Positions 1 to 64,000 of a DNA stretch of 64,000 nt are shown in pieces. Position 1 is the first letter of the stretch, and every line of letters begins with the position of its first letter. The stretch comes from Antedon mediterranea (Eukaryota > Echinodermata > Crinoidea > Comatulida > Antedonidae). The notes beneath the pieces are model-generated. The model ran no database searches and had not been told where the DNA came from. It saw nothing but the letters and a program-made list of their open reading frames with translations. The translations under genes and the position numbers were made by a program. The DNA lies in the NCBI RefSeq assembly GCF_964355755.1, contig NC_092675.1, positions 18,676,912 through 18,740,911 of the forward strand. Reading direction: 5' to 3'.

Positions 1-161
1 TAAATAATCGGCAGATAATCTTATAATAAACCCGGCGAATAATGTGTATATGTTCTTTATGTATCTTGTTTATCTATGATTACTTGTTAAGTGCTATGTT
101 TTGTTCAACTTCCATGCATTTATATAATGTATTGCAATAATAAAGTTCAAGTTCAAGTTCG
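1..161 (+). mobile_element. 3' tail of a LINE with (AAGTTC)n end
   Basis: AT-rich non-coding sequence ending AATAATAAAGTTC followed by repeats of AAGTTC at about 142-161. Short tandem ends of this kind are typical of CR1/L2-type LINE 3' tails. No coding part is in the window. Confidence 0.5.
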
Positions 162-2530
162 TTGACAATAATTATCCCTACTGTATCTAACTGTACACAG
201 TATCATAGGCAAGTTCCGTGATACACCAGTACATGTTCCCTATGTAACGACTGTATCATAGCCTGGAGCATTAGCATTGCGGAGATACAGCACTCTCTAT
301 AATTATTCGAAGCCTAATTTATTTTGCTATTAACGCAATATGAAGATTCTTCTTTAATATAAGTGATAGTGGACCTTTACCGTTTCATGTTTTATTTCAG
401 GCATACACATGAAAAAATGTAGAAGGTAAAATATAAAGCATATTTTTGTTAATGTATCCTAATAAGGGAAATATAAAGATACGTTTTAAACAGCATGTCA
501 CGATCGTGAAACATAAACCTGAATCAGGATGGAAGAAAATCAAGGATCCTACTTTTCAAACTTAGCGTACGAACTACAAAAATACTACATTTCACTAAAA
601 AAACATTAATATTCAGAAATCGTTTCGTACATTCAGTTTTGAACAATTCTGAAAATAGAGTTAGCTTGTATTAGTAACTCGTAACGAACAATGCTGTAAT
701 GTCACAACTGTAGGCCTATATATTATTTACATTACGTACTTTAATAGAAAAGACCGAAAACCGAATGGAAACAAGCAAGGTGCTGAAAAGGTAGGAAATG
801 GCCGGATGCCAAAAGGTCCACTGTGAAAATGATAAGGTTTGAAAACACTAGTAACGAAAGTCAAGGTGGAAGCGGACTGTAGATCCAGATCTATTTAAAT
901 AGATAAAAAAACTATATATAGTTTTACTGATGTTGACAATCCTTCAGGTGAAAGTTTAAATTAAACAACCGTAAGGCGATTTATGTAAGACCTACTGAAT
1001 TTTTTTTAAATCTTGTAAAATGATTACATCGATATTAATCTCTAGCCCTGACAAGTATGAGACAAGTTCAGATGACATCTACAGAAGAGCACTTTAGAAT
1101 CTATCATTTCATCTTCTGATATTGATCTATGATAATATAAATATGACTTTATGTAAGTAGAGGTGTAAGTGACCTAAAGCCGAGGAAATGGCAACAATTT
1201 ACACTCATAAAACTAGCAATATAAAATTACTTAACTTTAAGAGAGCAATTAAAACTCCGGATAAGGTTATCCGTCAAACTACAAATACTACATCAAACTT
1301 AGCTGATGAAAAGTATTACAATTAACCAATAATTGAAAACATTCTTAAAACACCGAAATTGATATAATATACTAGTAATTTGTTCACCGTACATCTACCG
1401 TTCGGTTCGGTACTATTCTCTATGCCTGCTATACCAAACCAAATATTAAAAAACATTATAGTTGATGATTAATAGTCACAATAGTTGGTGGTTTGAATAT
1501 TTGTAAACAGCACAGTAAAAGGCAGCATCATAAAATAGTTAATAACTGGTGTAATGGATATTCAAAATGGTTGTAAAGGTAGAAAAAAGCAAAACATCAT
1601 GCATTTGAAAGTCAAAATGCCATGACTGACTAACCTACGATTAAGCGAACCACATCACACTCACACAACATACATATATTGTATGTAATTCATACGATTT
1701 GTAATTAAAATAATGTGTGAAATTTGTCTAAATAAGATTTATTTTTCTGGATGACTGACTCGACTAGAATAATGTATGATTATGCTTATTGATGCTTCCT
1801 TTTGTGGGCTACTTAAGATTTTTTTATTTATTTAGCTTGAAATTGTGTGTAAAATATCTGTTAGTAAGTGGAACAAATGTTAAATCACATAACACAAAAT
1901 CTATTTAAATAAAACCCAGAAAAATAGGTATTGATTAGATCATTGTAATGCGATAAATTATTTCAAACGTGTACAGTTTATCGATGAGGTACTTTAAATA
2001 TGCCACACATTTATTTAAATTAAAGTATACTGCACGCAAAATACCATAATAAATGTCATTACAACGTTATTAACCATATTGAGGTTCTGTTTATAATAAA
2101 AAGTTCATTTTTAAAACATTGCTCATTTCTGACGTGTCAAAAACTGCCATTAGTATTATATCAACATATTTTGACAAGTATTATATTCGCGAGAGACAGA
2201 GATAAGTGAGAATGAGTAGATTTTTTTAACGCTGAACAGACAAAGAGATAGGAATTTTTATTTGCCAAAATAAAACAAAAATCTGCTTAACAAGCAGTGA
2301 GAGTAAAACCGTAATTGTAAACATTAATGAAAAGTGATTTATGTAATTTGACAAATCGATTCACTAAAAAAGCACAAATCATTGTCCGGTTCTGTTTTGT
2401 TAAACAAGTCTTAGAACGTAATGTTTATACTATAATAATAGTGTTTTCCTAATTATAATTGATGATCATAAGAGCCTACTTTTATGCTTTATATTAATGC
2501 ACTAATTTAATAGTCTATAATTGTTTTTTT
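162..2530. other. AT-rich upstream region without recognisable genes
   Basis: No convincing coding region, RNA gene or repeat was seen. It probably contains the promoter and first exon of the receptor that begins at 2546. Confidence 0.5.
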
Positions 2531-2545
2531 ATAACTTATTTCAGA
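2531..2545 (+). promoter_or_regulatory. Splice acceptor just upstream of the receptor start codon
   Basis: The sequence ATAACTTATTTCAG followed by A and then ATG looks like a polypyrimidine-AG acceptor. It implies a non-coding first exon and a promoter somewhere in or before 1-2500. I could not locate that exon. Confidence 0.5.
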
Positions 2546-5437
2546 ATGCCTTCAGTGACGCCAGCTTACTTCACGACAGGTGAACAGGACAACTCCAGTT
2601 TCGACTATCAAACTAGTGCAATGTATAGTTACGTAACAGCCCACGACAAAGAACCGTTACCAATTCATACAATATTACTGAAATCAATATCCATAGCAAT
2701 TCTTATTTTTCTGACAGTGTTTGGAAACACTGTGGTCATTACTATTATAGTCAAGAACAAGCAGCTTCGTGGCACTACTTACTACTATCTTTTGAACCTT
2801 GCTGTGGCCGATATCACCATCGCCATTTTCACTGAGTGGACGCTGTTGGTTCACGAACTAAAACGCTACTGGATCTTTGGAGAGTTCATGTGTAAATTTT
2901 CCACTGTGTTCCAAGGTATGAATGTATAGTCTAATATGGAGTCTTTGGTTTCCATTATCATATTATTATCATTACACAGTAGGCTTATATAATATATAAG
3001 CCTACTGTAGATACAATAATATATTATAAACATGATATTAATCTTCTAAAAATGTAATAGCGTTTCGACGTGTTATGATCATCTAATGAATGTTTAGGTC
3101 AAAAAATAATAAGAAAAAAAAAACAAATACCCACATTTTTTGTTCATTAATAATAAAAGACATTGATATGAATAGAGGCAATTAATCTTGTGACATCTTT
3201 CAAATTCTTATGAAATTACCATTTGTATTCTGATTTTTAAAGGAATATCGATACACGTCAGCATTCTTACATTGACTATCATCGCAATCGACCGATACTT
3301 GGCGATCGTTTTCCCGCTTAAATCACGTGTGACGTCACGGAATGGTGGAGCAGGAATATTCATTCTGGCAGTGTGGTTGACAGCAATTTGTGTGAACATA
3401 CCTCTACTGCTAAACACGGGTTATCAGGAATGGACATATCCTGATGGACATTACAGAGCATACTGTTTCGAGGAATGGTCTAATCCTAAATTACCCGCTA
3501 TTTACACAACAGTCTTATTTGTGGTCATCTATATTGCCCCAATGAGTTTGATGATTTTCGTTTATCTGACGATTGCAACAAAACTACTGGTCTCACGTGC
3601 TCCGGGTGAGAGGATTGAGTCTACTGTATCGAGCCAAGAACGAACAAAACGAAAGGTGACGATCATTTTTTTAATTTACCGTGAGCTGTATTGTATTTAA
3701 ATACTTAACACCATCAACATTTTTAGCTTTTACAAGAGAACATATACCTATTTATACCTAATTCAATTAATCAAAGTTGTTTCTCCATTGAGTGAGTACT
3801 CGCATGTCAATGTCAATTAAAAATTTTGCCAAAATGTCTGCGTCACAGGATTTCTTGAAATCGTGAACTAAATCATTTTACATCTTTAGGTGCTGAAGAT
3901 GTTGGTAGTTGTGGTATGTTCGTTTTCATTCTGTTGGCTGCCTTACAACGTCGTATACATGTATATGTCATGGAACATAGACGTAAGTTGAATGGCGATT
4001 TATCTTCAATACAAAGGCTATCCGCGCAAAGAGATAAGTGCTTCGATTTAGAAATTTAACAAAATCACCCTATTGGTGGTGCCACACACTAATCGCATTT
4101 TACACGGATGGCGTCTCATAAAATTTACCTTTTTCTAACTCATCGCAGTAAACACGCGTGGTCATGTTCTTGCAGTTTTATTTATTGTTTCCCAACCAAA
4201 TTTCAACTTCTCTCATTATTTTGTTTGCTTGTTTGTCCCGGCCTTTGTAGCATCCAATTAGTTTCTACTTCATAACTCGGCAACATGTTATGTTCTTTCT
4301 TGCCGTGATTTTCAGAATAAAGCATTTTATCCAAACCATTAAGTCTATGATTGTGTTTGTTGTTGTTATTTGTTGTGTTGTTGTCTTCTCTGCCTTTATG
4401 CACACCCTGTGGATGCACAATACTATTTTTTTGACAAAAAGTCCGAAACGACGGCCTGTAATTTAAAAGAACTTCACCCTTATTCTCCTAAAACGCTAAT
4501 CGTCGTTAGACATTGCGCGTCTCACTTGTGTTCGCCACTCATTACGTTTTTGAGCAAGCATGGGATTGTGTATAGGTCCGCGTGTGAAAAGTTCTGTTTC
4601 CTTTTTTATGTTTGCCATCCATGTTGTTTTTGGTCTTCCTTTTGGTTTTTTGGTCTTTCTCTGAGCCTCTCCGAGTGCGATCTTAGCTGGTGTGTTTTCA
4701 TTTAAACGGAGCAGGTGACCATACCATGTCAGCCTTCTTTTCTTTACGTTCTTACTCCACTCAATTTCTCCTGTTCTTTTGTACAAATCTTCATTTTTTA
4801 TTTTCTCCGGCCACCTTATACCTATTATTCTCTTTAGGAATTTTCTTTGAAAGACATCGATTTCGCTTTTTAGTGATGCTGTCATTGTCCACAGTTCACA
4901 ATTATACAGAAAGATGCTTGTAATGTATACGTTGAAGACTCTCATTTTCAGATTTATTGTTATTTTTCTATTTTGGAGTATGTGATTTATCTTGCTGAAA
5001 GCTGCTAATGCGAGACATTTTCTGTTATTAACATCCTCTCTGGGTCCCAATTTACTTCCAAGGAATTTGCAGTTTCGCCAGTCTTCATTTCCTTTCCTTT
5101 TTATTTTAAAATCTTCGGTTTTTGACGCTTATTAGTTTCCAGTAATTGTAAACAAACCTTTTGATGAAAGTAAATGTTAGGTTATATAACAATTTATGTT
5201 TTCTGTTTTCAGTATGAGCCAGACAACAGAATATTGTTTGCCTGTCTGTGGCTGGGCTACGCAAACAGTGCACTCAACCCGTTCATTTACTGCGGATTCA
5301 ATGAAAACTTTCGTCAAGGTTTTCTACAGATTCTAACATGCAACTCAAAAAAGTATATAAGGGTCAACAAAGAGCAATACAGCAAAAAGACGTACCCAAG
5401 TCACACAGACAAGACAATTATCGAGCAAGGTATCTGA
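2546..5437 (+). CDS. Neuropeptide receptor, class A GPCR (NPFF/QRFP-receptor-like), four coding exons
   Basis: Predicted seven-helix plasma-membrane receptor for a neuropeptide, G-protein coupled. Exons: 2546-2915, 3243-3655, 3890-3982, 5213-5437; every intron has GT/AG borders and all phases join, giving 366 aa. Visible: N-glycosylation site N16-S-S, TM1 with GN (60-61), LAVAD in TM2 (D89), TM3 Cys116, DRY at 140-142, ECL2 Cys198, FxxCWLP in TM6 (CWLP 276-279), NPFIY in TM7 (314-318), then [10 protein letters not shown] in helix 8. The stretch IYTTVLF...IYIAP in TM5 and NENFR after TM7 are typical of NPFF/QRFP receptors (family knowledge). The start ATG lies 2 nt after a TTATTTCAG acceptor, so an untranslated 5' exon probably lies upstream. 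Intron 3 (1.2 kb) holds repeat DNA. The receptor class is secure; the ligand is not known. Confidence 0.9.
4076..4360. repeat. Dispersed repeat X, copy 1
   Basis: This segment aligns by eye with 24064-24166 plus 25137-25350. Shared blocks include GTGGTG(C/T)CACACAC, ATCGCATTTT, CTTTTCTAA, TTTGTAGCATCC, TTTCTACTT and TTGCCGTGAT. It lies in intron 3 of the first receptor next to the LINE fragment, and it may be the 3' region of a related element. Confidence 0.7.
4496..5130 (-). pseudogene. 5'-truncated LINE (non-LTR reverse transcriptase, C-terminal part)
   Basis: Antisense open frame in intron 3 of the first receptor. It encodes the region after the RT palm of a non-LTR retrotransposon. Landmarks are [16 protein letters not shown] near the start, [43 protein letters not shown] and [12 protein letters not shown], ending MSNDD-stop. 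These match the conserved thumb and C-terminal segment of LINE ORF2 proteins (family knowledge). The frame can be followed upstream of the first ATG to about 5130, and no palm domain is present, so the copy is 5'-truncated as usual for LINE insertions. The clade is not assigned. Confidence 0.85.
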
Positions 5438-6503
5438 TAGGATCAGCTGAAAGAGTAGGCCTACTTTTTAAAATGCATACACCTTTACCCGATGAAGTAC
5501 AAGGCACAAAATGCGCAGCTGTTTAGGTGCTTTTGAAGTAATCTACGTCGCTCAAGCTGCAAATTACGACAGTACCATTACGCAATCCTTATCATCTTGT
5601 AATGGTAAGTGCAGAGTATGGCGTGTTTCATGAACGTCACAGTTGATAGAAAGACGTCATGAAAATTGGACCTTTAATGTTAAAGTGTGCTAAGTTGTGA
5701 TGTCACAAATATACACACACACACACACACCAGATGTCCTGTCTGCTGCTCTTGTAACGACAGTGAGTTCATTACACAATCATGGTATACTATATTAACA
5801 TCAGGCCGAAGTATTTTGATCACGACACTTAATAAACAATGATTTTAATTTTCAACGAAAAAGAAATCAAATACATACAAAATATAACACGCAAGTTCTT
5901 TTTTTTAATATCATACTTGTGAATAATACTTTTAGATTTGTTTACAAGTTAGAAAGAAACACCGTGCTATAGTGCTAGTTTTGTATTCGTGTGAAATAGG
6001 CCTATACTTACACAAAAGATGGAGCTTATAACCGGGTTTGTAATTTATTATTCTAAATGTAAGATTTCTATAAAAAAAAAAAATAGAAGCATTGATCCAG
6101 GAGCAAAATATTTGACACGACAGGACACTGACTATGAAACCTTACTTTGACATATTTGGTGATTTTTCTAATTACAATATAGAAACGGTTACCAAATTTA
6201 TTACGGTATAAATGTTAACAAATAACATTACTTTGGCCTGAAATACCAAAGATAAAATAGACACGATACATGACCCCACGCCAACAGCAGACGATAGGCC
6301 TAATATTCAATTTCGTTTATTAGTATTATTATTATATTATTAAAATATCGAAATTACTGAAAGGGAAATTTGCATAACATCAATCAATGACTTTTAAAAA
6401 ATATATTGAAATATGTTTCTTCGTTCATTTCGTAATCCTATCTTATGCCAAATGTGAAGAAATAAGACAATTTAATCTGATTGACTTAATTAACGTTTGA
6501 CTG

Positions 6504-6549
<46 letters not shown>

Positions 6550-6656
6550 ACAATAGGCAAAGAACATTAATTCTAAACCGCCCGGTGATATACTGAAATT
6601 TAATTAATTAATTTGAAACGATAAAGATGAGGAAATCTGTGAGAATGAGAAAAAGT
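5438..6656. other. 3' UTR and intergenic DNA with (CA)n and (AT)n microsatellites
   Basis: Holds a short (CA)n tract near 5711-5730 and a perfect (AT)n tract at about 6508-6545. The receptor 3' UTR probably ends near 5850. Confidence 0.6.
5831..5836 (+). terminator. Candidate poly(A) signal of the first receptor gene
   Basis: AATAAA about 390 nt after the stop codon at 5437. It is the first canonical hexamer I noticed downstream. No transcript evidence is available. Confidence 0.35.
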
Positions 6657-6728
6657 CGCCCCAACCGAGACTCGAACTCGGACCGCCTGCTTGATATGCA
6701 GATGTCCTAACCATTAGACCACTGGGGC
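6657..6728 (-). tRNA. tRNA-like gene with anticodon AUC (would read GAU, Asp)
   Basis: On the minus strand the 72 nt fold into a full cloverleaf. The acceptor is GCCCCAG paired with TTGGGGC (one G-T), the D stem is GTCT/GGAC with loop AATGGTTA, and the anticodon stem is TCTGC/GCAGG with loop ATATCAA. The T arm CCGAG/CTCGG with loop TTCGAGT is perfect, and the discriminator is G. A TTTTT Pol III terminator follows about 4 nt downstream. With U33 fixed, the anticodon is ATC. Eukaryotic tRNA-Asp normally carries GTC, so this is an odd gene, a tRNA pseudogene or the head of a SINE. Overall layout resembles tRNA-Asp/Glu. Confidence 0.75.
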
Positions 6729-7003
6729 TTTCATGGTATTGTTCGAACTCGATTGGACTGTTTGTTGTTTAATGTGTATTGAAATATAGATTGTAAAAAG
6801 TAAAACATGTAGTCTATTTATGTAAATAATTGAGAGTATTTAAATGTCATTGACATTTTCGACTCCGAAACTGAAATTCAAAACCTGGAATATTTATTAG
6901 AAGAATAATAAACCTGTACTTGATTCACTGTTTATTCGTTATTGGTTATGTTAATTAAAACAAAGTATAAATCTTGAAAGAATTTCATTTAGCTTCGATT
7001 TTG

Positions 7004-7177
7004 TATAGATGACAAATTTCGTTTTTGTAAAAGCACAAGTTAACGGAGTACTTACTCGAACGTTTCGATCTCTATCAGAGATCCTTCTCAACAGACTCCG
7101 GAGTGTTAATGCAGCTTGGTCATTCTTGACGTCATCTGTTGATGACGTCGTACGCCTCCGGTTGTAGGTTGTAGGTC
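7004..7177 (-). repeat. Inverted copy of the PLE 3' tail at its 5' end
   Basis: Reverse complement of about 13003-13171, differing at a handful of bases (for example CGGAGTC against CGCAGTC). Inverted or partial terminal copies are a known hallmark of Penelope elements. Confidence 0.88.
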
Positions 7178-7196
7178 TATACAAAATCGAAGCTAA

Positions 7197-8624
7197 ATGA
7201 AATTCTTTCAAGATTTAAGAGAAAAATATGGTCAAGAAACCATCAACATCGTACGCAAACAGGAAAATATCGCGAAGAAAATTTCACGGCAGAGAAATCA
7301 CCGGGTATTCTCCCTTCATTGTAAGCGGTTGGACATTACCCCTTCGAGCCTGAAATTATATCGACCGATCAAATCGTCTAAAGCAGAGGAAATAATAAAA
7401 CATGCAGAAAGACAGCTTTTACGCGAGAGAATAAGAATCACCACCAACAAAATCACACAGTTAGAAGGCAAAAAGAGAGATTTAAATGAGGAAATCGTAT
7501 CGCTAATTCCCAACGGAGGGGACATCACCAATGTATGTAATCACGTAAACAAAGTGTGTGAAGCGGAATTCTTAAAATGCCGATCACGACAACAAAACAA
7601 ACTGTTGTGGTGGAAAAACAAAGCAGAAAACGCAGCTAGAGATTTACATCAAGAACAGGATTTATCCGGTAAGATCTTAAGAGAAAAATGGGTGGTAAAT
7701 CTGTCTAGTAAGTTGGTTAGTGAGGACGAAATATCAGCATTACAAAGGGGATTGAACTATGCGGCGAGCCCACGATCCATGCCCATTGACGATCTCATAG
7801 TAGCGGCTGAAAAAGCGGCTGATCTCGTCCCCCTGGAAGAACAAGACACCGTTCGCAGTAAAATTGTAGCTATTGTAAAATCTACCACTCTACCACCTTC
7901 AAATTTAACCCCCAAAGAACGAAAGGCCATAAACAACTTGAAGAAAGATAAATCTATTCTTATTCTCCCAGCGGATAAAGGTAGATCTACTGTCATCCTA
8001 AATACTAATGATTACAAAGATAAAGTGGGAACCATGGTGAGCGACACTAATGTTTACGAACTGCTAAAACGTAATCCAACACAAAACTATAAACGAAAAG
8101 TGGTCAACATCATAGGCAGGTTGTTCAAAGAAAAGAAAATCAACTACAGAGAGAAAGAATGGCTGTTTCCCACGGCTGAAATTGTACCTAGGTCGTATTG
8201 TCTTCCGAAGATACATAAACCAAATCGGCCATTAAGACCTATAGTAGATAACATCAACACCGTTTTTTACACCGTTGCACAATTCCTCACCAAAATCCTG
8301 GGTCCACTTGTCGGAAACACAGAACATTATGTAACTTACTCAGGAGAGTTGGCGAGTGAACTAAAAGAAATAATAGTCAAACCAAGTGAAACATTTGTCT
8401 CGTTTGACGTAGTATGTCTGTTTACAAAAACACCAGTAGAAGAGGCCCTCAAAGTTGTCGAAAATCGCCTAACAACAGATCCGACACTTCTGGATAGAAC
8501 TAAACTACATGTGACAGACATAATGGAGCTCCTACGGTTTAATTGTGAACAAAACCTATTTCTCGTTCAATGGTAACATTTATAGGCAAATACAAGGCAT
8601 TGCTATGGGAAGCCCAATAAGTCC
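7197..8624 (+). pseudogene. Penelope-like RT, N-terminal two thirds
   Basis: A 459-codon frame encodes the N-terminal extension and RT fingers/palm of a Penelope-like reverse transcriptase. Landmarks are ILPADKGRSTVIL (the DKG motif), PRSYCLPKIHKPNRPLRPIV, and motif A FVSFDVVCLFT with the catalytic Asp at about residue 404. The ATG lies inside the 36-bp inverted arm. The frame is lost at about 8550 by one extra base in an AAAA run. In the next frame the protein continues through NGNIYRQIQGIAMGSPISPI (motif B) until the insertion at 8629. The RT copies the element's RNA at a DNA target. Confidence 0.9.
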
Positions 8625-9022
8625 TATACAGTCGGAGAGCCGCGTTGGGAAATATGACCGTTATCGCGAAATTTTCGACTTCGCATGACGTCATTAATTT
8701 TAGAAGCCCTCTCTCGGCACAGAGGCATCAACGTTTCGCGCGAAAACATTAGCATAAAGTATACGTCATTTTATAGCTGTTTAATAAACATTAATAGGCG
8801 AAAAATTAACCATATATGGTAAGATCAGTTCCTTATATGTTTAAGATGTCGCAGGTCACCTAATTTTCGGAATAATTTGTTGGATTTGTTGTCAGTGACA
8901 GTTTCTTTCCAAAGTTCGTGTGCAGCCGTCAAAGCTGAAGTTTTCTAACTTGCGTTTGTTTACAAATTTTCCATTAGTGGGATTTGCATCCCATACAGTG
9001 AATTACCAAAAAATCGGCGTAT

Positions 9023-10402
9023 ATGGATAGAGTAAGTATCAATAGTCTGTTTTACGTTAAAATTGGCTTGAAACCCTATTTAAGCTTCTTACAGCGAAAA
9101 TTTTAAAAAAGGTCCTCATTTCACATAATTGTTACGTCTCGCGGCACTATTTCCGTCGTGTGTGGTGCATGGTGTGTTGATTGGGGTTGTTGCAGGTGTG
9201 GGTGTGTGCACGACCTGGTGGATCGTTGTCGTAATATCGGCCTAAAAGGCTAGCCTTAGTAACATGTTGATAATTAAAATACTTTAGTTACAATTTAGTA
9301 TTATTAAAGTTTCGTTACAATCCTACTCTATATTGAAGATGCGTTGGGAAGGTTTTAAAAAGATAATTAAGCCAATCGCAGCCTGACATATAGTTAAATA
9401 TCCTCATTATTGGCAACTGATGGGTACAATTTATTTACTGTATTAATAATTATACAATAAATATACAGACACAAGGAAGTTTTGTGTTTAGTGCTTTTTT
9501 ATGGTAGGCCTACAGTACAGTCATATTATCTGAATATGTTTTCAGGTTGTGGAATAATTATATAATTACAGTATTTAAGAAAATGTTTTCGTCATAGTGA
9601 CAATTATTTAAAGACCCCTTCCCTGCAATTTTGGACGTTTTTTGGAAAATAATACATATATATTACTTTAAAAACATTAAACCATGTCATTCCTTGTCTT
9701 AAATGTACGTTTTATGGTAAATTATGATAAAAAGTGAGAAACAATGCACTACCTAAGTAGCTCGCGGCGATCGACCTCTCGTGGACGGTCTCAGGCCTAG
9801 CCTAGCTAGGCTTAGTTTTGTAGGCCTAGCTGGTAAACATCGGTAACGTACGAACATCGTACGCTAGCTATATACCTAGCCTGACGTTGTATAGTTGCTG
9901 CATTAATTGTCTTTCTATTTTTGCCAGACTCCGTTGATACAAATTGGGGGAAAACCCGGTATTTTCGCTGAAAAGTTAGGAGTCTTCCATTTGTTTTGGC
10001 TTCACGATCGATCGAAAAGTGGGCGAATTACAGGTGAAAAACAACAATATCAATCCGCGCGCAATGCATTTTGGGATTTATAGCGGGCCGCTATAATTAT
10101 TAAAATCGATTTATTTTTCACATTTTTAACCGTTTAAAGACGAAATAAGTTATCGCAATAGGACCATATAGTATTATTTTTACATTAAATATAGTTTGTG
10201 ATCTTAAATTAGATCTAAAAAACGTAGGGAATGGGGCTTTAAATAGTTCTTTACATTTCAGCTATTCATTTTCATTTCAGGTTTTTTGTTGGTATCAAGA
10301 TTTTCTATCTCGTTCTTCAATATGAGGTTGGACGGTGGAAGCTGTAAAGTGGTTTTCTCGATTTCAATATCATTGCTGATAGTTTTTCATTTTATTCGCT
10401 AA
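9023..10402 (+). CDS. Possible three-exon small ORF inside the 3.3-kb insert (tentative)
   Basis: ATG GAT AGA at 9023-9031 runs into GTAAGT. A TTTTTGCCAG acceptor opens 9928-10033, which is open for 35 codons and ends ACAG/GTGAAA. A TTTCATTTCAG acceptor opens 10281-10402, open to TAA at 10400-10402. Phases agree at both joins, giving about 78 aa with a hydrophobic C-terminal stretch. I recognise no domain. The agreement of phases could be chance, because three short segments in AT-rich DNA are easy to find. Confidence 0.2.
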
Positions 10403-10483
10403 TATAACATATAAATTTATATTCATTTAAGTTGTAGAAGTGTTTCAGATCAGTAAATTTTTATAAAGATATAAATTAAGTTG

Positions 10484-10620
10484 CAATTGATTGATTGATT
10501 TACTTTATTAACCAGAGTCGCACAGATGCATACAATATAAACATAAAACAATCATAAAATCAGTTCAACAGTAAGACTCAAGTAAAAATGATATCTCAAA
10601 AAGTACATATGGTGGCATAT
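10484..10620 (-). mobile_element. LINE 3' tail remnant (ATTG repeats), reverse orientation
   Basis: Starts with (ATTG)n followed by ATTTACTTTATTAACCAGAG, the look of a CR1/L2-type LINE tail read on the minus strand. No coding remnant was identified. Confidence 0.35.
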
Positions 10621-11922
10621 TTTATATTTACAGTATTAGGCCTAGCTAGTTTGTTATGTCTGATGAACAAGGTGCTATTAGAAGCAAGTTTTTATATACA
10701 GTAGTTGTATTTACTATTTGTATCAGTATTGTTTGAAAGGTTGTATTTTTTCACATTCTGTATATGTATACATAAAAAGAAAAAATTGATTGCTTGTGTG
10801 AAATGTAAGTTTATCTAATAAAGTAATAGAATATTTCTGTATACAAGTGTGACATTTAGGCCTACTGCCAGATATTGATATACTGATAAGTACCAACCAA
10901 TTAACAATACTCAAGTAAATGATGGGCTAATAATTATCTTTTTTTAAAACATGGCCATATAAAAATACATGGTTGAGTCTCTCAAACAAAAGATGCCTGA
11001 TTTTATAAATAACATTCCCCACCATATTTATATATAAATTGAAAATGGGTTATTTTTTGGCAATTTGTTTTTCAATGTATTGTTTTTTAACAGTTTTTGT
11101 AATTTTTTCTGGGCCTAGGTTCTTCTTCAGGCTTCTTCTTGCTTGGTATATGAGCTGGGATAGACCTACCAGCCTAGATTATGGAATACCCAGATTATGT
11201 CTACTTCTACTCCAGCTACTATAGGCCCTATATAACACAAACTACTATCAGAATTACTGCCTAACTAGGCCTAGAAAATACTATTTTTAGGCCTAGCTAG
11301 CCTAGAAGTTAAGTAAGTAATTATAGTAGCTAGTCTAAGTAGGCCTTTCCTAGCTCAGAAACCAAATAGAACAATAATCGGGCAGCAGATTGAAACCTTA
11401 GGCCTGTGACGCAGTACGCCTGCATGAACAACCGGATTAAACAGGGACACGATTCGGTCCGGGTCGATTCGTACCAGCTTCGTAAAACGTAAACAAAGTT
11501 TCAAAATGGCGGTTTTTCGATCGTAACTGAACAGAAATGTAGTAGGTTTGGTTTGATTAGTGGGAGTTGCATCCCAAGAAAGCTAAAAATTAGATTTTTA
11601 TTTTAATAGATAGCTTAATAGTTTATCTTGAAAAGATTTTAAATTCTTTCAAATCATTTAAAAAAAAATATAAATAAAAAAGTTTATACACAAAATAATA
11701 ATATTTCTCGAAACAAAAAAACTGTCGAATTTAGATCACAGTTTTTATCATTATTTACGCTTGTAGTTCAACTATTGAAATACGTTTATTGATTTCATCT
11801 AATATCAAAATTATACAATTTTCAAAGTGTACTAAAATAGCAAAAATTCCAACATTTTCCACGAAGGGCGCCCTCACAATGAATGAAATCAGTGATGCGT
11901 TACCAACGCGGCTTTCCGACTG

Positions 11923-13069
11923 TATATTGGCGAACTTGTATCTATAGTGGCTCGAACATCAAGCCATAAACACGGCACCCACTAACATCAAGCCTGTGTA
12001 TTGGAAACGATACGTTGATGATGTATTAGCTATCATCCCCATAGGTACAGTACATACATTTAACACACATCTTAATAACATCGATATAACTGACAATATC
12101 AAGTTCACCACAGACTCGATGACAAACAACACAATACCTTTCCTGGACATGCTCATCACACTCAATGACAATGGAACAGTTACCACCTCAGTTTATCGGA
12201 AGCCCACTCACACAGACCAATATTTACATTTCAACTCACATCATCCACTCGAACACAAACTGGGGCTTATAAACACGCTTGTGGACAGAGCTGAGAAGGT
12301 AGTGGGAGATATGGATTTGAGGAAAGTTGAGATGGATAACATCAAGAAAGCGTTACACAACTGCCAGTATCCAGAGTGGTCCTTCCAGAGAGTTATGGAA
12401 AACCGAAAAAGAAAAAAGAACAAAGGACACGAACCACAGAAGGAAAAGATCAAGATGCGAGGTAGCATAGGAATCCCCTACGTAAAAGGAATGGCAGAAA
12501 GAATACGACGCACTCTCTCCTATCACAATGTCGGAACCTATTTCCTACCCCAAAATAAAATCAAGAATAGCCTCGTCCACCCAAAAGATAAAATCGAGAA
12601 GATGGATACATGTGGAGTAATCTACGAAGTCACCTGCCGCAACTGTCCACAAGTTTACATTGGGGAAACAGGGAGGGCATTACAAACACGAATTAATGAT
12701 CACAAAAAAGATGTTACAACAAACACGGGGGGAGTAATGACTAGGGCCTCCAGAACATCCACATCTTCGATCATACACAAATCTGCCATTACAGAACATG
12801 TCATAAAACACAATCATGTACCAAACTGGGAGGCTGCCATCTTAACCAAAGAGCCTAAACGCAAAGACAGACAGATTAGAGAATCATTACATATAAGGAG
12901 AAATAAGGAGAAGACCATGAACCGGGACACTGGAGCCCACGAACTCTCGCATTTGTACAATGGTTTGATAGACACATCACCTGGCCGAGCCCCGCACAAC
13001 CTCCAACCTACAACCGGAGGCGTACGACGTCATCAACAGATGACGTCAAGAATGACCAAGCTGCATTAA
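11923..13069 (+). pseudogene. Penelope-like RT C-terminus plus GIY-YIG endonuclease
   Basis: Continuation of the interrupted PLE protein. LANLYL is followed by an in-frame TAG at 11945-11947, then WLEHQAI and YWKRYVDD with the catalytic YVDD (motif C) just after 11996. SVYRKPTHTDQYLHFNSHHP follows in the RT thumb. The C-terminal GIY-YIG nuclease domain, which nicks target DNA, shows GVIY (residues 207-210 counted from the Met at 11996) and YIGETGR (221-227), with Cys residues around it that look like the CxxC linker of some PLEs. The stop is at 13069. Codon use and frame are clean after the TAG. Confidence 0.92.
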
Positions 13070-13079
13070 CACTCCGCAG

Positions 13080-13136
13080 TCAGTTTGAGAAGGATCTCTG
13101 ATAGAGATCGAAACGTTCGAGTAAGTACTCCGTTAA
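13080..13136 (+). ncRNA. Degenerate hammerhead-ribozyme-like motif in the PLE tail
   Basis: TTGAGAAG precedes a perfect stem GATCTC-TGATA-GAGATC, followed by GAAACG and later CGTTAAC. This is the order of a hammerhead core (CUGANGA, stem II, GAAA, short stem III, NUH site), which is known in Penelope terminal repeats. Here the CUGANGA box is off by at least one base, so cleavage activity is doubtful. The same motif occurs inverted at about 7055-7095. Confidence 0.4.
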
Positions 13137-13559
13137 CTTGTGCTTTTACAAAAACGAAATTTGTCATCTATACAAAGTATAAAGTTTAATTAGTTTAGGA
13201 CAGGAGCGGATGCCGAAATACACACTTACACTCCTTGCAAATGAGAACCGGGATGATCAGTGCATTGAAAGGGGGTGTTGGGTTACACTGTGGCAACAAA
13301 CATAAACACTGTTACGGCGTAAAACACAGACAACTTTTGTGTTTAAAACAAAAAAATAAAACCATTATTCAAGACAATTTGATCTCAACACCAAAATCAA
13401 ACGTCCCTAATGTTAAATAAATATAAATGGATTAATAACTCATGAAATCTACATAAAAATGTTTTTTTAATAAGAAGGTAATAGCCACAATTTTAAGTAA
13501 GAATCAGTGTGTACTGTTTTGTTACTGCGGTTAAATTTTGCTTGGAAATCGAACGTTGA

Positions 13560-14380
13560 GCCTAGGTAACCACCGTGGACGACAACCAAGGTAAGCATGT
13601 GTATATACTGTACTGTTACCACTGTGCATCAGTTTGGTCCTATTTGATTTGAAATGTTCTCCAAATTAGTTTTAAATATTAAATTAAATTTCTAGCTCTT
13701 TTTGTTGGATAATTTACTGAATCAAGTATAGTACTGATTATACAACAATAGTTTGCGTGTTGGTACTATAATTTGGTTAAAAAGTGGATTTTTAAACACT
13801 CTGCAACTACGTCGCCCTCTAACATTGTACAAAATTAATCAACAATAGAGGGCATATTTTCTTGACTATAGACAATAACAATACAGTAATACAAGTTTTA
13901 TTGGACAGGTTTTTTTTTTATAGGTTATCACAGTTATATATAAAGTTATTTATTATTATTTATGGTGATAAAGTCATGTGTATTTTGTGGTAATCTAAGC
14001 CATTAATATTCTCTAAATTACATTTTCAGGTATATTCAGAAAGTGGATGGCGCCCTCTCAATTTTAGTGGACGATTAAGGTAAATATATATTTTAAACGG
14101 TAATACTTATTAGGCCTACGTGAAACAGCAAGCATGTTATGAAGCATGTATCCACCCGCTGCAGATAGAACCAACTGGAAAATTGTCACTGCAGACCCAT
14201 CCTGAAGAGAAGGCAACTGAGGTATGTATCCATATTATTGTTTAATCTTTTTTTCTTAAATGATATTGTTAAAAATGGTAAATAATGCAAAAGATGTCAA
14301 CAAAATGTCGCCCTCTAACATTGTGAAAAACTAGTCAAAATAGAGGGCTTTTTCTTGACTACCGATGATAAAGATGTCTC
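13560..14380 (+). repeat. Diverged direct repeats with CCCTCTA...TAGAGGGC hairpins
   Basis: 13809-13880 and 14307-14375 share GTCGCCCTCTAACATTGT, then TAGAGGGC and TTTCTTGACTA, each forming a hairpin. A third block, GCGCCCTCTCAATTTTAGTG, lies at 14048. GTGGACGA followed by AAGGTAA recurs at 13574 and 14067. The stretch looks like an old tandem array of a roughly 500-bp element. Confidence 0.55.
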
Positions 14381-15840
14381 GACTGATCCACAGGATTTTA
14401 AGATATCTTATTTTTTAGGGTCATAGCCTACGGCGGCCACACCCACAATTAAATTACGGTAACTATTTATACCGGATTCTATTATGTTGTTGCTGTTGCT
14501 GTAAGGCAATCTAACAACTTTTACGTGTGCTAACACAGTTTTATTACAATGGCAATATTGTGTAGCAATTGCGATTAAATGAATGGAAATATCAAACAAA
14601 GTATCGTACGAAAAAAAAAGTCTACAGATGGTTTTAAACGAAAACACGTTTTAGACAATTACCTCAAATTAATCAATTCAATATTCTTGCTTGTTAATTG
14701 AGGCGAATCATGCTCACATCATCAACTTGTGTTATTATGTTGCAAAATGCCAAACCGACCATGATAAACTCATAATCCCAATGCTCATGTAGTAGACTCA
14801 TTTGATTAAGTGAAGCGATTGATGTCATACATTGTCTAGTAAATACATCGGCTTTTTAATTAAATAATACTTTTGTTAAACTTACCCAACTCGTACTAAT
14901 TTTCTCAATATTGAACTAACTTATACAATCCGACAGTTGGGCCTAAAATAATTATTTTTTAATAAATATTTTTTAACGGAGAAATCATGAATGATACATG
15001 GACATATTATTTACTATACTGTAATATTACATTAAATATATGTTTGTTATATATTAACCCTCCTCATAACAACAACAATCTGTCGAAACTATACTGTATT
15101 GAAAAATTATGATTTCGAATCCTGGTCTATGTAAAGCCAAATACTAACCGTTCAACCAGAACTGGCTGCAAAAAAAACAACAGATTAATTTATGGTCATA
15201 CTTACATAGCCTCCTGTAAGGTTTTAATTTATGCCATAACTAATGTCATACATTATATATACTGTGTGCCTTAACCACGTCGTTTTAAACATAAACACAT
15301 CCCGTTAATATTTCAAAATACAATTAATACAACAAAAAGCACCGGTAAATAAAAAGATCACCGTACAGTGGGTAGGCGTCTGGGTAGAAACCATCTGTGT
15401 CGAGGTTGGAAGCGACAAAATATATATACCCGCATGCGCACAAAGAATTAACAGGACGTAGTTTGGTCGTCGGCCGTCGGTCGTCGTAACTCTTTAATAG
15501 CCACTTAATGATGCTAGGATCCAACATATTTAATGTCATCACAAAACAAAGCCCCCAAAAATCGATTGTAATAAACTTGCACATTAAACTGTAAGATTGT
15601 ATAGGTTCGGTAACAATTGCTATCGATCTAACTTTAATTGTAGTTTAGGCACACGCTCTTCCTTTTGTCGTTTTGATTTCATTAGATTAGGCAGGTGTTA
15701 AACCTTCTAGTGGCTAATTGAAAACTGGATAATACTACACAGATAATACAACCACGTGGCGCGGTATGTATGATGTTAGGTGATAAGACCAGTGTACATG
15801 CAACAGTGGGAGTGATAGGTTACATATTTTGTGTTCTGTA
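14381..15840. other. AT-rich intergenic DNA, nothing recognised
   Basis: Only short spurious reading frames. A small CGTCGG-rich patch sits near 15465-15488. Confidence 0.5.
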
Positions 15841-15854
15841 TACTTATAAAGTCA

Positions 15855-16410
15855 GTTCAATCAATTCAATTCAATTCAATTTTTCAATTCAAGAAACATT
15901 TATTGACCAAAAATATTATATTATAACAATGGTTAGCATATAATATATATAGTCGAGAGACTACAAAACGCCCAATGGGCCTGTCGCTGTAGTCCCTGTT
16001 TACATTATACAAATACTAATAATACAACACTTAATCTTTACGTACATTATATAAATGGGAAAAAAAGAATACAGTATCTTAATTAATTAATAATTAATTA
16101 GGTTAACATCTGAGGTACATTAATCTGATGGTAACATACAAATCTCAATATATATTAGCACTAAAGAATAGTTCCTATATACTAAACTACCTAGCCGATC
16201 AAAAAAGTAAATCTAGCTGGAAGTGTCTTAATTGAAGGAACTCTCAGCTGATAGAGAAGGGAAAATGTCACATTCCTTAACCTTTGGTCACAAATTTAGT
16301 AGTATCGGCTCTTGAAGCACGGTGTTCTAATAACTGTACATGCTATCCAACTCAACAGCAATGGATTACAGTTTTTAAGATCTGTCATTTGTCCCTGTTT
16401 GAATCTCCTA
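15855..16410 (-). mobile_element. LINE 3' end, reverse orientation, with (AATTC)n tail
   Basis: On the minus strand a frame reads QRLRNVTFSLLYQLRVPSIK and ends in a stop at 16191-16193. About 330 nt of 3' UTR follows and terminates in ATTGAATTGAATTGAATTGA-type repeats at about 15858-15892. This is the usual anatomy of a CR1/L2-like LINE end. The coding remnant upstream is degraded and a MITE sits beside it at 16415. Confidence 0.5.
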
Positions 16411-16414
16411 TTAA

Positions 16415-16593
16415 AGCTTGGTTCCCACTAGAACGTAACGCAAGGACGTAAACGCAACGCAAGCGTTTTAACCAATGACAAGCGAAGTTATAGACAGTTA
16501 GCAATCACAAGCGAATAAGCCATCGCTTGTGATTGGTCAATTCACTTACGTTGCGTTACGTCCTTGCGTTGCGTCACTAGTGGGAACCACGCT
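16415..16593. mobile_element. MITE family A, copy 1 (179 bp, TAA target duplication)
   Basis: TIRs start AGCTTGGTTCCCACTAG and AGCGTGGTTCCCACTAG (right end complemented), flanked by TAA at 16412-16414 and 16594-16596. Almost the whole element is an inverted repeat rich in AACGCAACGCAAG and AATCACAAGCGA. A 3-bp TAA duplication fits PIF/Harbinger-type transposition (inference). Confidence 0.85.
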
Positions 16594-17828
16594 TAAAGCA
16601 CTTTCAGATCGCTTGCTTTAGTTTGTTGTAAATTATAGTGAGTCTGTTTCGTAGAAAAGGTGTGTAAGTTATGTAACAATTTATAGTACAGTATAATATC
16701 TGGTACAAGTTGAACGCAGTGTTTTTTTTAAATCATTTACGCCATCAACGTGAACATACATTTTCTAATTAAATTCATAAAGCTTAATAGGATTTGAAAA
16801 TGTATTTTAATTTGAAATAAACACGGGGTTGATTAAAATTTCAATATATTTCCAGAAACATTATTATACTGATGAAAACACGATTGAGCTCCTTTGTCTA
16901 AATCTTGAATGTAATTAATAAAAAGGCTAAAGCTATACCAAATAGTAATAATGATTATGTCTTTATTATTAGTGTTAATGTTCATTGGAATTTTAATTAT
17001 TTTCATAATTATACTTATTTGATCCATTAAGCCTTCAATCACAAAAGTATTCACAACCAGAATTAATTAATTGAATGAACAAAATATTGAATAGAATTTA
17101 AATACATCTTCGTTTTGTTAAGTGCAAATTTGACGTTTTCATTAGATAGCCACATCAGTCACGTGAAAAATAGTAAGTGTAAAATCTAGCTAATCGGCCA
17201 ATAATAGGGTTGTTGAACTGACTAGATAATTAGGTTTTAAACCACAGTTTCACAAACGCACACTGACTTAAATCTCAGTCACTTGATCAAATCTGAAGTT
17301 ATTTTCAACATCTGAGAAATGCTATTCCCAAGAATCTTTGTTCTGGCGAAAAAGAATTACGACGGCGAGTTTGTGTTCTTTCTTAAAATAGAATCTGGAA
17401 AACGAAGAGGATGATAGAATACAAAGAGATTATGACATAATTTGTTTCGGTTCCTGGGATATACTTTTGGAGAGGTCATAACATTGGGTCAATAGAAAAA
17501 AACAAAACAATAAAAGATCCTTTTTTTAAAAAATATATACCTTATTTAGATAATTAATCTTTAATTAATCGATCTTTACTTTAATATACAAGAATTACAA
17601 TTTTGAGAAAGCAATCAGTGTAGTATTAGTATTATATTAGTACAGGCGTAGAGCTCCGTGGTTAGCCTAAGAGAACGGGACTTTTTTCTTTTACACAAAT
17701 TGCTTCTAAGAAAACGACGACTCGTGATGACTAAGTGAGTAAGATGTGTATACAACATTGTAAACAGTAACTAAACATTCAATGTTTAGATTTTAAAATC
17801 AAATCAACAGTACAAGGAATACAAACAC

Positions 17829-17896
17829 ACCAAAGGTTAAGGAATATGACATTTTCCCTTCTCTATCAGCTGAGAGTTCCTTCAATTAAGACACTT
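17829..17896 (+). repeat. Inverted partner of 16221-16288
   Basis: 68 bp matching the complement of 16221-16288 with about one or two differences. It is a second fragment of the same LINE end lying in opposite orientation 1.5 kb away. Confidence 0.8.
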
Positions 17897-19550
17897 AGAC
17901 AGATTAGGTAGACTCACAACAGTCAAAAACACGAACATGCATTACGCTACACGTTATATTACAGATGTTCATTCGACTATTTTAATGATAATTAATCATT
18001 CTGATGTATAGTATTATGTAAAAATGTGTTATATATATATTTCAAATCATATCAAGCTGGTAAGAAATATTATTTATGTTATTATGAAAGTGCAATATAA
18101 ACATTACGTTTACCATTAACTATTGTTATAGACTTTTAACAATCATACACAAAAATTGTTTCAAATAATGTAAAATAGAAACCACCATTTTAGAAAGATT
18201 ATAGTAGAAACGCATTAATGAACAGTACACGGAGTACTACAACCACCACACACACATTACTAATCATAATTCGTATTACGATCTACCGTACCATTTATTA
18301 AAATGTCCTAATTGAATTTGATTACAGTGGTCGGAATTTTTAATGGTCATCCCATTACAGTATGAAACGACAATGGCAACGAGAGGCCTAATATAGTTCA
18401 ACTTTGATCTTTAAGATCGCTTAAAAATTGTTTGATCGTAGGACACATTTATGATATGATAATACAATAATAATACATAATTCAATGTTGTGTTTAAAAA
18501 TTCACGATTATATGTTTTCTTTTTGTTTTCTTTTTTTTTATTTAGGCCTATAAATTTGATCAGAATAAATTATAAACATTGTAAACTTAAATAAAAAATA
18601 ATGGGAGGGCTAAAAAAATAGTCAGAACTAATCAAGTTCAGTCCTTAAACATTGAAAAATATGCTTAAATATAAATTTAAATAATTCAATAATTAAGACT
18701 ATTTGACTGACAATATTCATGTTAGTTATTCTCTAAACTCTATGGTCCTTAACTTGGAAACCTTATTCCTTGATAAGTACTGTTGACATACAGTACGCAT
18801 CGTCATACACAAGCACGTGATGGCTTTGTGTAGTTTTTTTATTTATTCAAATCGATGTCATGCCTACAGTGACCATAAACACAATGGTATCGCGTCTTCT
18901 ACAGCTTCCTGTACAGTAGATGCTGGTACGGTTATATTGTCGTCTGAAGATACGGATACTACTGCTGTTGCTGCAAGAATCTACAGCGAGCCCAAAAGTT
19001 CCAGATTATTTTTTGAAAGAAGAGCATTCCAAAAGAAACTGTAAACGTCAGAAATTACCACATATGTTGTTATCTTTATACTAAATCAAATCGCAGTAAG
19101 GCAAGGTTATTTGTTAACTTATTTAATCTGTATTAAGAAATACTATAGCTGCTGATGTAAATCACGCAGCTGAAAAAAGGTAATAATACTTCTGTCGAAT
19201 AATATTTAAGATAGGTTTAATAATGAAAAACACCATTAATCACGAAAGAAGCTGCAGCTAAATGGTAAATTTGTGTTGTTTACTACGTAATTTTTGACAT
19301 TTTTACGAAAGAACAGGAGGTTTTCTTTATAAAGAATTGAATGTGTGATTAGGGTATATGGCGTTGAGGATACATCATGTTCTTTTGAAATCTCAACTCT
19401 TAACCTTGTTTCTTTATTCTATAAATAAAAGAATCCTATATTCTATATTGTCTTTCCTATTTTGTCTGTGTTACATGATCATATAATTGCTCTTTAATGC
19501 GTTTCATTGTGATAAACATGTTTCTAATCAAAAAGTTTAAGCTTGTTTCA
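17897..19550. other. AT-rich intergenic DNA, nothing recognised
   Basis: A 75-codon frame at 18817-19044 has no recognisable motif and is not called. Confidence 0.45.
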
Positions 19551-19552
19551 CA

Positions 19553-19760
19553 AGGGCATATGCGTAACGTAAGTAATTTGACGTGAAGCTTGATTACCAC
19601 TACGCAACGCAACGACGTAATTGGACCAAACACAACCCATATTTTTTAACCGTCGCTTAGGATTGGGCAACTCGCTTGCGTTACGCCTACGTCCTTGTCT
19701 TTCGTCCTAGTAAAATTTTGCTTGTGACTGGTAAACTAACTTGCGTTATCGGTACGCGTA
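19553..19760. repeat. Decayed relative of MITE family A
   Basis: Contains AAGCTTGATTACCACTACGC, TACGCAACGCAACGACG and, further on, CTTGCGTTACG and ACGTCCTTG, in the order expected for family A with heavy divergence. Confidence 0.4.
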
Positions 19761-21676
19761 TTCATATGGCTGCGTCCAAGTGTGGGATAGCAGTTTAGAG
19801 TTATCTAGTGCACTTAGAGTGGGAATATAATTGTTAAAGAAGTCGAAGATTTTCTTTCTATGAAAAATGTTTAAAAAAGTATTTAACACTCCAAACCAAT
19901 AAGGTCACATACATTTTTATTCTATTGGATAACAGGTTTCAATACGCATGAATTGAAATGACAGTTTTACGTACACACTCACGTTATAGTAGCTGTTGTC
20001 ATGATTCGGTTACTATTTATGATCTATTCAGCATCACCCATGGGGTACGATCTCACGCCATAAGTCAGAATAAAATATAACTAAAGCACAGGTGTTGTAA
20101 AATAATACTTCCTTCATATGTACAGGAAAATCTTTTTTTTTTTACAATTTTTTTCTACAGTCTTGACATAAAAAAGTCATCAAAATAATATTTGCTTTGT
20201 GATATGATATGCGTATGTTCCAGATTATTATTGTGTACAATGTTACCATTGACAGTTCACCAATTTTGATATGTTTTGTAGTAATTCCATTTGGCACCAT
20301 TACTTTCCAACTGTTTGGTTTTCCTATTTAAATTGTGTATATATATACATGTATACATATTATGGAACCTCCTTATTTTTCCAATTTATTCTGTGCTGCA
20401 GAATATTCGTAAATATATAAACAATTTATCCCCAATTCAGACCTAACTGTCGAGGTGTTCATTTATGGAATCAAGTTTCTTCCTATAACAGGTTTCAAGT
20501 CATCTCAAAAGGATCAAGTTTATGCATAGTTTCTTTTGAAGAAATCTCTGATAAATCAAAATTACGTGATGCATAATTCCTTCTATTGTTTACTTAATTT
20601 AAGTTATGTTTTAATGTTACCTTTGTTTTCAATTTACTTACAACCATTGATTAAGTTTTTTTGTGAATAGTATTTGAATATTGCTTTATACAGTAAATAT
20701 TTCATGGAGCAATACATGAACATGAAAATGCATGAAATGAAAAAGCACAAAATAATCCTGCTTTGATATAATATTGTCATTTCAAATTCTAGAAACAACA
20801 TCTAGTCCATTTAAATATATCTCTTGAATATCTCCACTTTATTTATTTCGGTATAAAAAATATAAAATACATAGCGGTAAATGAGCTAAAATGCTTGCAT
20901 TACAAATAAGACAAGACAGCTAACAAATTCATACAAAGAATCACGACAAACAGAATTTACAAAGTACTTTATATTGCACAAGTGGTATGGTTATGCATTG
21001 ATTATATTGGTATCTACATTAGCTGTATGTTACATAAACGAATCGATACAGAAATGTGGCATGATGCTCACAATAATGTAATGCGATAACATGATGTTTG
21101 TACTTATACAGTTTAAGTAACAATGCATATTAATACTATAAAAATTAATAGTATAATATAACTATTCATTATTATTATATTATAATCTTAGTAATCTTTA
21201 TGAATTTGAATTTACGCAATTCAATAAAAAGTAGTGCAATAGTCATATATATATTCATCAATTCCGCAGCGGCTTTGGATCAAAGGAGAAAAAAGTAAGA
21301 TGTTGGATAAAAATAAAAGAGATATGTAAAGACGTACGATTTGGCATTTAAGTGAGTTTATAAGCAACAGAACATTATACAAATGAAATAAGGCCGTAGT
21401 ATTTTTTAAAATTTATTTCCATATAGAGTTTGTCATTTTATCAAAGATTTTGATTCAAGAAGTAATGGAATACATTTACTTTGGGTTTATTCCTTACAAC
21501 GTGTCGTTAAGTATGCATCACGTACCATTGAAACTGAACAGAGTTCTATTGAATCCGTTTTTGAAAATCGATTAATTAAGTTAATTTGTTAATTTATAAT
21601 TAACACATTCTATATTCAACTCATCCCATGCATAATGTATTTGAGGTGTTACGTAGCTTTAGACGTTACCATCATC
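19761..21676. other. AT-rich intergenic DNA, nothing recognised
   Basis: No coding region or clear repeat structure seen. Confidence 0.45.
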
Positions 21677-21900
21677 TCTTGTACAAATAGGTTTCGTAAC
21701 AGCTTTTATCCAGCTGCCATTCGGGCACTGAATACGTATACCGTACGAGAGTGATGTGACACTTTGTAATTGTTTTTGTTAGTTTTTCAATTATCTGTTT
21801 TTGTATATCTCAGAGCAAACGTAATTCAATCTATATATATTTTATATGAAAATGGCAATAAATGGAAGTAATTTTCCACTGAATGAATAAATAAACCTCA
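21677..21900 (+). pseudogene. LINE ORF2 extreme C-terminus and 3' UTR
   Basis: One frame reads SCTNRFRNSFYPAAIRALN and stops at 21752-21754. The pattern NRFRNSFxPxAIRxLN is the typical end of CR1/L2-group ORF2 proteins (family knowledge). It is followed by an AT-rich tail. Confidence 0.65.
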
Positions 21901-22829
21901 AAATAAACCCTAGTATTCCATTTAAATACTTCTTTGATTAAAATACATTAAAACATAACATTTTAGAAATTAAATTATTGTTATATCACATGCATTTAAT
22001 TAATACTCTCTCCAACCTCTTCATTGTTTTCTATATACTCTTACTCTTTTACTTCTTTTATAAAGGGCTAGTGTTGCCCGAAAGGTCTACTAATTTTCTG
22101 GCTGTTTTACTTTATTTATGTTTTTTTGGATTTACATTTTATTTTATTTCTGTTAAAGGAAAGTCTTTACACAGTGTTTAAGTTTGATTCTGACAATCGT
22201 TATCATTATGTTTACCTTGTATTCTTTGTATTTTCTGTATTTTTTATTGTGCCGAAATTTTGAAAATGAATCAAATAAAAAATTAAATATGTATGTATGT
22301 TGCAGTGTTTGAGTAATAAATTAGCAAGTGTTTTTGAAATAATAATTCAATAAAAGACAAAGTCTTGTTGTTTCTGATGGGCTCTTACGTCTAGAGATTA
22401 GTCAGTAGACAGAAAATCTGTCCTAATACCTGTCCATGACGCAAACAGACAAACTGGCCTGAAAAATCCAATTGATGTATGATATAGCTTTATACAAGAC
22501 CGATCTCTTTACATGTGAAGAATGATCTACTAAAAACAAATTATATATTTACTTAAAATAACAAGAAGAGCTTAAAAAAGAGCCATCAATTGTAATCAGA
22601 AAGGGGAGAAAGAACAGAATATTTGTTTGAGGACCCAATATAAGCAATTTTTAAAAACTTATTTTACGATTTGTTTTCGTTTTTGCGTATGAAAACGACA
22701 TTAAAACATACCAAAGTGTCTTAGGTAATAGAAGCCATTGCTTAAAGTATGATTTTTCATAGTTTTCTTATAGTCGGAAATCTATATACATAGTCGTGTG
22801 GCGTACAGGCTGCGTGATACACCTATTTT

Positions 22830-22898
22830 AGATAGCCAGTCGGCAAACTGGGATTCGGAAAACTGGAGTCGGCAAACTGGGTTTCGGCAAACTAACCA
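22830..22898 (+). repeat. Short tandem repeat, units of TCGGCAAACTGGG type
   Basis: Four imperfect copies of CGGCAAACTGGG at about 22840-22895, period about 16-18 bp. Confidence 0.7.
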
Positions 22899-23159
22899 GA
22901 TACCGATATCGCATACAAGAGATAAATGTGATGATTGTTGGCCCTGGAAACAAAAATAAATCTATTTATTTGTTCAAATAAATGCCAAATATAATTTTAT
23001 TTAAAGAAAATATAGAAAGAAAATAAGATATATAACCAACTGCATTACACAATTACAGTTATCAATTTAAACAAAATAGATAGATAATAAGATTTAGCAT
23101 TTCTTGCAATAACAATGTAGCCTCTGTATCTGTTTGTATGACCAAACTTAAATCATTTG

Positions 23160-23260
23160 GCTTAATGTGTCTTCCTCACACAATGTATTAGACTACTTTG
23201 ATGAATATCTTTTTAGTACCATCATGTTGTGTGAATAAATAAACTGAAACTTGAAATATG
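23160..23260 (+). mobile_element. LINE-like 3' tail
   Basis: Ends GTGAATAAATAAACTGAAACTTGAAAT, a polyadenylation-like signal followed by an A-rich repeat. No coding part was seen. Confidence 0.35.
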
Positions 23261-23848
23261 TATAAATCTCAAATATGAAAATACCACCGACAACACTAAT
23301 TAATCTAACAAATATCATAAAATGTGATTATAAAAATAGTTTGGTCCTATTAATCAATTTAAATTTTCTAACTTGAAATGTAGTTAATCCGATAAAAGAC
23401 TCACTGAATCTTGAAGAAACAGTATACTAAGTCAATGAATTGCGAAGTATGTGTACATTATAGTTACATTAATGATTTAGACATTTAATATTAACTACGA
23501 TGGCAACTGAATATAACATTATGCAGCGAAAGGTAGTACAAAAGGATGAAAATCTTCCTTCACTAAAACACTGTGATTAAAAGTTTATGATGGTTTTATT
23601 CAACACCTTAGTATTTGTAACCTGAGAAGATCGCTCTACAAGTAATCTATTTCACACAAAAAGAAATAAATTAATCAATACAATGACCGTTCAACGCAAT
23701 TAACAGTACACACATTTATACTGTTAAATAATATTTGTATATAAGTCATTAGCAGCAACATGAATAGGTGGAAGCAAAAATGTGTTATATTTAAGAACAT
23801 TCAGAGGCGCCTCTAAAAACATTTCCTTCGAAATTTATTTACGACTAA

Positions 23849-24006
23849 AGCTCTGTCTACAATATCAAGCTTAGTTTGACACAAAAAAGTGTGATGTGCC
23901 CAAATATGGTAGTGATATGCGTATTTATGGTAGCGATATGACATCATCATGTCCATTGAGCACATCGGATTTTTGTAACATAAAGTTGGATGGTGTAGAC
24001 TGAACT
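23849..24006. mobile_element. MITE family B, copy 1 (TAA target duplication)
   Basis: TIR AGCTCTGTCTACA against the complement of TGTAGACTGAACT, flanked by TAA on both sides. The interior has tandem TATGGTAGTGATATG units and TGACATCATCATGTCC. Confidence 0.75.
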
Positions 24007-24063
24007 TAAGATTGCATCCTTTAGTTATATTTTATATTTATACGGTTAGTTTCATTATATCGC

Positions 24064-25350
24064 CCGGTTGGTGGTGTCACACACCGATCGCATTTTGCAT
24101 GGCTGGCGGCTCAAACATTTCACCCTTTTCTAAATCATCGCCATCCGCAACGCACGCTTGGGCTCAGTGGCAGTATTCATCAATCTCACTTAAGCTAAGG
24201 GAAATACTTACCCTTAAAATTTAAGAATTTCCTTTTAACAAAGGGAAACACTTAATGGGTATTCACAAATGAGTTAAGGGATTCACTTACCTAAAGAAAA
24301 CACTTAATTTAAGGGTAAAACTTAAGGGTAAAAATAATCATAAATATTCATGAGTTTCCCCATTGTCCAATCACAAAGGATTTAATTCCCCTATGGTCCA
24401 ATCACTTTCTTCTCTAAAACTAATTTGCATATTTAGAAAAAGAGTAAGGGGTTGGGGGACGGGGAGGATGAAGAGAAAAGTGTGTGGACGATGATCAATA
24501 AAAAGAAAATGGCAGTCAAAACAAAAACAAGTAAATGAATATTAGACCTAGACTAATTTGTATGAGGATCAAGCAAAATAGGTCTAGCCTAGATGCTACT
24601 AACAAACCAACATTCTGTCTGTATTGAGGCATATGCATCTCTACCTAGCCTACTAGTAGAATGGGGGCTAATTTCTATTAACAACGAAATGGGAAGCCAT
24701 CTTTCACGAAAATCCACTCAAAACAAAAAAATAAATGAATATGTAGGCCTAGATAGACTAATTTGTATAGTGAGGATCAGCAAAAAAGATCTAGGCCTAC
24801 TCGAACCAAACATGAATCCTAGGCTGGTTAGTGGGCACACCAACAGGGGGCCTAGCATCTCTACCTAGCCTAGACTGGGGCTATCTACAAGTAGGCATAG
24901 TACTCGTACATACAGAATCGTCAGCACAACCAAGGTACTGAATAGTTAAGGGAACTTTTAAGGGACCTCTGAGGTCCCTTAAAAGTTAAGGGGAAAATAG
25001 ACAAGGGTTTCCCTTAACCTTCAATCCTTTTTGAATACCACTTAAGTGAAACCTTAAAATATTTTCTTGATTTAAGGGAAATTCTTAGGATTTAAGGGAA
25101 ATATTTCACTTAAGTGTGATTGGTGAATACGGCCACAGGTTCTTAAAGTTTAATTCTTTTCCCACCCACCCTCCCACTTTATTTTATTTTAATTTGGCTT
25201 TTGTAGCATCCCAGTACTTTCTACTTAATCACTTATCCCTCGCACCCTGGGCGAGGGCAATATATACATTTTCTATTTTGCCGTGATCTGTGCTCACGCG
25301 ACTTTTCACAATAAATATTTATCCAAATCATTATATCATCTATATTTGTG
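24064..25350. repeat. Dispersed repeat X, copy 2, split by a 970-bp element
   Basis: 24064-24166 and 25137-25350 together match copy 1 at 4076-4360. The alignment continues directly across the inserted element. Confidence 0.7.
24167..25136. mobile_element. 970-bp non-autonomous inverted-repeat element (GTGGC-GTATTC ends)
   Basis: The left end GTGGCAGTATTCATCAATC and the complement of the right end, GTGGCCGTATTCACCAATC, match. CACTTAAG and runs of TTAAGGGAAAT follow for about 70 bp. The interior has a tandem duplication (about 24532-24668 against 24735-24885, with GGCCTAG-rich sequence) and a strong hairpin around AAGGGACCTCTGAGGTCCCTT at about 24970. No transposase. GTATTC...CTTAAG ends recall ISL2EU/Harbinger-like MITEs, a weak comparison. 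Confidence 0.78.
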
Positions 25351-28300
25351 TTTCATTCTCAGTCTCACACACACACACATACACACACGCATAGAGCAAG
25401 CCTGACTGCAAAATATAATTCTCATCATTTTCACATTAAAGCGCAAGAAATCCACCATAAATTATATCTTTGAAATACACTCAATTCCAAATTCAGTTGA
25501 AAATCAATCCTAGATCCAATGACGACCTAATAATAATGACGTCAAATTTTAAAATAACAAATAAAGTGTAAAAATACATGATGAAGGAACTTGTTTGATG
25601 TATAAAAGTATCTAACTCTTCTTTCAAAAGATGTGTAGCTTGTGTATAAACAGTTTAAATTTCTGTGGTTTTTGTATTTTTGTGTTTTAAGCATCAGGAA
25701 ATCAAATGAATGCCAATATTTTGTTTATGCCAATAAAGATTTATCTTATCTTATTTTAGTCTTTCCTTAATAAAGTACTGAAACGAATATCACTTAATTA
25801 ATAACGTACTCTTCTTCGAATCCATTAGAACCAGGGAAGAGTAAACTTGTGTTGCTCATTATCTGCAAACACGTAAACGGCATATAGGCATATAAATAAG
25901 CATATAAACATTATATTTTCTAAATTATTATGTAATAATTATTATTATGTAATTGGAAATGGTGAAAATAATTATTATTAATTTGAAACTTAAATATAAA
26001 AAAGCAAGTATAATATAAAGAACGTTTGCACAATACAGAACCATGAACAACATAATATAACACAATAGCTTTCTGAAAAGCCTTGCTGTTTAAAATTAAA
26101 ATCACAATGAGTTATGACGTTATTTGAACTAAGTTATAAATACGGGAAATGAAACCCAGTTTAAATAAGAGAGCAACTACTATATATAATACATAGAATG
26201 GTGTTTTCAAGACATGCATGTATGAAAATCAATTACCGGTTGTAAGTTCCGTCGTGTATGTTCATTCTTTATGGAAATAAAACCTTAGCATTTGGAATGG
26301 CATGTATCAAGTTTATATAAAATGTCAACATTTGAATAATCCCTTCTGTCAGTGTCAATGTTCATGTTGATTAATACAAGTTTTAAAAATAATCCATTCG
26401 ACTGTTTTAAAGCCATGGTTTAGATGATTCATTTTATTCGTTGTTTAACGCTCACGACAAACATTGAGACTTTCTTAATTTTTCAAATAATTATAGGCTT
26501 ATTTCGTCTGATTGAGACAATATGTGTTATTAAAACTGCAAACTGTTTTCAGAATGGAACCTACTTTTGATGTTATAAAAAGAAATACAAATGTATAGGC
26601 CTAAAAGGTTTCAATTATGATAAAATGCATACATAAAAATAGATGAACGTTCAGATAATATGTGTTTTCAAATGTGGATATACATCTAAACAATTAATTG
26701 GAAACTTCAAATATTCTTGCGAGTTTATTTAATCTCATCCTACAGCGATCAAAGTCGATCATTACAAGAATGATATGCATCAGAAATGGTATTGTTCGAG
26801 TGAAATACAAGTGCAAAGTTCTCGAGCACGTTTGTGCTGCTAAATTCTCTTACATACTATCACATGCGTGTCACGTTCTGTGATCATAACTTCGTATACT
26901 AATCTAACAACCAATATGTCATAGGGAAGTGTAGTTTACCATAAGTTGATCAAACTCTTCCAAAGTTAAATTATACAGCAAAATGACAAATTAAATACAT
27001 TTTTATTTTCCTGTTATCAGATTGACAAATCACACGGTGGTAACATTATTTATAACACTTAAAGACGTTTGCTATTAAATTTAATGATTAAAATACGATT
27101 ATTGACTCCTTCATGTCCTAATCCTACTCGCTAAGTTATTTCATTTCCACGAAATCTGTATGGACCAATAATCTCATAGTAACATATGCAATTTATTGTA
27201 ACATACTTGGCTTTTTATAAAAGATGGTTTGTCTGAAATACGTATGTGAACGACATGAATTTAACCAACGAATAATCACATTAGAAAGTTACAACATAAC
27301 ATTCCTCTAATAAGACATATAAATGGTTTCTTTCTGACGTGAATATGTCATTGTCTTTAAAAGGTCAAATAAAATTCAGGACATAAGTTTTGGGGATAAT
27401 TCACTTAGATAACTATAATGACAACGATTAAACATTATTATTATCGCCCAACCAATTATTTTCAAAGATTTTAAGGATTAGTAACAGCTTGATTTAGGCT
27501 AAATGTCCTCCGTCATTATTGCAGTGATTACTTTGAGTGGAGCTGGTTGTAGACGGCGATTTGGCTTCATACAACCATACCTTAAGAAAAACATTTTGGA
27601 CATGGCGTGTTAAAACTAAACTTAAGCTGTGTATTGATCACAGTCTAGGCAAATACGACGATGAATACGAGTTTCGCTACATTATTTGCCCACGGCAAAA
27701 GAAACAATAGCTATAGAGACTTATGACAAGTCTAGTGTGGCACTCTTTGTATTACCTGCAAATGAAACATGTGTATGTTGTTACTAATTATATCAATATG
27801 CTGCAACAAACTGGAATAAATCAGTTTAAAATTAATTCAATGAATGAAGAAGACATCAATCAGACCATGACCAATTAATCAGAACACTAATGATACTATC
27901 AATAGATTGACATCGCGTAACTCGACCATCCACGTGAAGAAAGTGATGCTACAATTTAATTAATGGAATATGGGCTATCAACATTACACGCGTTGTCTCA
28001 AACAGGGAATCAGACACACTTTTCCTGTGTAATAATACAGAATGTAATAATAGCGGTAGGCTGCTGAATATAGGCGCGATCTAAATTTTGTTCTGTAGGT
28101 CTACGACACAAAGTGTACACGAAAAAGAATAGACAGATTATATCAATTTTTAAAACGGCTGTCAAATGATGAAATCTCAAACCGTCTCGAAATCAAAATC
28201 TCTGAACTGACAAGTTGATGATAATTTATTTATTTATTTTATTGATGAAACCAGGAGATTTTGACTGGGAAAATCCGTAAAGTTAAGTCTACTTATGCAT

Positions 28301-28941
28301 CATTGTCGGTAGTCAAGTTGTCCACAATCATTCTTGTTAGATATTAGAATTGAAGCTACTGGCTGTAAATTCATACCAACACGCCTACGATTTGAATTCA
28401 ATTTAGATCAATATTTATCTCAGTGTATTTATAGAATAACATCTAATAGTATAGTGGAATTATATCACACACCTACAACGTTCTAAATCACTCCAATATA
28501 AGGAAAGATAGACTTTGTGAACAGTATTCCATGCTACTTGAAGATATTTGTGTTTTAAAAAATAAATTTGTATTTTTTTAAAATCCTAATTTTGCTGTTA
28601 ACCCATGTACACATGGTTGTTATATATTGAGGAAAATAATGGTTAAAACATTGAAAATCAAAACATACCTTACTTTTTGTATGCATTGATATCCACACTT
28701 TGTGCAGATACAACGGTGGGATTGTTTAACATAAAGATATTGTAGACATCAATTATTTACTAAGATAAGATAAAGACAAACATAGGGCTATTCAATTTCA
28801 CCGTTTAAATAGACTGTAGGCCTATGAGAGTAATTGATATTGAACCTAATGCTGGTCATCAGTGTAATGTCCACACATTTTTCAGTTGCTAAGATGAAAC
28901 AGTATTGTGAGTCGAAAATAAATTGCTAACACCGTATTTAA
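25351..28941. other. AT-rich intergenic DNA with a LINE-like tail at 25640-25760
   Basis: Holds a (CA)n tract at about 25368-25390. A 3'-tail-like segment ends AATAAAGATTTATCTTATCT at 25732-25751. Nothing else was recognised. Confidence 0.45.
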
Positions 28942-29106
28942 AGCTCTGTCTACACTATCAAACCAGTTTGACACAAAAGGTGTATGTGCATACTATGGTA
29001 GTAAAATGCCAAAATATGGTAGTGATATGCCCAAATATGGTAGTGATATGACATCATCATGTCCATATATAGATAGATTTTGTCACATAATAATGTAGAC
29101 AGAGCT
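28942..29106. mobile_element. MITE family B, copy 2
   Basis: TIR AGCTCTGTCTACACTATCA and the complement of its partner TGTAGACAGAGCT. The interior repeats TATGGTAGTGATATG and TGACATCATCATGTCC as in the other copies. Flanks read TAA on the left and TTA on the right. Confidence 0.78.
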
Positions 29107-30350
29107 TTATACAAGATCCTCTTTCCACTGTCGTTATTGTCGTTAGTAGTTAAACTGAGATTTGATTTTTAAAAACAGTTAAAGGGGGAATAAAAGGTTT
29201 ACAACGGCACAACGAAGATACAAAATATATTCACAATTTGTCGGGTCAATAAAATACCTTTAAAGAAAATGTAAATTCCCATTGGCATATACCATTGTTA
29301 TTCTCATGACTGATCCTGTTTCAAACAAGGCAATACTCAAGCTAGTATAGGTTCTAGACGGAGTTTGACTTAATATTAGTAAAAAGATAAATATTTTGGC
29401 ATGGCGTTTCATACGTATATTACTTGCAATCGTAAATTTTCAGAAAAAATAACTACAGACTTGGGGCAATGATCTATAATCAAGTATGTCTTTAAAACTA
29501 TCGGTACAATTATAAGGACGCTAAGAAATGATTTTCAAATTTAAATTGTTACAATTTGTTTACCTACAGTATGTGATGGAATTAACTAATATACCACTGA
29601 CGGTGTTGAAAACATCATTTCCAGCCAGACAGAATGACATTCCCAATGTTGTAATGTGTGAACATTAATTATCCTAGGTTTTATTCAAATTGAGTTTACA
29701 TTGAATCTATATTATCATTGAACTATCTATTCTATGATGAATCGTTACGTATTTTTCACCTTTCATGAATAGTCAGTGCGGTTACATTCAGTAATTTTTT
29801 TGTTTTTCTTTGCCTCCTCAGTAGTGTATTTCATTATAGTGATTTAGGTAAATTCTGCTTATTCTGTTTAAAATGTACGGTGGCTTCAATTGTATGTAGT
29901 TTACTTTTAGTAAGATGTCTTTTTTAACGTCTATAACCAGTCACAATGTTGCATTGAGCAATGTTTTTAGAGATTTCTTCTAACTAACAAGTTGGCTTTT
30001 ATGCAAGTGTGCCAATCAATGTATGTTTGAGAGATGGGTGATAAGAAAGGGTTTGGTATGGGTCCTCATTCTTTTTGAAATATTACCTAGTTAATCAAAT
30101 GACGTCATGATCAATAAGAACAATGACAATCATATCTGCACGATATTATTGCTCTGACTAATCCGAAATTATTTGATTGGACGTGAGTATAACATATCAT
30201 TTTCATCAAAGGCAGCATAAATTATTACCCAATAGTTCTATACTGAAAACTTTTCTAATTTTTTTATGTAGAAAATGCATATCTATCTAGTTATCGTCGA
30301 TCGCTGTCAGAAATAGGAGGACTTTATGGAAAATTATGAAGTACAAACCA
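29107..30350. other. AT-rich intergenic DNA, nothing recognised
   Basis: No coding region or repeat identified. Confidence 0.45.
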
Positions 30351-30351
30351 A

Positions 30352-30397
30352 TGTACTTACTGCATACTTTACCGTTCACAAGTATGCAGTAAGTACA
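30352..30397. repeat. Perfect 18-bp inverted repeat with 10-nt loop
   Basis: Arms TGTACTTACTGCATACTT (30352-30369) and its exact complement (30380-30397), loop TACCGTTCAC. Confidence 0.85.
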
Positions 30398-30486
30398 CTG
30401 CAAGTTGAATGCAAGAAGTGAAATGACCCCAAAACCCTAAAATCTAAATATATATATGTTGTTAGTATCATTCATCAACAGTTCAC

Positions 30487-31081
30487 AATGTACATATTTA
30501 GGCATAATTTGTAAAAATATTATTAATACAATGTACTGATGTTTAACCTGCTGTCACCTGATCTACAAAGCTTGTAATTTAGCCTTGAATAATTTACTAT
30601 TTGCATATTCCCGTTGAATATCGGGTAACAGAAAGATATTATCGATTTTGACGATTAACCGCAATGAAAATAATTATATATTAGAAATTATTTATTTTAT
30701 CGACGTAACATATGTAACTTACAGGTCAATACTAGGGCCAATATGTTAATATAATATAATTATATTTACAGTGTACATATTTAATTTGTAAAAATATTAT
30801 GTTTGTATAATATTAATACAATGTACTGATGTTTAACCTGCTGTATCTGATTTAGAATTGAATAATTTGTTTTACAATAATTTATTATTTGTATATCTTA
30901 GTTGAATATATCAGGTAACGGAAAGAAATTGTTTGATTTTGCATTTACGATGAATATCTATATCGATTTTGACGATTAACCTCAATTAAATAAGTATATG
31001 TTAGTAATTATTTATTTTATCAATGTAACATATTTAGCCTACAGATGCAGGTCAATACTAGGGCCAATATAGTAATATAAA
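30487..31081 (+). repeat. Tandem duplication, two units of about 285-310 bp
   Basis: Unit 1 (30487-30768) and unit 2 (30773-31081) share AATACAATGTACTGATGTTT, CGATTTTGACGATTAACC, AATTATTTATTTTATC and GGTCAATACTAGGGCCAATA in the same order, with indels. Confidence 0.85.
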
Positions 31082-31164
31082 GTGGTTTAAAACCGACACA
31101 AACATCACATGTTTACTAAAATTACGTGTGGCCGAGCGGTTAAGAAAGTGGAACCGTAATTACA

Positions 31165-31519
31165 GCAAATTTGGGAAACTAAATTATAGTTTATACACAA
31201 TACCATCTGGAGTAACCCGGACTCCACTACAAGGACATTGAATATCAATAGATAATTATACCTACACTATAGTGACCTCAACAAGTGACAGTTGATGGAT
31301 GGGTTTGGTACTGCCTCCTTTAAGTCTACTTTTTAAGGAGAATTGGTATTTTACACAAGGTTACCGTACTAATAAATTAAACTTAAAAGACTAGGCGACA
31401 TATTTATAAAAACAGGTGTCCCTATCAAATAGATCAGATTGACTATACATAGTATAACAAACTGGACATGTATCATTGATGTTACAGCAACTCGCTAGCA
31501 TCAGTCAGATTTTATTTTC
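31165..31519 (+). repeat. Split direct repeat A1
   Basis: 355 bp matching A2 at offset 5806, beginning GCAAATTTGGGAAAC and ending CAGATTTTATTTTC. It probably holds the promoter of the element RNA. Confidence 0.93.
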
Positions 31520-31676
31520 TGCACATTAATTTACTTTCTTCTGCTACAGGATATATACTATATTTAACTCTGGACGCATATTTTACATAGGATTTTATTT
31601 AATTGATTATCATTTTCTTTGTGTTGCCTATTTTACTACGTTTTTTATACTCGGCGTTCAATTTATTGATTACAAA

Positions 31677-32953
31677 ATGGCACCTACCAGGACAACTACA
31701 AAGCGTTCTACTACGCCGTATGAAAGGGACACGCACAAGAACTGGACAATCGCAAAATTAAAGAGTGAACTTGTTAAGCGAGGTATATCATTCACACAAA
31801 ATGCTAAAAAAATGGCACTGATTCGCCTTTTGACGGAGTCAAATACTGGCTTTGAGGTGTCATCACCAGTTCCGGCTGAAAGTATTGAACCCGCTGAGGA
31901 ACAACAACAACAAACAAACAACAGAAACAATCGGGAACTAACGGAGTTGGTATCGAAGCTTTCTTCAACAGTTAAAAATCTGCAGGAAAATGTTTTCTAA
32001 CTTAACTCAAAGGGTAATTGACCTAGGGCATACTAGTGCCACGAATCCAGTACCACCGCCTACCAGTGGCACGCCTATTAATGCAAACTTTACAACAAAT
32101 GTCGTCGCTATAGAAGACGACACGCAAGGAACTTACACTGTCGACACGGCCCTCCAAGCATATAACGCTCCTGCGAACAACAATACCTCAAGGATGTTTA
32201 AAAAAAACAAGATTTGGATATTCCGCCGAATCTCTACCATTAGTGGAAACAATCTCTCCGGCAATCCGGCAACAGATCATTTCAGGTAGGGATGTTAATT
32301 TAGCATCAATAATGATTCTGTATTACTCTGGTCTATCCATCGAATCCAACAACAAGGATGGTGCAAATGCCCACACTAAAGATATAAGGTTAAACAAAAG
32401 CCTAAATATCGGGGAGTTCATATATGCCTTTGGCATTTATAAAAATATATTGTGCGGAGCTTATCCGCAACGTAGAAAGGAGTTAGACCAATATGAGAGG
32501 GACATTGTAGATATGGCGTCAAGATATCCCGGTAAGGGATTTTACAAATACCACAAACAGTTCAGTTTAACAGCAGCAGCACATTTGCGCTATAACAATA
32601 TTTTGGTCGATTGGTCCGTGAGAAACAACACACTGTTTTGCAACATATTCGCGAACAGTCGTCCCAATACTTGTTCAAAATGCAACAGCACCTTGCATTC
32701 AACGGCGTTCTGCTCTGAGGTGAATATATTTCAGGCGAAAAGTGCTGCTCCAAATAGCTACGCCAGTGACTTATACGGCAGGAAGCGCGTATTCCACAAC
32801 GGCGTAGAAATTTGCAATAACTTCAATGGGAACAGGGGCTGTCTCAGGCCAAGATGTAATAATCTACATGTTTGCCTAGACTGTAAAGGAGACCATGCAA
32901 AACATTTGTGTAGGCTCAGTGCCTCAAAAAACGGACAACGGCCCCACCCTTAA
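31677..32953 (+). pseudogene. DIRS-like gag protein (SAP-like domain and zinc fingers), two frameshifts
   Basis: Nucleocapsid-like protein expected to bind the element RNA. The start ATG follows CAAA. Residues about 20-55 (KLKSELVKRGISFTQNAK...LIRLL) fit a SAP DNA-binding fold, followed by a Q/N-rich stretch. The frame breaks near 31985 (an extra T in TTTT) and near 32200 (eight A where seven would keep frame). It then runs from about 32210 to the stop at 32951-32953. The C-terminal part has CSKCNSTLHSTAFC, a CCCH-type cluster CNNFNGNRGCLRPRCNNLH and CLDCKGDHAKHLC. Both breaks lie in homopolymers, so the gene may be intact in the organism. Confidence 0.8.
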
Positions 32954-34600
32954 GGGGCCAGAGCAGACTGAAACATGACACCGCTAACTTTAACTTGTCT
33001 GTTACAACACCCATTAACATTACGGAACTAACACTAATGCTCGAAACTTTTCCAAACACAAACACCAAAGAGTATTTAATCAACGGACTTTCCCATGGTT
33101 TCTACACAGGCATCAAAAGCCTGCCCAAACAATCAATTGAATGTAAGAACTTGAGATCCGCACTGCGACAACCCGAAATCGTTACGGAACTAATCACAAC
33201 CGAGGTGAGCAAGGGTTATTTGATTGGCCCATATAATAGTAATCCATATAATCAGTATCGTATAAATCCGATTGGTATCGCTGAAGGTAGATACTCGCAC
33301 AAAAACGACTTATTGTGGACCTATCAGCACCTCATGATGACTTAAACAACCCGAGTCTAAACGAACTTATAGACAAAGACGCATTTTCCCTTCAATACGT
33401 ATCAATAGATGACGCGATAAAAATAATAAAACAACAAGGGCAAGGCGCGTTATTGATTAAGACTGATATTACGGACGCCTTCAAAATTATACCGATTCAT
33501 CCTAGCTTAAGAAGTTACCACGGTATCAAATGGGACAATAAATATTACTTTTTTAAACAATTAGTGTTTGGCTGTCGTTCAAGCCCAAAGATATTCGACA
33601 CCTTATCGGAAACTGTTTGTTGGATCGCAACGAACGTATTTAAAATAAAAAATATTCTTCACCTTTTGGATGATTTTCTGGTCATTGAATCGCCACAGAC
33701 AAATGCGGATAGTACAAAACAAGTATTGTTAAACATGTTTTCAACACTCGGTATCCCATTATCGGAAAAGAAAACCGAAGGACCAACTACTTTAATAGAA
33801 TATCTTGGTATTTATCTGGACTCAGTTAACATGGAAGCGAGACTTCCGATGGATAAGGTAAATAGAATCCAACAGATTATACAACAATTCAGTAGGCGCA
33901 AATCATGTTCAAAAAGGGAACTATTGAGCCTACTTGGACACTTGAACTTTGCTTGTAGAGTAATCAATCCAGGGCGTTCCTTTGTATCACACCTTATCGG
34001 GTTGTCTACTACTGTTAAAGAACTACACCATCATATACGCATTAGTCATGAATGTCGGTCTGTTCTAGCGATGTGGTCACGTTTCTTAAAGGGATGGAAC
34101 GGTATTTCTTTTTTCATGAATGACGACATAACAACAGCAAGTGATCTTAAACTTTTTACCGATGCAACACGTACTGCATTTGGGGGAATTTATGATAACG
34201 AATGGTTCCAGGGGGAATTCCCCAAAGACTGCGTCACCGACAAAACGTCCATGGCCTTTTTTGAACTCTATCCTATTGTTATGAGCTGCGTGTTATGGGG
34301 CCATATATGGAGTAGGAAGAGAATTCTGTTTTATTGTGACAATATGGCGACCGTTGAAATTATTACTAAGGGTAGATCAAAAACACCCGAAATTATGAAA
34401 CTGATGAGGAGATTAACCTACTGTATCATTCAGCTACACACTGTTATTATGTCTATGCAAAACACATTGCTGGTAAAGATAATGTAATAGCAGATTCAAT
34501 TTCTCGTTACCAGATGGAGAAGTTCCGAATATTGGCACCCGAGGCGAATCTTCTACCAACGAGCTGTCTACATCATTCCGAGCTTCTGATGAATTAAAAC
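32950..34600 (+). pseudogene. DIRS-like reverse transcriptase and RNase H, two frameshifts
   Basis: RT-RNase H that copies element RNA into DNA. The N-terminal part is open from about 32950 to 33310 (TPINITELTLMLETFPNT). The frame shifts at an A5 run near 33312 and continues from 33315. Residues below count from the Met at 33315. Motif A is TDITDAFKI (D51), motif B FGCRSSPKIFD, and motif C HLLDDFLVI (DD 119-120, with L where many RTs have Y). RNase H residues are D283 (LFTDATRTAFGG), E317 and D342 (FYCDNM). A further one-base loss near 34440 shifts the frame, after which AKHIAGKDNVIADSISRYQ, the end of the RNase H domain, can be read to about 34600. Confidence 0.88.
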
Positions 34601-35572
34601 AGCAAGTCGAACAACTCTGGAACGCAGCTATTTGTGATTCTACAAAAAGAAAATGTGTATCATACAGCGGTTCAACGTTTTTTGAATTTTCTTATTATGT
34701 CAGGTATGATTCTGCCGAAATCAGGACTTCCGCCAATTGTTGAGGGACACCTCATTTATTTTGTAACTCACTGTCAGAAAGTACTGAGCCTAAAACTCCA
34801 TACAATCAAACTCTACCTGTCAGGAATTCGCTTTCATTATATCAAAGCGGGTCATCAAGATATCACATTGGGAACAGAGAGACTACAATACATACTTCGC
34901 GGAATTAAAAAATCACAGAACAATAATCAACAAAAACGTTTACCGATTACTGCAGATGTACTAACAAAAATGAGTAACGTACTTTTGCGGGGTGTGTTTT
35001 CCCCGTTTATGGACCTTATGATTCAGTGTGTGTTCAAGTTAGCGTTTTATGGTTTTTTAAGATGTGGTGAGTTCACATGTAAACGAAAGACTTCCTGTAA
35101 CGATTACTTAAGAATTAGCGATATTACCTTTAGCCCAGATTGCCAATTATATGTTTTACATCTGAGGGCATCCAAAACGGACCCCTTTAGATTGGGAATC
35201 GATATAACAATCTTTGAGAACAAAAATTTATATCCCGTCCATAATATGTCTAAATACATTGCCCTTAGATTGTGTAACGGTGCACCCTATTCAGCCCCGT
35301 TGTTCGTCGAGAACGAATCAACACACGATCCGTTATCAAGGGAACAATTTCTAATGCTTTTAAGGGAAGTTTTAACCAGAAGTGGGATAGATAACCGCAA
35401 TTTTTCAGGTCATTCATTTAGGATAGGGGCTGCAACATCTGCTACTGCAGCAGGTGTAGAAGACCATGTAGTACAAACCCTGGGTAGATGGTCCTCTAAC
35501 TGTTATATTAGATACATCCGAACGAATCGGAAGGTTTTAAAAGACGCTCAAGCAAATATGTGTAAATTGTAA
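34590..35572 (+). CDS. DIRS-like tyrosine recombinase
   Basis: Site-specific recombinase that integrates the circular DNA form without target duplication. From the Met at 34634 the frame has 312 codons with a full catalytic set: R143 (FLRCGEF), K181 in the beta-hairpin (RASKTD), H260 and R263 (GHSFRIGAAT), W286 (LGRWSS) and Y294 (or Y291) in NCYIRYI. The N-terminal SAM-like core-binding part is visible (VQRFLNFL...LHTIKLYLSGIRFH). Sequence before the Met, from about 34590 (QQVEQLWNAAI), is in another frame. The two join by removing one base from an AAAA run near 34650, so the true N-terminus probably lies upstream. Confidence 0.92.
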
Positions 35573-35669
35573 TACTGTACAGTAAATTACCAAGCCTTGC
35601 AATTACCGCAAGCTCGACTTCATCCTAGGGAATCTACAATAAATTAAACGTATTCTACAAGTACAATTT

Positions 35670-35698
35670 AAGGAGTTAGTCTACGCTACGATCTGTCT

Positions 35699-35732
<34 letters not shown>

Positions 35733-35909
35733 ATAATAATCCCGCCGGGCTCATCCCCGGGATTAAATCCAGCCGGGCTCATCCCCTGGATAATTTTGAG
35801 AGATCAACAGCACCTATAACTAACACAACCACTTGTCCCGTCGGGCTCATCCCCCGGGACAAGTCTAGATGATTTTCATGAGTTTAGCTACGCTACGATC
35901 TCTCTCTCT

Positions 35910-35969
<60 letters not shown>

Positions 35970-36141
35970 ATAATCCCGCCGGGCTCATCCCCGGGATTAA
36001 ATCCAGCCGGGCTCATCCCCTGGATAATTTTGAGAGATCAACAGCACCTATAACTAACACAACCACTTGTCCCGTCGGGCTCATCCCCCGGGACAAGTCT
36101 AGATGAATTTCATGAGTTTAGCTACGCTACGATCTCTCTCT

Positions 36142-36190
<49 letters not shown>

Positions 36191-36317
36191 GCCGGGCTCA
36201 TCCCCGGGATTAAATCCAGCCGGGCTCATCCCCTGGATAATTTTGAGAGATCAACAGCACCTATAACTAACACAACCACTTGTCCCGTCGGGCTCAACCC
36301 CGGGACAAGTCTAGATG
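35670..36317 (+). repeat. Three-unit array of A-runs and nine shared-loop hairpins in the DIRS-like element
   Basis: Each unit has TTAG(C/T)CTACGCTACGATCT or similar, a short TC tract and an A-run (31, 57 and about 44 A at 35700, 35911 and 36143), followed by three hairpins. Hairpin 1 closes AATCCCG/CGGGATT (35738-35764), hairpin 2 ATCCAG/CTGGAT (35767-35791), hairpin 3 ACTTGTCCCG/CGGGACAAGT (35831-35864). All share the loop (C/T)CGGGCTCATCCC, which can itself pair GGG with CCC around CTCAT. The unit excluding A-runs is about 180 bp. Function unknown; location between recombinase and B1 suggests a structural RNA or DNA signal of the element. Confidence 0.9.
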
Positions 36318-36591
36318 ATCATCATCGTAGGGATCGAATGTCCTGTTTCCTAATATTTTTATTTTTTTTTTACAAGAGCAGTATATTTATGATTTTAAGG
36401 TTTCTTTTTATTCTTCTTGGTATAGTATGTTTACCAAGAATTAAATGTAATATCATTTTTAAAAACTATGTAAATAGTCTTTTAATAGGCCTACCTTATT
36501 CTTTTTAGAGCCTGTTCTTATACAATTTAAACTACTTTTATTAATATACACTTTGGTTTATTTCTTGGGGGCTTTCTCTCATGCTATTCGC

Positions 36592-36970
36592 TCAATTGGG
36601 CTGGTATAATTCTTGACAATTATCTCGCCCCCAATAAAATATTATATTCCACGTAGGCCTACTCGGTACTAATAATTTACCGACACTCAGTGGAATTCAC
36701 CTGGGTCCTACTCAGGTCTCATAAAAGATCCGTAACACAGCGAACTAGTATGACAAGAGTAGCCCCCGAAATAGCCAAATAACAATTAAGAATTAAATTA
36801 TTTAAGGTGTGTAGATCGAAGTAGTAGCATAAATATATAATACATAAATAAGCAATAATTACTAAGGTATTTTGTTATTGAGAGTAAGGTACCACGGCAG
36901 TGGCTGGTATTAAATATATAATAAATGTTAACCGATGTATTACTGTACTTATATGGTGTTGTGTATAAAA
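36592..36970 (+). repeat. Split direct repeat B1
   Basis: 379 bp matching B2 at offset 794, beginning TCAATTGGGCTGGTATAATT and ending GTGTATAAAA. It joins A2 directly. Confidence 0.93.
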
Positions 36971-37325
36971 GCAAATTTGGGAAACTAAATTATAGTTTAT
37001 ACACAATACCATCTGGAGTAACCCGGACTCCACTACAAGGACATTGAATATCAATAGATAATTATACCTACACTATAGTGACCTCAACAAGTGACAGTTG
37101 ATGGATGGGTTTGGTACTGCCTCCTTTAAGTCTACTTTTTAAGGAGAATTGGTATTTTACACAAGGTTACCGTACTAATAAATTAAACTTAAAAGACTAG
37201 GCGACATATTTATAAAAACAGGTGTCCCTATCAAATAGATCAGATTGACTATACATAGTATAACAAACTGGACATGTATCATTGATGTTACAGCAACTCG
37301 CTAGCATCAGTCAGATTTTATTTTC
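36971..37325 (+). repeat. Split direct repeat A2
   Basis: Second copy of A1, directly after B1. The B1-A2 junction is the template for completing the circular intermediate in this class of elements. Confidence 0.93.
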
Positions 37326-37385
37326 CCACCCAACCATCCCCATCATCATCCCATCTTACTATTATGGTGCTACTTAGCTAGTCGT

Positions 37386-37764
37386 TCAATTGGGCTGGTA
37401 TAATTCTTGACAATTATCTCGCCCCCAATAAAATATTATATTCCACGTAGGCCTACTCGGTACTAATAATTTACCGACACTCAGTGGAATTCACCTGGGT
37501 CCTACTCAGGTCTCATAAAAGATCCGTAACACAGCGAACTAGTATGACAAGAGTAGCCCCCGAAATAGCCAAATAACAATTAAGAATTAAATTATTTAAG
37601 GTGTGTAGATCGAAGTAGTAGCATAAATATATAATACATAAATAAGCAATAATTACTAAGGTATTTTGTTATTGAGAGTAAGGTACCACGGCAGTGGCTG
37701 GTATTAAATATATAATAAATGTTAACCGATGTATTACTGTACTTATATGGTGTTGTGTATAAAA
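37386..37764 (+). repeat. Split direct repeat B2
   Basis: Second copy of B1. The element ends at GTGTATAAAA and the SINE resumes with TAGCCATAAT. Confidence 0.93.
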
Positions 37765-38269
37765 TAGCCATAATATCGGCAGGGGTTCGAGGCTCACTCA
37801 CTCCATGGTTCTGGTGGTAGAACGAGTCTTCTCGGATAAGGACTATAAACCGTAGGTCCAGTGTACACATCTAGCTCGTGTGCACTTTAAAAGAACCTAG
37901 TACATCTTTCGAGACGAGTAGGGGGTTGCCCCGGTGTATTAGTACATCACAGCCACTGATCACCAACTGGGCCCTCTAGGAGACCAGTCTTTGACTGAAG
38001 AGGTTACCCAGTATAAATATAAATTTCAATCAATTCAATCAATAAACTCGCGTACCATCTATATTGCCATGGAGAGAAACACCATGCATATATTTCTTTT
38101 TAGATGGACTAAACTTATAGTCTACCAACATTTTTTTTTTAAGAGTTTAAACGCCATAAAGAAATCTTGTAAAAAAGCAGTATTATAGTAGAATGTATTT
38201 TGTGACAACATGTTTATTATGCAGTATTGTTGTTCTTGGTTTTATTTTTAAAATCGTTTAATTATTATT

Positions 38270-38402
38270 TAAAGATATGTTGTCGCCTTGGGGCAATGTG
38301 TCATTGTTTGATATGTATCTTGTTTGATTTGATCATGTGTGTGTTTGTACTTGGTATTCCTTGAACACAGACATTTGTGGAAATGGAATAAAAGAAAAAA
38401 AA
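38270..38402 (+). mobile_element. LINE-like 3' tail with poly(A)
   Basis: Ends GAAATGGAATAAAAGAAAAAAAAAGG, a poly(A) signal followed by an A-run. No coding part was recognised. Confidence 0.35.
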
Positions 38403-40750
38403 AGGAATCGAAAATAATAATAAAACGTTTATTTGTATATTATGTTTATATATCTAACAGTAGGGCCTACCCACACTCACAGTAATAAAGTGTATTTGTA
38501 TATGTCTAATATATATCTAACAGTATCCACACTCACAGTAAGCAATTTGCGATTCAAATGGCGACCAAAAATGGTTAATCCGTATTTCATACAGTATTGT
38601 CAAAGTATTGAAATGCTATATCTAAAGGTTTTAAGTTATTCCAAGGGCCCATAAAATTATTAAAAACAATTATCGTAGAAGGAGATTGGTAAATGCGAAG
38701 CATCCTCGTATTATTGTGTGCGGGTATTTTTCAAGATGGTCATCCAAAGCAGTGTATACCACGATCGGAAAACACCCCTATTTGGGGCAAATCGTAGAAC
38801 CTACATTAACTAATTACCTAACTCAGTTTAATTAGTACACATGGTTACATCAGGTGGTTAATATCACTACCGAAAGTACGAACCAACTTTATATACTATC
38901 GAGTAAACATTCTAGAAGTAACGCGCGATTTACTGCATTTTGCACTTACGTACAGTATGTATACATATATATTGTACGTCGATTAAAGGGTGACCAATGA
39001 TTGTTATTCTATAACCGATTGTACAAAGAATGCTTAACAACATCTTCGCCACTATGTAGACCTAATATTTTTGGTTGGTATATCGGTCGTTAATATATTT
39101 GATATGAACATTTATTTTGAATGTTTGAACAAAAAAAATACGTGAGATTGATACGTATGCGCAGAATGTTTTCCTTACTCGACATCTGCGTAAGGCTAGT
39201 CCTACGTAGAGAAAACGAAAGCCAATCATTCTAACAAAAAGCTATTTAAAAATGGAAACAAATAAATAGAAAACATTACAATATTTTCAGTTTTCAGCAA
39301 GCAAACATTGTATTTTGCTGTGATAAAGTTACATTTTGCTAAAACATTTTCTTAAAACGGTATTATGATATTTAAAGTAAAATATACGTTGTTATTTATA
39401 GAATTCTTATCTGCTATTAGCCTAAGTTTTTGAGAAAAAAAAACGATATAAGAGTCCACATTGAATTAGTTGCATAGTTTACTCTAGTAATCTAATTATT
39501 ACGATACTTCTCTTAGTATGACCAGCAACTAAAATTCATGATGGAGATTATGAATAATGACAGTTTAAAATATACGGGTTAAAACGAGCCATTCTCGACG
39601 TGATTCGATTGAAGTTCTAGTACTGAATTCTGGTCATAAAACACGATTTGCGACTTTACGCGTGTTACAGTCAACACTTTCCGAATGCGATCGTGATTGT
39701 GGATCGATCACAAAGTCATGGATTGTACTACACTACAAAAGTCACAGTTATAAGCCATTGTGACGGGTTTCTTAATTTTTATTCCGAAACCAATTTTGGA
39801 AAAAATGTTTAGTAGGATTAAAAGCATTTTATTGGCCTTACAAAATAAAGAAAGAATGATATTATGCTAATACATTCTCTACTGTACCATTATCATTGTT
39901 TGGACGAACTAGATAGTAATGCATAACATTACGGACGTGAAGTGTAAGAGATTAACATTTTATGACGAATAGGTATTTCGTTTAACATTAAATAAATGTA
40001 TATTCTGGATACATGTGTATATGTAAATAATATGTTACTGATGAAGCTGAGAAATTATTTCTATTATTTCTATGTATCATGATTTGAATAATGATAATCT
40101 GTCGATGATTATGACAATGGCAACGATAGACGTTGATACATTCATGTTATCATAGAGGAACATCGCTTTAGCCATGATATTATTGTAATATGACTGCGAT
40201 GTCTAAATAAAACAGAAAAAATACAATGTCAATGCAAAATTATATTTAATAGCCTATATAGGTCACTATGTTGTAACACATATCGAATGGTTGACCTTCA
40301 ATAATAAAAAATAAATAAAACATGAACAATAAATAAAGAAGAAATTACGTGGTTTTAATATCGATTAATCTACTTGATTGATATTTTCTCTACTTAATCC
40401 GCTAATTGACCTGTTGTATGGTCTTACACACTAATGGAACACGAGTTAAACAACCACAGACTACAAATTACAAGAAGCATTTCAACGACAAGTGGATTGA
40501 ATAGTTGATTGCGCGGGAATATTTCATAGAAAACAGATGATTGATGGATAATAATAAGACGTCCTCCCTCCTTAGGTTTGTTTCCTGAGAACTTTCGTAA
40601 ATTCCTTCTTTATATTCAAAGTATTCAATCACTTTCAGAGAGTTACATTGTACAATAATGTTTTACTGTAGTTTCTTTCTTAACCCATTCAACTTTGATT
40701 AAAACACATTGTACTTCTTCAAATGAATTCAGAAAAATAGCTTTGATCAC
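38403..40750. other. AT-rich intergenic DNA, nothing recognised
   Basis: No supported coding region or repeat. A small duplication of CCACACTCACAGTAA occurs at about 38470 and 38526. Confidence 0.45.
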
Positions 40751-40924
40751 TTAATCATGTGGGCTGGCTGTTTTGTATTGTGACCGTCAACCCAACGATG
40801 ATCACTCATCGAAAGCGGGTCGAAATCGTCATTAATATCTACACAATGATAGTGCGCCAGAGAGACTTGGGGCATCTTCTACATGTACATGTGTGCACTA
40901 CAACATTCAACCATAATAACCATC

Positions 40925-41175
40925 TAGAGATGACGGGTTCGAGTGTTGTAACTGGAGAGTGATGGTGTAATGATAATATGCTTTACTCTCATTGCACTGC
41001 CCTTCGGATGGGATGTAAAACCGTTGGTCCCGTGTACATAATGATAGTGCACGTTGAAGAACTTAGCCTATTCGGAAATAGTAGGGGATCGTCTCCAATG
41101 GTGCTTATCTGGTAGGCGCTGCATTGCATGGCTGTGGAGTGGGTCCTAATCAGTTTCCAGTTAAGCTTCAGGACT
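40925..41175 (+). mobile_element. tRNA-derived SINE, partial copy
   Basis: A B-box-like ACGGGTTCGAGTGTTG is followed by CCCTTCGGATGGGATGTAAA, CCGTTGGTCCCGTGTACA and TAGTGCACGTTGAAGAAC. The order matches the SINE body downstream of the DIRS-like element. A conserved internal block of this kind is known in several marine invertebrate SINEs (from memory, not checked). Confidence 0.6.
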
Positions 41176-42503
41176 AGAATAATACGCGTGTTTACTAGAT
41201 ATATATATAATTTTAAATTTTTAAACGAAACTGTTGATGCATTTTTCTTTCCATATGCTACAAAACAGTGAATAGCATTTAGGCCTAAAATTCCTGAATA
41301 AAAAAGTATTATTAATTAAACTGTAATATTATTTTTAATCAAAAAAAATATATATATTAAAAGTAGGCCTAAACTGTTTTAATTAATTAAACTTGTGTGG
41401 AGACAACAAAATCATCGGAGAAGCTAAAATAAACATGGAAACCCGTCATTACAACACAGTGTACATATGGTTATAGCCATAGGTTACCTTAATCATTATT
41501 ATTGTTATTCGACAGCATCATAGGATTGCAGATAAATTAGACTAAATCGAATTGTTTGAATATGCCTGTAACATTTTACGTACATTAAGAAATTACATAA
41601 CATAATCTTGATGACAAACAAAATATCAGTATAGCCGATTTAGATAAATATATAGCTATTTGATTGTTGCTACATGGATTTAAAGCTTAACATACACAGA
41701 CACCATGTACCGGTATAGAGCGAGTTAATCTTTCCTTTTATGTAATGTGACAGATTGGTTATGTTATTAGCCTGAAGCAACGAGTTCAAAATTACTGTGT
41801 AAAGGGCAAGCGAAATAAATATAATCAACACCAACCAATAAAATATCTGTAAAGACTAAGTCCATCGTATCCTGTAATAGTTTGTTACTTGTAGATAGCT
41901 TTTTAATGAACCCGAATCGCATACAAAATTACATTAACTACTAACATGTTTTGAAGTGTAATCTGAATCGAACCGTGCTATTAACATAATTGTATAAAAT
42001 ATGCATAAAACATGTATTTCTGGTAGTGTGTTTAATTACGCAAATAATTGATGTAATAATAATTATGCTGTTCCGCGTCATTTGATATTAATTTGTTATT
42101 TTTATTTTTGTATTTCCAGGTGGTATTGATTAGTCGATTGAATAAATAACTGATTTATTAATGTAAGATCGGTTGCTGTATTCTATGGAACACACGGAAA
42201 ATTCAACGTTTCAGTTGATGACGACAAAGTCTTGAAGCTTGGTCGTTTCACAATTACTGCTCATATGAATTTGGTAGTGAAGTTGATCAAACTATCGTAA
42301 AGTATCATTTTAATTTAAATATTTCATTTCGGAATCTATGGTCTATTGAAAATAAACATAATTAACGTATACAATTAACTGCAATAGGACGTGTTGTCAT
42401 CTAACAACGGCGTCCGGAGAGCATCTTTCTCATATAATGCATGCATTGTCAACTAACGTCTAGAGAAAACAAGGCCAACAGCCATTAAGTCGCATGCTAC
42501 AAT

Positions 42504-42606
42504 GCATAGTGATACCGGACCGACAGACAGACCGACAGACCGACAGACAGACCGACAGACCGACCGACAGACAGACAGACCGACCGACCGACATAGTGAA
42601 CTATAC
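42504..42606. repeat. CCGA/CAGA tetranucleotide array, copy 1
   Basis: Interspersed CAGA and CCGA units flanked by GCATAGTGATACCGGACCGA on the left and GACATAGTGAACTATA on the right. Confidence 0.9.
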
Positions 42607-43168
42607 TGACCGAAATTACTGAACATGTTTAAAAATGTTGAAATGTTTAAAAACATTTATATTTTTTTAATTTACACGTGCGTAGCCTGTCACTTTTGAC
42701 GTGCTCGTATAACGTAATTTCGAGTTGAAAAGTAAGTCAAGAAAACAGAAATCGGGCAAAAAGAGTGCGCAATAAAATTTAACGCGCAGTGCGCGCGCAA
42801 AAATATGCGCACTCATGGCAATTTTGTAAACGCTTAAAATTGCCTGAAACGTACTCTTATTTCATCGAAAATAAATTTTGAAAATTTTAAGCGCGCGTAC
42901 GCATGCGTTACATGCGCTACGCACGTAATTGTATTGCCATATGATGATTTATGCCCTGAAATTTATGAGTACCAAATTTTATTTAATTGTGATTCATGGC
43001 TGTGAAGATATGATTACAAACGTGATTTCGTTAAATCATGCGTAGACCGCGTAATTTTTTATTGCGCACCGTGAAAACATAACCACATTGATTCCTGGCC
43101 ATAAGGAATATACTGTGAAAAATTGACCTAGCTAGATTAAACTGATATCAAGATAAGGTCAGAAAGCG

Positions 43169-43285
43169 ATAAAAGGCATAGTGATACCGGACCGACAGAC
43201 CGACAGACAGACAGACCGACAGACAGACAGACCGACCAACCGACCGACATAGTGAACTATAGAGTCGCTTCCACGCGACTAAAAA
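43169..43285. repeat. CCGA/CAGA tetranucleotide array, copy 2
   Basis: Same array and same flanks as 42504-42606, then AGAGTCGCTTCCACGCGACT, itself a small inverted repeat (AGTCGC...GCGACT). The 560 bp between the two arrays is GCGC-rich (about 42775-42930), unlike the surrounding AT-rich DNA. The pair may mark the ends of one repeat unit. Confidence 0.85.
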
Positions 43286-44795
43286 CAGTCCATGGTATCG
43301 TGTCTATATACACACCCCGGCCTCTTCTTCTGAATAGTAACATGTATATACAAATGAATACAAGTAAATGAAACAATAATAATAAACAATTATTGGTAAT
43401 AAAATGTGTTAAAAGGTTGATATGCAAAATATGTAAAAAGAGGAATGCAGTACTTAGAATTTATGTAAGTTAAAAATAAAATGTGATAATATGTAAAAAA
43501 ATGAATACAAACAAACACATTCCTATTCTATTCACTATTCTATTCTTATTAAAAATGTATGAGAATTAAAAGTAGAAAGAACCCACATAAGATAAAAAAA
43601 AAACTTTTGAAAATAGGTTTTACAATATCCATATATTGGAAGGTTGCAGCTTCACGCTTTACTGCACATTATTTATTGTCGCATTGTTCGTCTGATGTTC
43701 AGTGGAAGTATGACTTGAAATCAATCTGTAAAACAGGTCAGTCTTAAAATCTTAATCGTGACAACTGATTACTTTGTGGTAGTTAATCATGTAAGATAGC
43801 CCATTACGAATCTTACAAAAACATTGAAATTATCTTATAATCCATCTCATGGCTTAACGCTATACAAATATTATTCATCTGGTGACGTTAAAAACATCAC
43901 AATATTCATATTAAGTCAAATAATCTTCACTTGAAAATAATTTAGTGTTTATGTATCAAATCAAATCAAAAAACCAAATGCAAAGCTTTACCGGCAATCT
44001 ATTCGGCGTCCATGTCAGTCAACATCTGTAAAATAGCAAAGCCGTTGAAATCATTCGACAAGATAAGGACAATTTATGTCTAAAAGTCTAATTACAAGCA
44101 GCAATATGTCGTAATTCAAATAAGAACTTATTGCACGTACTAAGCACAATTGATAACTATATGTATAAGTATGACTTTCTTTCTTATTCTACAATAAAAT
44201 GAGTTTTTATTATTGGATTATAAAAATTATAAGGTCTATATATCTCACAATCGTAAATCAACATACAACAATATTTACCCAGTATCTTAGGAGTATTCGG
44301 TAATACAGCATCTCACGTAGTGCCTATATCATTAGGTTAAGAGATCATGGTCTATATAGTACCGGGTGATACATGTAAAACACATGTGATGTTGTGGTAC
44401 AAAATTTCACCATGATACTGCATAAATCTATAGATAAAGTACCGAAAATCGGGTGGTATAAGGTACGTTTTTTTTATTTCGTAATCAAAACTGTATCAAA
44501 ATCCCGAGTATAAACAAAAACTGTTACCCATAATAGGCTGTGAACTCGTTTTAAAAATAATAACATGCCATTCCATGAAATAACGGGTAATTTTGCAGCA
44601 TTAACCTCTTCATCACCCAATCTAAAATATTTGCTTTCAGTGTAACAAACTAGCATACTTCAATCACCATATTCATAGTCGTGTTTTTAATGGTAAGATT
44701 AAGGTAATTGAAAATTTAAAACAACAGAAGATGCGTTTAAGTCTTGACAGATGGTTTTCTATCCGTGTGAGGTATATGCGTTTCTCTGCAAGGTT
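43286..44795. other. AT-rich intergenic DNA with one stray repeat unit
   Basis: 43975-44020 resembles one unit of the 52.1-52.5 kb tandem array (ATGCAAAGCTTTACCGGCAA, then ATTCGGCGT). Otherwise nothing recognised. Confidence 0.4.
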
Positions 44796-44799
44796 AGAA

Positions 44800-44890
44800 T
44801 TCAAGTTAAAAGTGTAACGCCTTCCGGATGAGACATTAAGCCAGTAATCCAATGTGCATCAGTGTATATGCTGTGCATAGAAAATAAAGA
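44800..44890 (+). mobile_element. Decayed SINE body
   Basis: GTAACGCCTTCCGGATGAGA, then TTAAGCC and GTAATCCAATGTGCATC align with the conserved part of the SINE at 40925-41175. Confidence 0.4.
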
Positions 44891-45014
44891 TTGGAAAATC
44901 TCCACTCCTATAATAGTCTCGTCTAAAGAAATCTGTTTTCAAAATAGTAAACATGTTTATTTTCTGAAAATATTCAATTCATTGTAATTTAGAACTCGGT
45001 AGTAGTAGGCTACC

Positions 45015-45190
45015 GAGTCGAGTGGTCGAGCAGAAAGGCAGACAAAATCACAGTTCAAATCACTTTCCTCTTTGGTTATGTATATATAAGTGGTAGGTAC
45101 CACTTAGGTAGGACTTAACATTTGTGATCTAGCTAATGTACACACTGGCTCATGTGTACGTACAAGTAAATGATTCATTGTATGAATGTG
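45015..45190 (+). mobile_element. Possible tRNA-derived SINE head
   Basis: A-box-like CGAGTCGAGTGGTCGAGC and B-box-like ACAGTTCAAATCAC lie at tRNA spacing. Downstream ACACACTGGCTCATGTGTAC resembles part of the SINE body. Confidence 0.4.
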
Positions 45191-45590
45191 TACAACCCAC
45201 TGTAGCAGCATTCACTTCGTCACGGAAATCTATGTATGGAAGAAGATTATCTTTAACATATTAGTTTTTGCAATATATTCATAGATTTATTCTGTTGTTT
45301 ACTTACCCATACCTTCACATTATTTTCAATCTACTAATTCGGTCATTCAACATTATTTCATATATCACAATAGACGATCCATTATAGTTATTAGTATAGC
45401 CTACAGAGCTATATACAGTGTAATGATAGCCATATAATATAGAGTGAATATTACCCATTGTCGTATATATATATCTGTATTATTTAATGCACTGGTGTAT
45501 AATGATATGCTTACCTTTGTTGTGTAAACGTAAACATAACTACTGCCATTTAATATAACGCATAAATATCGTTGTTATAATAGGCTACTG

Positions 45591-45800
45591 AATATAACAA
45601 CCGATTCTGCTACTGTCCCTAGGTGATATCTGTATAACTATAGAAAGTTATCCACGTTGCTATCTGCATAAATGCTGTACTTTTAACACCGTACACTGTC
45701 ATGTAGCACAGTGTCTGTTGAAAATTTACAATGAGTTTATTACCTTAAATAGTTATACAGATACATACCTATTGACAGTAGCAGAATCGGGTGAATATAA
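45591..45800. mobile_element. MITE-like inverted repeat (about 210 bp)
   Basis: Arms about 45591-45642 and 45748-45800. They share GATTCTGCTACTGTC, ATCTGTATAACTAT and the outer AATATAAC/GAATATAA ends after complementing. Confidence 0.65.
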
Positions 45801-46597
45801 GAAGAGTATTATTTATATACGTTTGACATAACGTGAAAGAAATACAAATACTATATATATTTACATATATATTAATTAAGCTGGATAATTGATTTAATTA
45901 AGAACAGAGCATAGCATATTTTACAATTAGTGTATAACATCTGTCTTTTTCGTATTTTTCACAAAGCAGGAATATTTCCCCAATGCCTGCACCCGATTCT
46001 TCATGTACCGTATTATGTCTAGAGACAATAAACAACATTCAGTTTCTTGTTTCTAGACATGACACCGTAAGCTGTCCAATGTTACATAAAAATAAAGGCA
46101 CAATTACCTGCACCATGGTTCCACATTTGTAAAAACAAAAATACAAAGCAAGTATTTATGTATCAATTACTGTACAGATTTTTAAAATATTTTTTGCTCA
46201 CAAGATTTTTTAATTCTTTTGCAATTTAACGACAAAATAACACGTCTCATCGTTTAATAACAATTTTTATTATATCGTAAATCTGTTTGTAGAGATACGT
46301 GTTTAAAACCATCTGGAAAATGTACATACAGTACTCAACTTGCTATCTATAAAAGTATGACCCTGCCTACATAGATTGAAATACGTAGATTCAGTGACGA
46401 ATCGACGAATATTAACAATAGCGTTTACTATTAGATTATTAATTTAATTTTACTTAACAACACTACTATACGAAATATTTCAAAGAAACCGCAAATGCAA
46501 AGTTCTATCTTTAAATCCGTTATTTTAACAAATAGATTTTTTTATATTTCTTTTTACAATAGACACGTACCATGTGATATCCATTTACAGTGAATAA

Positions 46598-46741
46598 AGC
46601 TCTGTCTGCGCTATCACACTTTATGATATGCCCATATATGGACATGATGATGTTATATCACTACCATATTTGGACATATTACTACCACATTTGGCCACAT
46701 CACACTTTTTTGTCACATAAAGTGTGATAGTAGACAGAGCT
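46598..46741. mobile_element. MITE family B, copy 3 (TAA target duplication)
   Basis: TIR AGCTCTGTCTGCGCTATCACA and the complement of TGTGATAGTAGACAGAGCT, flanked by TAA at 46595-46597 and 46742-46744. The interior carries complementary versions of the TATGGTAGTGATATG units. Confidence 0.82.
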
Positions 46742-47275
46742 TAATACTTAACTATAAGATATTATAATGAAAGAAATTTAATTATACAATTATATTAATT
46801 ATATGCTTCAAAAGAAAAAAGATATTTGTCATTATATACATTATATACATTATCGTGACAATCTGTAATTATTAGAATAATTAATCAAATTCAATAGGTA
46901 ATTACTTTCGGGCGTTATTGCACAAACAATAGATTTTTGTTCAAAACAATGTTTAAGTTATACAACGACAAGTAAAAGAAAGATAATTGAGATGATTGGG
47001 TACATAATAAAATAAACATTTTCCAAATTATTTGTCTTATCAGGATATATTATAAAATGAACACATTAAAAAAAAAATTAGAATCCTCTTCTGAATAAAC
47101 AGAATATGAATACATCTACATTTTTAGAAACGTGAGTAAGTTACTCTACATCATTGTACCATGAGTTGCAGAACATTTTCATTCGTCGAATAATTTATAA
47201 ATTGTCGAATAAAAAAAAATGCATTTTTAGTGCTGAATTTGGCCCAAAATAGAACACATGAGTGGTTAAAATTTA

Positions 47276-47520
47276 ATAATAATAATAATAATAATGTTCA
47301 ATTTAATATAGCGCAAAACGCATGGCGCTCCAAGCGCTGAACAATCAACAGAAAATGGAAAAAGGAGGAAACGAATAATGTTGAAAAGGCAAATTAAAAA
47401 GGTGGGATTTGAGGAGCTGAATGTGCATGTGATGGGCGATTCAGATTTCCTGATTGAGTTTGGAAGTGCGCTCCAAAGAACATCAGCAGCTGACCAGGAA
47501 AAGGCGTTGTCCATAATATT
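47276..47520. repeat. (TAA)n followed by a repeat fragment with AAGCGCTG
   Basis: A (TAA)n tract at 47276-47295 is followed by AATATAGCGCAAAACGCATG and GCGCTCCAAGCGCTGAACAA, the look of a common dispersed repeat. An 82-codon minus-strand frame here is treated as repeat, not gene. Confidence 0.45.
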
Positions 47521-47667
47521 TTGTTGAAGGTCGTGTAGGTATAGAGCTAGTTGAAACCATTATAATAAGGACATATGAGCCCTGATAAACTCCAGTGGTT
47601 ACCTTTTAAGCAAAAATAATAATGTGCATTTTAGTGGGATCACCAAAAAGGGTTTGAATCCACAATG

Positions 47668-48753
47668 TCATTGTTCTGGTGGTAGCATCATTAGCTCTTC
47701 TTTCGTCGAAGGAGCGGATTGTTTGATTTTACGGCAGTTTATTCCAACCATGATATAACGTTTAAGGTTAGTGTTCATAAGGCCATACATGATGGGGTTC
47801 ACGAAAGTACTGCTGAACCCGATGAGCTTTACAATGTACATTAAAAAGAGATTTCTTGAACTATCGTCAAAACTAAATATTTCTGTCTTTAATACAAAAC
47901 GGATCCAGGTAAGTACATGATATGGTAACCACGAAAGAACAAATACCAACACAATAAGAATAAGTACTTTAATGGCCCGCTTTTTCTTTTTGACATTTCC
48001 TGTTGTTACGCTAGAAATTCCATTTCCGCCTCCACCGCTGAATGTTTCCTTGAGCTGCCAAAGTTGACCAACAACTTTTGAGTAGAGAACGAAAATCACA
48101 AGAAATGGTAAAATATACAAAATAACCGTAAATAAAATAGTGTAGCTTTTGATGTAAACCTCCGCCCATGTCTCCTTACAAAACGTATATTCCAGTAGCA
48201 AATTTACCTTTTCAGTATCGCTAAATATAAACAAGGGTAATGTAAGCAATATTGAGAAAATCCAAACTATGGCCAAATAACCTAGAGCATGCCAAGATGT
48301 TTTTATCTTTCTGTCCTGGTGAGGATGACATATCACCTGATATCTGTCACCTGCTATGCAAATTAATGTCAGAATACTTGCTGCTATGGCCAATGCTGTC
48401 AAATAGTTTCCAAGTTTACAACCAATTGTGCCAAGTATCCAATTGAAACTTATGATCTCCACAACTGTGAATGGAATGCACACGCAGGCAATCAACATAT
48501 CAGCAACTGCCAGAGATGCTACAAGAATATTAGTTATCGTTCTCATTCTACGGTTGAATGTGATGATGTATATTATGACTGAATTTCCAATAAAGGCAAA
48601 CAGGAATGTTATTCCAAACAACGTACACAGAATAAAGCGAAGTTGATATGACAGACCTTTAAGGCAGTAGTCGCTGAATTCTTCCAACTCGCATCCTTCC
48701 TCAGCAGTTAAATTTAACTGACCTAGGAAAATTTGTATTACATCCGCAGACAT
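47668..48753 (-). CDS. Orphan peptide receptor, class A GPCR, coding sequence in one exon
   Basis: Predicted 361-aa seven-helix membrane receptor. The start is placed at 48751-48753 (MSADVIQ) because TTTATTCTACAG, a good splice acceptor, lies 15 nt upstream on the minus strand. The longer frame from 48786 would translate intron. Visible: N-glycosylation site N14-L-T, GN in TM1 (56-57), LAVAD in TM2 (D85), TM3 Cys112, DRY at 136-138 followed by QVICHP, ECL2 Cys192, KKKKR before TM6, SWLPYH at 274-279 (Ser where CWxP is usual) and NPIMY at 319-323. A GGGGNG stretch lies in the third intracellular loop. It resembles QRFP/orexin/CCK-type peptide receptors; the ligand is unknown. Confidence 0.9.
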   Translation of the reverse strand: MSADVIQIFLGQLNLTAEEGCELEEFSDYCLKGLSYQLRFILCTLFGITFLFAFIGNSVIIYIITFNRRMRTITNILVASLAVADMLIACVCIPFTVVEIISFNWILGTIGCKLGNYLTALAIAASILTLICIAGDRYQVICHPHQDRKIKTSWHALGYLAIVWIFSILLTLPLFIFSDTEKVNLLLEYTFCKETWAEVYIKSYTILFTVILYILPFLVIFVLYSKVVGQLWQLKETFSGGGGNGISSVTTGNVKKKKRAIKVLILIVLVFVLSWLPYHVLTWIRFVLKTEIFSFDDSSRNLFLMYIVKLIGFSSTFVNPIMYGLMNTNLKRYIMVGINCRKIKQSAPSTKEELMMLPPEQ

Positions 48754-49893
48754 TTTCCAAGACGTTTTCTGTAGAATAAAGTACAATATCGATTAGCAGA
48801 TTTAGCAGTTATAGTTTCAATAACAACAATTGAATCGCTTTTGTTTACGGTATTAGTTTAGTGTAGAATACATAAGATATGTTCAGATAAATAAAACTAT
48901 ACTCTCATCTCATCAATTTCCTTAAATATAATTTCTACATGCCAGATTGCCAAATAAAATATTGTTTTTCTCGTGACGGTATACGGAACGAGTAATTTAT
49001 ATGAAAGATTATTTTGCGCATGCTCATATACACAGGGAAGAGTGAAATTTCCCTGGTATACGTTGCGTTTGAGAAACGTCTTTTTGATAAAGTTTTGTAA
49101 TTTCAATGACCATTCATAAGAAATTACGTAGTATGAAATATCACAATAGGCTTAAATACATCATTTTGTATACTGTAGTTTATAAAATGAATTTCTATAA
49201 TAAAAATATAAAGCGGTCACTGTCAACAAACATGGTTAAACTTCAATTACAAATAGTCTTGAAAAGGTTATATTTTGCGTTACTTAACTTGGGTTAACGT
49301 AAGACAACATACATTTAACTAGTATATCACGATTTATGTTATCAATCTGCGGGTTACTTTGACAACTTTATACATGAAAACACATAAAGACACATAAATC
49401 TGCTAGTTAAAAAGCAGGAAACAAAAGGATTAATGTTCTATTATTAGAATTTCACCTTGATTTTGTTTTAGTTTTTAAAAAAATAAAATATTTAAAAAGA
49501 CACATGAAATATATATTACAATTTAATATGTTATTATTATGATTATGTTGGGGGCGTGGGCTATAATAATCACTAGTCACCTTGTAAAATTGCAATGATC
49601 CATACATGTTTGTCCTGTATTTGTTAGAATGAAATATTAGGATCATCTCTTATGGATCAATAGACCGAAATGGCGTACAATTCAGCTAAAAACAAAATAA
49701 ACCGTTGACAAAATATTCTTAGTTTTATACATGGAATAATCTATATTATATAACACCTATATAAATTCCTGTCATTTGATTGGACGAATGTGGGTCACAT
49801 GGCGTGCAATAGTACGCACTATTCAACGATCGTTAAATAGTACTTTTTGAAACATTTTTGTGTACGAAAAAAAAACGTCTAGATGTTATATAA
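48754..49893. other. Intron and intergenic DNA upstream of the second receptor
   Basis: On the minus strand this would hold the intron and 5' exon of the receptor. No exon could be identified. Confidence 0.4.
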
Positions 49894-50058
49894 AACAAAT
49901 AATGAATGTTTTGTATTCGTGTAATGGTACAAATAATGGCACTTGGTGAATGATGAAAGGTTATATCAACTCGGCTTTGCCTCGTTGATATAACCTTTCA
50001 TCATTCACCTCGTGCCATTATTTGTACCATTGCACTCATAAACATTCATTATTTGTAT
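49894..50058. repeat. Near-perfect 165-bp palindrome
   Basis: Arms about 49894-49970 and 49984-50058, sharing for example AATGGTACAAATAATGGCAC and GATGAAAGGTTATATCAAC. The 13-nt centre TCGGCTTTGCCTC can pair GGC with GCC. Probably a fold-back MITE. Confidence 0.88.
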
Positions 50059-52110
50059 AGTATATTAACAATAATTGTAAAAGTTAACTTAGCTATGACT
50101 ATACTGTACATTAGGATCTTAAGAGGCGTAAATATTTTCTTTCTATTAAAACATAGTAATAATATACTAATAAACTATGACGCCTAACATGGCGTACTCA
50201 AAATGTGACGTCATAAAGTAAGTGCCAAGCAAGCTCTTAACACGTTGTCATTAAACTAATAATTAGTTTCCATAGGTTACGATACCTAATAATAAACCTG
50301 TAACACTTTGTGTTGTGATGATGATAAGTGTAAATCCAATTACACACTATTATCCATGGTCAGTGTTTGCAATGAAATAGCATAGCTTTCAAAAGGGCAC
50401 TAATAATAATTTATTATTTTTACTAAAACTTGTAATGTTTGTAGGCGTAATGCAAATTGTAATTGTATCATCTCCATCTGGATACTGTATTTACATATCT
50501 CAAAATGTAATATTATTCCTACTGATAATTGAGAAACTGATAACTGAGGAAATGATCCAATATCAAGACAGATATTTCCATCCATCTAATTTATGTGAGT
50601 ATAGTGCGTCACAATCAAGAAATGGATGTTTTAACCGTGAATCCCAAGAGGATGAATCATCACCCTTTCTGCTTTTATAAGATTCAAAACAAAAAGAATC
50701 ATCATAAACACTAACATAATCGATAGACACTAGACTCCAATTTATTTGGATAGAGATGTCAAAGCTTCATATTATGCACTTTAAGGCGTAAACAAACAAA
50801 AACAAAACATTTGACGAAATCGATTGACCTGAGGTTTAACTTATCACATCGACTTTCTGTTACAAGCATACAGTATGATTTATAGTTTGATAATTTATTA
50901 TTATATATATTACATAAACAAAGGCTTACAGTACCGTATATGAAGAGAATGCACATACAACAATTCAAACCAGTTAGAAATAGTATCTGCTGATAATGAC
51001 AGTACTAGACCTAGATTCTCCAGTGTATCTATGAACATATTATAATGTGCATCGTACCATAGACAAATTCATAATAATAATAATAGGGATCACATCAAAT
51101 TGTTAAATTCTAGCCAATTAATATAACCAGTTGTCATGTGAAAATATATGATTTTAAGATTTGTACTGAATCATTAAGATGCTAAGTCTAAGACTGAATT
51201 GGTTGGATGCAGAACGCATTCACTCATCGACGAAATAAGTTCATAGTTTCAAACATGGCAGTAATTATATTCTCATCATCAATTCTTTACAAATGGACAT
51301 ATAATACGGTATTAATGGATCGTGACAATGCTCGATGATCTTATCACTATATTTACTCACAAAGTATCTGCAAATAATCAGTGTATATATACCTGTAGTG
51401 TATGCTATATAGCAACGACCCTAATTTCATTGATTACAACTGAAATTAGATTCTTCGTGCTACAGGCCTACATTAAATAAATTGTTCCTGCATAACTGCA
51501 TCTTGCAGAGTGGACTAAGTGAGTTGGACTGTAAACTAATTGTAAATGACGTGCGCTCACTATTGTCCAAAACTATACAGATAGATAATTTGACTGTATA
51601 ATTTCTACATTTAGGAGACCAAAAGTACGCGTCAACATGCATATATACGTAAATTATGCGACCGGTTCAACCTCATGTATAATGTCCATTGTGCCGTCTT
51701 CTAGGTAATCCGTGTATTTGGTTGATTTTGTATATAGACTTTCCTTTAAAAGAGTGTTTTAATGTTAAATGTAATATTGTAATGACCAAATTAACTTGCG
51801 GAGAGACATGAATTGCTATAAATGAAACATTATAGATGAGTCAGCTATATCTAACATATTACATGATTACATTGACTTTAAGACAGCCGACACGTGTATA
51901 TACATACAAAATATATAGAAACATGTATAACCATGCAGAAAATGTTCGTAAATTACATATAAATACTTCAATCTCGTGTGTCCACATGGGAATAATATCA
52001 CATCATCAGCAATCAATTCTAGTTGGAAATCAAATACTCAGAGTACCACTTAGTTCAGTCATATTATAGTATTCATTGCTTAACATCTAGAAATAATCAA
52101 CATTTATTAA
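50059..52110. other. AT-rich intergenic DNA, nothing recognised
   Basis: Only short random frames seen. Confidence 0.4.
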
Positions 52111-52114
52111 AAAT

Positions 52115-52480
52115 GGGTTTGCTGAAATCCCGATATCAATTTGGAGGCACATCAAGATAAATTCAGCGTTAGCAGAATATCCTTGAAAAAAAAGACAAAA
52201 TCAAAGCTGATGAAATCCCAATGCAACAGTTTACCTGGAGATTTATTCGGCATTAACACAAAATACTTAAAGATGATAAGGCCTAAACCTAGTTAAATCC
52301 CAATGCCACACTTTACCTATTGTATTTAGAGTCACATCAAGAGATATTCAGCGTAAACAAAAAAAGCCTTAAAAAATATCAGACCAAAAGCTGATGAAAT
52401 CCCGATGCGACACTTTACCTCTCTGTAGATATATTCGTCGTTAACACAAAATCCTTAAAAATATAACAATAAAAAGCTAA
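52115..52480 (+). repeat. Degenerate tandem array, about four units of 85-110 bp
   Basis: Units share GCTGATGAAATCCC(A/G)ATGC, ACTTTACCT, ATTCGGC or ATTCAGCG, and AACACAAAATCCTTAAA. A lone related unit lies at 43975-44020. Confidence 0.75.
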
Positions 52481-55460
52481 CTTTTCAGCTGTAATGAAGC
52501 AGTTGAAATATATAAACATCATCACATCATTACTTATCTTTGTGCCAATAAAACTAGACAATTTGGCGAATTATAGTTTGCTTATCATTCTTAATAAAAA
52601 AAAAATGTTGTAAAAAATTGTAATAAAAAGCTACGTGATGTAATGAAGCAGAAATGTACATAATTATACATTATGAGAATAACTAGGACAGTAAGGAGAG
52701 AGAAAGATTCTTTATTTAGTTGTAATTACTGTATACACAGGTACCAAACACATTCAAACACACATCGATGAGAAAAATGTAACAACTTTCAAAAAAACTT
52801 TGAATAATCAACTGTAATCGGAACAGAATCATTTTTTTCCAGTACGGCAGTCATGCACATTGTACAACGTAATGCATCTTTTTTTAAATTGTCACTGTTT
52901 GTTGAACCAACACATTAATATTCTGTCATAATACAGTGAAATATCTACACAGAATGTGGCATGATTAATGTAAAAATAAGTATTATTGCTGTAAATGTCA
53001 TAATCATATTTGTTCAGCATTATTCAAACAACATTATAAAATTGATAAAAATGATTATGAACAAATTGAGTTGTTGTTCTTGTTTTGGAGAGAAGCTATA
53101 AACCCAGAGGAAAATTATCTAAATGTCTCCATTTTCAGCAAGATATTTAATTTCTTTTATATCAATAATAATGCTTTGTATTTAAAAACTAACCTGTTCA
53201 ATAATGTCGATCCAAATTATTCAGGCTAAATTCTTAAATTTTGGATCGTGAGCTTGGTGTTGAACTCGCCCTCAATCTGTATTATGAGACAAGAATAATT
53301 TAATAATTAATTATTGTTAACAAACGCATTAACTGACAGTGAGAGCAATTTTCAATAAATTTAGAATTAAAATAAAACAATGGGTAAAATAAAACATCGC
53401 ATTGCTGCCAAGTTCTTACACAATAGAGTGCTACTAAAAAATAAGACCTACTTCCAAAATATCCCTTGTTTAAAACGAAAAAGAGCCATAGAGTGAAACC
53501 AGTTGCATCCATTATAAAATGTTATCATGCAGACCAGTGGTCTAAATTGATAAAACCGCACAATACAAGAAGAGAGAGAGAGAGAGAGCCCTTCAAAAAC
53601 CCGTGCTCATTATTTTATGGGATTTAGTAGGCCTATGTTACCTTTTAATGATAGATGATGATGTTGAGATGACATTGTGAGAGAGACTAAAAATGCAATT
53701 TATTAATTTTACGATTCTTAATGTGTATAATAATTTAAAAAAAAATAACGTTGTGTTTTAGTGTTCTTATCTTGTCGAACTAAGCAAAACATTTATAAAT
53801 ACAGGTTATGGGCGTATACCATAATCTAAAGTAAAACCTTAATCAATCACTATTTTATCAAAAATATTGATCGAAAACAATAGGTAAGACTATACACTTC
53901 TTTCAGTATACGATCGCATTGAAAGTCTCTTAAATTTCTTGCGTGCCAATTACTCATTCGATTTGCCAAAGAAAGATTCTTTAACAGCCTAATCTGTAGC
54001 TCTTAAATACGTGTCATAGGTTTCTGTTTTGTCTCTAAATATGTTTTTTAAAAAAGCCATACATCAATTGGATAAAAGACGATTTATCTGAGATTGATTT
54101 CTGTTTAATATTAATTAAGAAGCAATTGATTGTCAATATTCTGATGTTATGGTTAGCGGCTGTGGATTTATTGCGTATATACAGTATATTTGACGGGTTG
54201 AAATTTATTCTGAAAATAATTGACTTTGATTTCAAGATCTTCTATCTTAAAATCACAATATTTATGAAGAGGTAAAGTAAAACGTTTCATCTTTCATATA
54301 TCATCCCCGTGGCTTGATTTATATTGTCAGAACAGTAAATAGTATAGCTTTAAATATTCCATTTCAATGGCCTAGAATGATTTTATTTCAGATATTTTCT
54401 AACCAAATTATTGCAATAATTTTCACGTTTCTGTAGTTATTTCTTAAACCATCAAAACATGTGCAAGTATAAACGGAGTTTATAATAAAAACATCAAATC
54501 AAATCAAAGTAGTCTGATCAATCAAAGTATTGATTTCTTCTTTCTTCTTCAACAAAAAAAAATCCACCTTGACAAAACAAAGGTACATAGGATATGTTCA
54601 GTTGTTAAACATAGTAATAGTAGAAGAAATAGAGAAATAATAATAAGAGAAATAACATGATTTTAATCATATTATACAGTTTGCCAACTTTACATTTCGA
54701 AAGTAAGTTATATAATGATTAAAACATATATTACTGTTGTACAATGATTTTATAACTTTATGTTTAAAATTTTACATTTTGGTTTATTTTAAGATTTAAT
54801 GATATACGAGTGGGGCAGGGGTTTAAAAAACATAATAAGACCGAATTGAAAATTACATCAAATTAATATTAAACCTCAAAATATTTAGTTCGTCATTGCT
54901 GTACTAATGAATGTAATATACTAACTAATAAATATATTCAGCAAATAAAGTGGACAAATTATGAATAGATAATAAATTGATTTATAATTAAATTATAATG
55001 GAAAGATTGATGTACGATCAAGCCGCACTAGACAAACCCTCAGCCATTATGTTTTGTACATGGACGCCAGGTAAAGTAGAATATAATTTAATTCTGAACT
55101 TGATTAGTATTTTTAGGAGCTATAGGCAAGAACGGCGAATACTTTACTAGAAATTACTTGGTACACATTTGTTGATTCTCTTTATTGTATCTCTACATCA
55201 CACATCTCCAGTATCATCGGCAAATTATTAGAACAGTGTCACCTACTATAGGCCTACATCACATGGAAAGCTGTATTATGTTAAGGTTAAAGCAGGCTTA
55301 TGGTCTATGAAAAGAATCACATGTGATGCATATGTGAAACTGTCACAGAATTTGCATATGATATACTGTAAAAACAGTCCCGAAAATCAGATACTACACG
55401 CAATACTGTAACACCAGGTGGCCTGAATAGAATCGATTAGAATTCCATTTTTTTTTTAGA
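52481..55460. other. AT-rich intergenic DNA with a (GA)n tract
   Basis: (GA)n at about 53570-53589. No gene or larger repeat recognised. Confidence 0.4.
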
Positions 55461-55469
55461 AAGTTACTA

Positions 55470-55625
55470 GTTATCTTCAAAAAGATGAGAAAACATTCTG
55501 TGAAATCTCTATATTTTAGAAACCTTATCAAACTGTTTGGAAAGTGACTACTTCTAAAAGTAGATGAAAATGCGATCCGTAAAATCTCTATATTTTGGAA
55601 ACCTTTTAAAACTCAGAAGTATGGA
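55470..55625 (+). repeat. Two-unit tandem duplication, about 85 bp
   Basis: AAATCTCTATATTTTAGAAA and AAATCTCTATATTTTGGAAA recur about 85 bp apart with similar flanks (GATGA(G/A)AA before, CC TT..AAACT after). Confidence 0.75.
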
Positions 55626-57090
55626 TCTCAAAAATTAAAATTTCTGAAAACCTAAAAGCAGATGCCTAGAAAATAAATAATAATCTTTAGAACTGGGTTA
55701 TACTAGCTTTTATGTGAAAGTTTGATTGCAATCAATCAATCTTCTGTATGAATTTGAGAAGAAGTAGATCAGTCCAAATTCTAATTTATAACTTAGAGTA
55801 ATGCGTCAGTATTGATATTCCATTTGTACAACAAAGCTCTGTATCCGTGATTAAATGGTGTCTTTTTGAAGTTCTGTATTCGTTGAAATACCTATTAATT
55901 TTCAGTACGAATTGAACTATCAACACTTATTACGTAAAGTTGAAATGTCATTGCCAACTATATGGCATTATATCGTTTCCATTATTTGACATCGACAATT
56001 GGAAAGAGTAAATTCGTTGCAGGGAACGAGAGGGAGCCACATGTGTATAATTCTATGATCCTATACTATTTAGGTAAAAAAAAACACAAGTAGGCACTAT
56101 GTGACAATTTCTTTGCAACACAAGAAATACATCAGCTAACATAGGTGGATTTTAGTATCCCATCCTGCTAACCATTATTAAACTATTAATATCTTCTCAG
56201 GCTTTCACGGTATTACCAATTTGTTGCATTATCAGGTTAGGAATTTGCAATCACCATTAGCACTATATCTAGTAATATGGATCAATGTTTTAGGATGGGA
56301 AAGAAAGTTTCAATAAATGTAAGCTTATTTTTATTTTCAACATCAATCAGTCACAAATAGAAATAACAATCTTTATCTGCATGTATTCTTGCTGCTTCAT
56401 AGATAGGCCTGTTACCAACGCTTGACATGAAATAGCCCCATCAGTTTCTTGTTTTTAGACCATGATGATCGTGTTAAACATAATATGTTGACGTAGTCCT
56501 AATTATGTCCGTAAGAAGTGTTATCTTCACCTAGCTAGCCAACTCTGAACTGTGACAAATTTGGCGGCACTGATACATCTATACATTAGGAAAGATAGGC
56601 CTATACTAAGTAGAATAATAATAAACACGACATGTCAATTATTTCGCATGGCGCTTTTTTGGTGCCTTCATATTGAATTCGTCAATCAATCGTGTACACT
56701 ATAAAATTCATCAGACTGTTTATGGTGCACAATCAAGATACATTTACTTGTTATTTTAGCCTGTATGTAAGAGACTGTGAATGGAAACTTATTGCATGTC
56801 TAATCATTGAAAATTTGAATCATCATCATATTTGTCAATTATAAGTATAATGTATAATGCATTGCACACTAGGACCTTTTAGATTTACACGTATCGAATG
56901 ATATCCTATGACGTAATCTGGATGATTTGCGCATGCGGCAAGTCAACTAACCGAAAACTTCTAAATTTGAGAACGTGTTCAGCGGCAATTTTGACGTCCG
57001 CTCTCTGATGATTGAGATAAAACGACGTCATGGCACTGCAGATGTTTACCAAAATCATGGAGGAAAATTATCTTGTACGTACAATATTTT
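55626..57090. other. AT-rich intergenic DNA, nothing recognised
   Basis: No supported feature. Confidence 0.4.
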
Positions 57091-57277
57091 GTTCCCAGTT
57101 GAATCACACGACGAAAAGGAACTAAAACTTGGTTCCCACTAACGTAACGCAAGAACATAAGCGCAACGCAATTGATACCAATAACAAACTATGGATGAAT
57201 CTCATTTGTCAATATCTTTGCGTTCCTAGTGGGAATCAAGCTTTAGTTCCTCTTCGTCGTGTGATTCAACTGGGAAT
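57091..57277. mobile_element. MITE family A, diverged copy inside a longer inverted repeat
   Basis: The core 57126-57242 has family A ends ACTTGGTTCCCACTA and CTAGTGGGAATCAAGCT. The inverted match continues outwards beyond the MITE: GTTCCCAGTTGAATCACACG at 57091 pairs with its complement ending 57277, through ACGACGAA and GGAACTA. Arms are about 48 bp with few mismatches. Confidence 0.75.
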
Positions 57278-59164
57278 AATACACAATGCTTCACATCTAA
57301 CTATCATGGAAGACAACAATTGAGACATTAAAGTAGGCCTATACACTACCATCAATAGATAAATAAAAAATGTATCTGTCTAGATATTGAATTATATATT
57401 TTTAAATAATCAGGATACAATAAAACAGTGAAGACAAATAGTGTGTATACGCAGTTAAATTTATTAGCTTATGTGAACTTGCTTTTTCAAGTTAAAGAAT
57501 AACGTGTTTAAATTGATTTTACTTGGGGATCTATTTGTCATGTTAATACAGGATAATGGAAAAACGGCTTATGGATACCCGCGACCTTCAGTCGTGTCAT
57601 TAGAGTTCTACAAAAGTCTTGAAGAAATTCAGTAATATACTAATTAATCTGCAGTGTATGGTTGTACCACGCACCGGATTTAAATGCAGTTGTACTAATA
57701 GGAAATAATCTTCTTGTAATTAAAGGTTATGATACAAAGTAAAAGTAGAAAATAAATTTCCCAATCAGAGTTTGATCATTTTTTAATGCTCGGCAATTAT
57801 ATTAGGGACGAACGGGAATTGTAATAATAGTCAGTGTGCACGAGTATTGAGTTACAATCATAGTACCCTAAATGTTTTGATATATAGGAAACAACTAGAA
57901 CAAAAACTGAAATTTAAAATTCTAAAACAAGATATTACCATAACGTGTGTGTTACAGTATATGAGATTTCGAGGCATAACCTTGGATTTTTCAGTTTTTT
58001 AGAAAATACCGAGTGATGAACAATTATGTATTTTTTTATTTGAAAGACACAGATATCGACCTTTACGGAACGGGAATAGGGTAAACTGTTCTAGGCTATG
58101 TGGATATGAGTAGTTATTCATGAATATAAATAGTAAATGAATGAAAATGACTTGTCATCAATATAAGCACTCTGTACATGTTGTAAATATAACGTAGCAT
58201 GCATCTAATAGATGTGAAGAGGACAGAGAGAAGAAAAATCAATAGAGGCAGGTATCGTATCGAGTTAAGTAAATGCTTCAAAGACTGGTGCAATTATACT
58301 ACTATGTTTGATATTTCAGGTAAGCGAATACAAAGTCGATAAAGAAGAAGGAAAAATCAATGAAATAAACTATATGGTGTTGATTTAAACAGTAAACTGC
58401 TTTCAATATTTGATGTAAGCATAAGTTACAAACTGTTTAATGACACGATGTATATTTCAATAATCAAATCAATATTCACTGAATGAATTGTTTAAAAAAA
58501 GTTTAAATAATTGAAAACACGTGTAAACTGTGACAATCAAATGAGATGCTGTTTCCGTTGACACTGGGGTAGGCCTTAGTAGTAACCGTCCTGTATCGTC
58601 CAAAAAATAATAACTTAGGCCTATACCTCTCATAAATCTATCTAAAAAATCAGTTCAAAGAATAAGTTTATAAATGCACAAGTTAAATTAATTTTTCAGA
58701 AGCGAAACGGAATTCTTAATATCTTCTGATGATCAGAAAATGATTGAGATGTGCACTATAGACGTTCTACAGTGATAAAACACTTTGGTATAGTTCATTG
58801 CGTATTAAATACAGGGAGAATTACGTGGTTTCGTCACATGTTAATTAAATTTTATCAAAATCAATAGGGACGTTATAATATCTTCAGCTGACGTGACTTG
58901 ATTGAATTATGTAACATTAATAAAAAATCAAAATAAACTTAATACTTCGTTAAGACATCCTACGACGACTAAACTCACAGTTAGACGTTCTTCTTCTTCA
59001 AGGTCGGTAATATTTCGATAATCAATTCTAGAGACATCAACATTACAATTGTATATATATATTTTATTTTGTACAGTTTATCAACAACACAAACAGTCCA
59101 GGGACTGGATCAAACATAAGCCTATAAAACCAACATTCTGGTATCATGTACAGTCGGTTTCTCA
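57278..59164. other. AT-rich intergenic DNA, nothing recognised
   Basis: No supported feature. Confidence 0.4.
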
Positions 59165-59438
59165 ATACTTATAGGGTGTCTAGAAAACACAGATCTAGAA
59201 AACTCAGATCTCAGATCTGAGTTTTCTAGATCTAGAAAAATCAGATATCTGAGTTTTCTAGATCTAGAAAACTCAGATATCTGAGTTTTCTAGATCTAGA
59301 AAACTCAGATATCAATTATCTGACTTTTCTAGTTCCAAAATGGAACTAGGAAACCCAGATCATCAAATGGATCGTTCCATTATTATTAGAGGGTAGCATA
59401 TTTGAAATACTACACAGTATTATACGTTTTCTTACTAA

Positions 59439-59620
59439 AGCGTGGTTCCCACTAGCGACGCAACGCAAGGACGTAACGCAACGCAAGTGAATTGACCAAT
59501 CACAAGCGATGGCTTATTCGCTTGTGATTGCTAACTGTCTTCTATAACTTCGCTTGTCATTGGTTAAAACGCTTGCGTTGCGTTTACGTCCTTGCGTTAC
59601 GTTCTAGTGGGAACCAAGCT
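59439..59620. mobile_element. MITE family A, copy inside the MULE-like element
   Basis: Starts AGCGTGGTTCCCACTAG and ends with the complement of AGCTTGGTTCCCACTAG, so it lies in opposite orientation to 16415-16593 and is nearly identical to it. It abuts the inner border of the left MULE arm. Flanks are TAA and TTA. Confidence 0.85.
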
Positions 59621-59880
59621 TTATAATAATAATTATTGTAACTTGTAGTAGCAGCCTACGACTTAAATCATAAAGAAATACAGTATACACCTTTTAAAAT
59701 GTAGTCTTAGCATGTAGGCCTAGCTAAGCAAACTTAATTCAAAGCTAACGTGTGGGCGCTATCGCGATGTATCGCGAAGAGTAGGCCTGGTCCTACAGTA
59801 CTAGACTAGAAGCGGTCAACTCGTACCCAAAATAACTCGTATCTATTCCCAACTTGGCTTACTCGTACATCAACCAACTG

Positions 59881-60970
59881 CAGGGCCGTAGCCAGGATCT
59901 GTCAAGGGGGGGGGGGGGGTTCGCACACTAAGTATTTGGGTCACCCCCACCCCCATACCTACCCCCCCCCCCCCTGGGGTGGGGCCTGAGGCGAAGCAAA
60001 TTTTGTTAAATGACACCCCTAGATGGCCGGAAAAGACACTCTCATGCAGCATGCTACCCATGAGCAAAACGATCGTACTTGGACTCGTTGACTATTTCAA
60101 CGATAACATTTGTTGCCGTATATGTTAGATGCGCGTGCTCTGTGCGGAACCGCCGATTGTTTGATCATTTACTCGATATTTTGTTTTGCGTTCAAGTTCA
60201 ATGCGAACGTACGTCTAGGAGAAGCCCCGAAAAAAGCACACTGGGTGAAGGCAAATGCAATTCTTATTATAGCTCTATCTATAATATTTATTTACAGCAA
60301 TGTGTTGAGGAAATTAAATATGCCAATGTAAATAGGTGATATTGATACATTTGAGTAGGCCTACGTATCGGCTGGTGGTCTAGAAAAAAATAATCGGATG
60401 CCATAATGTGAACTACAGTACATGATACCATAGATATTATAGTGTAAAATATTAATATTCACTATAATCCTCTATGATACATTATACTTCATAGCCACAC
60501 ATAAATACTGATGTATGTCGGAAGGCTATATACTTTATGCATGCTGCCTGACTGCCAGTGATCTAAACAATTGGTACGCAGTTGTCTGGCGGTGTCCTTT
60601 GTACGAATCGTTCGTCTCCCAGCTCGCTGTGAGACGCGTCAATATCACGTTACATGCAGGGACCAAACATTTATTTTTCAGGTTAAAATCCGCAATTCAT
60701 TTGCAACTCTTTACAGACTATATCGCTCGAAGTACGCTCATACAGGGAAGAAGGTACTGTATGAGTTATTCCGAACGAGTTTACGAATTTTTAAATTTAC
60801 GAACAGCTTTTTGTACTGTGGGGCACGTATTTGGACGATTTTCGGAGATGAGGGTGAGGTATTGGGCATGTCGGAGATGGGGGTTCGCAGTCGGTTAAGG
60901 GGAGTTCGCTGTAAAGGGGGGGGGGGGGGGTTCGCCCGAACCATAAAAACCCCCCCTGGCTACGGGCCTG
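59881..60970. mobile_element. hAT-like non-autonomous element, 1.09 kb, with G/C tracts
   Basis: The left end CAGGGCCGTAGCCAGG and the complement of the right end CAGGCCCGTAGCCAGG differ at one base. AACTG flanks both sides (59876-59880 and 60971-60975), a possible 5-bp duplication. Inside are G14 at 59906, C13 at 59962, G15 at 60916 and a C-run at 60950, each G-run followed by TTCGC. No transposase was found. The superfamily is tentative. Confidence 0.65.
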
Positions 60971-61335
60971 AACTGGTACCCACACCAACTCGTACATGCC
61001 TCATTTTAAAGCCTACATTTTAACGGTAACATGCACTGTATTTTATTTATGATTTAAGCCATAGGCCGCTTCTACATGTTACATATTAGTAAGAAAACGT
61101 ACACAGTAATCAGTTTTAATAATACTCTAGTATTTCAAATGATCTACCTGCTGATTAATAATGGAACGATCCAAATGACCTACCAACCAATCAAATGATG
61201 ATCTGAGTTTTCTAGTTCCATTTTGGAACTAGAAAAATCAGATATTGATATCTGAGTTTTCTAGATCTAGAAAAGTCAGATATATCTGAGATCTGACTTT
61301 TCTAGATCTGAGTTTTCTAGACACCCATACTTATA

Positions 61336-62673
61336 GACTAACTTTAGGTTGTTTCTTCAGAAATTCCTATTTAGATCGTATTTAGAAGAAAATGTATAAA
61401 TGTATCTTGTAATATGAATCACCCAAGCCCTTGTAGACCTATTCTTGAATTATTACTCAGAAATCTTGTTCCATATGTGATAATCAACAAAATACAGCAT
61501 ATTTTGTAGGAAATGTCTATTAGTTCTGACATATCGAAAAGTATCTTCTTCAGCTCAGGTAGGAAAATACGGTGACAGTGTTCTAATACATCTGGTGCCA
61601 CCATTGAGATTCTTTTAGATTATGACTTATGACTGTTTAAAAATGGTAATAACAAACGACAGGATAACATTAAAATGTCAAACTCTGGAACACTCTCGGT
61701 CCAAATCGATGCAATAATGTATTCACGTTAGTTCAATAGTTTATTTAACCAACTGCATGCTGAAAAATGTTAGTAATTTAGAAAGAAGTTCACTAGGCAT
61801 GTTTTAATCTCGAATTGTTGATTTGCGCATGTGTATTCGCACTTCCTTCTGTTTGTAACGCACAACTGAATGTTTATTCATATACATTGAAAACAGTTCA
61901 AGTTCACAATTGAAACACGGGGTCAATTGAAATGTATTTATTACATTTATTATTTTGTGGAAACATGTTTATTACTATCACCATGTTTATTACGGATTAC
62001 TATAACTGACATTAACTTAAGTTCCAAACTAAACTCAGAATGTCTTGTGAGAGACATTTTTTTTAAAGTAACGTAATTTCAATTTCTCTTAAATTGTTCT
62101 GAGCCGCTTTTTAATATTTTATTAATTTTAGACAGATATTTACCAAATTCAAACCACTGAAAGAGAGAGCCTACAAAGGACCCCATTAAATTTTGGAGGC
62201 AATCCGGACCAGGATCCCAATTCTGGACCATTTTTAGGCTGCGGGATTATGGCCAAATTGTGACTGAATTGTCCTTACCAACTGAAAACTACGTTATAAA
62301 AATGCATTATAGACTCCCTGTTTATATAGCCTGTACACTTTAATTCGATATTTTAAGCGATATATATATTTAAAAACGGGGCTTAATGTTTGTTTGAGGT
62401 CGGCCATTGTAGGATGTAATCTCTTACCGATTGTATAGTTTCATCTCACCTACACTTTCTAATGTATTATTATAATAAATTTTTATGAATACTTTCCACG
62501 TTTGCTTATTCGCAGTGAATCGTCGTTATTTAGGTGCTAATTGTAATTGTGTCCTAAATAACATACTCTAACATTCGTGTAATTCAATTCCAGCGTTGCA
62601 GATATACTAAATGAAAATCATAATCATCATGGCCACGAACATTTTTTTAAGAAACACTAAATTCAAGGTTAAT
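61336..62673. other. AT-rich intergenic DNA, nothing recognised
   Basis: No supported feature. Confidence 0.4.
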
Positions 62674-62677
62674 TTAA

Positions 62678-63211
62678 AGATGTATTGTCCCTTTGACTAA
62701 TTCCCAAAAAATAAAAAATAAAATATTTCGAAAAAAAGTGGGTCATTTTGAAGTATCATAATAGTTATTAACTTTCAACAAAAATTAGCTGAAAAAAAAT
62801 CATTTAACTGAAATACAGACGTTTTTTTGTTCAAAAAATAACTTTGACTTCCAGTCAAAGTTTTTGATCAAAACATATCTCATAATGCAACGTGCTTGTT
62901 TGGCTACTCTGTATGAATAATCATAAAACTTCCTCGCGATCTGTGTAAGAACACATTCTCAACGGTACCGTGACGAGTTGTAAACAATTCTAATTAGCAT
63001 CATGCATAATGCATACTCGTGGTTTGAAATCTTTGTTTACTTTCGCTCGCGACGATTTTCCAGACGAAATGTAATCAAATTAATTTACCTGTTAATTACG
63101 TAAACTTGTTGTTTTGGCTCGAATTTCGACTTAAAGAGAATAACTTTAATATTTCTTTGATATGGTCAATTTAGATTTAGAATATTTTGACTTTCAAGAG
63201 ACAATACATCT
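62678..63211. mobile_element. 534-bp TTAA-flanked inverted-repeat element
   Basis: Ends AGATGTATTGTCC and the complement AGATGTATTGTCT, with TTAA on both sides (62674-62677 and 63212-63215). TTAA targets are used by piggyBac and Kolobok transposases (family knowledge). No ORF. Confidence 0.8.
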
Positions 63212-63215
63212 TTAA

Positions 63216-64000
63216 GCGAAAGCTGACTTTCTATTAGGTAACAATAACATTGAGTGGAGCAAGGCGAATATATTAAACTGCATAAATAAATATATGAATA
63301 CATTTATATTCTCTCTTGAGTAAGTTACGCTGAATATCAAGCAGAAGACAATAGATTTAAAAATAGAATAATTTGTGGTGCAAATTCCCATAGAAACAGT
63401 AACAATTCGTATTTGTTATATTAGTACGGCAATAAACTCGGTTTTAATGCGGTAAAACGCATCTAAACGTAGCTATAATGATGGTTTCAGTCATTTAAAG
63501 ATAGACACACAGTACGATAGCATTTATAAATAACACATACGAGACATGTTTTTCTAATGTTCAAACACATTAATTGAATAAATTGTATCTACGTAAAAAC
63601 GGTATTGAAGATTTACATTACGGTTTGCTTTGTTCATTTACCGATAATCGAATCCCCATAGAGGCAGAAAAATGTTAAGAAACAATTCGTTTTAAACCCT
63701 GTTATGAGTGCTAACTAAATGTCATACAGACAATCAGTAATGTTATCCCGTAGCAGTGCGGAGACGTGTCCCTGCAATTAAAACACTCTTTTGCCCTATA
63801 ATGATAAAATCAATACAGAAATATCGAGAAAAAAATTCAATCAGAATTCCCGCGTTTGTTTTAAAACCTTATTACTTAATTATTGATCCGTTCGAAGGAT
63901 CGGAACTGAAGACGGATGTCCTTTAGTAAATAATTGAAAATTGTAGACGGATTCGGAAGAAGTTTTCCGTTCCGTGAAATGGAACAAGTGTGAATGCAGC
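63216..64000. other. AT-rich DNA to the window end, nothing recognised
   Basis: No supported feature. Confidence 0.4.

Follow-up and report, generated by a model that had tools for sequence, protein, structure and literature searches.

A tandem array of nine hairpins was found between the tyrosine recombinase (YR) gene and the B1 repeat of an Ngaro-like retrotransposon of the crinoid Antedon mediterranea. The array lies in a 64,000-nucleotide stretch of NC_092675.1 (positions 18,676,912–18,740,911), referred to below as the window. The hairpins are present in the other listed copies of the element that share the B1 context, their stems covary in this family (F1) and in a distant one (F4), and differing arrays occupy the same place in other families. 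We tentatively regard the array as a cis-acting recognition element that would mark the genomic RNA, the Gag-like product of ORF1 being the first candidate for its partner; this reading is plausible, although short of probable.

Organization of the element and the hairpin array

The element (window 31,164–37,764, plus strand, like all its features given below) was delimited by self-comparison and Pfam domains and has the order A1, ORF1, reverse transcriptase (RT), YR, array, B1-A2-B2. A1 (31,164–31,519) and A2 (36,970–37,325) show no difference over 356 nt, suggestive of a young insertion, and B2 (37,377–37,764) is 99.5% identical to B1 (36,583–36,970), which contains AATAAA at 36,633–36,638. 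The RT ORF (33,315–34,487; RVT_1, E = 7.5e-13) is separated by 146 nt from the YR ORF (34,634–35,572; Phage_integrase, E = 2.5e-7, and alignment), and a general Pfam search revealed no methyltransferase domain in either. Translation of an ORF1 part (32,243–32,953) contains three Cys/His clusters recognized by eye (C-x2-C-x4-H-x4-C, C-x8-C-x4-C-x3-H and C-x2-C-x3-H-x4-C). Comparable clusters were seen by eye in ORF1 of families F2 and F4, and a Pfam search of the ORF1 parts of three proteins for zinc fingers gave no family at E values up to 10. Elsewhere in the window, the minus strand carries an uninterrupted ORF of a rhodopsin-family receptor (47,668–48,786; 7tm_1, E = 2.9e-55) and a tRNA gene detected by Rfam and ARAGORN (6657–6728).

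The preliminary description had called the element DIRS-like. The split direct repeats make it Ngaro-like rather than a DIRS element in the narrow sense. The repeat plan A1-[ORFs]-B1A2B2, which is shared with Ngaro-like YR retrotransposons together with RT and YR, is given for Ngaro in the available part of PMC8547959. Split direct repeats, and for DIRS also an internal complementary region, are described in the available parts of PMC9210276, PMC8547959, PMC6681497 and PMC4157794.

The array occupies positions 35,675–36,321, between the YR stop and B1, as was established by sequence reading, self-comparison and shuffles. Its description as three tandem units of three hairpins with three stem sequences was confirmed, as was its position. 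The units are spaced by 234 and 213 nt (start to start), with 98% identity between units 1 and 2. Each unit combines a long A-run with three hairpins in the order A-run, hairpin 1, hairpin 2, a spacer with AATTTTGAGAGATCAACAGCACC, hairpin 3 and a tail closing in a pyrimidine tract. A tail fragment precedes the first A-run and no tail follows the last unit, which is the arrangement expected from tandem duplication. The A-runs are located at 35,700–35,730, 35,911–35,967 and 36,143–36,186. Hairpins 1, 2 and 3 were placed at 35,738–35,764, 35,767–35,791 and 35,831–35,864 in unit 1 (reading and folding), and at 35,972–35,998, 36,001–36,025 and 36,065–36,098 in unit 2 (folding). In unit 3, hairpin 1 (36,185–36,211) folds alone and has its outer stem replaced in a longer fold, hairpin 2 (36,214–36,238) was found by folding, and hairpin 3 (36,278–36,310) differs by one base in its tip.

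The 13-nt segment originally described as a kept loop is indeed exact in eight of the nine hairpins, the ninth being TCGGGCTCAACCC, but it is not open: it folds into a tip consisting of a 2-nt pyrimidine bulge (CC or UC), a GGG:CCC helix and a CUCAU loop. This common tip sits on three different stems.

With the A-runs shortened, nine perfect non-overlapping stems of at least 6 bp were counted in the array, versus a mean of 0.98 and a maximum of 3 in 60 dinucleotide shuffles. Stretches from YR, RT and the part after the array in the same element are not above chance in this respect: the observed number was reached by 20, 60 and 16 of 60 shuffles, respectively. The RNA folding that had been proposed as a check placed the hairpins of unit 1 above chance: the 129-nt three-hairpin part has a z-score of −3.2 as RNA and −4.9 as DNA, and none of 200 shuffles was as good in either case.

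Copies of the array in the genome

A genome search with one unit revealed 11 matches at five places; this and the other counts from DNA searches of the genome are lower bounds. Three units each are present at C6:18.71 Mb (the window), C1:4.83 Mb and C6:26.98 Mb. An older copy at C11:13.643 Mb (L010) has one partly decayed unit with 82% identity. One partial unit lies at C7:6.790 Mb (L011), where the array sequence alone was matched within 3 kb among the F1 features compared. The loop-with-stems search suggested earlier was carried out with the pattern TCCCGYCGGGCTCATCCC (up to two mismatches) and gave 30 matches, confined to the same five places, four of which are copies of this element; the reversed control gave one match.

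These numbers bear on the possibility that the units are a nested SINE or another small RNA that inserted into the element several times by retroposition. Each unit does close with a pyrimidine tract followed by an A-run, like a SINE tail. However, both searches lead to the same five places, and the only sequence detected outside the element is the partial unit of L011. Neither dispersed copies nor a head of tRNA, 5S, 7SL or another known RNA were found, and the array itself gave no Rfam or tRNA match. We therefore rejected this origin as extremely improbable. Several other RNA candidates were also discarded. A spliced-leader or Sm-type RNA, prompted by AATTTTGAG after hairpin 2, and a hammerhead-type ribozyme yielded only weak, chance-like Rfam matches below the gathering score, and a likeness of GGGCTCAT to the anticodon arm of initiator tRNA found no support.

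A search with B1 and its left flank gave at least 42 matches (52 candidates, 40 of them scored). Among the matches listed, four start at the first base of the query and eight others begin at base 24, like B2, the remainder being partial. The four are the array-bearing copies, so that 4/4 listed matches to B1 including its left flank carry the array, and the loss of the array from other copies, which had been named as a possible refutation, was not seen. The accompanying expectation that stems stay paired held for the most part, with some two-sided changes, but some hairpins have decayed. The outer pairs of one hairpin 1 are lost in the C1 copy. In L010, hairpin 2 is degraded, and the hairpins are absent from the best fold of the complete unit.

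Rearranged copies were also observed. In the C6:26.98 Mb copy (L003; G000 C6:26976286-26988200), A1 is joined to the YR gene without the RT region and B1 is split by about 8.6 kb, while the whole array is still kept. A and B repeats stand immediately before A1 of the C1 copy (C1:4838488-4839714), as if two elements or circles were joined in tandem. Pairs of A and B repeats with 51 bases between them occur at C1:13688287-13689081, C3:37131832-37132632, C11:15431483-15432269 and C5:25475935-25476637, where no further A or B match was listed beside them; these pairs resemble solo A2-spacer-B2 remnants.

The corresponding region in other element families

A YR search of the genome gave 77 matches. 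Downstream of the recombinase, 39 of these stretches were viewed, in sets of four, fifteen and twenty; in the set of fifteen, seven were viewed as full sequence and the others through the output of a repeat finder (as far as L035), BLAST or patterns. A search for YR relatives in viral contigs gave 27 stretches that matched a pattern, none of which was confirmed.

The sister family F2 (four copies; YR mostly 51–64% identical) has units of an A-run and hairpins at the place of the array, with another loop (TGGAT-CTTC-ATCCA and ATTGGAT-CTTC-ATCCAAT). A pattern demanding (C/T)TTC listed 26 array hairpins, two of its 28 rows being the B1-start region, and the stems hardly vary. A test of conservation in ten units counted 6/320 hairpin cells against 65/633 others and is biased, as the units were chosen by hairpin patterns. 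Whole-region comparisons of copy pairs gave 3/103 versus 10/466, 3/63 versus 20/381 (no difference) and 2/98 versus 48/444 (p = 0.004). Thus, an excess of hairpin conservation was found in one of three pairs, the hairpins being marked by pattern there too.

In the distant family F4 (YR 24–28% identical), the copies L029, L036 and L056 contain 15, 10 and 9 hairpins. The F4 hairpin has a one-nt bulge (mostly U), a CAAC-type helix and a 2–5 nt loop, with GGAG/CTCC and GGTG/CACC stems in alternation. Because of the bulges, perfect stems in the F4 array are at the chance level (2 versus a mean of 2.32 in shuffles). The stretches fold at z-scores of only −1.6 to −1.9, and some long folds do not include all hairpins. 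An F4 element also contains a 209-aa ORF on the minus strand (L062, 3979–4608), which by eye is SGNH hydrolase-like.

Family F3 (L022, L023, L024 and L035) has a 21-nt tandem repeat with about three small hairpins GAGC-nnnTG-GCTC, preceded by CGGC-GTTTG-GCCG where the sequence was printed, and its relative L027 keeps two hairpins of this kind. No array was found in F5 (L032, L052 and L057 by reading; L031, L033, L034 and L037 by their match to L032), where about 60–75 nt separate YR from a hairpin at the start of B1 and L032 showed no structure (z = 0.16). One large folded region is present in F6 (z = −1.6 in L038 and −5.0 in L049) and weak hairpins in F7; reading revealed no tandem array of this kind in either. 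L051 and L059 diverge upstream of the array position, and L055 was left outside these families. Hairpin arrays after YR thus recur among families but are not universal.

A separate hairpin straddles the start of B1 (window 36,565–36,634), its left arm outside the repeat and its right arm inside (TTGGGGGC/GCCCCCAA), so that it is absent from B2. A matching hairpin was found in L022, L029, L032, L038, L043 and the F2 copies. Its arms elsewhere (GGGTGC/GCACCC, CTGGGTG/CACCCAG and GGGCTGCT/AGCATCCC) are family-specific yet paired, and the fold z-scores are mixed, from −0.7 to −2.9.

The comparison of families also bears on a host-facing role, in which the hairpins and encoded A-runs form a 3′ UTR structure that stabilizes or exports the element mRNA or aids its translation via host proteins such as poly(A)-binding protein, with no part in packaging. 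Long A-runs adjoin the hairpins in F1 and F2, and the array follows the last ORF and precedes the AATAAA of B1. On the other hand, the tips differ among families within one host, and reading revealed no such A-runs in the arrays of F3 and F4. Such a role is considered unlikely.

Covariation of the stems and the acting strand

The hairpin patterns for F1, F4 and F2 demanded most of the tip. Tip constancy is therefore not an independent result, and the F1 and F4 stems were recounted without the tip. The F1 alignment (A1 in our numbering of alignments) comprised 11 hairpins from 30 pattern matches, 13 of them distinct. Two variants of hairpin 1 that differ only outside the paired columns were left out, as was one hairpin 3 of the C6:26.98 Mb copy that has a tip change and was missed by the pattern. 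In these 11 hairpins, 84.1% of cells were paired and the covariation score was 0.210, versus 0.018 to 0.094 with the partners slid; without the tip, the values were 80.6% and 0.255, versus 0.024 to 0.111. Two-sided changes were observed at three pairs (C-G/A-U, A-U/G-C and U-A/A-U). Against column shuffles without the tip, the share of paired cells was reached by 0/500 and the score by 2/500, and the number of two-sided changes was not above the shuffles (418/500 reached it). The F4 alignment (A3) included 15 of 16 distinct rows, the omitted row lying in the B1-start region. Here, 86.7% of cells were paired with a score of 0.216, versus at most 0.112 with the partners slid; without the tip, 78.9% were paired, the score was 0.297 versus at most 0.170, and two pairs changed on both sides. 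The F4 counts of two-sided changes were likewise not above column shuffles.

Stem covariation with a constant tip, as in protein-bound RNA hairpin arrays, was thus found, with few independent events, since the F1 hairpins are paralogues and near-identical copies; the three hairpins of a unit themselves look like duplicates of one another. Selection for structure, which the preliminary description had read from the shared loop on differing stems, is in part borne out: scores exceed all slid controls in F1 and F4, but two-sided changes stay at the shuffle level and the events are few.

The array could instead be a neutral tandem repeat, in which a short palindrome was duplicated with its A-run and spread with the element, the pairing being simply inherited. 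The near-identity of units 1 and 2, the small stem variation in F2, the shuffle-level two-sided changes and the single, partly decayed unit of L010 are in line with this. Scores above every slid control in two families argue against it, as do the hairpin arrays that F1/F2, F4 and F3 have in the same position despite unrelated sequences, and we assign it a low probability.

RNA and single-stranded DNA fit the data alike as the acting strand. Several units give antisense folds of about the same strength as the sense folds, unit 1 folds equally well as DNA and as RNA, and the ratio of sense-strand G-U to A-C pairs is 3:0 in F1 and 9:7 in F4. One-sided bulges are kept in both families, which speaks against a two-fold symmetric double-stranded site.

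Integron attC sites act as a folded single strand with extrahelical bases and lie near a tyrosine recombinase gene. By fold and reading, the array likewise forms a folded single strand with one-sided extrahelical bases beside such a gene. Its hairpins might accordingly be attC-like sites for a YR acting on a single-stranded cDNA intermediate. The adjoining YR gene, the good DNA fold of unit 1, the kept bulges and the absence of a sense-strand preference in F4 are consistent with this. However, the array differs from a site bound through its arms in having a constant tip and variable arms, and recombination at the hairpins was judged from unit numbers alone (3, 3, 3 and 1). We consider such sites very unlikely.

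Discussion

The array had been noted as lying outside known DIRS anatomy, and the YR-element literature, as far as it was covered, agrees with this. For Ngaro-like elements, the available text mentions no hairpin array between YR and B1 like that of the element studied here. The available parts of PMC9210276, PMC8547959, PMC6681497 and PMC4157794 do not describe one, and those of PMC3783388 contain no wording on hairpin, stem or tandem structures. The same applies to PMC3266345 for hairpin, stem-loop, tandem or secondary structure, and to PMC2632668, whose available text presents an amphioxus Ngaro-like element without mention of such an array. Titles and abstract openings on Ngaro or DIRS together with structure or tandem repeats revealed no such array either; this coverage is partial, and absence from print is not claimed.

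The constant tip on changing stems, its tandem repetition and the other tips of other families point to a partner that recognizes both shape and loop and is supplied by the element, and the Cys/His clusters of ORF1 make a Gag-like protein the first candidate. The array may thus serve as a cis-acting recognition element in the 3′ untranslated region of the genomic RNA. Each hairpin would present one tip (pyrimidine bulge, short G:C helix and CUCAU) on a stem that is mainly required to pair, and the nine copies would form a multivalent docking site. The tip would be read by an element-encoded protein, with the Gag-like ORF1 product as the most likely candidate and RT as a possible one, and in this way the RNA of the element itself would be singled out to be assembled into particles and reverse transcribed. 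In related families, position and design would be retained, each family having its own tip.

Multivalent protein-bound RNA hairpins include the operators of phage MS2, iron-responsive elements and retroviral packaging signals. These share with the array a constant bulge and loop, stems that mainly need to pair and the presence of several copies. The array differs in its long A-runs between units and its place on the 3′ side of the genome, and its partner is a putative one.

In favor of cis recognition, we counted the above-chance hairpins, the 4/4 copies, the covariation, the arrays with other tips in F2 and F4, the small hairpins of F3, the kept bulges and the ORF1 clusters. Counted against it were the strand ambiguity, the two-sided changes at the shuffle level, the chance-level stems of F4, the array-less F5, the ORF1 parts without a Pfam match, the long folds of F4 and L010 that miss hairpins and the F2 conservation in one of three pairs.

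A broader and more doubtful proposal is that YR retrotransposons carry an unrecognized class of family-specific hairpin arrays between YR and B1, their tips evolving together with a protein of the element and providing the signal for cis recognition. In its boldest form, the partner would be YR itself on folded single-stranded cDNA. To our knowledge, the ways in which DIRS- and Ngaro-type elements recognize the RNA that belongs to them, prime its reverse transcription and generate circles have mostly been deduced from repeat anatomy. A recurring array with a family-specific tip is a concrete cis element, open to deletion, swapping and protein-binding tests.
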